Of a DNA stretch of 41,470 bases, positions 1-41,470 are shown in pieces. The notes below the pieces were generated by a model that had not been told where the DNA came from, searched no databases, and saw nothing but the letters and a program-made list of their open reading frames with translations. This DNA is from an uncultured Oscillospiraceae bacterium (lineage in GTDB: Bacteria > Bacillota > Clostridia > Oscillospirales > Oscillospiraceae), in contig CANQRM010000025.1 in assembly GCA_947626265.1 (NCBI GenBank), forward strand, positions 1 through 41,470, read 5' to 3'. How positions within the stretch are numbered: position 1 is the stretch's first letter; every line of letters begins with the position of its first letter. The position numbers and the translations under genes are program-made.

Positions 1-77
1 AGCTGTCCGGCCCCACCATGACCAAGGTGGACGACGCCATCGCCGTCAGCTTCGGCCTGAACCAGTCTCTGTCGTAA
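1..77 (+). CDS. MazF/EndoA-family endoribonuclease, C-terminal end (partial)
   Basis: Only the last 24 codons are in the window, entering in the frame that starts at base 3 and ending at TAA 75-77. The tail reads TMTKVDDAIAVSFGL. It resembles the last helix of MazF/PemK/EndoA endoribonucleases, which in Bacillus reads like MMDKVDEALQISLAL. These proteins are the toxin half of a toxin-antitoxin pair and cut mRNA at short sequence motifs. The antitoxin would lie upstream, outside the window. The call rests on about 15 residues, so it is a good guess and no more. A strong terminator follows 8 bases after the stop. Confidence 0.6.
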   Translation, partial: LSGPTMTKVDDAIAVSFGLNQSLS

Positions 78-84
78 AATACCG

Positions 85-122
85 CCCTCCGTCATAGAGT
101 TTCCTATGACGGAGGGTTTTGT
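85..122 (+). terminator. Intrinsic terminator whose 3' arm carries the next gene's Shine-Dalgarno
   Basis: A perfect 13-bp stem pairs CCCTCCGTCATAG (85-97) with CTATGACGGAGGG (104-116) around a 6-base loop, followed by TTTTGTT. It ends the mazF-like transcript. The GGAGGG at 111-116 is also a well-placed ribosome binding site for the ATG at 124, seven bases downstream. Confidence 0.85.
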
Positions 123-123
123 T

Positions 124-477
124 ATGGACATACCGATCTACATCGACGGAAAAAAGCAGGGCATCCTTACCATTGAGCGGGAGGGGCCCGTCACGGTCAT
201 GACCGGGGACATGGCCGACGTGGGGCGCGTGGTGCGCCTCACGGTCTACGGGGAGAGGGCCGGGTACCTGGGCGTGCCGGAGCCCGTGGACGGCCGCCTG
301 CGGCTCGTCAGAAGGCTTACCCCGGCGCAAATGCGGTCTTTCCCCCAGACGCCGGAGTATGCCGCCGAACGGCCCATGGAGGGGCAGAAGACCCCGACTC
401 CGGCCCCATCTGCGCCAAAAGAGGCGGAGCAGGGGGAGCATGTGCTGTGGATGGGGGGAAAGCCCCATTATTTCTGA
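124..477 (+). CDS. Small protein of unknown function (117 aa)
   Basis: I do not recognise this protein. It opens with MDIPIYIDGKKQGILTIERE, has a beta-rich first 75 residues with alternating charged and hydrophobic positions, then a Pro/Ala/Glu-rich linker (about residues 85-105) and the short tail GEHVLWMGGKPHYF. No signal peptide, membrane segment or cysteine pair is visible, so it is probably cytoplasmic. I chose ATG 124 over the in-frame ATG 106, which lies inside the terminator stem and has no ribosome binding site. ATG 124 has GGAGGG seven bases upstream, within the terminator 3' arm. Transcription must therefore read through the terminator or start very close to it. Confidence 0.65.
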   Translation: MDIPIYIDGKKQGILTIEREGPVTVMTGDMADVGRVVRLTVYGERAGYLGVPEPVDGRLRLVRRLTPAQMRSFPQTPEYAAERPMEGQKTPTPAPSAPKEAEQGEHVLWMGGKPHYF

Positions 478-497
478 TAGCCAAAATGGAAAATGTG

Positions 498-506
498 TGC
501 TATAAT
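498..506 (+). promoter_or_regulatory. Extended -10 promoter for pdp
   Basis: TGCTATAAT at 498-506 is a perfect extended -10 element (TGnTATAAT). The -35 position about 17 bases upstream shows no good match, as is usual for extended -10 promoters. It lies 59 bases before the pdp start and follows directly on the end of the upstream unknown gene. Confidence 0.65.
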
Positions 507-564
507 AGGGTCAATATCTGAAAAACAATTGCGCAATATGCACAAATGACAGGAGGCGGCCCCT

Positions 565-1869
565 ATGCGGATGAGCGACCTTATCATGAAAAAGCGGGAC
601 GGCGGCGCGCTGGACCGGGACGAGATACGCTGGATGATCGAGGGCTATACCAAGGGCGACATCCCCGACTACCAGATGAGCGCCATGTGCATGGCCATCT
701 ACTTCAAGGGCATGACGCCGGACGAGACCTTTGAGCTGACCATGGCCATGCTGGACTCGGGAGACAAGATAGACCTCAGCGGCATCAACGGCGTGAAGGC
801 GGACAAACACTCCACCGGCGGCGTGGGGGACAAGACCAGCCTCCTGCTGTGCCCCATGGTGGCGGCCTGCGGCGTGAAGATGGCGAAGCTGTCCGGCCGG
901 GGCCTGGGCCACACCGGCGGCACCATCGACAAGCTGGAGAGCTTCCCCGGCTTCTCCGTGGAGATGAGCGAGGAGGCATTTATAAAACAGGTCAACGAGG
1001 TGGGCTTCGCCATCGCGGGCCAGACCGCGGACCTGTGCCCGGCGGACAAGAAGCTCTATGCCCTCCGGGACGTGACGGCCACGGTGGCCTCCATGCCCCT
1101 CATCGTCAGCAGCATCCTGTGCAAAAAGCTGGCGGTGGGCGCGGACGTGATCGTGCTGGACGTAAAGTGCGGCTCCGGCGCGTTCATGCAGACGGAGGAC
1201 GACGCCTTCGCCCTGGCCAGGGCCCTCACCGATGTGGGCCGCCGGGCGGGGAAGAAGGTGGTGGCCGTGGTGACGGACATGGATGAGCCCCTGGGCGTCA
1301 CTGTGGGCAACGCCATCGAGGTCCACGAGGCCCTGGCCACATTGCGGGGCGAGTACCGGGGCGAGCTCATGGAGCTGTGCCTGGTGCTGGGGACCCAGAT
1401 ACTGAGAGAAAGCGGTGTGGCCGCCGATGACGATGCGGCCCGGGCCATGCTGGAGCATGCTGTGGAAAGCGGCGCGGCGCTGGAGAAGTTCGCCGCCTTC
1501 GTGAAGGCCCAGGGGGGTGACCCGGCGGCGGTATATGACCCCAAGAAGCTGATCTTGGCCCCGGTGTGCCTGGACGTGAAGGCGGACAGGGCTGGATACG
1601 TCCGGCGCATCCAGGCGGAGGACGTGGGGCTCGTCAGCATGCACCTGGGCGGCGGCCGGGCGGCCAAGGGCGACAGCATCGACCCGGGCGTGGGCCTGGC
1701 GCTGGGTAAGAAGGTGGGCGACCCGGTGGCCGTAGGCGACGTGCTGGCGACCATCTTCGCCCGCACGGAGGAGGCCGGCGAAAAGGCCGTGGAGATGCTC
1801 CGGGACTGCTACGAGATCAGCGCCGAGAAGGTGGAGCGGGGCCCCTTCGTCAAGGGCGTAGTGAAGTAA
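565..1869 (+). CDS. pdp: Pyrimidine-nucleoside phosphorylase
   Basis: This cytoplasmic salvage enzyme splits thymidine, uridine or deoxyuridine with phosphate to give the free base and (deoxy)ribose 1-phosphate. It is 434 aa, the usual length. The N-terminal helical domain is followed by the phosphate- and pyrimidine-binding region KHSTGGVGDKTSL (near residue 80), then DVKCGSGAFM (near residue 195) and the C-terminal alpha/beta domain with MHLGGGRAAKGD. AGGAGG at 551-556 lies 8 bases before the chosen ATG. Members of the family differ in thymidine or uridine preference, which cannot be read here. The gene appears to be a single transcription unit, with its own promoter and a terminator at 1893-1930. 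Confidence 0.95.
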   Translation: MRMSDLIMKKRDGGALDRDEIRWMIEGYTKGDIPDYQMSAMCMAIYFKGMTPDETFELTMAMLDSGDKIDLSGINGVKADKHSTGGVGDKTSLLLCPMVAACGVKMAKLSGRGLGHTGGTIDKLESFPGFSVEMSEEAFIKQVNEVGFAIAGQTADLCPADKKLYALRDVTATVASMPLIVSSILCKKLAVGADVIVLDVKCGSGAFMQTEDDAFALARALTDVGRRAGKKVVAVVTDMDEPLGVTVGNAIEVHEALATLRGEYRGELMELCLVLGTQILRESGVAADDDAARAMLEHAVESGAALEKFAAFVKAQGGDPAAVYDPKKLILAPVCLDVKADRAGYVRRIQAEDVGLVSMHLGGGRAAKGDSIDPGVGLALGKKVGDPVAVGDVLATIFARTEEAGEKAVEMLRDCYEISAEKVERGPFVKGVVK

Positions 1870-1892
1870 AAGACCATGTAAGAAAAAGTTTT

Positions 1893-1930
1893 GCACCGCG
1901 CTCTTCTTCGGAGGGGCGCGGTGCTTTTAT
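1893..1930 (+). terminator. Intrinsic terminator after pdp
   Basis: GCACCGCGC (1893-1901) pairs with GCGCGGTGC (1916-1924), followed by TTTTAT. It starts 23 bases after the pdp stop. Confidence 0.85.
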
Positions 1931-1935
1931 GCCTT

Positions 1936-1963
1936 TGTAACGAAATCGCGGCTCGGTTGTCTA
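1936..1963 (+). promoter_or_regulatory. Candidate ECF-type (autoregulatory) promoter
   Basis: TGTAAC (1936-1941) and TGTCTA (1958-1963) are separated by 16 bases. This has the -35 AAC / -10 GTC pattern and the spacing typical of ECF sigma factor promoters. It lies directly upstream of an ECF sigma gene, as expected for autoregulation. The assignment is by pattern only. Confidence 0.5.
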
Positions 1964-1968
1964 ACGGG

Positions 1969-1980
1969 CGTACATGTACG
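1969..1980. repeat. Perfect 12-bp palindrome in the sigma-gene leader
   Basis: CGTACATGTACG at 1969-1980 is a perfect palindrome about six bases after the candidate ECF -10 element and 15 bases before the sigma start. It could be an operator over the transcription start, but no regulator is identified. Confidence 0.4.
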
Positions 1981-1995
1981 AAAGGGGGCGGGGCC

Positions 1996-2505
1996 ATGGG
2001 CCGGAGGAAGCGGCCGCCGGACATATCGGAAAAGGCGCTGTGCGCGGAGTATGAGGCGGTGTACCGCTACGCCCTGACCCTGTGCCGGGATGAGGCGGAG
2101 GCCCAGGACGTGACCCAGGAGACGTTCCTGAAGGCCATGAGGGCCCGGGGCTCCTTCGCCGGGGAGAGCAGCCTCTACACCTAGCTCTGCGCCATCGCGA
2201 AGAACCTCTGGCTCAACCGCTGCAAAAAGCGGGGCCGGGAAGCGGAGCTCACGTGGGACGCTGCGCCGGAGGCGGGCGGGGTGGAGCAGACGGTGGAGGA
2301 CCGGGACATGTCCATGGCGGTCCACCGGGCCCTGCATGGGCTGGACGAGCCCTACAAGGAGGTCTTCTCCCTGCGGGCCTTTGGAGAGCTGGCCTTCGCC
2401 GAGATAGGGGAGCTGTTCGGAAAGACCGAGGGCTGGGCCCGGGTCACCTACCACCGGGCCAAGAAGACGATATTGGAGACGCTGCGAAAGGAAAGCATGA
2501 TATGA
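1996..2505 (+). pseudogene. ECF RNA polymerase sigma factor interrupted by an in-frame amber codon
   Basis: Read through one TAG at 2182-2184 (codon 63), the frame gives a 169-aa ECF sigma factor. The region 2 part reads EYEAVYRYALTLCRDEAEAQ, DVTQETFLKAM and GESSLYT. The amber follows, then LCAIAKNLWLNRCKKRG. The region 4 helix-turn-helix part is YKEVFSLRAFGELAFAEIGE and WARVTYHRAKKTI. ECF proteins usually have Trp at the amber position (the ...TWL..IA.N motif), so one base change, TGG to TAG, explains the break. Everything on both sides is intact and in frame. The start at ATG 1996 has AAAGGGGGCGGGG just upstream. The TGA at 2503-2505 overlaps the ATG of the anti-sigma gene. Unless the codon is suppressed, only a 62-residue fragment is made. 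A sequencing or assembly error cannot be excluded. Confidence 0.8.
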
Positions 2506-3305
2506 ACGAGTATAAAAATACGCTGCCCTGCGCCGTGGTGCGGGATATCCTGCCGCTGTATCACGACGAGGTGGTGAGCGCCGAGACGCGCTCGGCGGTG
2601 GGGGAACATTTGATGGGGTGCCAGGCCTGCCGGGCGGAGTACGAGGCCATGGAAAAGGCGCTGGCCAAGCCCGCCAAGGGCGGCCAAAGCACCCTGGCCC
2701 GGTTCCGGGGCATGATGAAAAAGCAGAAGCGGAAGAAGATAATAGCCATCATCCTGGCGGCGGTGCTGGCGGCGGGAGCCGCCGTGGGAGGCGTCGTGGG
2801 GCTGAGCGAGTGGTGCGTTGTGCCGGTGAAGGATTCCCAGTGGGAGGTGAAGGATATCTGCCGCATCGATACGGACCAGGGCCCGCAGATATTCATCCAC
2901 TACGCCGACACCTACGGCGGCAGGGCGGCGACGCGCATGGAGACGGTGGAGAAGGACGGCAGGACCACGTTTGCCTTTGAGATGCGCCATCCGGTGCTGT
3001 CCTGGCGGCAGCCGGACGGTCACCTGGAGCGGCCTGCCCTGTTCTTCGTCCCCGACGAGACGGCGGGCGGTATGGACGAGGTGACCTTCAACGGCGTGAC
3101 CGTGTGGACGGCGGAGGAGAACGATGTGCCCGGCTATGTGGACGCCCTTTGGGACTGGGAACAGGCGATGTGGGAAGACGGCGGCGGCCATGCCGGCGGC
3201 TACGGCTTCGAGGACGACTATGTATCTATCCTCTGGCCGGACGGACACGAGGAGTATTATACCTACGATGGCGAGCTTTTGGAGGAGGCACCGGTTGCGG
3301 AATAA
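2502..3305 (+). CDS. Membrane-anchored zinc-finger anti-sigma factor
   Basis: This 267-aa protein is the partner of the ECF sigma factor just upstream, and the two genes overlap as ATGA. Residues 8-50 form an anti-sigma zinc-binding domain (zf-HC2 type): CAVVRDILPLYHDEVVS, then HLMGCQAC with the H36-x3-C40-x2-C43 signature. A basic stretch (KKQKRKK, 73-79) precedes one membrane helix at about 80-101. The remaining ~165 residues would be outside the cell. They are unfamiliar, rich in Trp, Asp and Glu, and could sense a signal or be processed to release the sigma factor. The overlap suggests translational coupling, so the amber codon in the sigma gene may lower production of this protein as well. 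Confidence 0.8.
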   Translation: MNEYKNTLPCAVVRDILPLYHDEVVSAETRSAVGEHLMGCQACRAEYEAMEKALAKPAKGGQSTLARFRGMMKKQKRKKIIAIILAAVLAAGAAVGGVVGLSEWCVVPVKDSQWEVKDICRIDTDQGPQIFIHYADTYGGRAATRMETVEKDGRTTFAFEMRHPVLSWRQPDGHLERPALFFVPDETAGGMDEVTFNGVTVWTAEENDVPGYVDALWDWEQAMWEDGGGHAGGYGFEDDYVSILWPDGHEEYYTYDGELLEEAPVAE

Positions 3306-3311
3306 GGAAAT

Positions 3312-3487
3312 GCCTCCCCTGTGCAAGGGGAGGCATACTTCTTGGAGGCTCCCTTGTGCAAAGGGAGCTGGCTCCGGCGCTAGCCGGAGACTGAGGGATT
3401 GTTACCATGCTGAGATGTTCTCCCAGACTGGTAACAACCCCTCCGAGCGCCGCAAGCGGCGCCCACCTCCCCTTGCACAGGGGAGGC
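3312..3487. repeat. Palindromic MITE-like intergenic element
   Basis: A ~175-bp element with inverted ends: CCTCCCCTGTGCAAGGGGAGG on the left half and CCTCCCCTTGCACAGGGGAGG on the right are near reverse complements, and each is itself a hairpin. Inside are the hairpins CTCCGGCGCTAGCCGGAG and GCGCCGCAAGCGGCGC, and the inverted pair GGGATTGTTACC / GGTAACAACCCC. It has no coding capacity. It resembles the palindromic repeats scattered through Oscillospiraceae genomes. It sits between convergent genes, where its first hairpin may also terminate the anti-sigma transcript. Confidence 0.75.
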
Positions 3488-3498
3488 TTCAAATGGGT

Positions 3499-3864
3499 TC
3501 AATACTTTTCCTTACTCTTAAAAATCGTAGCCACCAAAATGCCGAAGAAGATGGCGGCGCATATACCGCCCGCCGCGGCGGTGAAGCCACCGGTGAAGGC
3601 GCCCAGGACGCCCCGCTGGGCCACCGCCTCCCGCACGCCCCGGGCCAGGAGATTGCCAAAGCCGGTGAGGGGCACCGTGGCTCCCGCCCCGGCCCACTTC
3701 GCCAGGGGCTCATAGAGCCCAACGGCCCCCAGTATCACCCCGGCCACCACATAGCCGGTCAAAATGCGGGCGGGGGTGAGCTTGGTAAGGTCTATTAAAA
3801 GCTGGCCCACGAGGCAGAACGCCCCGCCCACCAGAAACGCTCTCAAAAACTGCATCCAATCCAT
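3499..3864 (-). CDS. spoVAE: Stage V sporulation protein AE (SpoVAEB type)
   Basis: This 121-aa integral membrane protein belongs to the SpoVA channel, which moves dipicolinic acid into the forespore and releases it at germination. It opens with MDWMQFLRAFLVGGAFCLVGQ and has about four hydrophobic segments, with the conserved stretches DLTKLTPARILT and TVPLTGFGNLLARG and the tail FGILVATIFKSKEKY. Length and motifs match the SpoVAEB family. It starts one base after the spoVAD stop, so the two genes are co-transcribed and probably translationally coupled. The gene would be expected to be forespore-specific. Confidence 0.93.
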   Translation of the reverse strand: MDWMQFLRAFLVGGAFCLVGQLLIDLTKLTPARILTGYVVAGVILGAVGLYEPLAKWAGAGATVPLTGFGNLLARGVREAVAQRGVLGAFTGGFTAAAGGICAAIFFGILVATIFKSKEKY

Positions 3865-3865
3865 G

Positions 3866-4885
3866 TTAACACCTACTATTCTCTAATGCCACCGCGTGGC
3901 AGATGGCGGGGATGCTCTCGCCCTGCTGGTTGGTGGTGGGGCTCATCATGGCCCCGGTGGCGGCGAACAAAAGCCGGTTCCAGTTGCCCTCCAGCATCCC
4001 ATGCAGAAGATGGCCGCACAGCACCGCCGCAGAGCACCCGCACCCGGAGCCGCCGGCATGGGTGTCCTGGCCGTTGGCGGAATAGATGAGCCGGCCGCAG
4101 TCCATATACCGCACGCCCAGGTCCACCCCGTCCCGCAGAAACAGGTCCGCCAGGATGTGGGAGCCCACGATGCCCAGGTCCCCGGTCACGATGGCGTCGT
4201 AGTAATCTGGTCCACGGCCCGTGTCGGCGAAGTGGGCCTTCAGCGTCTCATAAGCCGCCGGGGCCATGGCCGCGCCCATGTTGTTCATGTCCGTCACCCC
4301 CGCGTCGGTGATGACGCCGGTGGTGATGTGGGTCACGTAGGGGGCGGGGCCGTCGGCTTTGAGTATCAGCGCGCCCGCGCCGGTGACGGTCCGCTGGGCC
4401 GTGGGGGGCCGCTGGTTGCCGTATTGGAGGGGGTAGCGGTACTGCCGCTCGGCGGAGCAGAAATGACTGCTGGTGGCCGCGGCGGCAGTGGCACAGAAGC
4501 CCCCGTCGATCATCATGGCGGCGAGGCTGAGCCCCTCGGCCATGGTGGAGCAGGCGCCGTAGAGGCCGAAATAGGGAACGCCGCACTCCCGCATGGCGTA
4601 GGCGGAGCCCGCGCATTGGTTGAGAAGGTCCCCGGAGAACACATATTCCACATCGCTGGGGCTGGTCTTGGCCTTGTCGCAGGCGATGGACCAGCACATT
4701 TTGAGCATGGCGCTCTCCGCCTTCTCCCAGCTCTTGGCCCCAAAGCGGGAGTCGTCGCTCAGGTAGTCAAAATACTTGCGGAGCGGGCCCTCGCTCTCTT
4801 TTTTGCCGCCCACGCACGCCGCCGCGGCCACGCCGGGCTGCACAGTGAGGCGGACGGTCTGTTTACCAATTCGTTTCGTTTCCAT
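3866..4885 (-). CDS. spoVAD: Stage V sporulation protein AD, dipicolinic-acid-binding
   Basis: This 339-aa protein has a thiolase-like fold (compare GLYGACSTMAEGLSLAAMMI and TGDLGIVGSHILADLF). In Bacillus SpoVAD binds dipicolinic acid at the outer face of the inner forespore membrane and works with SpoVAC and SpoVAEB. The start at 4885 (METKRIGKQTVRL) was chosen because the GKQT motif near the N-terminus is conserved in the family. The longer open frame upstream runs through a terminator and into ylmH. No convincing Shine-Dalgarno precedes this ATG, and only about 25 bases separate it from the terminator hairpin. spoVAC, which usually comes immediately before spoVAD, is absent from this locus. 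Confidence 0.93.
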   Translation of the reverse strand: METKRIGKQTVRLTVQPGVAAAACVGGKKESEGPLRKYFDYLSDDSRFGAKSWEKAESAMLKMCWSIACDKAKTSPSDVEYVFSGDLLNQCAGSAYAMRECGVPYFGLYGACSTMAEGLSLAAMMIDGGFCATAAAATSSHFCSAERQYRYPLQYGNQRPPTAQRTVTGAGALILKADGPAPYVTHITTGVITDAGVTDMNNMGAAMAPAAYETLKAHFADTGRGPDYYDAIVTGDLGIVGSHILADLFLRDGVDLGVRYMDCGRLIYSANGQDTHAGGSGCGCSAAVLCGHLLHGMLEGNWNRLLFAATGAMMSPTTNQQGESIPAICHAVALENSRC

Positions 4886-4910
4886 GGTGCTATTGTGCGC
4901 GCCGCGGACA

Positions 4911-4947
4911 AAAAAATACGCTGTGAAGCGCTCTTCACAGCGATTTT
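4911..4947. terminator. Bidirectional-looking terminator between ylmH and spoVAD
   Basis: A 10-bp perfect stem (4919-4928 with 4933-4942, four-base loop) is flanked by a run of A on the left and ATTTTTT on the right, so it has a U-tract on either strand. On the minus strand it directly follows the ylmH stop and should separate ylmH from spoVAD. Confidence 0.85.
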
Positions 4948-5694
4948 TTATAGATATATCTCCGTTTCCAAAAATGTCCGGTCTTTCCGCGACTGGCCGC
5001 CCAGGGACACCACCGCGCCCTTGCCCTTTCCCCGGAGGGAGATCACGTCCCCCTCGTGGATGGGCGCGTCCACGTGCAGGCACTGGACATAGTTCAGCGT
5101 GGCCGCGCCGGCCCGGATGAGCTCCGCCGCGGCGGTGCGGGAGAGGCCGAACATGCCGCTGGCCACCGCGTCCAGGCGCAGGCTCTTCACCGTGAAGGTC
5201 ATCTTTTTCACCTTCCGCTCCGGCACGGGCACGTCGGAGAGGGGGATGGGGGCGGTCTTCAGGCTCACCCGCCCGGCCTGCTTAAGCTCGTCGCAGAGGA
5301 GCTTTTCCACCGTGGGCAGGCAGAAGATATAGGCCGCGTCCTCCGCCACCCGGAAGTCGCCGATCCACTCCCGGCGGATGCCCAGAGCCAGCGCCGCGCC
5401 CATATAGTCCCGGTGGGTGGGGGTGCCGAAGAAGGCTGTGGCCTTCACGGCGCGGATGTGCTCGGATACGTCAAACCCCGCTTCGTCCATCCAGTAGGGG
5501 AGGAAGAAGGCGCACTTGCGCTCGCAGGCCCCGCCGCCCCCGTCCATATGGAGCGTCACGTCGGAAAGCCGCTTCGCCCAGGCGGCGACCTCCATCTGCT
5601 CGGCCATGGTGAGAAAGCCGGTGGCCGTGACCACGCTCTGCCTCTCACACCGGGCAGCCAGCTCCTCTATGCGCTTTTCAAGGTCTTTATCCAT
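4948..5694 (-). CDS. ylmH: YlmH-family S4-domain RNA-binding protein (RqcP2-like)
   Basis: This 248-aa protein has a mixed alpha/beta N-terminal domain (AFFGTPTHRDYMGAALALGI, then REWIGDFRVAEDAAY) and a C-terminal S4 RNA-binding domain at about residues 170-235 (SLRLDAVASGMFGLSRTAAA, then GDVISLRGKGK). Members often sit in division gene clusters. In Bacillus, YlmH/RqcP2 has been linked to ribosome-associated quality control, where it helps alanine tailing on stalled 50S subunits. Here it is not in a division cluster. It starts 6 bp after the stop of the GTPase-nuclease fusion, so the two are almost certainly one operon, which suggests a shared ribosome-related job. A terminator follows at once. 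Confidence 0.9.
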   Translation of the reverse strand: MDKDLEKRIEELAARCERQSVVTATGFLTMAEQMEVAAWAKRLSDVTLHMDGGGGACERKCAFFLPYWMDEAGFDVSEHIRAVKATAFFGTPTHRDYMGAALALGIRREWIGDFRVAEDAAYIFCLPTVEKLLCDELKQAGRVSLKTAPIPLSDVPVPERKVKKMTFTVKSLRLDAVASGMFGLSRTAAAELIRAGAATLNYVQCLHVDAPIHEGDVISLRGKGKGAVVSLGGQSRKDRTFLETEIYL

Positions 5695-5700
5695 TAAAAC

Positions 5701-8250
5701 TCAAAACTGCGACCGCTTCACCGCGTCGGCGATCTGGTCCAGGACCCACTCCACCTCGGTTTTGAACTCCCCGGAGGAACAGCGCAGCACCCCGGAGCGG
5801 AGGGCGCCCACCTGCACCATCCTGTCGGAGGTGACCACCCGGACGGTCTCGTTTTTGCCGATCTCGTCCACCAGCCGCTCGATATACATGTCCGCCGTCT
5901 CGCCCTCCTTGGTGTAGGCGACGCGAAGATTGCCGTGAGATTCCCGGCTTCCCTGGCCGCCGGGGACCTTGTAGGCGTCGAAGACGACGATGAGCTCGCT
6001 TTTGGTGTAGCCCTGGTAGTTGGCCAGCATGTTGAGGAGCTTCGACCGGGCGATGTCCAGGCTCTCCGCCGCGAGGACTTTGAGCTCGTCCCAGGCGAAG
6101 ATGACGTTGTACCCGTCCACGATGATGTGCTCGTGGTCCTTTCGTACCTGCATCTGGATGCCCACGGCGCTGTTGACCTGGGGGGCGGAATACTGCTTTC
6201 GCCGGATGGGGCCGAACTCCCGGACCATGATGGCCTCCAGCTCCTTGTCGTCGATGTTGAGATTCTGCCGCCGCACGGTGGGCGCCGCCGCCTCCGGGGC
6301 GGCGGGGTCTTTAAGGCCGCTGTCCAGGTGCATGTACTCCGGCACCTTGTCCCACTTCACGTTGAACCCCGCCCCGTGGGCGCAGAACACGCTGTCCGGG
6401 GTGTTCTCCACGTCCGCCTCCGGGTCGTAGCCCATGGCCTCGATGACGGCGTCCGCGTCGTGGCAGGGCCGGTATCCGGCCACATGACAGGTGAAGCGCC
6501 CCCGGCCGCCGGTGTAGGCGGCCACCTGTGCGGCGTAGTCGCCCATGGCGGACACGGGGGCCTCCCCGGTGAGCACCATCTGCTCCCCCTCGGGGACGGG
6601 GCTTTCATGGGTGCCGCCCATGGCCCGCACGTCGGTGATGGCCCGGCCGATCTGCTCGGCGGGGACGGAAAGGCGGAAGGCGTACCAAGGCTCCAAAAGC
6701 ACGCTCTCGGCCTGCATCAGTCCCTGGCGCACGGCGCGATAGGTGGCCTGGCGGAAATCCCCGCCCTCGGTGTGCTTCAGGTGCGCCCGCCCGGCCAGGA
6801 GCGTTATTTTCACGTCGGTCAGGGGCGAGCCGGTGAGCACGCCCAGGTGCTGTTTTTCTTCCAGGTGCGTGAGGATGAGCCGCTGCCAGTTCCGGTCCAG
6901 AAGGTCCTCGGGGCAGACGGTGGCCAGCTCTATGCCGCTGCCCGGCGCGCCGGGCTCCAGGAGAAGGTGGACCTCGGCGTAGTGGCGCAAGGGCTCGAAG
7001 TGGCCCACGCCCTCCACGCGGCTCGCGATGGTCTCCCGGTAGAGGACCTGGCCCGCGTCTATGTCCACGTCCACGTCGAAACGCTCTTTTATGAGGCTCT
7101 TGAGTATCTCGATCTGCACCGCGCCCATGAGCTGGACGTGTATCTCCCCCAGGCGCTCCTGCCACAGGATATGCAGTTGGGGCTCTTCCTCCTCCAGCAG
7201 TTTTAACTTCGGCAGCATGGTACGGGCGTCGCATCCCTTGGGCAGGCGGATGCGGTAACCCATGGCGGGGGTGAGGTAAGGCTCGTCCCCGTCCGGCTCC
7301 GCTCCCAGGCCCTGGCCGGGCCAGGTGCCGGAGAGGCCCGTGACGGCGCAGACCTGCCCGGCGGAAACGGCGTCGGCGGTGTCGTATTTGGCGCCGGAGT
7401 AGAGGCGTATCTGGCTTATCTTCTCTTCCACGGGTTCGGAGGCCCGCAGGGGCAGGTACCGGATGGGCATACGCACAGTGAGCTGCCCGCCGGTGACTTT
7501 GAGATAAGTCAGGCGGTTGCCCTGGCTGTCCCGGCCGATCTTATAGACCCGGGCCCCGAAGGGGGTGGGATAGGCAGGCTCCGCCGTATACCGGTCCAGG
7601 GCGGCCAGGAACTCCTCCACGCCGTCCAGCTTGAGGCCTGAGCCGAAGAAGCAGGGAAACAGCTTCCGTTCCCGTATGAGCCGTATGACAGTATCGTCGG
7701 CGAGAGCGCCGGCGTCCATATATTCGTCCAGGGCGGCCTCGTCCAGCATGGCTATGGCCTCGTCCCGGCCTGCGTTGTCGGGGGAGAAGTCCACGCAGGC
7801 TTCGCCGAGACGGGCCTGGACGTCCCTCATGAGGGCGGCCCTGTCCGTGCCGTTCACGTCCATCTTGGTGACAAAGAGGAACGCGGGGACCCGGTAGCGC
7901 TGCAGCAGCGCCCACAGCGTCTCCGTGTGGGCCAGGACGCCGTCGGTGCCGCTGATGACCATGACGGCGCAGTCCAGCACCTGCAGCACCCGCTCCGCCT
8001 CCGGGGAGAAGTCCACGTGGCCGGGGGTGTCCAAGAGCGTTATATCCGTATTGCCTACGGTGAACAGGGCCTGCTTGGAGAAGATGGTGATGCCCCGGGC
8101 CCGCTCCAGGTCGTGGGTGTCGAGATACGTGTCCCGGTGGTCCACCCGGCCCAGCTTTTTGATCTTGCCGGCCAGGTACAGCAGGGCCTCGGACAGGGTG
8201 GTCTTGCCCGCGTCCACATGGGCCAGGATGCCGACGGTCAGTTTCTTCAT
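5701..8250 (-). CDS. Ribosomal-protection/EF-G-like GTPase fused to a YacP/Rae1-type NYN nuclease
   Basis: This 849-aa cytoplasmic protein has two parts. Residues 1-640 follow the Tet(M)/Tet(O)/EF-G plan: G1 AHVDAGKT (10-17), switch I RGITI (52-56), G3 DTPGH (74-78), G4 TKMD (128-131), then domains II-V. Residues 641-700 are a linker. Residues 706-849 are a NYN/PIN-like nuclease domain of the YacP (Rae1) type, with acidic residues D712 in VDGYN, D758 in VFDA, D787 in ETAD and D809 in TSD. Tet(M) itself is about 640 aa and has no nuclease. The domain IV tip (about 486-499, GRAHLKHTEGGDF) lacks the Tyr-Ser-Pro-Val-Ser type loop that evicts tetracycline in Tet(M), so the resistance label is doubtful. 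Rae1 is a ribosome A-site mRNA endonuclease, so the fusion may cut mRNA on stalled ribosomes. The start at 8250 is fixed by the MKKLTVGILAHVDAGKT opening, and a weak GGAAAGG lies upstream. ylmH follows after 6 bp. Confidence 0.9.
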   Translation of the reverse strand: MKKLTVGILAHVDAGKTTLSEALLYLAGKIKKLGRVDHRDTYLDTHDLERARGITIFSKQALFTVGNTDITLLDTPGHVDFSPEAERVLQVLDCAVMVISGTDGVLAHTETLWALLQRYRVPAFLFVTKMDVNGTDRAALMRDVQARLGEACVDFSPDNAGRDEAIAMLDEAALDEYMDAGALADDTVIRLIRERKLFPCFFGSGLKLDGVEEFLAALDRYTAEPAYPTPFGARVYKIGRDSQGNRLTYLKVTGGQLTVRMPIRYLPLRASEPVEEKISQIRLYSGAKYDTADAVSAGQVCAVTGLSGTWPGQGLGAEPDGDEPYLTPAMGYRIRLPKGCDARTMLPKLKLLEEEEPQLHILWQERLGEIHVQLMGAVQIEILKSLIKERFDVDVDIDAGQVLYRETIASRVEGVGHFEPLRHYAEVHLLLEPGAPGSGIELATVCPEDLLDRNWQRLILTHLEEKQHLGVLTGSPLTDVKITLLAGRAHLKHTEGGDFRQATYRAVRQGLMQAESVLLEPWYAFRLSVPAEQIGRAITDVRAMGGTHESPVPEGEQMVLTGEAPVSAMGDYAAQVAAYTGGRGRFTCHVAGYRPCHDADAVIEAMGYDPEADVENTPDSVFCAHGAGFNVKWDKVPEYMHLDSGLKDPAAPEAAAPTVRRQNLNIDDKELEAIMVREFGPIRRKQYSAPQVNSAVGIQMQVRKDHEHIIVDGYNVIFAWDELKVLAAESLDIARSKLLNMLANYQGYTKSELIVVFDAYKVPGGQGSRESHGNLRVAYTKEGETADMYIERLVDEIGKNETVRVVTSDRMVQVGALRSGVLRCSSGEFKTEVEWVLDQIADAVKRSQF

Positions 8251-8279
8251 AGGGTATATGGCCTTTCCAAAGCATAAAG

Positions 8280-8307
8280 AGGCCGCCGGGGGTCAGCGCG
8301 GCGGCCT
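8280..8307 (-). terminator. Hairpin after the GNAT gene, likely terminator
   Basis: AGGCCGCCG (8280-8288) pairs with CGGCGGCCT (8299-8307). On the minus strand it lies 7 bases after the GNAT stop and is followed by CTTTATGCTTT, a weak U-tract. It probably separates the exporter/UDG operon from the GTPase-nuclease gene. Confidence 0.6.
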
Positions 8308-8314
8308 ATCGTTA

Positions 8315-9166
8315 TCAGTCCAGGGCGAAGCCCCACCAGAGCCCGGCGGGGATCTGGTCCTTGGCGGCGGGGCCCAGAGAGGCCATCATGAAGGGCCGCT
8401 CATGCTCCGGCCCCGGGAAGAATACCGGCGAGCGGACAAGATACTCCTTGGCGGGGAACCGCTCCGCCACGGCCAGCAGCACCTCCATCCAGTCCCCCTC
8501 GGGGGCCAGCAGCTCGACGACCCGGCAGGTGTCGCCGTCCATCTCCACGGCGGCGATGTCCCCGTCCACGGAGAGATACCCGCCGCCGAAGCGCTTCATG
8601 TGGTAGGACTCCATGGCCAGGAAGCGGGTGGTGACCACGGCGTAGGGAAGGCCCCGGAGGATGGACTTGCGCCGCAGGTAATATTCCCCGGCGGAGATGT
8701 CGTCCCCGCGGGGGGCGGGGCCGGTTAGGTCCGCCTTGGGGATGAGCGCCTCCCGGGCCCAGCTCACCGGCACGCTGCCGTCGGCCTTCTCGTAGAAGGC
8801 ATAGAGCTTATCCTCCGAGGGCAGCACGCATGCCGCGTCCACCAGCTGCAGCGCCTTTTCCACGCAGGCCCGGTATACCGCCGAGCCGATGCCCCGGCCC
8901 CGGTAGGCGGGGTCGGTGGCAAGGGAGTAGGCGTAGGCGGTGGACAGGGAGGTGCCGTCCGGGGGGAAGAGGATGGGCCCGTCCAGGATGTACATGGCCG
9001 ACACGGCCATGCCGTCTGCCTCCGCCACCAGGCAGCCGTCGGGGTTCATAAAGTTTGCGCGGAACTTGCCGATGTAGTCGGCGTCGTCGCCGAAGGCGTC
9101 CATCCACAGCTTCTCCAGCCGGGGCAGGTCCTCCGCGCGCCAGGGTCGGATGATAAAGTCAGCCAT
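8315..9166 (-). CDS. GNAT-family N-acetyltransferase
   Basis: This 283-aa protein begins MADFIIRPWRAEDLPRLEKL, a typical GNAT opening. The acetyl-CoA binding motif A is at about residues 84-107 (ATDPAYRGRGIGSAVYRA). The N-terminal GNAT fold spans about 1-130. The rest resembles the second GNAT-like half of Eis-type proteins but is shorter than Eis (about 400 aa), with no clear SCP2-like end. The substrate is unknown. The start overlaps the DUF2156 gene upstream by 8 bp, so it is the last gene of a five-gene operon. Confidence 0.8.
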   Translation of the reverse strand: MADFIIRPWRAEDLPRLEKLWMDAFGDDADYIGKFRANFMNPDGCLVAEADGMAVSAMYILDGPILFPPDGTSLSTAYAYSLATDPAYRGRGIGSAVYRACVEKALQLVDAACVLPSEDKLYAFYEKADGSVPVSWAREALIPKADLTGPAPRGDDISAGEYYLRRKSILRGLPYAVVTTRFLAMESYHMKRFGGGYLSVDGDIAAVEMDGDTCRVVELLAPEGDWMEVLLAVAERFPAKEYLVRSPVFFPGPEHERPFMMASLGPAAKDQIPAGLWWGFALD

Positions 9167-10061
9167 CTTTCAACTCCACCTTATATTTTTCCACCATCCT
9201 GTCCGGATGGTAGCTTTGCTTTGACCGGCGCAGGCTCTCCCGGCCTGTGTCGTCCTCCCGGTTGATCCACCGCACTTCGGGGTGCAGGGCACGGATATGG
9301 CGGACGAATTCCCGGTTGATCATGGGGTAGGCGCCGTCCACAGCGGCGTCCGCCTTTTCAAAATGCACGTCGAAGGTATCGGGGCTCGTCATCTCCCCCA
9401 GGGAGAAGGCCGCGAGATTTTTACCCACCCAGAGGGCCCCGCCCTCCAGGCCCAGAGCGTCCCAATATTGGAATGCCCGTTCAATGGCCCGGTGCTCATC
9501 CTCCACGCCGTCATGCTCATCCTCCCCGCAAGAGGCGAGCCACTTATCCAGCAGCACCCGGCAGGCGGGAAAGTCCGCCGCTGTCAGGGGCGCGAAGCGC
9601 CAGTCGTTCTCCTCCTCGAAGCGGTGGATATGGTTGCGCTTGGCGTGCAGGTGCTTGCCGGAGAGGGTGTCCAGCTTTTCGGCGGAATATAGGTAATCCC
9701 ATAGGTCCCGCTCTTCTGTGACCTGGGCGGCGGAACCGAATATCGCCTCCACCAGGGACAGGTGATCCGCCGTCACGCCCCGGAGGATGAAGGGAAAGTC
9801 CTCCCGGGCGGCATAAGCGCCCATCTCGTCCAACACCGGCCGCACGTCACCGGAACCTATGGGCCAGACGAAGAAGGGGGCAATGCCATAGGTGAGCAAT
9901 GTCACCATCCGATCGCCGATGCGGCCGATCTGCTGGTGAAAGGTCTCATCCCAGAGGAATATGTTGCCGAAGTTGTAGTCCGCGCTGGGGGAGGCCTCCG
10001 CCAGCACGATGGGGTCCACCCAGGCCTTGTCGGCCAAGGTGACGGGGTGTAGGTCAAACAT
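9159..10061 (-). CDS. DUF2156 / phosphatidylglycerol-lysyltransferase-C-like protein
   Basis: This 300-aa soluble protein matches the stand-alone DUF2156 family, a double-GNAT fold related to the catalytic domain of MprF and to Fem-type aminoacyl transferases. Visible features are SADYNFGNIFLWDETF near residue 28, SGKHLHAKRNHIHRFE near 134 and the C-terminal INREDDTGRESLRRSKQSYH, which is strongly conserved in the family. There is no membrane domain, so it is not a full MprF. Its acceptor and donor are unknown. It overlaps the UDG gene upstream and the GNAT gene downstream by 8 bp each. Confidence 0.85.
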   Translation of the reverse strand: MFDLHPVTLADKAWVDPIVLAEASPSADYNFGNIFLWDETFHQQIGRIGDRMVTLLTYGIAPFFVWPIGSGDVRPVLDEMGAYAAREDFPFILRGVTADHLSLVEAIFGSAAQVTEERDLWDYLYSAEKLDTLSGKHLHAKRNHIHRFEEENDWRFAPLTAADFPACRVLLDKWLASCGEDEHDGVEDEHRAIERAFQYWDALGLEGGALWVGKNLAAFSLGEMTSPDTFDVHFEKADAAVDGAYPMINREFVRHIRALHPEVRWINREDDTGRESLRRSKQSYHPDRMVEKYKVELKDG

Positions 10062-10662
10062 GAAGGGCGTTTATCTCCCGCTGCAAAGTCTTTAAGTCCA
10101 CGAAGGTCTCCGGCCGCTTGGAGGGGTCCCGGAGCAGGGCGGAGGGGTGGTAGATGGCCATGGCCCTGCGGCCATTCACGTCGAACCACTGGCCGTGCTC
10201 CTTCGTGATACGAAAGTCCGGCTTAATGAACGCCATGGCGGCGATGCGGCCCAGGAACACGACGATAGCCGGGTCCACCAGGGCGATCTGCCGGTGCAGC
10301 CACCCGATGCAGGCGGCCTGTTCGTCGGGCAGGGGGTCCCGGTTTCGGGGCGGGCGGCATTTGACGATGTTGGCGATGTAGACCTTCGTCCGGTCCAGGC
10401 CGATGATCTCCATCATGATGTCCAACAGCTTTCCCGCCGGGCCCACGAAGGGCTCGCCCTGCAGGTCCTCCTGCTCGCCGGGGCCCTCGCCGATGAACAT
10501 CACCTCGGCGTGCTCATTGCCCACGCCGAAAACAAGGTTCGTGCGGGTCTTGCCCAGCTCGCAGCTCATGCAGCCCGCGCAGTCGGCCTTCAGCCGCTCC
10601 CAGGTATCCGGGGAGCGCTCCGGCTCATCGTCTATTATGCTGTTTTCCAGTATCCAATCCAT
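10054..10662 (-). CDS. Uracil-DNA glycosylase, family 4 (iron-sulfur type)
   Basis: This 202-aa base-excision repair enzyme removes uracil from DNA. The uracil-binding motif A is GEGPGEQED (58-66) and the second motif is HPSALLRD near residue 175. Four cysteines fit the 4Fe-4S cluster of family 4: C31 and C34 in [11 protein letters not shown]102 in [11 protein letters not shown] and C118 in QAACIGW. It starts 3 bp after the stop of the second ABC exporter gene and overlaps the DUF2156 gene by 8 bp. No strong Shine-Dalgarno is seen, so it probably depends on coupling to the upstream gene. Confidence 0.93.
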
Positions 10663-10665
10663 AAC

Positions 10666-12651
10666 TCAATCCAGCTCGCTCTGACCGGTGTAGAGCATGT
10701 AATACCGGCCCTTCTGGTCCAGCAGCTGCTCATGGCTGCCACGCTCCACGATCTGGCCGTGCTCGATGACCACGATGGCCTGAGCATTGCGCACGGTGGA
10801 CAGGCGGTGGGCGATGACGAACACCGTCCGGCCCTCCATCAGCGCGTCCATGCCCTTATCGATGAGCTTTTCCGTGCGGGTATCGATGGAGCTGGTGGCC
10901 TCGTCCAGGATCATCACCGGGTGGCGGGCCACGGCGGTGCGGGCGATGGCGAGAAGCTGCCGCTGGCCCTGGGAGAGGTTCTGGCCATTGCCGGTGATCA
11001 TAGTGTTATACCCGTCCGGCAGGCGGCTGATGAACCCGTGGGCGTTGGCGGCCTTGGCCGCGGCAACGCACTCCTCGTCGGTGGCGTCCAGCTTGCCGTA
11101 GCGGATGTTGTCCATGACCGTGCCGGTGAAGAGGTTGGTGTCCTGCAGAACGATGCCCATGCTCCGGCGAAGGCCCGCCTTTTTGATGTCCTTCACGTCC
11201 AGGCCGTCAAAGAGGATGCGGCCGCCGTCGATCTCATAAAAGCGGTTTATGAGGTTCGTCACGGTGGTCTTGCCTGCGCCGGTGGAGCCCACGAAGGCGA
11301 TCTTCTGGCCCGGGTCGGCCCAGACGGTGAAGTCCTGCAAAACCGGCTTGCCCGGCACATAGGAGAAGCTTACATCCTCCAGCCGGACGCTGCCCTTCAC
11401 TTCTCTGAACTCAAAGGTGCCGTCTGCTTTCGGTATCTTCCAGGCCCAGAAGCCGGTGCGCTCGCCCTTGGCGGTCTCCGTGAAGGTTCCGTCGGGAGCT
11501 CTGTTCACGGTCACCAGGGCAATATTCCCCTCGTCCGGCTCCGGCTTGTGGTCGATGACCGCGAAGATGCGCTCGGCGCCGGCGATGGCGGAGAACAGGT
11601 TGATGGCCTGATTGGACATCATGTTGATGGGCATGGTCACCTGGCGGATGTAGTTGAGGTATACGCCGAGAGAGCCGATGGTGAAAGAGCCCGCCACGGT
11701 CATGAACCCGCCCAGCACGGCGGTGACCGCGTAGCAGATGTTCATGACGGCGTTCATGCTGGGGAAGATGATGCTGCCCAGGAAGTTTGCGAAGATGGCA
11801 TTCTCCCGGTACTCGTCGTTTCGCTCATCGAAGCCCTTCTTGGCCCGGGTCTCGTAGTTGAAGGCCTTGACCACTTTGAGGCCGTCCAGCATCTCCTCAA
11901 TGTAGCCGTTCAGCTCGCCCAGGGAGGACTGCTGCTTTTTGAAGAGGATGCGAGAGTACTTGCCGATGCCCCGCACGAGACCGAAAGAGAGGCCGATGGT
12001 GAGCAGCGTGATGAGAAAGAGCTTCCAGCTGAGGCTGATCATCAGCGCCACGGTGCCCACGAAGGTGATGATGCCGGAGAGGAACTGGACGATGCCCTGT
12101 TCCAGGCACATCTGCACGTTGTCCGCGTCGTTGGTGAAGCGGCTCATGAGCTCGCCGTGAGTGTGCTCGTCAAAATAGCTGATGGGCAGGTCCTGCAGCG
12201 CGGCGAAGAGGTCCCGCCTCAGGGCGTTGGTGGCCCACTGGGCCAGGGTCATGCAGGTGCGGGAGGTGAAGTAGGTGGCCACCGCGCTGGCCAGGTATAT
12301 GCACGCCAGGATGGCAAGCTGCCGCGCCAGGGCGGAGAAGTCCTTCTCAGGGCTTGTGATGAGGGGGACGATGTAGTCGTCTATGAGGGGGCGCAGGTAG
12401 TAGCTGGCCGCGAGGGAGCAGCCGGTGGAGACGAGCATCATCACCAGCACCAGCACGAACAGGCCCTTATTTTTCCCTGCGTAGCCCAGGATGCGGCCCA
12501 GGGTGCCCTTGGCATCCCGGGGCTTGCGGAAGTCCCGGCCGCCGCCGGGGCCGCCATGGACGTTTTTATAGATATTTTCGTCGTTGACATCCACGCTGTC
12601 CACGGCGAGGCGCTCTTTTAACTGTGCCCAAATGCTCTTCTTCTCAGCCAT
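10666..12651 (-). CDS. ABC exporter subunit, canonical half of a heterodimeric multidrug-type pair
   Basis: This 661-aa half-transporter has six predicted membrane helices at about 50-345 and a nucleotide-binding domain at about 410-655. Walker A is GSTGAGKTT, the signature is LSQGQRQ and Walker B is [12 protein letters not shown] with the catalytic Glu. Between the two domains is an extra ~35-residue segment (near 375-410) containing [16 protein letters not shown], a feature of BmrD/LmrD/EfrB-like partners. Its gene overlaps the other half (12644-12651) by 8 bp. Such pairs export drugs, lipids or peptides; the substrate is unknown. The long N-terminal cytoplasmic lead (about 50 aa) is also typical. 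Confidence 0.92.
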
Positions 12652-14389
12652 TGGAAAGCGCCTCCTCCACCTGTGAAGTGTAGATGTCCCGGTAGATGGG
12701 GCTTCGTTTCATCAGTTCCTCGTGGGTGCCCACGCTCTCCACGCCGCCCTCGTCCAGGACCACGATCTTGTCCGCGCCCACCACGGAGGATATGCGCTGG
12801 GCGATGATGAACACGGTGGTGTTTTTAAGCTCCCGGGAAAAGCTCTCCCGGATGCGGCCCTCGGTGTCGGAGTCCACCGCGCTGGTGGAGTCGTCCAGAA
12901 TGAGGATGGCCGGCTTTTTCAGCATGGCCCGGGCGATGCAGAGCCGCTGCTTCTGCCCGCCGGAGACGTTGGTGCCGCCCTGGAGGATCTGGGTGTCCAG
13001 CCCCTCGGGCATTTGGGAGACGAAGTCCCAGGCCTGGGCGTTTTGAAGGGCGGTGATGATCTCCTCGTCCGTGGCGTCTTCCTTGCCCCAGCGCATGTTG
13101 TCCCGGATGGTGCCGGAGAAGAGGACGTTATTTTGCAGCACCATACCCACGCCGTCCCGCAGGTCCTGGATGCGGTAGTCCCGCACGTCCACGCCGTCCA
13201 CCAGCACGGCCCCCTCGGACACGTCGTAGAACCGGGGGATGAGGTTAACGAGGCTGGACTTGCCCGAGCCGGTGCCGCCCACGATGGCCACGGTCTCGCC
13301 GGGCCGGACGGAGAAGCTCACGTTTTTCAGCACGTCCTCGCCGTTGCCGGTGCGGGAGTAGCGGAAGGAGACGTTTTGAAATTCCACGCTGCCGTGGTCC
13401 GGGGCGATGGTCCGGGCGGGGGCGCCGGGCTTATCCTTGATGTCCGGCTCGGCGTTCAGCACCTCCGCGATGCGCTTGCCGCAGGCACGGGAGCGGGTGT
13501 ACTGCATCAGCACCATGGAGAACATCATCACGCTCATCATGATCTGGTTGAGGTAGCTGATGACCGCGAGAAGCTGGCCGGACTGGATGGTGCCATTGGC
13601 CACCATGCGCCCGCCGAACCAGTAGATGCATAAGGTCACCGCGTTCAATACGATGGTGGCCAGGGGGCTCATGGCGATGATGACGCCCACGGCCCGCAGG
13701 TTGGAGCGGGTAAGCTCGTCGTTGGCCTTTTTGAACTTCTGCTTTTCGTACCGCTGGCGGACGAAGGCCTTCACCACCCGAATGGCGATGAGGTTCTCCT
13801 GGATGTCCGCGTTCATGGCGTCCAGCTTCTGCTGGACCAGAAGAAAGAGCTTATCCACCAGCGTCATTACCGTGATGACGCCGATGAACAGCACCGGCAC
13901 TGCCACCATGTAGATGAGGGCCAGACGCCAGGAGTAGGTGATGACGATGGTCATGGCCACCAGAAGCTGGAACGGCGCCTGGATGAAGGTGCGCAGCATC
14001 ATCTGCACCGCCGTCTGCAGCTGGCGCACGTCGCTGGTGGTGCGGGTGATGAGACTGGCGGTGGAGAATTTATCGATGTCGGCGAAGGAGAACTCCTGGA
14101 TATGCCGGTACATGGCCTGGCGCAGGTTGGAGCCGAAGCCGTTGGAGGCCCGGGAGGCGTTCCACGTGCTGATGAACCCCGCCGTGACGCTCACGAGGGC
14201 CAGCGCCGTCATGAGAAGGCCGCAGACGATGATATAGCTCTTGTCGCCCTTGGCCACGCCCTGGTCCACGATATTGCTCATCAGCGTAGGCAGGGCCAGT
14301 GTCACCACCGTCTCCAACAGCACGAAGATGGGCGTTAAGATCAGCGAGTTTTTGTACTTTCCCCAATAGCCTGTCAGGATCTGCCGCAT
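12644..14389 (-). CDS. ABC exporter subunit, degenerate half of the heterodimeric pair
   Basis: This 581-aa half-transporter has a membrane domain at about 5-300 and a nucleotide-binding domain at about 330-575: Walker A GGTGSGKSS, signature VSGGQKQR, Walker B ILILDDSTSAVD. The catalytic Glu after Walker B is replaced by Asp (DDS), the usual mark of the degenerate subunit in BmrC/LmrC-type heterodimers. So the consensus site comes from one subunit pair only. I chose the start at 14389 (MRQILTGYWGKYKNSL) because AAGGAG lies about 12 bases upstream and the family normally begins this way. The longer start at 14422 has no ribosome binding site. This is the first gene of the five-gene minus-strand operon. 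Confidence 0.9.
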   Translation of the reverse strand: MRQILTGYWGKYKNSLILTPIFVLLETVVTLALPTLMSNIVDQGVAKGDKSYIIVCGLLMTALALVSVTAGFISTWNASRASNGFGSNLRQAMYRHIQEFSFADIDKFSTASLITRTTSDVRQLQTAVQMMLRTFIQAPFQLLVAMTIVITYSWRLALIYMVAVPVLFIGVITVMTLVDKLFLLVQQKLDAMNADIQENLIAIRVVKAFVRQRYEKQKFKKANDELTRSNLRAVGVIIAMSPLATIVLNAVTLCIYWFGGRMVANGTIQSGQLLAVISYLNQIMMSVMMFSMVLMQYTRSRACGKRIAEVLNAEPDIKDKPGAPARTIAPDHGSVEFQNVSFRYSRTGNGEDVLKNVSFSVRPGETVAIVGGTGSGKSSLVNLIPRFYDVSEGAVLVDGVDVRDYRIQDLRDGVGMVLQNNVLFSGTIRDNMRWGKEDATDEEIITALQNAQAWDFVSQMPEGLDTQILQGGTNVSGGQKQRLCIARAMLKKPAILILDDSTSAVDSDTEGRIRESFSRELKNTTVFIIAQRISSVVGADKIVVLDEGGVESVGTHEELMKRSPIYRDIYTSQVEEALSNG

Positions 14390-14439
14390 CAGCCAAAAGG
14401 TCTCCTTTCTAAGTCCATACATACTAAATAAGCCAAATA

Positions 14440-14468
14440 ATGTTATCAGACCTGGCAGGTAAAGTCAA
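14440..14468 (-). promoter_or_regulatory. Candidate promoter of the exporter operon with an internal palindrome
   Basis: Reading the minus strand, TTGACT (14463-14468) and TAACAT (14440-14445) are 17 bases apart. Between them lies ACCTGGCAGGT (14450-14460), a perfect palindrome around one central base. A regulator bound there would block RNA polymerase. No regulator gene is adjacent. Confidence 0.5.
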
Positions 14469-14503
14469 CATATCGGTGTGAACAGAGTGTTAAAACTTCC
14501 GTG

Positions 14504-14532
14504 GCATATCGGCCCGGACAGGCTCATAGACA
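14504..14532 (+). promoter_or_regulatory. Sigma-E-like promoter of the spoIIIA operon
   Basis: GCATATC (14504-14510), a 14-base spacer and CATAGACA (14525-14532) fit the mother-cell sigma-E pattern (ATATT-N14-CATAcaaT). The element lies 23 bases before the spoIIIAA start. spoIIIA is a known sigma-E operon in Bacillus, so motif and context agree. Confidence 0.6.
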
Positions 14533-14554
14533 TGTCCTGAAAGGGGGCGGGCGC

Positions 14555-15430
14555 ATGGAAGGATATCTTGCGGCGGCGGCGCTGCTGCCCGCAGACCTCC
14601 GGCGAACGGCCATGGCTTTGCCGGAGGAGGACATGGGCCGGTGCGAGGAGCTTAGGCTCCGCCGGGGCCGGGAGATGACCGCCCTCATAGCGGGCCGGGA
14701 GTACGGCCTGGGCGGCGTGATAGGGGAGAACGATCTGCGCGCGGTTACGGAGGCCGCCACGTCCTCCAGCCTCCACGCCGCGGGGGAACAGCTTCGCCGG
14801 GGCTTTCTTGCTGGGCCCCATGGGGTCCGGGTGGGTGTGTGCGGCACGGCGGTGACGGATGAGCATGGCGTGACGGCCATCCGGGAGATATCCTCTCTCG
14901 CCATCCGGGTGCCCCGGGCCATGCCCGGCTGCGCCGACGGTGTATGGGGGGAGCTCACCGCCGGGGGCTTTCGCTCCGCGCTCATATCCTCCCCGCCAGG
15001 CGTGGGCAAGACCACGCTCCTGCGGGAGCTCATACGCAGGCTCTCTGTAGAGGGATATCGCGTGGCGGTGGCCGACGAGCGGGGGGAGCTGGCCGGGGCA
15101 TGGAACGGCGAGTCCGCCTTTGACGTGGGGCCCCGGACGGATGTGCTCACCGGCGCGCCCAAGGCTTTGGCGGCCGGGATGCTCCTGCGGGCCATGAATC
15201 CCCAGGTGCTGGCCATGGACGAGGCGGCGGATGAGGGGGAGGCTGGGGCGCTGCTGGCTGCTGCCGGCGCGGGGGTGCAGGTATTGGCCACGGTCCACGG
15301 GGGCCGGGGAATGAAGGAGAGCGCCCTTTGCCGGGCGCTTCTGGCGGCGGGGGTATTCCATAAGCGCATATGGGTGGAGCTGCGGGGCGGCCGGCGGGTC
15401 TACACCGTGGAGCGGGTGCCATGCGCCTGA
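14555..15430 (+). CDS. spoIIIAA: Stage III sporulation protein AA, ATPase
   Basis: This 291-aa mother-cell ATPase resembles secretion ATPases (type II/IV family) and is thought to power the SpoIIIA-SpoIIQ feeding channel between mother cell and forespore. Walker A is SPPGVGKTTLL (about 146-156), followed by VAVADERGELAG and the Walker B-like VLAMDEAADEGEA. I chose the ATG at 14555 because AAGGGGGCGG lies just upstream; the longer frame to 14501 would run across the sigma-E-like promoter. It overlaps spoIIIAB by 10 bases. Confidence 0.95.
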   Translation: MEGYLAAAALLPADLRRTAMALPEEDMGRCEELRLRRGREMTALIAGREYGLGGVIGENDLRAVTEAATSSSLHAAGEQLRRGFLAGPHGVRVGVCGTAVTDEHGVTAIREISSLAIRVPRAMPGCADGVWGELTAGGFRSALISSPPGVGKTTLLRELIRRLSVEGYRVAVADERGELAGAWNGESAFDVGPRTDVLTGAPKALAAGMLLRAMNPQVLAMDEAADEGEAGALLAAAGAGVQVLATVHGGRGMKESALCRALLAAGVFHKRIWVELRGGRRVYTVERVPCA

Positions 15431-15918
15431 CGGGGGCGGCGCTCATCACGGCGGCGGGGCTTCTCATCGGCCTTATCCAGGCCCGGCAGCTCCGGGACCG
15501 GGCGGAGCGGCGGGCAGAGCTGTGCCGGATGCTGGACGGGATGGAGTTTGAGCTTTCCCGGTTCCGCACGCCCATGCCCGCGCTGTTCGCCCTTTTGGCA
15601 GAGCGGCTTGCCGGGGACGCCGCCGCCCTCTGCCGGGATATAGCGGACGGCTTTGCCGCCGGGGACGGCCGGGATATGGCGGCCCTCTGGGCCGACGGGA
15701 TAGGGATGCTGCCCGAGCCGGAGCGGCGGATACTGGCGCCCCTTGGCCCGGTGCTTGGCCGGTACGGGGCGGAGGAGCAGCTAAGGGCTCTGGAAAGCTG
15801 CGCCCGGGACATGGAGCGGGCCCGGGACGAGGCCCGGGCGGAGCTGCGGGAGAGGGGACGGCTGTGGATAGGGCTGTCCGCCGCGGGAGGGGCGGCGCTG
15901 GCGGTGCTGCTGTTGTGA
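15421..15918 (+). CDS. spoIIIAB: Stage III sporulation protein AB
   Basis: This 165-aa protein has membrane helices at the N-terminus (about 5-20) and the C-terminus (about 148-165), with a helical, charged middle that resembles GspF-like inner-membrane platform proteins. The motif LCRMLDGMEFELSRFRTPMP is typical of SpoIIIAB. It starts inside the end of spoIIIAA. In the SpoIIIA complex it is a membrane platform component in the mother cell. Confidence 0.9.
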   Translation: MRLTGAALITAAGLLIGLIQARQLRDRAERRAELCRMLDGMEFELSRFRTPMPALFALLAERLAGDAAALCRDIADGFAAGDGRDMAALWADGIGMLPEPERRILAPLGPVLGRYGAEEQLRALESCARDMERARDEARAELRERGRLWIGLSAAGGAALAVLLL

Positions 15919-15933
15919 CCAAGGATGAGGGAC

Positions 15934-16131
15934 ATGGACGTAGATCTGATCTTCAAAATAGCGGCGGTGGGGATACTGGTGGCGGTGCTGAACATCCTTC
16001 TCAGCCGCTCCGGCCGGGACGAGCAGGCCCTGATGACCACCATCGCGGGGCTGGTGGTGGTGCTGGTGATCCTGATCCAGCGCATCGCGGACCTCTTCGA
16101 CCTCATCCGGGAGCTGTTTGAACTGGGATGA
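15934..16131 (+). CDS. spoIIIAC: Stage III sporulation protein AC
   Basis: This 65-aa, two-helix membrane protein begins MDVDLIFKIAAVGILVAVLN, the characteristic SpoIIIAC sequence. An in-frame ATG at 15925 is possible, but AAGGA at 15921-15925 is correctly spaced (8 bases) only for the ATG at 15934. The stop overlaps the spoIIIAD start as ATGA. Confidence 0.92.
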   Translation: MDVDLIFKIAAVGILVAVLNILLSRSGRDEQALMTTIAGLVVVLVILIQRIADLFDLIRELFELG

Positions 16132-16514
16132 CGCTGTTGATGAAGGCGGCGGCCCTGGGGGTCACCGGGGCAGTGGCGGCGCTGATTATCAAGCGCAGTG
16201 CCCCGGAGCTGGGGCTTGCCATGAGCATCGCGGCCACGCTGGCCGCGGCGGCGGTGGCGGTGGAGCTCTTCGGCCAGCTCCGGGATGTGGTAACAATGGC
16301 CCGGGAGCAGACGGGCCTCAGCCCCGCGGTGGTGTCGCCGGTGCTCAAATGCGTTGGCATCGGCGTGGTGACCCGGCTGGCGTCGGACCTTTGCAAAGAC
16401 GGAGGCCAGGGGGCCGCGGCATCGGCGGTGGAGCTGTGCGGCGCGGCCTGCGCCATGGGGGCGGCTCTGCCCCTGGTGCGGTCCTTATTGCAGATGATAA
16501 GCGAGCTTACATGA
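16128..16514 (+). CDS. spoIIIAD: Stage III sporulation protein AD
   Basis: This 128-aa hydrophobic protein has about four membrane segments (KAAALGVTGAVAALIIKR, ELGLAMSIAATLAAAAVAVE, and further C-terminal stretches). Like SpoIIIAC it belongs to a small membrane-protein family and forms part of the channel base. It overlaps both neighbours by 4 bases. Confidence 0.92.
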   Translation: MTLLMKAAALGVTGAVAALIIKRSAPELGLAMSIAATLAAAAVAVELFGQLRDVVTMAREQTGLSPAVVSPVLKCVGIGVVTRLASDLCKDGGQGAAASAVELCGAACAMGAALPLVRSLLQMISELT

Positions 16515-17575
16515 GAGTATTGACCGTTATTTTGATATTCGTTCTTCTCCTTCCCGTCCCGGCTCTCGCCGCGGACACGGGGGCCGTGGAGGAGGCCCTG
16601 CCGCCCTCGGCCCGGGCCATCCTGGGGGACGTAAAGGTGGAGGGCGCGGCTGGAGGCGGCCTGTGGCATAAGCTGGGCGCCTGGGCGCTGGGGGCCCTGG
16701 AGGGAGAGGCGAAGACGGCAGCACGCAGCGCGGCGGTGGCCCTCGCGGTGACGCTTCTGTGCTCCGTGGGGGCGGCGCTGTCCCCCGACGGGAAGGCGCC
16801 GGGGTATATCCTTCTGGGCGGGGCAATGGCCATCATGGCGGTGTGCGCCGGGGACATGCGCTCCTTCCTGGCTCAGGCACGCACCGCGCTGTTGGAGCTT
16901 TCGGACTTCTCCAAAGCGCTGCTCCCCGCCATCGCCGCGGGAGCCGCTGCCGGGGGCAGGGCCGCCTCCGCCGCGGCGAAATACGCCGCCTCGGCGCTGT
17001 TCATGGACATTCTCATCTCCGTGGGCATACGGCTGGTGCTGCCTATGATCTACGCCTACGCCGCCGCGGGGGCCGCCCACGCGGCCTTGCCCTCCGGAGC
17101 GCTGGGCGGGCCGGTGAAGCTGATGGGCTGGGCCTGCTCCACGCTTCTGACGGGCCTCACCACCGTGTTCACCCTGGCCCTCACGGTGACAGGGGTGGTG
17201 TCCGGCTCGGCGGACAAGGTGGCGGGCAGCCTCGCGAAAAGTGCCATCTCCGCGGCCCTGCCGGTGGTGGGCTCCATATTGGCGGACGCGGCGGACACCT
17301 ACCTCGCCGGGGCGGCGCTGGTGCGGGGAGCGGTGGGGCTCTTCGGCCTCGCCGCCGTGGCGGGGGTGTGCGTGGGGCCGGCGCTGACGCTGGGGCTTCA
17401 CTACCTGCTCTATAAGCTGGCGGCCTGCGTGGCGGAGCCCTTCGCAGAGGGGCGGCTGGCGGGGCTCTTAGGCGTCATCGGAAAGGCCTACGGCATGGCC
17501 CTGGGCCTGGTGGGCTCGGCGGGGGCCATGCTCTTTATCTCCGTCGTGGTGGGGGTGGAGGTGATGAGCCCGTGA
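16511..17575 (+). CDS. spoIIIAE: Stage III sporulation protein AE
   Basis: This 354-aa multispanning protein has a cleavable-looking signal (MRVLTVILIFVLLLPVPALA) and about seven hydrophobic segments. Conserved stretches include ADKVAGSLAKSAISAALPVV and GSILADAADTYLAGAALVRG. SpoIIIAE is the largest membrane component of the SpoIIIA complex. It starts at ATG 16511, overlapping the spoIIIAD stop, and its stop overlaps the GTG of spoIIIAF. Confidence 0.95.
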   Translation: MRVLTVILIFVLLLPVPALAADTGAVEEALPPSARAILGDVKVEGAAGGGLWHKLGAWALGALEGEAKTAARSAAVALAVTLLCSVGAALSPDGKAPGYILLGGAMAIMAVCAGDMRSFLAQARTALLELSDFSKALLPAIAAGAAAGGRAASAAAKYAASALFMDILISVGIRLVLPMIYAYAAAGAAHAALPSGALGGPVKLMGWACSTLLTGLTTVFTLALTVTGVVSGSADKVAGSLAKSAISAALPVVGSILADAADTYLAGAALVRGAVGLFGLAAVAGVCVGPALTLGLHYLLYKLAACVAEPFAEGRLAGLLGVIGKAYGMALGLVGSAGAMLFISVVVGVEVMSP

Positions 17576-18039
17576 AGCAGTGGATATCCGGCATCGCCGC
17601 GGCGTCGGTGCTCTCGGCCATGGCCATGGCCCTGACGCCCAGGGGCTCGGTGCGGCAGGTGACGCGGCTTTGCTGCGGGCTTCTGTGCGCATTGGCGGTG
17701 GCGGCGCCCATCCTGCGGCTGGACTATCAGGCCCTGGGGGCGTCCATCGCCCTCTATAAGCAGCAGGCGGACGCCATCACGTCCCAGGCAGAGGAGGAGG
17801 GGAAAATGTTGGAACGGACATACATACAGGACAAATGCCGGACATATATTCTGAGCAAAGCGGCCCAGCTGGGCGCCCAGACCGGAGAGGTCACCGTCAC
17901 CGCCCGGTGGGACGACGGAGACGGGGTGTGGTATCCCTGGACCGTCTCGGTGGAGGGGGCCTATCACGCTGGCCTCGCCGCGGCCATCGAGGGCGAGCTG
18001 GGCGTACCGGCCGAAAGGCAGGATTGGCATGCCCGATGA
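17572..18039 (+). CDS. spoIIIAF: Stage III sporulation protein AF
   Basis: This 155-aa protein has two N-terminal membrane segments (GIAAASVLSAMAMAL and a second at about 32-45) and a soluble C-terminal part resembling a ring-building motif domain (SKAAQLGAQTGEVTVTARWD). It starts with GTG at 17572, overlapping the spoIIIAE stop. It is shorter than the Bacillus protein (about 206 aa), mostly in the linker. Confidence 0.9.
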   Translation: MKQWISGIAAASVLSAMAMALTPRGSVRQVTRLCCGLLCALAVAAPILRLDYQALGASIALYKQQADAITSQAEEEGKMLERTYIQDKCRTYILSKAAQLGAQTGEVTVTARWDDGDGVWYPWTVSVEGAYHAGLAAAIEGELGVPAERQDWHAR

Positions 18040-18403
18040 CGAGCGCAGGCGGGCTCTGGCCGACGCCTTCGGGCGGTACAAATACGTGCTGCTGGTGGCG
18101 GCGGTGGGCCTGGCGCTGCTGCTGTGGCCGTCGGGGAGCGGAAGCAATGGGGCGGAGCGGACCTATGCCGCCCGGACCGGAGAGACGGACCAGGAGCGCC
18201 TGGCGGCGCTGCTGTCCCATATGGAAGGAGTGGGGCGGGCGGAGGTACTGCTTTCGGAGAAAGGCGCGGCGGTGGTGTGCCAGGGGGCGGACAGCGCCTC
18301 CGTCCGGCTGGACGTCACCAACGCGGTGCGGTGCTATACCGGGCTGGGCGCCGATGAGATCGTAATTTTCAAATCAAGTGAAAGCTGGAGGGATGATCCA
18401 TGA
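18029..18403 (+). CDS. spoIIIAG: Stage III sporulation protein AG, short form
   Basis: This 124-aa protein has one membrane helix (about 21-37) and a single ring-building-motif-like domain: ERLAALLSHMEGVGRAEVLL, then GAAVVCQGADSASVRLDVTN and a tail ending DEIVIFK. Bacillus SpoIIIAG is about 229 aa because a beta-triangle insertion lies inside this domain. Here only a few residues (SEKG) stand at that point. The operon is intact, with spoIIIAF overlapping by 11 bases and spoIIIAH by 4, so the gene is short rather than broken. Confidence 0.88.
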   Translation: MPDDERRRALADAFGRYKYVLLVAAVGLALLLWPSGSGSNGAERTYAARTGETDQERLAALLSHMEGVGRAEVLLSEKGAAVVCQGADSASVRLDVTNAVRCYTGLGADEIVIFKSSESWRDDP

Positions 18404-18960
18404 AGAGGAATTTGAAGCGCAATATCGTGATCATGGCGGTACTGGTGTTCGTGGGGGCGGCGGTATATCTGAACTGGTCCTACAACAGCCGCTGGGGCAC
18501 GGCGGACCCGGCCATGGTGGCGGCGGAGGACGAGGCCATGGCCCAGGCACAGGAGGAATATCTGTCCGCCTCGGCGGACGCGGATACCGGCGCCGTGGCC
18601 ACGACCGCCTACTTCGACGAGGCGAGGCTGACCCGCCAGTCCTCCCGGGACGAGGCGCTGAAGCTGCTGGAGCAGGCCTGCTCCGCCGAGGACGCGGCCC
18701 AGGACGTCATCGACGAGTCCATGCGCCAGATCAACGCCATGGCCGCCTGGAACCTGCAGGAGAGCCTTTTGGAGAACGAGCTCATGGCCAAGAACTTCAC
18801 CGACTGCGTGGTGATGGCCTCCGACGAGGGGGTGACCGTGGCGGTGCCCGCGCCGGTGGAGGGCCTTACAAGCACCCAGGTGGCCCAGATCACCGAGGCG
18901 GTGGTGTCCAACACCGACTACACCGCCCAGGCCCTGAACATCATCGAGGTCACGGAGTAA
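18400..18960 (+). CDS. spoIIIAH: Stage III sporulation protein AH
   Basis: This 186-aa protein has an N-terminal membrane anchor (RNIVIMAVLVFVGAAVYLNW), a charged helical linker rich in Ala and Glu, and a C-terminal ring-building-motif domain (NFTDCVVMASDEGVTVAVPA to the end). In Bacillus SpoIIIAH binds forespore SpoIIQ across the intermembrane space to make the channel. The operon ends here; no strong terminator follows before the asp23 promoter. Confidence 0.92.
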   Translation: MKRNLKRNIVIMAVLVFVGAAVYLNWSYNSRWGTADPAMVAAEDEAMAQAQEEYLSASADADTGAVATTAYFDEARLTRQSSRDEALKLLEQACSAEDAAQDVIDESMRQINAMAAWNLQESLLENELMAKNFTDCVVMASDEGVTVAVPAPVEGLTSTQVAQITEAVVSNTDYTAQALNIIEVTE

Positions 18961-19002
18961 GATAATGCCAATAAACTGGCCCTTTTCTTTTTGAAACAGT
19001 TG

Positions 19003-19011
19003 TGTTATAAT
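19003..19011 (+). promoter_or_regulatory. Extended -10 promoter for asp23/nusB
   Basis: TGTTATAAT at 19003-19011 is a perfect extended -10. The -35 position is T-rich with no clear hexamer. The asp23 start follows 31 bases later. Confidence 0.65.
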
Positions 19012-19042
19012 GAATCCAATCATGTTATCGGAGGAAAAGGCG

Positions 19043-19402
19043 ATGGCTGAGAATTACATCACCAAGCAGGACGGAAAGGGCTCCGTCAACATCTCGGAGG
19101 ACGTGATCGCCGCCATGGCGGCCGCCGCCGTGACCGAGGTGGAGGGCGTGGCCGGGTTCGGCAGTCCCACGACGCCGGAGCTGGTGGACCTGTTCGGGAG
19201 AAAGAACCCCGGGAAGGGCCTGAAGATACGCTTCCTGGACGAGAAGATCACCGTGGACGTGCTGATCGTGGTGCGCATCCCCGGCAGCATCACCGATACG
19301 GCCGTACATGTGCAGGACACGGTGTGCAGCGAGGTGGAGTCCATCACCGGCATGAACACCGTGGTGAACGTACACGTCACCGGCGTTTCCTTCGACAAGT
19401 GA
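19043..19402 (+). CDS. Asp23/Gls24 family envelope stress response protein
   Basis: This 119-aa protein has the Asp23/Gls24 pattern: GSVNISEDVIAAMAAAAVTE near the start, VEGVAGFG, then ITVDVLIVVRIPGSI and VNVHVTGVSF at the end. Members are small, often abundant cell-envelope-associated proteins (YqhY/AmaP-like); in Bacillus the yqhY gene also lies upstream of nusB. The ATG at 19043 has GGAGG at 19030-19034. An earlier in-frame ATG at 19010 lies in the promoter and was rejected. Confidence 0.92.
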   Translation: MAENYITKQDGKGSVNISEDVIAAMAAAAVTEVEGVAGFGSPTTPELVDLFGRKNPGKGLKIRFLDEKITVDVLIVVRIPGSITDTAVHVQDTVCSEVESITGMNTVVNVHVTGVSFDK

Positions 19403-19421
19403 CCTATACCGATACTTTACT

Positions 19422-19442
19422 GGAGCCCCGTTCCGGGGCTCC
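19422..19442 (+). other. Hairpin between asp23 and nusB
   Basis: GGAGCCCCG (19422-19430) pairs with CGGGGCTCC (19434-19442) around a 3-base loop. There is no U-tract, so it is more likely an RNA-stability or processing element than a terminator. It lies 12 bases before the nusB Shine-Dalgarno. Confidence 0.6.
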
Positions 19443-19463
19443 GCGCTGTATTTGGAGGCAGTT

Positions 19464-19940
19464 ATGACAAGATCTGCTGCAAGAGAGATCGCCATCCAGC
19501 TGGGCTTCTCCGTGGCCGGCACGGGCCTGGACCCGGAGACGGCGGTGGAGGCCTTCTTCGAGCCGGAGCACTATGCCTCCCTGGCCGCGGAGGGAGAGCT
19601 CTATGCCGAGCGGCCGTCCAAACGGGATATGGACTTCATCCGCCGGAGCGTGTGCGGCGTGGCGGCGCATAAGGACGAGCTGGACGGCTTTATCGGCAAG
19701 TACGCCAGGGGCTGGCGCCCCGAGCGCATCAGCCGCAGCGCCGCGGCCATCCTGCGCCAGGCCATCTATGAGATGCTCTATATGCCCGAGGTGCCCCCCG
19801 CCGCCGCCATGGACGAGGCGGTGGAACTGGCCAAGGGCTACGAGGACGCCGACGTGGTGGCGTTCATCAACGGCGTGCTGGGCGGCTTCTACCGGGGCGA
19901 AAAGCAGCAGGACAAGCCCGGGGATGAGACCGATGGATGA
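19464..19940 (+). CDS. nusB: Transcription antitermination factor NusB
   Basis: This 158-aa all-helical RNA-binding protein pairs with NusE/S10 on boxA RNA for rRNA antitermination. Family features are SAAREIAIQLGFS at the start, RPERISRSAAAILRQAIYEM and the C-terminal VELAKGYEDADVVAFINGVL. The ATG at 19464 has GGAGG at 19454-19458. The start of xseA (19933) overlaps the end by 8 bases. Confidence 0.93.
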   Translation: MTRSAAREIAIQLGFSVAGTGLDPETAVEAFFEPEHYASLAAEGELYAERPSKRDMDFIRRSVCGVAAHKDELDGFIGKYARGWRPERISRSAAAILRQAIYEMLYMPEVPPAAAMDEAVELAKGYEDADVVAFINGVLGGFYRGEKQQDKPGDETDG

Positions 19941-21141
19941 GCATGTCTTTTCCGTCACCGACCTGAATGAGTACATAAAGGGGCTTATAGACACGGACCC
20001 CTTTCTGGGCCGGGTGGCGGTGAGGGGCGAGCTTTCCAACTACAAAGTCTATCCCTCCGGTCACCACTACTTCACCCTGAAGGACGGCCAGTCCAGCCTC
20101 AAATGCGTTATGTTCCGCTCCAGCGCGGACAAGCTCCGCTTCCGGCCGGAGAACGGCATGGCCGTCATCGCCGCGGGCCGGGTGTCGGTCTTTCCCCGGG
20201 ACGGGGCCTACCAGCTCTATGTGGGCTCCCTTACCCCCGAGGGGGCCGGGGACCTGCAGGTGGCCTTCGAGCAGCTGAAGGCAAAGCTGGACGCCGAGGG
20301 GCTTTTCGACCCGGCCCACAAAAAGCCGCTGCCGGCCTTTCCGCGCCGGGTGGCGGTCATCACCAGCTCCGCCGGCGCGGCGGTGCACGACATCATCCGG
20401 GTGCTGGGAAAGCGCTGGCCCATGGCGAAGATCCTGCTGCTGCCGGTGCGTGTCCAGGGCGTGGAGGCGCCCCCGGAGATCGTGGGGGCCATCCGGTACG
20501 CCAACCGGTATCAGGTGGCGGACCTCATCATCACCGGCCGGGGCGGCGGGTCCATGGAGGACCTGTGGTGCTTCAACGACGAGCGGGTGGCGAGAGCTAT
20601 TTATGAATCGGAGATACCCATTATCTCCGCCGTGGGCCATGAACCGGACGTGACCATCGCGGACTACGTGGCGGACCGGCGGGCGGCCACGCCCTCCAAC
20701 GGCGCTGAGATCGCGGGCCCCGACGGGGCGGAGGTGGCGGCTTACGTGGCCCAGTGCGGCATACGCCTGGACCAGGCCATGAAAAAGAAGCTGGACATGC
20801 TCTCCCGGCGGACGGAGGAGCTGGCCAAACGCCCGGCGCTGACGGACCCGGAGGTGTATCTGGGCGCCAAGCGCATGATGCTGGACCGGATGCTGTCGGA
20901 CCTGGCCGGCGCGGGGGAGAAGCTGGTGGGCGAGAAGCGGCGGGCCTACGTGGCCCTGGCGGCCAAGCTGGACGCCATGAGCCCCCTAAAGGTGCTGAGC
21001 CGGGGCTATGCCATGGCGGAAAAGAATGGACATGCCCTGCGCTCCGTGGACGACGCGGCGGCGGGGGACAGGATAAGCGTGCGGCTGACCGGCGGAAGGC
21101 TGGACTGCGCCGTGGAGGAGGTACATCATGGGGAAGAATGA
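19933..21141 (+). CDS. xseA: Exodeoxyribonuclease VII large subunit
   Basis: This 402-aa subunit of exonuclease VII degrades single-stranded DNA from both ends. It has an N-terminal OB-fold (about 1-100; GRVAVRGELSNYKVYPSGHH) and the catalytic domain with VAVITSSAGAAVHDIIRVL and RGGGSMEDLWCFNDERVA. A coiled C-terminal part ends with LKVLSRGYAMAEK. The start at 19933 overlaps nusB, and the long frame upstream is only a shadow of nusB. xseB overlaps by 14 bases. Confidence 0.96.
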   Translation: MDEHVFSVTDLNEYIKGLIDTDPFLGRVAVRGELSNYKVYPSGHHYFTLKDGQSSLKCVMFRSSADKLRFRPENGMAVIAAGRVSVFPRDGAYQLYVGSLTPEGAGDLQVAFEQLKAKLDAEGLFDPAHKKPLPAFPRRVAVITSSAGAAVHDIIRVLGKRWPMAKILLLPVRVQGVEAPPEIVGAIRYANRYQVADLIITGRGGGSMEDLWCFNDERVARAIYESEIPIISAVGHEPDVTIADYVADRRAATPSNGAEIAGPDGAEVAAYVAQCGIRLDQAMKKKLDMLSRRTEELAKRPALTDPEVYLGAKRMMLDRMLSDLAGAGEKLVGEKRRAYVALAAKLDAMSPLKVLSRGYAMAEKNGHALRSVDDAAAGDRISVRLTGGRLDCAVEEVHHGEE

Positions 21142-21352
21142 GCCGACGTTCGAGCAGAAGCTGGAACGCCTTGACCAGATCGTGAAGCTCCTGGAGAAGG
21201 GGGACGCGCCCCTGGCGGAGAGCCTGGGCCTGTTCGAGGAGGGGACCGGTCTCATCCGGGACTGCTCCAGGCAGCTGGACGAGGCCGAGCAGAAGGTTGT
21301 AAAGCTGCGCAAGGGACCGGACGGCGCGCCGGTGGAGGAGCCCTTCGAGTAA
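21128..21352 (+). CDS. xseB: Exodeoxyribonuclease VII small subunit
   Basis: This 74-aa, two-helix protein has the XseB signature (FEQKLERLDQIVKLLEKGD, then LAESLGLFEEGTGLIRDC). It decorates the XseA stalk. It starts within xseA, and ispA follows 21 bases after its stop. Confidence 0.95.
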   Translation: MGKNEPTFEQKLERLDQIVKLLEKGDAPLAESLGLFEEGTGLIRDCSRQLDEAEQKVVKLRKGPDGAPVEEPFE

Positions 21353-21373
21353 GGGCGGGGAAAGGAGAGAGCC

Positions 21374-22186
21374 ATGGACCCGTTGGAGAGATATGAAAAC
21401 TACAAGGCCATGATCGACCTGTGGCTGGCGGGCCGGTTCGTCCCGGCGGGGGACGGCGCCGACGGCCTGAGGGAGGCCATGGTCTACACGCTGATGGCCG
21501 GAGGCAAGCGGGTGCGGCCGGTGCTGTGCCTGGAATTCGCCCGCCTGTGCGGCCTGGAGCCGGAGGACGCGGTACCCGTGGCCTGCGCGGTGGAGCTTTT
21601 GCACACCTACAGCCTTATCCACGACGACCTGCCCTGCATGGACGACGACGGCGAGCGCCGGGGCCAGCCCGCCAATCACGTGAAGTTCGGTGAGAGCACC
21701 GCGGTGCTTGCCGGGGACTGCCTGCAGGCGGAGGCCTTCGCTGCCGTGTGCGACGCGCCGGTGGACGAGGCGAACCGGTACCGCTGCTGCCAGCTGCTGG
21801 CTGCGGCGGCAGGCGTACGGGGCATATGCGCCGGCCAGTTCATGGACCTTGCGTCCGGCGAGGTCACGGCGGAGAGCCTGACCGCCACGGACGTATGCAA
21901 GACCGCCGCCCTCATGGCGGCCGCCTGCGCCATGGGCGCGGCCGCGGCCGGGGCGGACAGTGAGACGGTGGCTGCTGCCAGAGACTACGGCGCGGCCCTG
22001 GGCATGGCGTTCCAGTGCCGGGACGACATGCTGGACGGCGACGGCTTCGCGGCCCTGCTGGGGCCGGAGCAGTGCCAGGCCATGGCCGATGGCTATACCC
22101 GGGACGCCTACCGGCTCTTAGAGAAGTTCGACGACACCCTGTTCCTGCAGGAGATGACGAAAAAGCTCTGCGGCAGGACGGTATGA
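21374..22186 (+). CDS. ispA: Polyprenyl synthetase, farnesyl/geranyl diphosphate synthase type
   Basis: This 270-aa prenyltransferase condenses IPP with allylic diphosphates. The first aspartate-rich motif is HDDLPCMDDD (DDxxxxD type, with small residues before it as in farnesyl diphosphate synthases). The second is FQCRDDMLDGDG. MAGGKRVRP is the IPP-binding part. It is slightly shorter than the usual 290 aa. AAGGAGAGAGCC precedes the ATG. Downstream, dxs would normally follow, but here two surface-protein genes lie between them. Confidence 0.93.
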   Translation: MDPLERYENYKAMIDLWLAGRFVPAGDGADGLREAMVYTLMAGGKRVRPVLCLEFARLCGLEPEDAVPVACAVELLHTYSLIHDDLPCMDDDGERRGQPANHVKFGESTAVLAGDCLQAEAFAAVCDAPVDEANRYRCCQLLAAAAGVRGICAGQFMDLASGEVTAESLTATDVCKTAALMAAACAMGAAAAGADSETVAAARDYGAALGMAFQCRDDMLDGDGFAALLGPEQCQAMADGYTRDAYRLLEKFDDTLFLQEMTKKLCGRTV

Positions 22187-22206
22187 GACATCGGGAGGAT
22201 AATGCT

Positions 22207-24774
22207 GTGAAAAAGAGAGTATTCAGTTTGCTGCTGGCCGCGTGCACGGTCCTTTCCCTGTGCGTGCCTGTTATGGCCGCGGAGGAAGGGATATTTGAGC
22301 CGGAGGCCCCGGCATTTCTGGCTCCGGAGGAGGAAGTTCCCGCGGCGCCTGTGGAAATGGAGGAAGCGGCGCCCGCGGATGCGCCGGAAGAGACCGTGGT
22401 CGACTCGTCGGTGACGGCGCCCGACGAAGAGGACGGGCCCACGGCCGCCGCCTCCGGCACCTGCGGGGCGAGCGTGACCTGGAATCTGGCAGGCGGCGTG
22501 CTGACCATCAGCGGCACCGGCCCCATGAAGGACTACATGGGCCGGAGCGAACACGCCCCCTGGTATCAGGAATACATCACCACCGTCACCATCGGCAGCG
22601 GCGTGACCACCATCGGCAACGAGGCCTTTTACGAGTGCACCGGCCTGCGGAGCATCAGCATCCCCAGCACCGTGACGGAGATCGGCGACGGGGCCTTCGA
22701 GGGCTGTACCAGCCTGCCCTCCATCAGCCTTCCCGGCGGTCTTAAAAGCATCGGCTCCCGGGCGTTCTATGACTGCCATGGCCTTAAGAGCATCAGCCTG
22801 CCCGACACCGTGACCACCGTCAGCATCGACGCTTTTGCCTTCTGCACGGGCCTGACCTCCGTAAAGCTCTCCAGCGGCATGAGAAGCATCGCCACCCGGG
22901 TGTTCGCCGGGTGCGCCGCCCTGCAGACGGTCACCCTCCCCGGCGGGATGGCGCTCACCACCATCGGCGCCAGCGCCTTCGACGGCTGCGCCAGGCTCCA
23001 GAGCATCACCATCCCCGGCACCGTCACCTCCATCGGCGCCAGCGCCTTCCAGGGCTGCGCGTCTTTAAGGAGCGTGACCATCCCCGCCTCGGTGCAGACC
23101 ATCGGGGGCTATGCCTTCGCCGACTGCACCAGCCTCTCCAGCGTGACGCTCGTAAGCGCCGCCACCGCGGCGGATACCACCACCTTTGAAAACACCCCCT
23201 GGCGCAAGGCCCAGGGCAGTTTCGTCATCGACGGCGGGTATCTCGCGGCCTATCAGGGCCCCGGCGGCAGCGTTTCCATCCCCAGCGGCGTGACCACCAT
23301 CGGCGAGCGTGCCTTCGCGGGCCGCTCGGACGTCACCGCCGTGACCATCCCCGCCGGCGTCACCTCCATCGCCCCTTATGCCTTCGCGGAGACGGGGATC
23401 AGAAGCGTCACCATTCCCAGCGGCGTCACCTCCATCGGGGACGACGCCTTTGTGGGCTGCCTGAGCCTTTCCAGCCTCTCCATCCCCGGCACGGTCGCGG
23501 AAATAGGCAGCGAGGCCTTCAGCACCTGCGTTTCGCTGACCAGCGTGGCCATCCCCGAGGGCGTGAAGACCATCGGCAGCTACGCGTTCATGGGGTGCAC
23601 GGCGATGCACACCGTCACCCTTCCGTCCACGGTCACGGACATCGGTCTTGAGACCTTCCGGGACTGCCTCAAGCTGCGCAAGATCGTCATCAACGGCGCG
23701 ACCTTCACCTATAAAACGAACGCGTCCGGCGCCGGGCACGACGCCTATGCCGAGTTCCTGTCCCCGGCGCTCATCGTCTACGGCAGCGGTACGGGCAACG
23801 CCCAGGCCTATGCCGTGTCCATGGGCGTGAACTATGCCAATATAAGCCAGCAGCACCGCTCCGGCTGGGTCAGCGAGGGAGGCTATACTTACTGCTACGA
23901 GGACGGCAAGAGGGCGGCCGACGAGTGGAGGACCGTCGACGGCGCGCGCAGGCGCCTGGACGACCAGGGCCACATGATGGTGGGCCTGCAGGAGGTCCAT
24001 GCCGGCGGCCCTGACGACGGGCTTTACTACTTCAACTCTCTGGGCGCCATGCAGGTGGGATGGCAGAACATCCGCGGCTCCTGGTATTACTTCAGCCAGA
24101 CCCAGGACAGCCGCTATGGCGCGGCCATGACCGGTTGGGTGAAGCTGAGCGGCAGCACCTATTACATGGACCCGGAGACCGCCGTCATGTATACCGGCTG
24201 GCACAATATTGACGGCAAGCGCTATTACTTCAACGAGGCTGACGCCGGCACCGAGGGCGTCATGGCCATAGGCTGGAAGCAGATCGACGGGGTGTGGTAC
24301 CTCTTCAACGGGGATGGCTCCTATGTGCGCCAGGCCCAGCCCGGGGAAAACCCCGTGGAGATCAAGCCCCCTGCGGGGGGCACCGGCTGGCGGTACGTGC
24401 CGGAGACGGGGGATTATTACTACTTCAAGGACGGCGTCCGTAAGGGCGACTACTGGGTGGGCTTCGCCGACGGCGCGTCCGCCTGGGCCAACAACTGGTA
24501 CTATGCCGACGCCACGGGCAGGCTGCTGACGGGGCTGCAGTACCTGGACGACCTCAAAGGCGGCAAAGCCTGGTACATGCTCCAGACCACCGACGACCGT
24601 GGGGAGATCGGCAAGATGCTCACCGGCTGGCAGTGGACCTACTCCGACGCCGGAACGGGCTATTTCAGTCCCAAGTACGGCTCTCAGGGCATGTGCACCT
24701 ACACCGAGAAGTGGGGCGAATATAACGCCTCCACCGGCCTCTGGGGCGACGGCCTGACACATATAGGCAGCTGA
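22207..24774 (+). CDS. BspA-like leucine-rich-repeat surface protein with cell-wall-binding repeats
   Basis: This 855-aa secreted protein starts at GTG 22207 (GGGAGGA 7 bases upstream). It has a signal peptide (KKRVFSLLLAACTVLSL, cut after VMA), an acidic Pro/Ala/Glu linker (25-80), the cap SGTCGASVTWNL, then about 15 LRR_5 repeats of the type LxSxxIPxxVTxIGxxAFxxC (about 124-545). After a cap strand comes a block of choline/glucan-binding-type repeats (GWQNIRGSWYYF, GWHNIDGKRYYF, GWKQIDGVWYLF; about 550-715). The last ~125 residues (GWRYVPETGDYYYFKD to the end) are nearly identical in the paralog at 25087. It starts only 20 bases after ispA with no promoter or terminator between, so it may be transcribed with that operon. 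Such proteins sit on the surface and are often adhesins; the ligand is unknown. Confidence 0.9.
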   Translation: MKKRVFSLLLAACTVLSLCVPVMAAEEGIFEPEAPAFLAPEEEVPAAPVEMEEAAPADAPEETVVDSSVTAPDEEDGPTAAASGTCGASVTWNLAGGVLTISGTGPMKDYMGRSEHAPWYQEYITTVTIGSGVTTIGNEAFYECTGLRSISIPSTVTEIGDGAFEGCTSLPSISLPGGLKSIGSRAFYDCHGLKSISLPDTVTTVSIDAFAFCTGLTSVKLSSGMRSIATRVFAGCAALQTVTLPGGMALTTIGASAFDGCARLQSITIPGTVTSIGASAFQGCASLRSVTIPASVQTIGGYAFADCTSLSSVTLVSAATAADTTTFENTPWRKAQGSFVIDGGYLAAYQGPGGSVSIPSGVTTIGERAFAGRSDVTAVTIPAGVTSIAPYAFAETGIRSVTIPSGVTSIGDDAFVGCLSLSSLSIPGTVAEIGSEAFSTCVSLTSVAIPEGVKTIGSYAFMGCTAMHTVTLPSTVTDIGLETFRDCLKLRKIVINGATFTYKTNASGAGHDAYAEFLSPALIVYGSGTGNAQAYAVSMGVNYANISQQHRSGWVSEGGYTYCYEDGKRAADEWRTVDGARRRLDDQGHMMVGLQEVHAGGPDDGLYYFNSLGAMQVGWQNIRGSWYYFSQTQDSRYGAAMTGWVKLSGSTYYMDPETAVMYTGWHNIDGKRYYFNEADAGTEGVMAIGWKQIDGVWYLFNGDGSYVRQAQPGENPVEIKPPAGGTGWRYVPETGDYYYFKDGVRKGDYWVGFADGASAWANNWYYADATGRLLTGLQYLDDLKGGKAWYMLQTTDDRGEIGKMLTGWQWTYSDAGTGYFSPKYGSQGMCTYTEKWGEYNASTGLWGDGLTHIGS

Positions 24775-24775
24775 T

Positions 24776-24930
24776 ACCAGGGCGGCCTCGCCCGACAGTG
24801 CCCCTCCCGCTAAAGGGCGTCGGAGCACGCAGGCCAGGTCTCCCTTTGCCGCAAGCGGCAAAGCTCGAGTGGCCCGCGGCTCCTCCTTTTCCCCATGAAA
24901 CCCGCTTCCCTGGGCTTTCATGGGGACCCA
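24776..24930. repeat. Intergenic repeat, copy A
   Basis: About 155 bp, roughly 90% identical by eye to copy B at 27157-27309, each just after a BspA-like gene. It contains two perfect stem-loops: CTTTGCCGC/GCGGCAAAG (24844-24863) and CCCCATGAAA/TTTCATGGGG (24891-24925). The rest of this 312-base gap holds the repeat's GC-rich tail and the promoter of the next gene. Confidence 0.85.
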
Positions 24931-25019
24931 TTACGCTCACCGAGCGCGTGCGGGGCACTGCCGGTTCTCGCCGCCCGTCGGATATGGCAGCCCCTCCGGG
25001 GGCTGCCATTATTTTCTGC

Positions 25020-25048
25020 TTGCATGCAATTGAAAAATAGTGTACAAT
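25020..25048 (+). promoter_or_regulatory. Promoter of the second BspA-like gene
   Basis: TTGCAT (25020-25025) and TACAAT (25043-25048) are 17 bases apart, in a locally AT-rich stretch. The transcript leader would be about 33 bases. Confidence 0.55.
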
Positions 25049-25086
25049 ACGGCATCATGATATGTTTGCGAAAGGAAAAGCTGAGA

Positions 25087-27156
25087 ATGAAGAGATGGCT
25101 ATCCCTTATGTTGATATTTATCCTGGCTCTGGGTCTCTGCGTCCCCGCTTTGGCGGCGGAGGAACTGACAGGACCCGACGCGCCGCTGCCCGCGGAGGAG
25201 GAGACTGTGCCGGAACCGCCGGAGGAGGCCGTGCCGGAAGTCCCGGAGGCCGCTGCGGCGGAGCTGTCGGAGGAGACTGTGATGGAAGCTCCGGAGGAGG
25301 CCGCCCCGGCTGAGGACGAGCCCATGACCATAGCATCCGGCACCTGCGGGGCGGGCGTCACCTGGGACCTGACCGGCACGACGCTGACCATCAGCGGCAG
25401 CGGCGAGATGCGTGATTACCCGGCCGGCGACAGCGTAACGACTGCCCCGTGGAGCGGACTGTCTATCACGACCGTGGTGATCAATGACGGCGTGACGAAG
25501 ATCGGCAGCTATGCCTTCACCCGCTGCACCAGGCTCTCCGGCGTCAGGATCCCGTCCACCGTGACGAATATCGGCGAGGGAGCCTTTGCCCAGTGCCGGG
25601 GCCTCACCTCCGTCAGCCTGCCTCCAAACCTGCAGACGATCGGCGCCAGCGCTTTTATGGAGTGCCTGACTCTGCGGAGCATCTCGATACCCAATACTGT
25701 GACCAGCGTGGGCCATGACGCGTTTGCCTACTGCTATGCCCTGGCCACCGCCAGCCTATCCTCCCGGGTGAGGAGCATCCCCCAGCGGGTGTTCGCCAAG
25801 TGCCGTAACCTTGTGTCGGTGACCATCCCCGGGACTGTCACCTCCATCGGCGACAGCGCCTTTGAGGGCTGCGAAAAGCTGGGGAGCATCACCATCCCCG
25901 GGACTGTCACCTCCATCGGCGCCAGCGCCTTCCGGGGCTGCGCGTCTCTCAGGAGCGTGACCATTCCCGCCTCGGTGCAGACCCTCGGCGGCTATTCCTT
26001 CGCCGACTGCACCAGCCTCTCCAGCGTGACGATCGTGAGCGCCTCCACCGCGGCGGAGAACACCGCCTTTGAAAATACCCCCTGGCGTGAGTCCCAGGGC
26101 AGTTTCGTCATCGAGAACGGCTATCTTGTGGCCTATCAGGGCCCCGGCGGCAGCGTGACCATCCCGTCTACGGTGACGGAGATCGGCGGATATGCCTTTG
26201 CCGACCGTACGGACGTCACGTCGGTGACCGTCCCCTCCAGTGTCCGCCGCATCGACGACCGGGCCTTTATATCCTGCGGCCTGCAGCGCGTGATCATCTC
26301 CTCCGGCGTGACGGCCATCGGCAGCGAGGCGTTTTTGAGCTGCGCCAGCCTTGCGCGCGTGACCATCCCCTCCACCGTCACGGCCATCGGTGACAGGGCG
26401 TTCTTCGGCTGCCGGGCGCTGGAGAGGGTGACCATCCCCGAGGGCGTGAAGACCATCGGCGCCGGCTGCTTCCGGGCGTGCGTGGCCTTGACCACGGCCA
26501 TTGTCCCGTCCACCGTCACCTCCATCGGCGAGTATGCCTTTGCCGAATGCCGGGGGCTGGAGGACCTGGTCATCAACGGCGCCGTATTCACCTACGGGGA
26601 TGATGAGCTGGCCAACACCGTGACCGTCTACGGGAACGGGACAGGCACCGCCCGGCAGTATGCCGCCGATATGGGCGTGCGCTATGCCGAGGGCTGGTCA
26701 GGCGAACCGGAGGAGCCGGATGTCCCTGATGAGCCCGCGGAGATCCAGCCGCCCACGGGTGGCACCGGCTGGCGGTACGTGCCGGAGACGGGGGACTATT
26801 ACTACTTCAAGGACTATGTCCGCAAGGGCGACTACTGGGTGGGCTTCGCCGACGGCGCAAGCGCCTGGGCCAACAACTGGTACTATGCCGACGCAACGGG
26901 GAAGCTGCTCACCGGGCTGCAGTACCTGGACGACCTCAAGGGCGGCAAGGCCTGGTACATGCTCCAGACCACCGACTATCATGGGGAGATCGGCAAGATG
27001 CTCACCGGCTGGCAGTGGACCTACTCCGACAAGGGCGAGGGCTATTTCAGCCCCAAGTATGGTTCTCAGGGCATGTGCACCTGGAACCAGGCCTGGGGCA
27101 GCTATAACGCCTCCACCGGCCTCTGGGGCGACGGTCTGGCGCACAGGGGAAGCTAA
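25087..27156 (+). CDS. BspA-like leucine-rich-repeat surface protein, paralog lacking the wall-binding block
   Basis: This 689-aa secreted protein has signal peptide KRWLSLMLIFILALGLCVPA with cleavage after ALA, an acidic Pro/Glu linker (about 25-82), the cap SGTCGAGVTWDL, and about 15 LRR_5 repeats in the same order as in the gene at 22207. The degenerate ninth repeat (AENTAFENTPW, then GYLVAYQGPGG) is also matched. It then goes directly through a short EPEEPDVPDEPAEIQPP linker to the shared C-terminal ~125-residue domain (GWRYVPETGDYYYFKDY to the end), without the ~150-residue wall-binding repeats of its paralog. The ATG at 25087 has AAAGGA 10 bases upstream. It has its own promoter. The two genes are clearly a tandem duplication. 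Confidence 0.9.
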   Translation: MKRWLSLMLIFILALGLCVPALAAEELTGPDAPLPAEEETVPEPPEEAVPEVPEAAAAELSEETVMEAPEEAAPAEDEPMTIASGTCGAGVTWDLTGTTLTISGSGEMRDYPAGDSVTTAPWSGLSITTVVINDGVTKIGSYAFTRCTRLSGVRIPSTVTNIGEGAFAQCRGLTSVSLPPNLQTIGASAFMECLTLRSISIPNTVTSVGHDAFAYCYALATASLSSRVRSIPQRVFAKCRNLVSVTIPGTVTSIGDSAFEGCEKLGSITIPGTVTSIGASAFRGCASLRSVTIPASVQTLGGYSFADCTSLSSVTIVSASTAAENTAFENTPWRESQGSFVIENGYLVAYQGPGGSVTIPSTVTEIGGYAFADRTDVTSVTVPSSVRRIDDRAFISCGLQRVIISSGVTAIGSEAFLSCASLARVTIPSTVTAIGDRAFFGCRALERVTIPEGVKTIGAGCFRACVALTTAIVPSTVTSIGEYAFAECRGLEDLVINGAVFTYGDDELANTVTVYGNGTGTARQYAADMGVRYAEGWSGEPEEPDVPDEPAEIQPPTGGTGWRYVPETGDYYYFKDYVRKGDYWVGFADGASAWANNWYYADATGKLLTGLQYLDDLKGGKAWYMLQTTDYHGEIGKMLTGWQWTYSDKGEGYFSPKYGSQGMCTWNQAWGSYNASTGLWGDGLAHRGS

Positions 27157-27309
27157 ACCAGGGCGGACGAGCCCGACAGGGCCCCTCCGCTAAAGGGCGT
27201 CAGAGCACGCAGGCCAGGTCTCCCTTTGCCGCAAGCGGCAAAGCTCGAGTGGCCCGCGGCTCCTCCTTCTCCCCATGAAACCCGCTTCGCTGGGCTTTCA
27301 TGGGGACCC
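27157..27309. repeat. Intergenic repeat, copy B
   Basis: Direct repeat of the element at 24776-24930, with the same two stem-loops and only scattered differences. The minus strand of both copies could encode a similar short peptide (SGFHGEKEEPRATRALPLAA). That this is real coding sequence is unlikely, because it has no ribosome binding site or separate promoter. The remaining 177 bases before dxs hold a terminator and the dxs promoter. Confidence 0.85.
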
Positions 27310-27330
27310 CATTATATAATACACAACGAA

Positions 27331-27363
27331 GACAGGAGATCCTACGGGCCCTCCTGTCTTTTT
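27331..27363 (+). terminator. Intrinsic terminator after the BspA-like pair
   Basis: GACAGGAG (27331-27338) pairs with CTCCTGTC (27351-27358), followed by TTTTTGG. It isolates the surface-protein genes from dxs. Confidence 0.8.
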
Positions 27364-27410
27364 GGTTACGGATATTATTCATTTTGTAATGAAAATATGC
27401 AAAATCGGTC

Positions 27411-27439
27411 TTGAAAATTCAAAAACGGTTTGCTATGAT
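27411..27439 (+). promoter_or_regulatory. Promoter of the dxs-tlyA-nadK-argR-recN operon
   Basis: TTGAAA (27411-27416), a 17-base spacer and TATGAT (27434-27439), with TGC just before the -10 (extended -10). It is a strong match and follows directly on the terminator. Confidence 0.75.
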
Positions 27440-27486
27440 ATTTAAACGCGCGATAAACGCCGATGTTACTGTACCTGGAGCGTTAT

Positions 27487-29337
27487 ATGGGCCTGTTGGA
27501 CAACATTCGTTCCCCCGAGGACGTGAAGGCTCTCCCCGCTGAGGCGCTGGATGAGCTCTGCCGGGAGATAAGAGAATATCTGGTGGCGTCCGTATCGGAG
27601 CACGGAGGGCATCTGGCCTCCAACCTGGGAGCGGTGGAGCTGACGGTGGCGCTGCACCGGGTCTACGACACCGGCCGGGACAGGCTGGTCTTCGACGTGG
27701 GCCACCAGTGCTATACCCATAAGCTGCTCACCGGGCGGAAGGACTTCTCCGGCCTGCGGGAGAAGGGGGGCCTGTCCGGCTTTCCCAAGCCCTATGAGTC
27801 CGTCCACGACGCCTTCATCGCCGGCCACGCCTCCAACTCCATCTCCGTGGCCCTGGGCATGGCCCGGGCCCGGACGGCCCTGGGGGCGGACTATGACGTG
27901 GTGGCGCTCATCGGCGACGGGGCTCTGAACGGGGGCATGGCCTTCGAGGGGCTGTCCGACGCCGGCCACAGCGGCGAGCCGCTGGTGGTGGTATTGAACG
28001 ACAACGGCATGAGCATCAACGAGGGTGTGGGAGGTCTGGCGGACATGCTGGGCCGTATGCGCACCCGGGTGGAATATATCAAGTTCAAAAAATGGTACCG
28101 GGGCTCCGTGCTCCCCAAAATTCCCGGCGTGACGCCGGCATTGGGGGCCATGAAGAGCTGGCTCAAGGAGCGGATCATCCCGGAGAACATCTTCGACAAC
28201 CTGGGCTTTGAGTACATCGGGCCCATCAATGGCCACGACATCCATAAGGTGGAGAACGCCATCCGCTGGGCCAAGGAATACGGCTCTCCGGTGCTGGTGC
28301 ATGTGATCACCCAGAAGGGCAGGGGCTACGCCCCCGCGGAACAGGCCCCGGAGGCCTTCCACGGGGTTGGGGCCTTCGACGTGAAGAGCGGCGTGCCCAA
28401 ATATACGGGGGAGGACTTCTCCTCCGTGTTCGGCCGGGCGCTGACGGAGATCGCGGGCCAGGACCCCACTGTGGTGGCCATCACCGCCGCCATGAAGGAG
28501 GGCACCGGCCTCATCGGCTTCCAGGAGGTGTACCCGGACCGGTTCTTCGACGTGGGCATCGCCGAGGAGCATGCCTGCGCCATGGCCGCGGGCATGGCCG
28601 CCCAGGGGCTCAAGCCCGTGTTCGCGGTGTACTCCACGTTTCTGCAGAGAAGCTACGACATGCTCATCCACGACGTGGCCCTCATGGGCCTGCATGTGGT
28701 GTTCGCCGTGGACCGGGCCGGCATCGTGGGCCGGGACGGCGAGACCCATCAGGGGGTGTTCGACCTGTCCTTCCTCTCCACCGTGCCGGGCATGAAGATA
28801 TACGCCCCCGCCAGTTTTGCCGAGCTTCGCAGTATGCTGCGCAAGGCGGTGCTGGAGGATACGGGCCCCGTGGCGGTACGCTATCCCCGGGGCGGGGAGG
28901 GGCCATTTACGGAGGACACCTCGGCCGAGGCGTCTTTGACCGTGCTGCAGGGGGACGACGTGACCATCGCCGCCTATGGCACGGAGATCAACGAGGCCCT
29001 GCTGGCTGCCCGGATGCTCCGGGAGGAAGGCGTATCCGCCGAAGTCGTGAAACTCAACGTGCTCTCACCGCTGGATGCGGAGCCGGTGCTGGCGTCCCTG
29101 CGCCGGACCGGGGCTCTTATCGTGGCCGAGGAGGCCTGCGCCGCCGGATGCGTGGGGGAGCAACTCCTGGCCGCGGCGGAGCAGGCGGGGGCCTTAAAGG
29201 CGGCCCGGCTCATAAACCTGGGCGAGGGTATACTGGAGCACGGCGACCCGGCACTTTTGCGCCGGGAGAGGAAGCTGGACGGCGGCTCTCTGCGGGCGGC
29301 CGTTTTGGAGATGCTGCATGGGAAAGACGAGACTTGA
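27487..29337 (+). CDS. dxs: 1-deoxy-D-xylulose-5-phosphate synthase
   Basis: This 616-aa thiamine-diphosphate enzyme joins pyruvate and glyceraldehyde 3-phosphate, the first step of the MEP isoprenoid pathway. The cofactor motif is GDGALNGGMAFEGLSDAGHS through LNDN, with DVGHQCYTHKLLTGR upstream, VGIAEEHACAMAAGMAAQG and the transketolase C-terminal domain. I chose the start at 27487 (MGLLDNI) because GGAG lies 6 bases upstream; the in-frame ATG at 27463 has no such site. The end overlaps tlyA by 20 bases. Confidence 0.96.
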   Translation: MGLLDNIRSPEDVKALPAEALDELCREIREYLVASVSEHGGHLASNLGAVELTVALHRVYDTGRDRLVFDVGHQCYTHKLLTGRKDFSGLREKGGLSGFPKPYESVHDAFIAGHASNSISVALGMARARTALGADYDVVALIGDGALNGGMAFEGLSDAGHSGEPLVVVLNDNGMSINEGVGGLADMLGRMRTRVEYIKFKKWYRGSVLPKIPGVTPALGAMKSWLKERIIPENIFDNLGFEYIGPINGHDIHKVENAIRWAKEYGSPVLVHVITQKGRGYAPAEQAPEAFHGVGAFDVKSGVPKYTGEDFSSVFGRALTEIAGQDPTVVAITAAMKEGTGLIGFQEVYPDRFFDVGIAEEHACAMAAGMAAQGLKPVFAVYSTFLQRSYDMLIHDVALMGLHVVFAVDRAGIVGRDGETHQGVFDLSFLSTVPGMKIYAPASFAELRSMLRKAVLEDTGPVAVRYPRGGEGPFTEDTSAEASLTVLQGDDVTIAAYGTEINEALLAARMLREEGVSAEVVKLNVLSPLDAEPVLASLRRTGALIVAEEACAAGCVGEQLLAAAEQAGALKAARLINLGEGILEHGDPALLRRERKLDGGSLRAAVLEMLHGKDET

Positions 29338-30130
29338 CCAGATCGTGTTCGACCAGGGCCATGCCCCCAGCCGGGAGCGGGCCAAGGCGCTGATTTTGGC
29401 AGGGGACGTATATGTGAACGGGGAGAAAGTGACCCGGCCCGGGGTGACGGTGGACGACGCTGCCGCCGTGGAGGTCCGGGGCGCCAAAATGCCCTATGTG
29501 AGCCGGGGCGGCTTAAAGCTGGAAAAGGCCCTGGATACCTTTGACCTGGACCCCGCGGGGCTCATATGCGTGGACTGCGGCGCCTCCACGGGGGGCTTCA
29601 CCGACTGCCTGCTGCAGCGGGGCGCGAAGCACGTCTATGCTGTGGACGTGGGCTACGGGCAGCTTGCCTGGAGCCTGCGGAACGACGGGCGGGTGACGGT
29701 GATGGAGCGGACCAACGCCCGAAATCTGACGCCGGATATGTTCCCCGGTCCCATGGATATGGCGGTGATGGACATGTCCTTCATCTCCCTGAGCCTGGTG
29801 CTGCCCGCGGTGAAGAGCCTGCTCTCGGAAAATGGGCAGGTCATATGCCTTGTAAAGCCCCAGTTCGAGGCGGGCCGGGAGAAGGTGGGCAAAAAGGGCG
29901 TGGTCCGGGACCCGGCGGTGCATCTTGAGGTGCTGGAGAACTTTGCCCGGAGCGCCGATGAGATGGGCTTTGTCCTGCGGGGCCTGACCTTTTCCCCGGT
30001 GCGGGGCCCGGAGGGGAACATAGAATATCTCGCCTGGCTGGGACTGGACGGCCCCGGCATAGAGCCAGACTTTGTCGGCGTGGTGGGCTCGTCCCATCAG
30101 GCGCTGGACGGAAAGGGGAGCGGAACATGA
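29318..30130 (+). CDS. tlyA: TlyA-family rRNA 2'-O-methyltransferase / hemolysin-like protein
   Basis: This 270-aa protein has an N-terminal S4 RNA-binding domain (RLDQIVFDQGHAPSRERAKA) and an FtsJ/RrmJ-type methyltransferase domain (CVDCGASTGGFTDCLLQRGA; MDMSFISLSLVLP; LVKPQFEAGREKVGKKGVVR). In mycobacteria TlyA methylates 16S and 23S rRNA at the subunit interface. The target here is inferred from the family. The last four bases overlap the nadK start (ATGA). Confidence 0.93.
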   Translation: MGKTRLDQIVFDQGHAPSRERAKALILAGDVYVNGEKVTRPGVTVDDAAAVEVRGAKMPYVSRGGLKLEKALDTFDLDPAGLICVDCGASTGGFTDCLLQRGAKHVYAVDVGYGQLAWSLRNDGRVTVMERTNARNLTPDMFPGPMDMAVMDMSFISLSLVLPAVKSLLSENGQVICLVKPQFEAGREKVGKKGVVRDPAVHLEVLENFARSADEMGFVLRGLTFSPVRGPEGNIEYLAWLGLDGPGIEPDFVGVVGSSHQALDGKGSGT

Positions 30131-30981
30131 AAAAGATCGTGCTTTGTCCCAACGTCCAGCGGGACGGGGACTTTTCCTGCACGGCGGCCGTGAAGGCCAT
30201 GCTGGAGGCGGAGGGCTGCCGCGTGGCGGTGAGCCCCGTCTGCGGCGAGCCTGACATGGCCCCGCCCTTTGCCGCCGAGGAGCTGGACAGCGCTTTGAAC
30301 GGCGCGGACCTGCTGGTGACATTGGGCGGCGATGGCACCATATTGCGCATCGCGCCCCAGGTCATGGTCCACGACGCGCCCCTGGTGGGGGTGAACCTGG
30401 GCCATACGGGGTTTTTAACGGAGCTGGATCGGGATAACACCGACCTTTTGAAAAAGGCGGCGGCGGGCGAATTTCGCATCGTGCCCCGGATGATGCTGGA
30501 CGTGGAGATACGCCGGGGCGGCCAGAGCGTGTTTTCCGACACGGCCCTGAATGACGCGGTCATCTCCGGCATCGTGCAGAACATACGGCTTTTGGCCAAG
30601 GGGGACGGAGACCGGATACTGTCCTTCTCCGGGGACGGCGTCATCGTCTCCTCGCCCACGGGCTCCACCGCCTACTCCATGGCGGCGGGCGGACCCCTGG
30701 TGGAGCCGGGGGCGGAGGCCATCGTGCTGACGCCGGTGTGCGCCCATATGCTGGCGGCACGCAGCTTTGTGCTGGGCCCGGAGCGGGTGGTGACCATCCT
30801 GCCGGAGGACGTGAGCGAGGGGCGGCGGGTCGTGCTGAGCGTGGACGGCCGGGGGCTCATCGACCTGGCCGACGGGGACCAGGTCATCGTGAAACGATCG
30901 AAGTATAAACTGCTCATGGCCGATTTGGGGACCAGGAGCTTTTATGAGACGGCATTCGATAAATTGGGGGAGAGAGCATGA
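30127..30981 (+). CDS. nadK: NAD kinase
   Basis: This 284-aa enzyme phosphorylates NAD to NADP. The hallmark motifs are LGGDGTILR, NLGHTGFLTE, NDAVIS and SPTGSTAYSMAAGGPLVEP. The start and stop overlap tlyA and argR by 4 bases each, so translation of the three genes is coupled. Confidence 0.96.
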   Translation: MKKIVLCPNVQRDGDFSCTAAVKAMLEAEGCRVAVSPVCGEPDMAPPFAAEELDSALNGADLLVTLGGDGTILRIAPQVMVHDAPLVGVNLGHTGFLTELDRDNTDLLKKAAAGEFRIVPRMMLDVEIRRGGQSVFSDTALNDAVISGIVQNIRLLAKGDGDRILSFSGDGVIVSSPTGSTAYSMAAGGPLVEPGAEAIVLTPVCAHMLAARSFVLGPERVVTILPEDVSEGRRVVLSVDGRGLIDLADGDQVIVKRSKYKLLMADLGTRSFYETAFDKLGERA

Positions 30982-31433
30982 AGACTTCAAGACAGAGCGT
31001 GATCCTGGACATCATCGCCCAGGAAGACATCGAGACCCAGGGCCAGATGCTGGAGGCCCTCCAGGCCCGGGGTGTGAAGAGCACCCAGGCCACCGTGTCC
31101 CGGGACATCAAGGAGCTGCGTCTGGTCAAGGAGATCGGCCCCCAGGGCCGCTACCGCTATACCCAGGCGGAGCAGGACGAGTCCAGCGAGGCCAGCCGCC
31201 GGCTGGAGGAGATCTTCCGGGAGGGCTGCGTGGGCTTTGACCACGCCCTGCACACCGTGGTGGTGAAGACCCTGCCCGGCCTTGCCAGCGCCGTGTGCGC
31301 CTCCATCGACGCCATGGGCGACGACACCATCCTGGGCTCCGTGGCCGGCGACGACACGGCCATCATCGTGCTGCGCAACGCCGCCGCGGCGGAACGGCTG
31401 TGTGCCCAGCTGCGCCGGGCCTATAAGCGGTAA
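30978..31433 (+). CDS. argR: Arginine repressor ArgR/AhrC
   Basis: This 151-aa regulator has a winged-helix DNA-binding domain (SRQSVILDIIAQEDIETQGQ; STQATVSRDIKELRLVK) and a C-terminal hexamerisation and arginine-binding domain (DAMGDDTILGSVAGDDTAII). It senses arginine and controls its biosynthesis and breakdown. The position between nadK and recN is the conserved Firmicutes arrangement and does not mean that these neighbours are its targets. Confidence 0.96.
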   Translation: MKTSRQSVILDIIAQEDIETQGQMLEALQARGVKSTQATVSRDIKELRLVKEIGPQGRYRYTQAEQDESSEASRRLEEIFREGCVGFDHALHTVVVKTLPGLASAVCASIDAMGDDTILGSVAGDDTAIIVLRNAAAAERLCAQLRRAYKR

Positions 31434-31447
31434 GGGAGAGACAGGGG

Positions 31448-33136
31448 ATGCTCAGAAGCCTCCACATCGAGAATATCGCGGTGGTGGAGCGGGCCGACGT
31501 CCAGTTCCGGGAGGGACTGAACGTGCTGACCGGCGAGACGGGCGCGGGCAAATCCATCGTCATCGACGCCCTGTATGCCGTCACCGGCGGCCGCACCAGC
31601 CGGGAGCTGGTGCGTTCCGGGGCGGATAAGTGTCTCGCGGCGGCGGTGTTTGACGCGGACGCGGCTATGACCTGGTGCGGGGAAAACGGCGTGGAGCCGG
31701 AGGATGGGGTGCTGGTGGTCCAGCGTTCCGTCACCGCCGACGGCCGGGGCGCCTGCCGGGTAAACGGCGTGCCCGTGGCGGCCAGCCAGCTGCGCTCATT
31801 GGGGGCGCTGCTGGTGGACATCCACGGCCAGAACGACGGCCGGCAGCTGCTGGATGAGGGGCGGCACATTGATTACTTGGATGCCTTTGCCGCCGATGAT
31901 AAAGAGCTGGCTGCCTATAAGACTGCCTATGAGGCCTACCTCGCCAACGAGCGGGAGATCGAGCGCCTCACCATGGACGACGATTCCCGCCGGCGCCTGG
32001 CGGAGAGCCTCACCTACCGGGTCCAGGAGCTGGAAAAGGCCGCTCTCAGGGCCGGAGAGGAGGCGGAGCTGGAGGAAAGGTCCGCGCTTCTTCGAAACGG
32101 CGAAAAGCTGCGGGAGGCGGCGGAGGGGGCGTTCACGGCCCTCTACGGCGACGAGCAGTCCGCCGTGGACCTGACCGGGTCCGCCCGGGGCTGGCTCAGC
32201 CGGGCCAAGGGCTGGAGCCAGGGCCTGGCGGAGGCGGATAAGCTCCTGGCGGAGGCGGAGGCCCTCTTACAGGACGCCGCCGAGCACGTCCGGGACGTGC
32301 AGGACAGTCTGGACTTCTCCCCGGAGGAGTTTGACCGGGTGGAGGGGAGATTGGCTCTTCTCCGGCGGCTGGAAAAGAAATTCAACTGCGCGGACGAGGC
32401 GGAACTGATCGCCCTCTATGACGAATCGGCAAAGCGCCTTGCCGAGATAGAGTACGGCGGCGAGGCGCTGGAGCGGCTCTATGAAAAGCGGGCGGCGCTG
32501 GAAAAGAACTGCCGGGCCGCGGCAGAGAAGCTGACCCGGGCCCGCCAAAAGGCGGCCCAGGAGCTGGCGAAAAGGGTGGTGCAGGAGCTCAAGGATCTCT
32601 CCATGCCCTCGGTGCGGTTCGTCACCGACATGCGGCCTCTTTCCGGCAAGCCCGGATTTGGGCCAAAGGGCGCCGACGAGGTGCGCTTTCTCATGAGCGC
32701 CAACGCCGGCGAAGAGCCGGGGCGCATCGCCAAGATCGCCTCCGGCGGCGAGCTGAGCCGCATCATGCTGGCCCTGAAGACCGTGTTCGGCCGGAACGAC
32801 CCGGTGCCCACAGCGGTGTTCGACGAGATCGACACCGGCGTGTCCGGCGTGGCGGCCAGCCGGGTGGGGGAGAAGCTGGCCCTCACCGGCATGCACCGGC
32901 AGGTGCTGTGCGTAAGCCACCTGCCCCAGATCGCTGCCATGGCCGACAGCCAGTACCTCATCGAAAAGTCCGAGCGGGACGGGCGGACCTATACCACCGT
33001 CACGGAGCTGGACCGGGCCGGCCGGCGGCGGGAGATCGCCCGCCTCACCGGCGGCGACAATATCACCGAAACGACGACCGCCTCCGCCGAGGAGCAGCTT
33101 GCCGCGGCGGATGCGTGGAAACAAAAACAGCATTGA
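31448..33136 (+). CDS. recN: DNA repair protein RecN
   Basis: This 562-aa SMC-like ATPase acts early in double-strand-break repair. Walker A is GETGAGKSIVIDAL (N-terminal), followed by a long Ala/Glu/Arg-rich coiled coil (about 160-360) and the C-terminal signature SGGELSRIMLALK with Walker B VFDEIDTGVSGVAASRVGEK. GGGAGAGACAGGGG precedes the ATG. It is the last gene of the dxs operon core; tyrS follows 13 bases later. Confidence 0.96.
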   Translation: MLRSLHIENIAVVERADVQFREGLNVLTGETGAGKSIVIDALYAVTGGRTSRELVRSGADKCLAAAVFDADAAMTWCGENGVEPEDGVLVVQRSVTADGRGACRVNGVPVAASQLRSLGALLVDIHGQNDGRQLLDEGRHIDYLDAFAADDKELAAYKTAYEAYLANEREIERLTMDDDSRRRLAESLTYRVQELEKAALRAGEEAELEERSALLRNGEKLREAAEGAFTALYGDEQSAVDLTGSARGWLSRAKGWSQGLAEADKLLAEAEALLQDAAEHVRDVQDSLDFSPEEFDRVEGRLALLRRLEKKFNCADEAELIALYDESAKRLAEIEYGGEALERLYEKRAALEKNCRAAAEKLTRARQKAAQELAKRVVQELKDLSMPSVRFVTDMRPLSGKPGFGPKGADEVRFLMSANAGEEPGRIAKIASGGELSRIMLALKTVFGRNDPVPTAVFDEIDTGVSGVAASRVGEKLALTGMHRQVLCVSHLPQIAAMADSQYLIEKSERDGRTYTTVTELDRAGRRREIARLTGGDNITETTTASAEEQLAAADAWKQKQH

Positions 33137-33149
33137 GGAGAACGGGAAC

Positions 33150-34376
33150 ATGACACTGTACGACGAACTTGTGGAGCGGGGCCTTATCGCCCAGGTGACG
33201 GACGAGGACAAAATAAAGGACCTCATCAACGAGGGCAAGGCCACCTTCTATATCGGCTTTGACTGCACGGCGGACAGCCTGACCGCCGGTCACTTTGTGA
33301 CGCTGACGTTTATGAAGCGGCTGCAGCAGGCCGGCAACAAGCCCATCGCCCTTATCGGCGGCGGCACCACTATGATCGGAGACCCCTCCGGCCGCAGCGA
33401 TATGCGCAAGATGCTCACCCGGGAGGCCATCGACTACAACGCCCAGTGTTTCAAAAAGCAGATGGAGCGGTTTATAGACTTCGGCGAGGGCCCGGGCAAG
33501 GCGACCATGGTCAACAACGCCGACTGGCTTTTGAGCCTCAACTATGTGGACCTGCTGCGGGAGGTGGGCGCCTGCTTCTCCGTGAACAACATGCTCCGGG
33601 CGGAGTGCTATAAGCAGCGCATGGAGAAGGGCCTGTCCTTCCTGGAATTCAATTACATGATCATGCAGTCCTATGACTTCTACCACATGTTCCAGACCCT
33701 GGGCTGCAACATGCAGTTCGGCGGCAACGACCAGTGGAGCAACATGCTGGGCGGCACCGAGCTCATCCGCCGGAAGCTGGGCAAGGACGCCTACGCCATG
33801 ACCGTGACGCTGCTCACAGATTCCAACGGCAACAAGATGGGCAAGACCGCCGGCAACGCCGTGTGGCTGGACCCCAACAAGACCTCGCCTTACGATTTCT
33901 ACCAGTATTGGCGCAACGTGGGGGACGAGGACGTGATGAACTGCATCCGCATGCTCACGTTCCTGCCCATGGAGCAGATCAGGGAGATGGACACCTGGAA
34001 GGACCAGAAGCTCAACGAGGCCAAGGAGATATTGGCCTATGAGCTCACCAAGATGGTCCACGGCGAGGAGGAGGCCGCCAAGGCGCAGAATGCCGCCAAG
34101 GCCCTCTTTGGCGCCGGTGACCATGGGGAGATGCCCGTGACGGAGCTTTCCGAGGCCGACCTCACCGACGGCGGGATAGACATCAAGGTCCTGCTGGTGA
34201 AGGCGGGGCTTGTAAAATCCAACTCCGAGGCCCGGCAGAACATCGCCCAGGGCGGCGTAACCCTGGACGGGGAGAAGGTCACGGACCTGTTCCTGGCCGT
34301 CCCGGCGGAGAAGCTCAGGGAGGGCGTGCTCCTGAAGCGGGGCAAGAAGAGCTTCCGCAAGGTGGTTTTGAAATAA
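33150..34376 (+). CDS. tyrS: Tyrosyl-tRNA synthetase
   Basis: This 408-aa class I synthetase charges tRNA-Tyr. It has a Rossmann domain with IGFDCTADSLTAGHF (HIGH region), GGGTTMIGDPSGRSDMRKM, the tyrosine-binding region with NYMIMQSYDF and QFGGNDQWSNM, the KMSKS-like loop KMGKT, and a C-terminal S4 domain (LLVKAGLVKSNSEARQNIAQ). The start at 33150 has GAGGAG 9 bases upstream; the longer in-frame start at 33099 lies inside recN. In the HIGH element the first His of H-x-G-H is Thr (LTAGH). No T-box leader is present. Confidence 0.95.
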   Translation: MTLYDELVERGLIAQVTDEDKIKDLINEGKATFYIGFDCTADSLTAGHFVTLTFMKRLQQAGNKPIALIGGGTTMIGDPSGRSDMRKMLTREAIDYNAQCFKKQMERFIDFGEGPGKATMVNNADWLLSLNYVDLLREVGACFSVNNMLRAECYKQRMEKGLSFLEFNYMIMQSYDFYHMFQTLGCNMQFGGNDQWSNMLGGTELIRRKLGKDAYAMTVTLLTDSNGNKMGKTAGNAVWLDPNKTSPYDFYQYWRNVGDEDVMNCIRMLTFLPMEQIREMDTWKDQKLNEAKEILAYELTKMVHGEEEAAKAQNAAKALFGAGDHGEMPVTELSEADLTDGGIDIKVLLVKAGLVKSNSEARQNIAQGGVTLDGEKVTDLFLAVPAEKLREGVLLKRGKKSFRKVVLK

Positions 34377-34414
34377 GTTTCAGGCAATTTAAAAGGTAAA
34401 ATTGTTGAAGATTC

Positions 34415-34466
34415 ATGATGTCAATGGGCGGTTTTTGGAGGAACTGTGCATTGACATCATTGTTTT
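34415..34466 (+). terminator. Long perfect inverted repeat, likely tyrS terminator
   Basis: ATGATGTCAATG (34415-34426) pairs exactly with CATTGACATCAT (34449-34460) around a 22-base loop, followed by TGTTTT. The right arm also contains the TTGACA of the next promoter, so it may double as an operator. Confidence 0.6.
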
Positions 34467-34479
34467 AAAGTAATAAAAT
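34451..34479 (+). promoter_or_regulatory. Promoter of the TrpXYZ-like importer operon
   Basis: TTGACA (34451-34456) and TAAAAT (34474-34479) are 17 bases apart: a perfect -35 and a 5/6 -10. The ~58-base leader contains the hairpin CGGGCA/TGCCCG (34498-34513). Confidence 0.75.
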
Positions 34480-34543
34480 TTCAACGTACATAATAGACGG
34501 GCACGTATGCCCGCCGGAATATGAGTTGAAAGGAAACACCGCA

Positions 34544-35512
34544 ATGAAGAAGACTCTTGCTATCGCTCTGGCTCTCGTCATGGTCCTGGCCCTGTCCGTC
34601 ACGGCCTTCGCCGCCGAGGAGCCCTACAAAGTCGGCATCTGCCAGCTGGTGCCCCATGTGGCCCTGGACGCCGCCACCGAAGGCTTCCAGGACGCCCTGA
34701 AGGAGATCCTGGGCGAGGACGCCGTGGAGTTCGACTATCAGAACGCCGCCAATGACCCCGCCACCTGCGCCACCATCGCCAACGCCTTCGTGTCCGAGGG
34801 CGTGGACCTGATCATGGCCAACGCCACTCCGGCCCTGCAGGCCGCCGCTGCCGCCACCGCCGACATCCCCGTGCTGGGCACCTCCGTCACGGAGTACGGC
34901 GTGGCTCTGGGCATCGAGGACTTTGACGGCACCGTGGGCACCAACGTCTCCGGCACCTCCGACCTGGCCCCTCTGGACCAGCAGGCCGCGATGATCCAGG
35001 AGTGGTATCCCGACGCTGAGAAGATCGGCCTGGTCTACTGCTCCAACGAGGCCAACAGCCAGTACCAGGTGGACACCGTCCAGGCCTTCCTGGAGGAGAT
35101 GGGCTACACCGCCACCCAGTACGCGTTCTCTGACTCCAACGATATGGCCGCCGTCGTGCAGACCGCCGCGGACGAGTCCGACGTGCTCTACATCCCCACC
35201 GACAACACCGCCGCCTCCAACACCGGCATCGTGGACAACATCTGCCACGGCAAGATCCCCGTGTTCTGCGGCGAGGAGGGCATCTGCGCCGGCTGCGGCG
35301 TGGCCACCCTGTCCATCAGCTACTATGACCTGGGCTATGCCACCGGCGAGATGGCTGCCAAGATCCTGACCGGCGAGGAAGACATCACCGAGACCCCCAT
35401 CGGCTATGCCGCCACCTTCACCCCCAAGTACAACGAGGCCATCTGCGCCGACCTGGGCGTGACCCCTCCCGAGGGCTATGAGGCCATCGTGGTCGAGGAC
35501 GCGGCCGAGTAA
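34544..35512 (+). CDS. ABC importer substrate-binding protein (TrpX-like, PF04392 type)
   Basis: This 322-aa exported protein of the ABC_sub_bind family has signal peptide KKTLAIALALVMVLALSVTA with cleavage after AFA (about residue 23). The mature part has two lobes: VGICQLVPHVALDAATEGFQ, then DLIMANATPALQAA and VLYIPTDNTAASNTGIVDNI, then GCGVATLSISYYDLGYATGE. There is no lipobox Cys, unusual for a Gram-positive binding protein, so how it stays at the membrane is unclear. The closest described systems are streptococcal TrpXYZ (tryptophan). Tyrosine or another aromatic compound is a possible ligand given tyrS next door, but this is inference only. AAAGGA precedes the ATG by 9 bases. Confidence 0.88.
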   Translation: MKKTLAIALALVMVLALSVTAFAAEEPYKVGICQLVPHVALDAATEGFQDALKEILGEDAVEFDYQNAANDPATCATIANAFVSEGVDLIMANATPALQAAAAATADIPVLGTSVTEYGVALGIEDFDGTVGTNVSGTSDLAPLDQQAAMIQEWYPDAEKIGLVYCSNEANSQYQVDTVQAFLEEMGYTATQYAFSDSNDMAAVVQTAADESDVLYIPTDNTAASNTGIVDNICHGKIPVFCGEEGICAGCGVATLSISYYDLGYATGEMAAKILTGEEDITETPIGYAATFTPKYNEAICADLGVTPPEGYEAIVVEDAAE

Positions 35513-35544
35513 GGCAGAATAAGACAACACAATTTTGCGGAATA

Positions 35545-35579
35545 ACAGCGGAAAAGGTCTTTCCTTTTCCGCTGTTTTC
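35545..35579 (+). terminator. Strong hairpin between binding-protein and permease genes
   Basis: A 13-bp perfect stem (35545-35557 with 35563-35575) with a 5-base loop is followed by TTTTC. Partial read-through would give much more binding protein than permease. TATAAT at 35583-35588, just after, may allow weak separate initiation. Confidence 0.85.
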
Positions 35580-35654
35580 TGATATAATATTGACACTTGT
35601 ACACCTCATTTGCGGGCACACCCCCCGCGGAACAAAAATAAGGGGGAATATTCC

Positions 35655-36611
35655 ATGGGCGGCTTCATCAGCGCCTTGCCAGGCGCCATCTCCCAGGGCC
35701 TTATCTGGGGCATCATGGCCATCGGCGTTTACATCACCTTCAAGATACTGGACATCGCCGATCTGACGGTGGACGGCTCCTTCTGCACCGGCGGCGCCAC
35801 CTTCGTGGTGCTGTTCGGCTCCGGCGTGCCGGTCCCCGTGGCGCTCCTGGCCGCCTTTGGCGTGGGGCTGCTTGCCGGCCTCGCCACCGGCCTTCTCCAC
35901 ACCCTCTGCGGCATCCCCGCCATCCTGGCCGGTATTTTGACCCAGCTGGGGCTGTGGAGCGTGAACCTTGCCATCATGGGGATGAAGGCCAACGTGTCCA
36001 TCAACGTGATCGACGTCAATAACCTCAACAAGCTGTGGGTGTCCCTGCGGTTCGTGCAGGATGTTGCAAAGGGTTCCCGGCCCTTTTACCAGCACCCCAT
36101 CTTCGTGGTGGGCCTGTTCACCATCGGCGTCATCCTGCTCCTCTACTGGTTCTTCGGCACGGAGATCGGCTGCTCCCTGCGGGCCACCGGCGCCAACGGC
36201 AATATGGCCCGGGCCCAGGGCATCAACACCGACGTGGCGAAGGTGCTGGGCCTGATGATCTCCAACGGCCTGGTGGCCCTCAGCGGCGCGCTTCTGAGCC
36301 AGTACCAGAGCTTCGCCGACTCCAGCATGGGCAAGGGCGCCATCGTCATAGGCCTGGCCGCCGTGATCATCGGCGAGGCGCTGTTCTCCAAAATATTCCG
36401 CAACTTCGCCCTCACGCTTCTGAGCGTATCCCTGGGCGCGGTCATCTACTACGCCGTCATCCAGGCGGTCATCAGCCTCAGCAATATCAACACCAACTAC
36501 CTGAAGCTCATATCCGCCTGCATCGTGGCGATCTTCCTGTCGGTGCCCTATTGGAAGGGCAAGTACTTTGCCAAGCCCGTGAAAAGGGAGGAGGTGTCCA
36601 CCGATGCTTGA
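35655..36611 (+). CDS. ABC importer permease (TrpY-like, BPD_transp_2)
   Basis: This 318-aa integral membrane protein has about eight or nine helices (IWGIMAIGVYITFKILDIAD; VALLAAFGVGLLAGLATGLL; VVGLFTIGVILLLYWFFGT; and others). The EAA-like region SLRATGANGNMARAQGINTD contacts the ATPase and is typical of branched-chain/TrpY-type permeases. The start at 35655 has AGGGGG 8 bases upstream. It overlaps the ATPase gene by 8 bases. Confidence 0.9.
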   Translation: MGGFISALPGAISQGLIWGIMAIGVYITFKILDIADLTVDGSFCTGGATFVVLFGSGVPVPVALLAAFGVGLLAGLATGLLHTLCGIPAILAGILTQLGLWSVNLAIMGMKANVSINVIDVNNLNKLWVSLRFVQDVAKGSRPFYQHPIFVVGLFTIGVILLLYWFFGTEIGCSLRATGANGNMARAQGINTDVAKVLGLMISNGLVALSGALLSQYQSFADSSMGKGAIVIGLAAVIIGEALFSKIFRNFALTLLSVSLGAVIYYAVIQAVISLSNINTNYLKLISACIVAIFLSVPYWKGKYFAKPVKREEVSTDA

Positions 36612-37398
36612 ACTGAAAGGCGTCTATAAGACCTTCAACCCCGGCACGGTCAACGAAAAGCGTGCCCTGCGGGGCCTGGACCTGAGCCTCAAGGAGGGCG
36701 ACTTCGTCACCGTCATCGGCTCCAACGGCGCGGGCAAGTCCACCGCCCTGAACGCCATCGCGGGCGTGTGGCCCATCGACGCCGGCTCCATCGTCATCGA
36801 CGGCCAGGACGTGACGGGCCTGCCCGAGTACAGGCGGGCCAAGTTCCTGGGCCGGGTGTTCCAGGACCCCATGACCGGCACCGCCGCCACCATGCAGATC
36901 GAGGAGAATCTTGCCCTTGCTCTGCGGCGGGGCGACCGGCGCACCCTGCGCTCCGGCATCACCAAGAAGGAGCGGGACATGTTCCGGGAGATGCTGAAGA
37001 CCTTGGACCTGGGGCTGGAGGACCGGATGACCACGAAGGTGGGGCTCCTCTCCGGCGGCCAGCGCCAGGCGCTGACGCTGCTGATGGCGACCCTCAAAAA
37101 GCCCAAGCTGCTCCTGCTGGACGAGCACACCGCGGCATTGGACCCCAAGACGGCGGAAAAGGTGCTGGCCACCACCGACCGGGTCATCAGGGAGCACAAC
37201 CTGACTGCGTTCATGGTCACCCACAACATGAAGGACGCCATCGCTCACGGCAACCGGCTCATCATGATGAACGAGGGCAAGATCATCCTGGACATCGGCG
37301 AGGAGGAGAAGAAGGGCCTGACCATGAAGGACCTGCTGGACAAATTCGCCGAGCTCTCCGGCAGCAGCATCCAGAGCGACAAGGTGCTTTTGGCGTGA
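36604..37398 (+). CDS. ABC importer ATP-binding protein (TrpZ-like)
   Basis: This 264-aa nucleotide-binding subunit has Walker A GSNGAGKST (39-47), signature LLSGGQRQALTL, Walker B LLLLDEHTAALDP and the switch His in VTHNMKDA. It completes the importer with the two genes upstream. The start overlaps the permease end. Confidence 0.92.
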   Translation: MLELKGVYKTFNPGTVNEKRALRGLDLSLKEGDFVTVIGSNGAGKSTALNAIAGVWPIDAGSIVIDGQDVTGLPEYRRAKFLGRVFQDPMTGTAATMQIEENLALALRRGDRRTLRSGITKKERDMFREMLKTLDLGLEDRMTTKVGLLSGGQRQALTLLMATLKKPKLLLLDEHTAALDPKTAEKVLATTDRVIREHNLTAFMVTHNMKDAIAHGNRLIMMNEGKIILDIGEEEKKGLTMKDLLDKFAELSGSSIQSDKVLLA

Positions 37399-37412
37399 GC
37401 AGGAACTGATCT

Positions 37413-37436
37413 GCGGGCCGCCTGACGGCGGCCCGC
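37413..37436 (+). terminator. GC-rich hairpin after the importer operon
   Basis: GCGGGCCGCC (37413-37422) pairs with GGCGGCCCGC (37427-37436) around TGAC. The U-tract is poor (GTCATTATGATTT), so termination may be partial. Confidence 0.55.
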
Positions 37437-37467
37437 GTCATTATGATTTACAGGAAGGACCATTTAT

Positions 37468-39306
37468 ATGGACCAATTCATCGTCAACATCATCCACAGG
37501 CCGGAGATGGTGCCGGAATACGCCGAAAAGGTCACCGGCCAGGGCAAGGCCGAGGACATCGGCCGCAAGGCTTTGCTCACCGAGAGCCTGGACATCTTCA
37601 AGACCCAGCAGCAGATCGCCCACGACAACGGCCTCAAGACCACCATCCAGATGACCTACGCCAGCCTCTTCAACGACGAGGCGGTGGCCCTGGCCAAGGA
37701 ACACCATGAAAAATACGGCGACGAGATCGCCCTCAGCCTATTAGGGCTTCCCTGCGAGCAGTTCCGGGAGAAGTATAAGACCAAGGACTTCTGCATCTGG
37801 ATGTTCTCCATGGAGGACAAGAAGGCCATCGTCCGGGACGTGTTCGGGAAGTTCCACGAGCGGTTCGGGTTTTACCCGGAGTCCACCGGGTCCTATTACA
37901 TGGACGCGGACCTGATAAACTTCATAAAGGCGGAGTACCCCAGCGTGAAGTGCGCCGTGGCCACCTGCTGGGAGGAGGGGCCCAAGGCCTACCACACCTG
38001 CAACAATTCCTGGTACACCCTCATGGACGGCGGCCCCTGGGCACCATGGATACCGTCCAGGCAGAATACCCACGCCCCCGCGGCGAATGCCGAGGAGGAC
38101 AGCGGCATCGTGGCTATACCCCATTTGAGCCGTGATCTGCTGGCCTGCTACGACGGCAACGGCTCCAATTTCGGCACCCACCCCCAGAACGTGCTCCGGG
38201 GCATGATCTACGACGCGGATACCTGGGAGTATCCCTATCTCTACAACCTCATCGACCAGTACCGGCATCTGGCCAAGTTCAACAACGGCTATGCCTACAA
38301 CATGATGTTCGTGGGCCCGGGCTGGATGAACAAGATGGGCCGCTGGGAGGCCCCCTATGAGCTCTTAAAGAAGTCCTATGAGGACGGCTGCGCCTACTAC
38401 GGAAAGCTCAAGAAAGAGGGAAAGCTCCTGGATATGACCATGAGCGAGTTTGCCGATTTCTACCGGGAGAAGAAACACTACACCGAGCCCGAGTGCGCCC
38501 TGTGGCGGGACATCCTCTACGGCAGCGACAAGCAGCTTTTCTGGTACTGCGACCCCTATATGCGCGCTTGCGTCAATATGGACCAGGGCGGCGCCATCGT
38601 GGATCTGCGTCCCTATGCCGCGAAGCTGGAATGGCCCGTGGGCATCGGTACCAAGCATGTGCAGGACGCCAGCTACCCCTTCCTCATCCAGGAGAAGTAC
38701 CGGGCCGGATACTTCACTCACTACGCCGGGGAGGGCACCGTCCGCAGCGCCAAGATATGCCACAACGGGGAAGAGGTGGACCTGTGCCTGTGCCGGACCC
38801 ATGCCCATTTTTCCGAGGAAAAAGGCGTGCGCACCCTGACCCTGGACCCGGTGGATATAGAGTTTGAGGACCTGACCGTGACGCTTCATACCGTTATCTC
38901 CTTCCCGGAGGGGACGGGGGATATAAAGATCGAGCGGAAAGTGCTGGCCATGAGCGACCCCAATGCGGAGGTCACCATCAACGAGTACATGGTGGCCTGC
39001 TACGGCACCACCGAGTACCCGGAGGATATGACGGGCCTGACCCTCACCGTTCAGGCAGGGGAGAAAAGCGAGAGCATCAACTATGAGTACAAGTGCCGGG
39101 AGGCATCCGCGACGGGGGCAGAGAGCGTATCCTGCACGCTGCCGCCCATTAAAACAAAGGTGTCCATGACCTGCGAGGGCCGGGACAAGGCAGGCTACAT
39201 CCGGGAGGGCTACGCTTTCAGCCCCATGTTCACCCTGGGCTATCAGGGCACACTGCAAGAGAAGGAGGTGTTCACCACATGGCTCAGGCTGGAAAGGGCC
39301 GGCTGA
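37468..39306 (+). CDS. Large protein of unknown function, possibly carbohydrate-active (612 aa)
   Basis: I do not recognise this protein. It has no signal peptide and looks cytoplasmic. The first ~300 residues resemble a barrel of the polysaccharide-deacetylase/GH57 type, with aromatic- and acid-rich stretches such as GFYPESTGSYYMDADLINFI, CAVATCWEEGPKAYHTCNNS and DADTWEYPYLYNLI. A central helical part (about 280-370) and a beta-rich C-terminal half (HAHFSEEKGVRTLTLDPVDI and on) follow. The C-terminal half would suit a carbohydrate-binding or beta-sandwich domain. The start has AGGAAGGA 8 bases upstream. The next gene overlaps its end by 28 bases, and a GH53-like enzyme follows, which supports a role in sugar metabolism. 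This is inference. Confidence 0.75.
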   Translation: MDQFIVNIIHRPEMVPEYAEKVTGQGKAEDIGRKALLTESLDIFKTQQQIAHDNGLKTTIQMTYASLFNDEAVALAKEHHEKYGDEIALSLLGLPCEQFREKYKTKDFCIWMFSMEDKKAIVRDVFGKFHERFGFYPESTGSYYMDADLINFIKAEYPSVKCAVATCWEEGPKAYHTCNNSWYTLMDGGPWAPWIPSRQNTHAPAANAEEDSGIVAIPHLSRDLLACYDGNGSNFGTHPQNVLRGMIYDADTWEYPYLYNLIDQYRHLAKFNNGYAYNMMFVGPGWMNKMGRWEAPYELLKKSYEDGCAYYGKLKKEGKLLDMTMSEFADFYREKKHYTEPECALWRDILYGSDKQLFWYCDPYMRACVNMDQGGAIVDLRPYAAKLEWPVGIGTKHVQDASYPFLIQEKYRAGYFTHYAGEGTVRSAKICHNGEEVDLCLCRTHAHFSEEKGVRTLTLDPVDIEFEDLTVTLHTVISFPEGTGDIKIERKVLAMSDPNAEVTINEYMVACYGTTEYPEDMTGLTLTVQAGEKSESINYEYKCREASATGAESVSCTLPPIKTKVSMTCEGRDKAGYIREGYAFSPMFTLGYQGTLQEKEVFTTWLRLERAG

Positions 39307-39518
39307 ACTACCGCTGCCCCTCCTGCTTCATGCGGGACCTGGACATCGACATGTTCTATGACAAGGATAAGGATGAGTATTTCTGCATCCGCTGCCAGTA
39401 CCGGGGCAATGAGGCGGACGTGCTGGCGAAAAACCAGCTGGCCCGCTTCCGCTACGGCGCCATGATGCGCCGATTCACGGATTTTGAGGACTTCTCCCGG
39501 GAGGGAAAAGAGACCTGA
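39279..39518 (+). CDS. Small zinc-ribbon protein
   Basis: This 79-aa protein has two CxxC pairs (C13/C16 in CPSC and C36/C39 in CIRC), the pattern of a zinc ribbon, followed by a basic helix (LARFRYGAMMRRF). The function is unknown. AGGAGG lies about 10 bases before its ATG, inside the 612-aa gene. Its stop overlaps the ATG of the GH53 gene (TGATG), so the three genes are translated as a unit. Confidence 0.8.
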   Translation: MAQAGKGRLNYRCPSCFMRDLDIDMFYDKDKDEYFCIRCQYRGNEADVLAKNQLARFRYGAMMRRFTDFEDFSREGKET

Positions 39519-40618
39519 TGGGCTTCATCAAGGGAATGGACCTTTCGAGCCTCCGGGAGGTGGAGGCCTGCGGGGGACGTTTTTCTGATGAAAACGGCCC
39601 CGGCGGCGCCATGGAGATACTCCGCCGCCACGGGATGGACCTGGTGCGGCTGCGGCTGTGGAACGACCCCTATTCAGAAGAGGGGGAGCCATACGGGGCG
39701 GGGACCTGCGATCTGGAGACAGTCAGCATCCTGGCCCGGCGGGCAAAAGACCTGGGCTGTCAGTGGATGCTGGACCTTCACTACAGCGACTTCTGGGCCG
39801 ACCCGGGCAAGCAGATCGTCCCCAAGGCCTGGCGGGGCCTGGATGCGGATGGACTGGAAAAGGCCATAGGGGCATACACCCGCGACGTACTTACAAAACT
39901 CACGGCTCAGGGCCTTGCGCCGGATATGGTGTCCGTGGGCAACGAGATCACCAACGGCCTTCTGTGGCCCATAGGCCAGGCAAGCATGGGCAATGCTGCC
40001 CGGTTCGTCAGCGCGGGGCTGGGGGCCGTAAAGGAGATCTGCCCCCGGGCGGAGACGGTCGTCCACCTGGACAACGGTCCCGACAGGGGCCAGTACCGGG
40101 CCTGGTTCGAGGCTTATTACGCCGCCGGCGGCGCGGACTTTGACGTCATCGGCATGAGCTACTATCCCTTCTGGAACGGCCCCCTGGAAGGCCTGGCCCG
40201 GAGCATGGCCGACGCCGTGGAGTACTTCGGCAAGGACGTGCTGGTGGTGGAGACCTCCATGGGCTTCACCCTGGAAGATTACGGCGATTATGAAAAGCTG
40301 GCCCCCGATGAGCGCAAGGGCATGGCCGCCACGGCCAAACTGGCGGCGGGGATAGAGTACCCTATGACGCCCCGGGGCCAGAGCGAATTCATCCGGGACC
40401 TGGCGGCGGCCATCAGAGCCGTGCCGCAGGGGAGAGGAAGGGGCTTTATCTGGTGGGAGCCCGCCTGGATACCGGTGCCCGGCAGCGGCTGGGCCACGGA
40501 AGCGGCCCTGCGCTATACCGGCGAGAAGGGGCCTGGCGGCAACGAGTGGGCCAATCAGGCGCTGTTTGACTATGAGGGCCGGGCGCTGCCCGCGTTGGAG
40601 ACCATACGCGCGCTGTAA
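39518..40618 (+). CDS. GH53-family endo-beta-1,4-galactanase-like enzyme, cytoplasmic
   Basis: This 366-aa protein matches glycoside hydrolase family 53 (arabinogalactan endo-1,4-beta-galactosidase). Features are FIKGMDLSSLREVEACGG at the start, VRLRLWNDP, LDLHYSDFWADPGKQ, the acid/base Glu in VSVGNEITNGLLWP (E143), GMSYYPFW and the nucleophile Glu in VVETSMGF (E245). Most GH53 enzymes are secreted; this one has no signal peptide, so it would act on short galacto-oligosaccharides brought into the cell. It ends at a strong terminator. Confidence 0.92.
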   Translation: MGFIKGMDLSSLREVEACGGRFSDENGPGGAMEILRRHGMDLVRLRLWNDPYSEEGEPYGAGTCDLETVSILARRAKDLGCQWMLDLHYSDFWADPGKQIVPKAWRGLDADGLEKAIGAYTRDVLTKLTAQGLAPDMVSVGNEITNGLLWPIGQASMGNAARFVSAGLGAVKEICPRAETVVHLDNGPDRGQYRAWFEAYYAAGGADFDVIGMSYYPFWNGPLEGLARSMADAVEYFGKDVLVVETSMGFTLEDYGDYEKLAPDERKGMAATAKLAAGIEYPMTPRGQSEFIRDLAAAIRAVPQGRGRGFIWWEPAWIPVPGSGWATEAALRYTGEKGPGGNEWANQALFDYEGRALPALETIRAL

Positions 40619-40626
40619 CGCGCAGC

Positions 40627-40659
40627 AAAAAGGACACGCTTTCAAAGCGTGTCCTTTTT
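40627..40659. terminator. Bidirectional terminator between GH53 gene and livF
   Basis: AGGACACGCTT (40631-40641) pairs with AAGCGTGTCCT (40645-40655), with AAAA before and TTTTT after. It serves both converging transcripts. Confidence 0.9.
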
Positions 40660-40674
40660 CTTCCTGTTGCCTTA

Positions 40675-41379
40675 TCAGCCGCCCAGGTAGGCCTTTTTGA
40701 TGTCGTCGCTCTCGGCAAGCTCCCTGCCGGTGCCGGACAGGGCGATCTTGCCGGTCTCCAGCACGTAGCCCCGGTCCGCCACGGACAGGGCCATGCGGGC
40801 GTTCTGCTCCACCAGAAGGATGGTGGTGCCGGCCTTGTGCAGGGAGGCGATGATCTCGAATATCTGCTCCACCAGGATGGGGGCCAGGCCCATGGAGGGC
40901 TCATCCAGCATCAGCAGCTTGGGGTCCGACATGAGGCCGCGGCCCATGGCCAGCATCTGCTGCTCGCCGCCGGAGAGGGTGCCCGCCACCTGGCGGCGCC
41001 GCTCCTTGAGGCGGGGGAACTGCTCGTAGACCCGCTCAAGGTGGTCGGCCACGCCGCTGTTGGGCCGTGTGTAGGCGCCCATCTCCAGGTTCTCCTCCAC
41101 CGTCATGGAGAGGAACACCCGCCGCCCTTCGGGCACGTGGGCGATGCCCCGCTCCACGATCTTGTGGGCGGGCACACCGTTCAGAGGCTGGCCCAGGAAC
41201 TCGATGGAGCCGGTCTTGGACTTTAAAAGGCCGGAGACCGTGTTCAGGATGGTGGATTTGCCCGCGCCGTTGGCGCCGATGAGGGTGACGATCTCTCCAT
41301 CGTTGACCTCGAAGGAGACGCCCTTGATGGCGTGGATGGCGCCGTAATAGACGTTTATGTCGTTGACTTTCAGCATCAT
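40675..41379 (-). CDS. livF: Branched-chain amino acid ABC transporter, ATP-binding protein LivF
   Basis: This 234-aa ATPase is the LivF type. Walker A is GANGAGKST (35-43), followed by HVPEGRRVFLSMTVEENLEM, signature LSGGEQQMLAMGRGL, Walker B LMLDEPSMGLAP and the tail DDIKKAYLGG typical of LivF. The substrate (Leu/Ile/Val or a related solute) is inferred from the family. livG ends 13 bases upstream on the same strand, so the rest of the liv operon lies outside the window. GAGG lies 9 bases before the start. Confidence 0.95.
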   Translation of the reverse strand: MMLKVNDINVYYGAIHAIKGVSFEVNDGEIVTLIGANGAGKSTILNTVSGLLKSKTGSIEFLGQPLNGVPAHKIVERGIAHVPEGRRVFLSMTVEENLEMGAYTRPNSGVADHLERVYEQFPRLKERRRQVAGTLSGGEQQMLAMGRGLMSDPKLLMLDEPSMGLAPILVEQIFEIIASLHKAGTTILLVEQNARMALSVADRGYVLETGKIALSGTGRELAESDDIKKAYLGG

Positions 41380-41392
41380 ATCCCGCGCCTCC

Positions 41393-41470
41393 TCACTGCT
41401 GCTTGCCCAGATAGGCCTCGATGACCGTGGGGTTGGACTGTATCTCCTCGGCGGTGCCCTTGGCGATGAC
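41393..41470 (-). CDS. livG: Branched-chain amino acid ABC transporter LivG, C-terminal end (partial)
   Basis: Only the last 25 codons are present, reading VIAKGTAEEIQSNPTVIEAY LGKQQ. The tail NPxVIEAYLG is the standard LivG ending, and livF follows as expected. Confidence 0.85.
   Translation of the reverse strand, partial: VIAKGTAEEIQSNPTVIEAYLGKQQ

Follow-up and report, generated by a model that had tools for sequence, protein, structure and literature searches.

The locus considered here raises the question of what is done by a protein in which a translational GTPase and a nuclease are joined in one chain. It belongs to a stretch of 41,470 nucleotides from an uncultured Oscillospiraceae bacterium (the whole of this stretch is referred to as the window), and its features are collected in Table 1. 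We put at roughly 0.45 the probability that, as its sequence suggests, the protein is a Rae1 delivered by its own GTPase to cut mRNA on ribosomes, with YlmH as an occasional partner.

The architecture itself cannot be called new, as it has been in print since 2015: the accessible part of Atkinson 2015 (PMC4342817) reports Tet-NYN fusions of Clostridiales from ten species and proposes that they are a tetracycline-resistance variant and a possible resistance mechanism. Set beside that description, the present protein has the same arrangement of a Tet-type GTPase with a C-terminal YacP-like NYN domain, and differs from the account in that the fusion is far wider in distribution, lacks the Tet tip, appears to replace standalone YacP and is linked to ylmH in one clade. 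The tip, the YacP replacement, the single-fusion tree with one loss and the limited ylmH adjacency are new relative to the same part of that paper. No other mention of the fusion was found in the literature searched, a body that leaves subscription papers and preprints outside.

Organization of the locus

Table 1. Coordinates of the features in the window.
Feature	Position	Strand	Description	Evidence
Fusion gene	5701..8250	(-)	849 aa: translational GTPase and YacP/Rae1-type NYN nuclease	ORF, Pfam, alignment
GTPase part	6457..8250	(-)	residues 1-598 (G domain to EFG_C)	Pfam and 65-fusion alignment
Domain IV tip	6751..6795	(-)	residues 486-500, AGRAHLKHTEGGDFR	alignment
Conserved motif	6328..6393	(-)	residues 620-641, SVFCAHGAGFNVKWDKVPEYMH	alignment
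Linker	6127..6327	(-)	residues 642-708	alignment
NYN_YacP domain	5710..6126	(-)	residues 709-847	Pfam, phmmer, alignments
ylmH	4948..5694	(-)	248 aa, YlmH_RBD and S4 region	Pfam, alignment
Intrinsic terminator behind ylmH	4919..4942	(-)		hairpin and T-run, shuffle folding

The joining of a GTPase to a Rae1-type NYN nuclease, the core of the original prediction, is borne out by the Pfam domains at the two ends of the chain. Conservation extends along the full length of the protein in an alignment of 65 fusions, from which two incomplete sequences (L142 and L151) had been excluded beforehand, and the two-domain fusion with a complete acidic quartet is confirmed as real.

The ylmH gene begins 6 bp past the stop codon of the fusion, and the hairpin of the terminator behind it folds better than 200 of 200 shuffled sequences (z -5.57). 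These two observations agree with the proposed two-gene unit at its 3' side. Its 5' boundary is less clear: the GC-rich hairpin in the 64-bp gap upstream of the fusion is non-significant (z -1.29, equalled by 22 of 200 shuffles), and the reverse strand of the window from 3300 to 11000 revealed no promoter-like site. No match to a structured RNA of Rfam occurs anywhere in the window.

Distribution and origin of the fusion

The fusion is not confined to one assembly and occurs in many Clostridia of the gut: both domains are present in 90 of the 150 genomes of the family, and in the genus of the window it was found in 35 of 35 species, each represented by a genome. YacP is single-copy in all 92 family genomes that bear it (the two hits in genome G131 are adjoining pieces of one region) and is absent altogether from the other 58, which indicates that the nuclease activity is dispensable. 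In the family genomes sampled that have both, the GTPase and the NYN domain remain joined, with exceptions where the contig stops or the reading frame is broken. In a phylum sample of 398 genomes, where two GTPase candidates were scored per genome and second copies of the GTPase may be missed, a second YacP accompanies the fusion in 0 of 28 genomes, and YacP is present in 191 of the remaining 370 (the naive chance of such a result is 1.5e-9, shared ancestry being ignored). Thus the fusion appears to replace standalone Rae1 in these Clostridia.

The trees of the NYN domain separate the fused (63) from the standalone (24) sequences. Another tree is consistent with a single fusion event onto a nuclease-free GTPase and one later loss; it was shortened by omitting eight rows (L089, L090, L092, L095, L098, L167, L169 and L170), all of which had been included in an earlier tree. 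GTPase-only orthologues were found in 2 of the 150 family genomes, as six close ones in the phylum sample and on the megaplasmid of L. salivarius. Proteins named 'Translation factor GTPase family protein' in Ligilactobacillus salivarius pMP118 and in other Bacillota share 39-51% identity with the GTPase part and have the same tip and the same C-terminal motif; they stop where the linker of the fusion starts and lack the NYN domain. The motif of residues 620-641 is the natural C-terminus of the closer GTPase-only orthologues. The existence of GTPase-only orthologues means that the GTPase functions without the nuclease and is not merely its carrier, and they offer a natural control for the contribution of the latter. 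A Rosetta-stone argument from GTPase-only genes and free YacP was abandoned: the two occur together in 4 of the 6 close cases of the phylum and in 0 of 2 of the family, which gives no signal against the background of 191 in 370.

The spacing between residue 641 and D712 is 70 residues in the window and ranges from 66 to 122 among the 65 fusions, and the linker is variable except for a short E670-L-x-x-I674 block. Such a long variable connection, the GTPase-only orthologues in Bacilli and in two family genomes, and a tree that fits the addition of NYN to an older GTPase could all be expected if the protein were a translation factor in its own right with a nuclease tethered to it. Like other relatives of EF-G, the GTPase would then serve in splitting, pause relief or back-translocation, and the NYN domain would be a co-localised decay enzyme that cuts independently of the GTPase cycle. 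This reading is possible, if rather doubtful, as the domains stay joined in the sampled family genomes that have both, apart from the exceptions named above, and free YacP is retained in no sampled fusion genome.

The nuclease domain

The NYN_YacP family (PF05991) matches with an E-value of 3.8e-43 and 147.8 bits against a curated cut-off of 24.6, and phmmer aligns this part to 5mq8 and 5mq9, structures of YacP/Rae1 from B. subtilis (E 1.7e-23). The active site is in place as predicted: D712, D758, D787 and D809 of the fusion correspond to D7, D53, D81 and D104 of Rae1. All 65 aligned fusions keep this acidic quartet unchanged, as do 80 of 80 loci of a contig scan. The scan gave 543 confirmed stretches, of which the 80 best were examined and the others may include unfused relatives. 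A zinc site formed by C596, C623, H625 and H641 was also considered, and was dropped because C623 is replaced by Y or F in 8 of the 65 fusions and H625 is variable in 12.

The fold family and the quartet are shared with B. subtilis Rae1, which is a free protein of ~170 aa, whereas the domain in the window is fused and lacks ~25 residues of the C-terminal tail. After D809 there are 40 residues in the window and 61-68 in 23 of 24 standalone YacP proteins (one is without a value); in most fusions elsewhere the tail has its full length. According to the accessible part of the Rae1 study (PMC6613710), substitution of R166 or deletion of nt 469-473, both in this tail, abolishes the function of the B. 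subtilis protein. The same part characterizes Rae1, the studied YacP, as an endoribonuclease of the ribosomal A site acting on mRNA, which speaks against the older YacP prediction transferred to the fusion, namely that the GTPase keeps hold of the ribosome and the NYN domain meanwhile processes rRNA or tRNA. We regard such processing as unlikely, even though the available text of Atkinson 2015 (PMC4342817) cites a proposal that the domain takes part in maturing rRNA and tRNA.

The GTPase part

The GTPase part is covered by GTP_EFTU (residues 4-222), EFG_IV (400-514) and EFG_C (517-598), and also by EF-G_D2 (231-309) and EFG_III (328-397), matches that lie under their own curated cut-offs. The catalytic positions H78, T55, K129 and D131 are invariant in 65 of 65 fusions. 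Residue 128 is T in the window and, among the 65, N in 46, T in 16 and S in 3, so that the G4 motif reads TKMD instead of NKMD in the window and in 15 other fusions. With GTP_EFTU carrying intact G motifs (G4 in the TKMD form) and with EFG_IV and EFG_C, the protein has the features of an EF2-family translational GTPase. Further EF-G-like genes co-occur with the fusion in the genus of the window.

The domain order is that of EF-G, and so is the tip histidine of domain IV, H490 lining up with H573 of the T. thermophilus protein within a conserved H-x-K-H-T-E-G-G-D-F motif; in NCBIfam, in contrast, the fusion scores as non-EF-G (260 bits, cut-off 659). The best NCBIfam model is tet_protect with 385.9 bits, below its cut-off of 775. 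Tet(M), Tet(O) and Tet(W) share the order of domains I-V, whereas identity to them is only 28-29%, the domain IV tip and the C-terminus are different and the nuclease is extra. The tip sequence YSPVSTPADF of the single Tet(M) and the single Tet(W) used for comparison is missing from the fusion. The predicted 'Tet(M)/EF-G-like GTPase' therefore holds as a GTPase of the EF-G/Tet type and not as Tet(M) proper, and the likeness to Tet(M) does not extend to the drug-contacting tip.

This bears on the 2015 proposal, made in the available part of Atkinson 2015 (PMC4342817), that the fusion is a tetracycline-resistance protein of the ribosomal-protection type with a gained RNase activity. The rank of tet_protect among the models agrees with it, as does RefSeq, where the Agathobacter fusion is called 'TetM/TetW/TetO/TetS family'. 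It is nevertheless very unlikely: the score is only half of the cut-off, the absent sequence is that of loop III, the part linked to drug displacement in the accessible portion of PMC4750697, and every species of the genus carries the fusion. A mobile resistance gene was rejected, since full length (at least 80% of the fusion) is reached in just 2 plasmid records among 1335 with a match and in 2 of 101 phage records; a near-identity plasmid search gave one short match. A defence role was likewise discarded, with no PADLOC match. The sequence is more suggestive of a built-in mRNA cutter linked to the ribosome than of a resistance factor. RefSeq labels proteins of this kind as tetracycline resistance though the Tet loop is missing, and the resistome of gut Clostridia may be overcounted as a result.

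Linkage to ylmH

The ylmH of the window is the sole copy in the genome, which also encodes RqcH. YlmH_RBD scores 32.2 bits (Pfam cut-off 23), and R173 and R186 match R182 and R195 of B. subtilis YlmH, the H69-contacting arginines needed for function, so the assignment of an intact YlmH beside the fusion is sound. TIGR03069, a model titled photosystem II protein, Sll1252 family, gives 101.1 bits (cut-off 201.55).

When the positions of both genes were compared across all 150 family genomes, they were adjacent in 16 of the 82 that have both. In the other 66 ylmH lies elsewhere; for 60 of these the two genes are on different contigs, and the draft state of the assemblies could mask some linkage. 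YlmH is not a constant partner. Adjacency was seen on 7 of the 80 scanned contigs (the best 80 of 543). Of the 35 genomes of the genus with the fusion, 30 loci were inspected for ylmH: 171-1007 nt separate the genes in 12, the stretch fetched shows no ylmH in 6, and inserted ORFs interrupt the linkage within this very genus. In the clade of the window ylmH stands directly behind the fusion in 14 of 20 tree rows, and at 21 linked loci it is the sole neighbour found in more than 3, barring reverse-strand ORFs across the same stretch. Outside the family it was found, with the YlmH of the window as query, at 0 of 20 loci. At 39 loci besides that of a member of the window's genus, a biased sample picked mainly by best NYN score, neither ylmH nor any common neighbour was found. 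The predicted linkage is real yet limited.

A dedicated two-gene rescue module, in which the GTPase would find stalled ribosomes, the NYN domain would cut and YlmH would take the freed 50S, is consistent with the direct adjacency, the intact YlmH residues and the presence of RqcH, and is highly improbable in view of the dispersed or separated ylmH genes and their absence from the 20 loci outside the family. Ribosome rescue is conjecture, as is the passing of the split subunit on to YlmH.

Proposed mode of action

EF-G/Tet-like proteins bind the factor site of the 70S ribosome, and EF-G-type factors occupy the A site with domain IV. For a GTPase-delivered Rae1 the body of the fusion would dock at the factor site, and domain IV, with the H-x-K-H-T-E-G-G-D-F tip in place of the Tet loop, would reach the A site. 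When the factor binds, or once it has hydrolysed GTP, the NYN domain, borne on a linker of ~70 residues, would cut mRNA in the A site or close to it, by analogy with Rae1. As domain IV fills the A site, a cut there by the same molecule should follow its movement, or else fall downstream in the mRNA channel. Messages that pause or are selected may be flagged for decay by the cut, the truncated mRNA being resolved by general rescue or RQC. On this reading the fusion would substitute for standalone Rae1 in these Clostridia, and the position of ylmH right behind it in one clade would fit co-supply of an RQC factor, the coupling being optional. We infer the cutting, its GTPase dependence and any rescue role.

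The delivery of Rae1 by the GTPase is favoured by the invariant acidic quartet, the homology to 5mq8 and 5mq9, the intact GTPase motifs, the EF-G-like tip, the lack of a second YacP in 28 fusion genomes, the separation of fused and standalone NYN trees and the 14 rows with ylmH. The shorter NYN tail, the GTPase-only orthologues, the 58 family genomes without YacP, the minority and often broken ylmH linkage and the TKMD form of G4 count against it. If it is true, a single-chain GTPase-nuclease destroys mRNA on the ribosomes of many abundant gut bacteria, and ribosome quality control of this kind becomes directly testable, recognition and cutting being on one polypeptide.

A further and quite tentative suggestion is that the fusions form a distinct class of translation factor, in which domain IV probes the A site of a paused ribosome and the attached Rae1 nuclease then swings onto the mRNA in one GTP-driven cycle; such a class may have replaced free Rae1 across much of gut Clostridia and become coupled to YlmH in one clade.

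Domain organisation of the fusion

In the fusion (Table), Pfam assigns three EF-G-like domains (G, IV and V), with domains II and III scoring under the cut-off, and a YacP-like NYN nuclease. The solved structure of B. subtilis Rae1/YacP aligns with the NYN part (E 1.7e-23), and D712, D758, D787 and D809 fall on its D7, D53, D81 and D104, in agreement with the original prediction. The GTPase motifs are intact: catalytic H78 is present in all 65 aligned fusions and is replaced by Tyr in 1 of 32 members of a contig-scan set (from the best 80 of at least 543 stretches), while the G4 motif starts with Thr rather than Asn in the window protein and 15 other fusions (n = 65). As judged from these alignments, the catalytic residues of both GTPase and nuclease are intact. 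The architecture has been in print since 2015 (Atkinson 2015, PMC4342817), before the description of Rae1 in 2017 (reference in PMC6613710); it is therefore not a new architecture.

Features of the window and of the L. salivarius locus L180
Feature	Position	Strand	Basis
Fusion gene, 849 codons	5701-8250	minus	ORF reading of window
YacP-like NYN domain	fusion residues 709-847	minus	Pfam, E 3.8e-43
Large BspA-type leucine-rich repeat protein	24895-27156		LRR_5, E 2.5e-106
Nuclease-free GTPase (megaplasmid pMP118)	L180, 3529-5920		

Distribution and origin

The fusion is neither unique to this assembly nor an assembly accident, because it is spread over the family, phylum and named-genome samples. 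Among 150 Oscillospiraceae genomes, 92 have a YacP match and 92 a close GTPase match, with both in 90; the NYN match is alone in two (G026 and G103, each at a contig start), as is the GTPase match in two others (G053 and G100). The NYN match lies inside an open frame of at least 602 residues in 88 of the 92 YacP-bearing genomes, and YacP is absent altogether from 58 of the 150. In the 398-genome phylum sample a YacP match was found in 219 genomes and a GTPase match in 38, fused frames being counted in 28 of the latter. The named-genome scan confirmed at least 543 stretches, the best 80 of which come from Oscillospiraceae, Lachnospiraceae, Intestinimonas, Ruminococcus flavefaciens FD-1, Anaerovorax odorimutans, Fusibacter and others; in each of these 80 the acidic quartet is preserved and the frame has no internal stop. 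Two unannotated records of a phage collection labelled Bacteriophage sp., MT835563.1 (marked UNVERIFIED) and MT835514.1, each contain a near full-length fusion and may be bacterial contigs.

The closer orthologues consisting of the GTPase only stop directly past the motif SVFCxxGxxxxVxW....MH, and therefore the nuclease was probably added behind a complete GTPase. A 75-row tree, with several long branches of uncertain placement, fits one gain and one later loss of the nuclease (2 changes) and unites 62 fusions with the L. salivarius protein (SH-aLRT 98). The L. salivarius gene adjoins rpsN, which encodes ribosomal protein S14, and a gene putatively assigned to metal homeostasis; this placement may hint at a connection with altered ribosomes. 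A second, remoter GTPase-only group in Bacillota (L166-L170, 32–33% identity) is devoid of the C-terminal motif, and domain IV looks nearer to Tet in four of these five proteins.

Possible function

Fusion and free YacP are mutually exclusive within the samples. The only YacP domain of the window's genome is that of the fusion, each of the 28 fusion genomes of the phylum sample has exactly one YacP, and the two genomes with two matches (G353 and G448) are not fusion genomes. The first-ranked reading is that the fusion is a GTPase-delivered Rae1 (probability about 0.45): it would bind the ribosome, take an A-site position under GTP control and cut mRNA for decay or rescue. The original interpretation is partly supported, and the observation behind it is confirmed. 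The tail after D809 has 40 residues in the window (36–67 across the family's fusions), in contrast to 61–68 in standalone YacP; since tail mutations abolish the function of B. subtilis Rae1 (PMC6613710), this genuinely counts against simply equating the two. Second in rank, and rather unlikely, is a translation factor that works independently and has a nuclease tethered to it; processing of rRNA or tRNA instead of mRNA is considerably less probable.

Tetracycline protection, suggested by the RefSeq name TetM/TetW/TetO/TetS family tetracycline resistance protein given both to the Agathobacter rectalis fusion (L284, NZ_CP143948.1) and to the nuclease-free L. salivarius orthologue, is slightly less probable still. 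The domain IV tip reads YSPVSTPADF in Tet(M) and Tet(W) but H-x-K-H-T-E-G-G-D-F in the fusion, and by alignment the Tet tip is absent across the aligned family (which is without the Agathobacter protein itself). Among the 65 fusions, H490 (aligned with H573 of T. thermophilus EF-G) and H493 are each kept in 62; among the 14 GTPase-only proteins, H490 is kept in 13 and H493 in all 14. Tetracycline displacement is ascribed to loop III of the Tet proteins, but Tet proteins with S508-V510 substitutions may stay active where the loop shape persists (PMC4750697), so that drug release by the fusion is still conceivable from sequence. The apparent replacement of Rae1 and the missing Tet tip together open the way to direct tests of a widespread protein that has been overlooked and wrongly named.

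Linkage to ylmH

The ylmH gene starts 6 bp past the fusion and is followed by a terminator folding better than 200 of 200 shuffles; spoVAD (Pfam) is the next same-strand gene. An acetyltransferase-like gene and two others precede the proposed two-gene unit on the same strand; its transcript may begin at the fusion or further upstream. This ylmH, the only copy in the genome, encodes a full protein whose R173 and R186 correspond to R182 and R195, required for B. subtilis YlmH function (PMC11317155). The genome also encodes RqcH and a 109-residue frame with an S4 domain which could be RqcP.

The pairing is genuine but only loosely kept, and it belongs to one clade, because ylmH is linked in 14 of the 20 tree rows of the window's clade while spacing and insertions vary in the window's genus. 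Both genes occur in 82 of the 150 family genomes, adjacent with like strand and order in 16 and elsewhere in 66, being widely separated on one contig in 6 and on separate contigs in 60, where draft assembly may conceal some linkage. The pair is present on 7 of the 80 scanned contigs (best 80 of at least 543; 74 with at least 900 nt downstream). Across 21 linked loci ylmH is the sole neighbour common to more than three, reverse-strand ORFs across the same stretch aside. Two linked rows lie outside the clade, and the linkage label needs 7 changes on the tree within the family. Among 30 loci of the window's genus, ylmH is at most 131 nt away in 12, 171–1007 nt away in 12, and absent from the fetched stretch in 6 (two with less than 600 nt). 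YlmH may help the fusion, but with such linkage a strict two-gene rescue module is the least probable reading.

In six loci of the genus (L104, L106, L107, L113, L118 and L120) a complete ORF of 188–285 residues separates the two genes; these ORFs differ and are mutually unrelated. Two further family loci, L154 (G010) and L155 (G112), carry a ylmH 43–45% identical to that of the window, with no YacP match and no fusion alongside.
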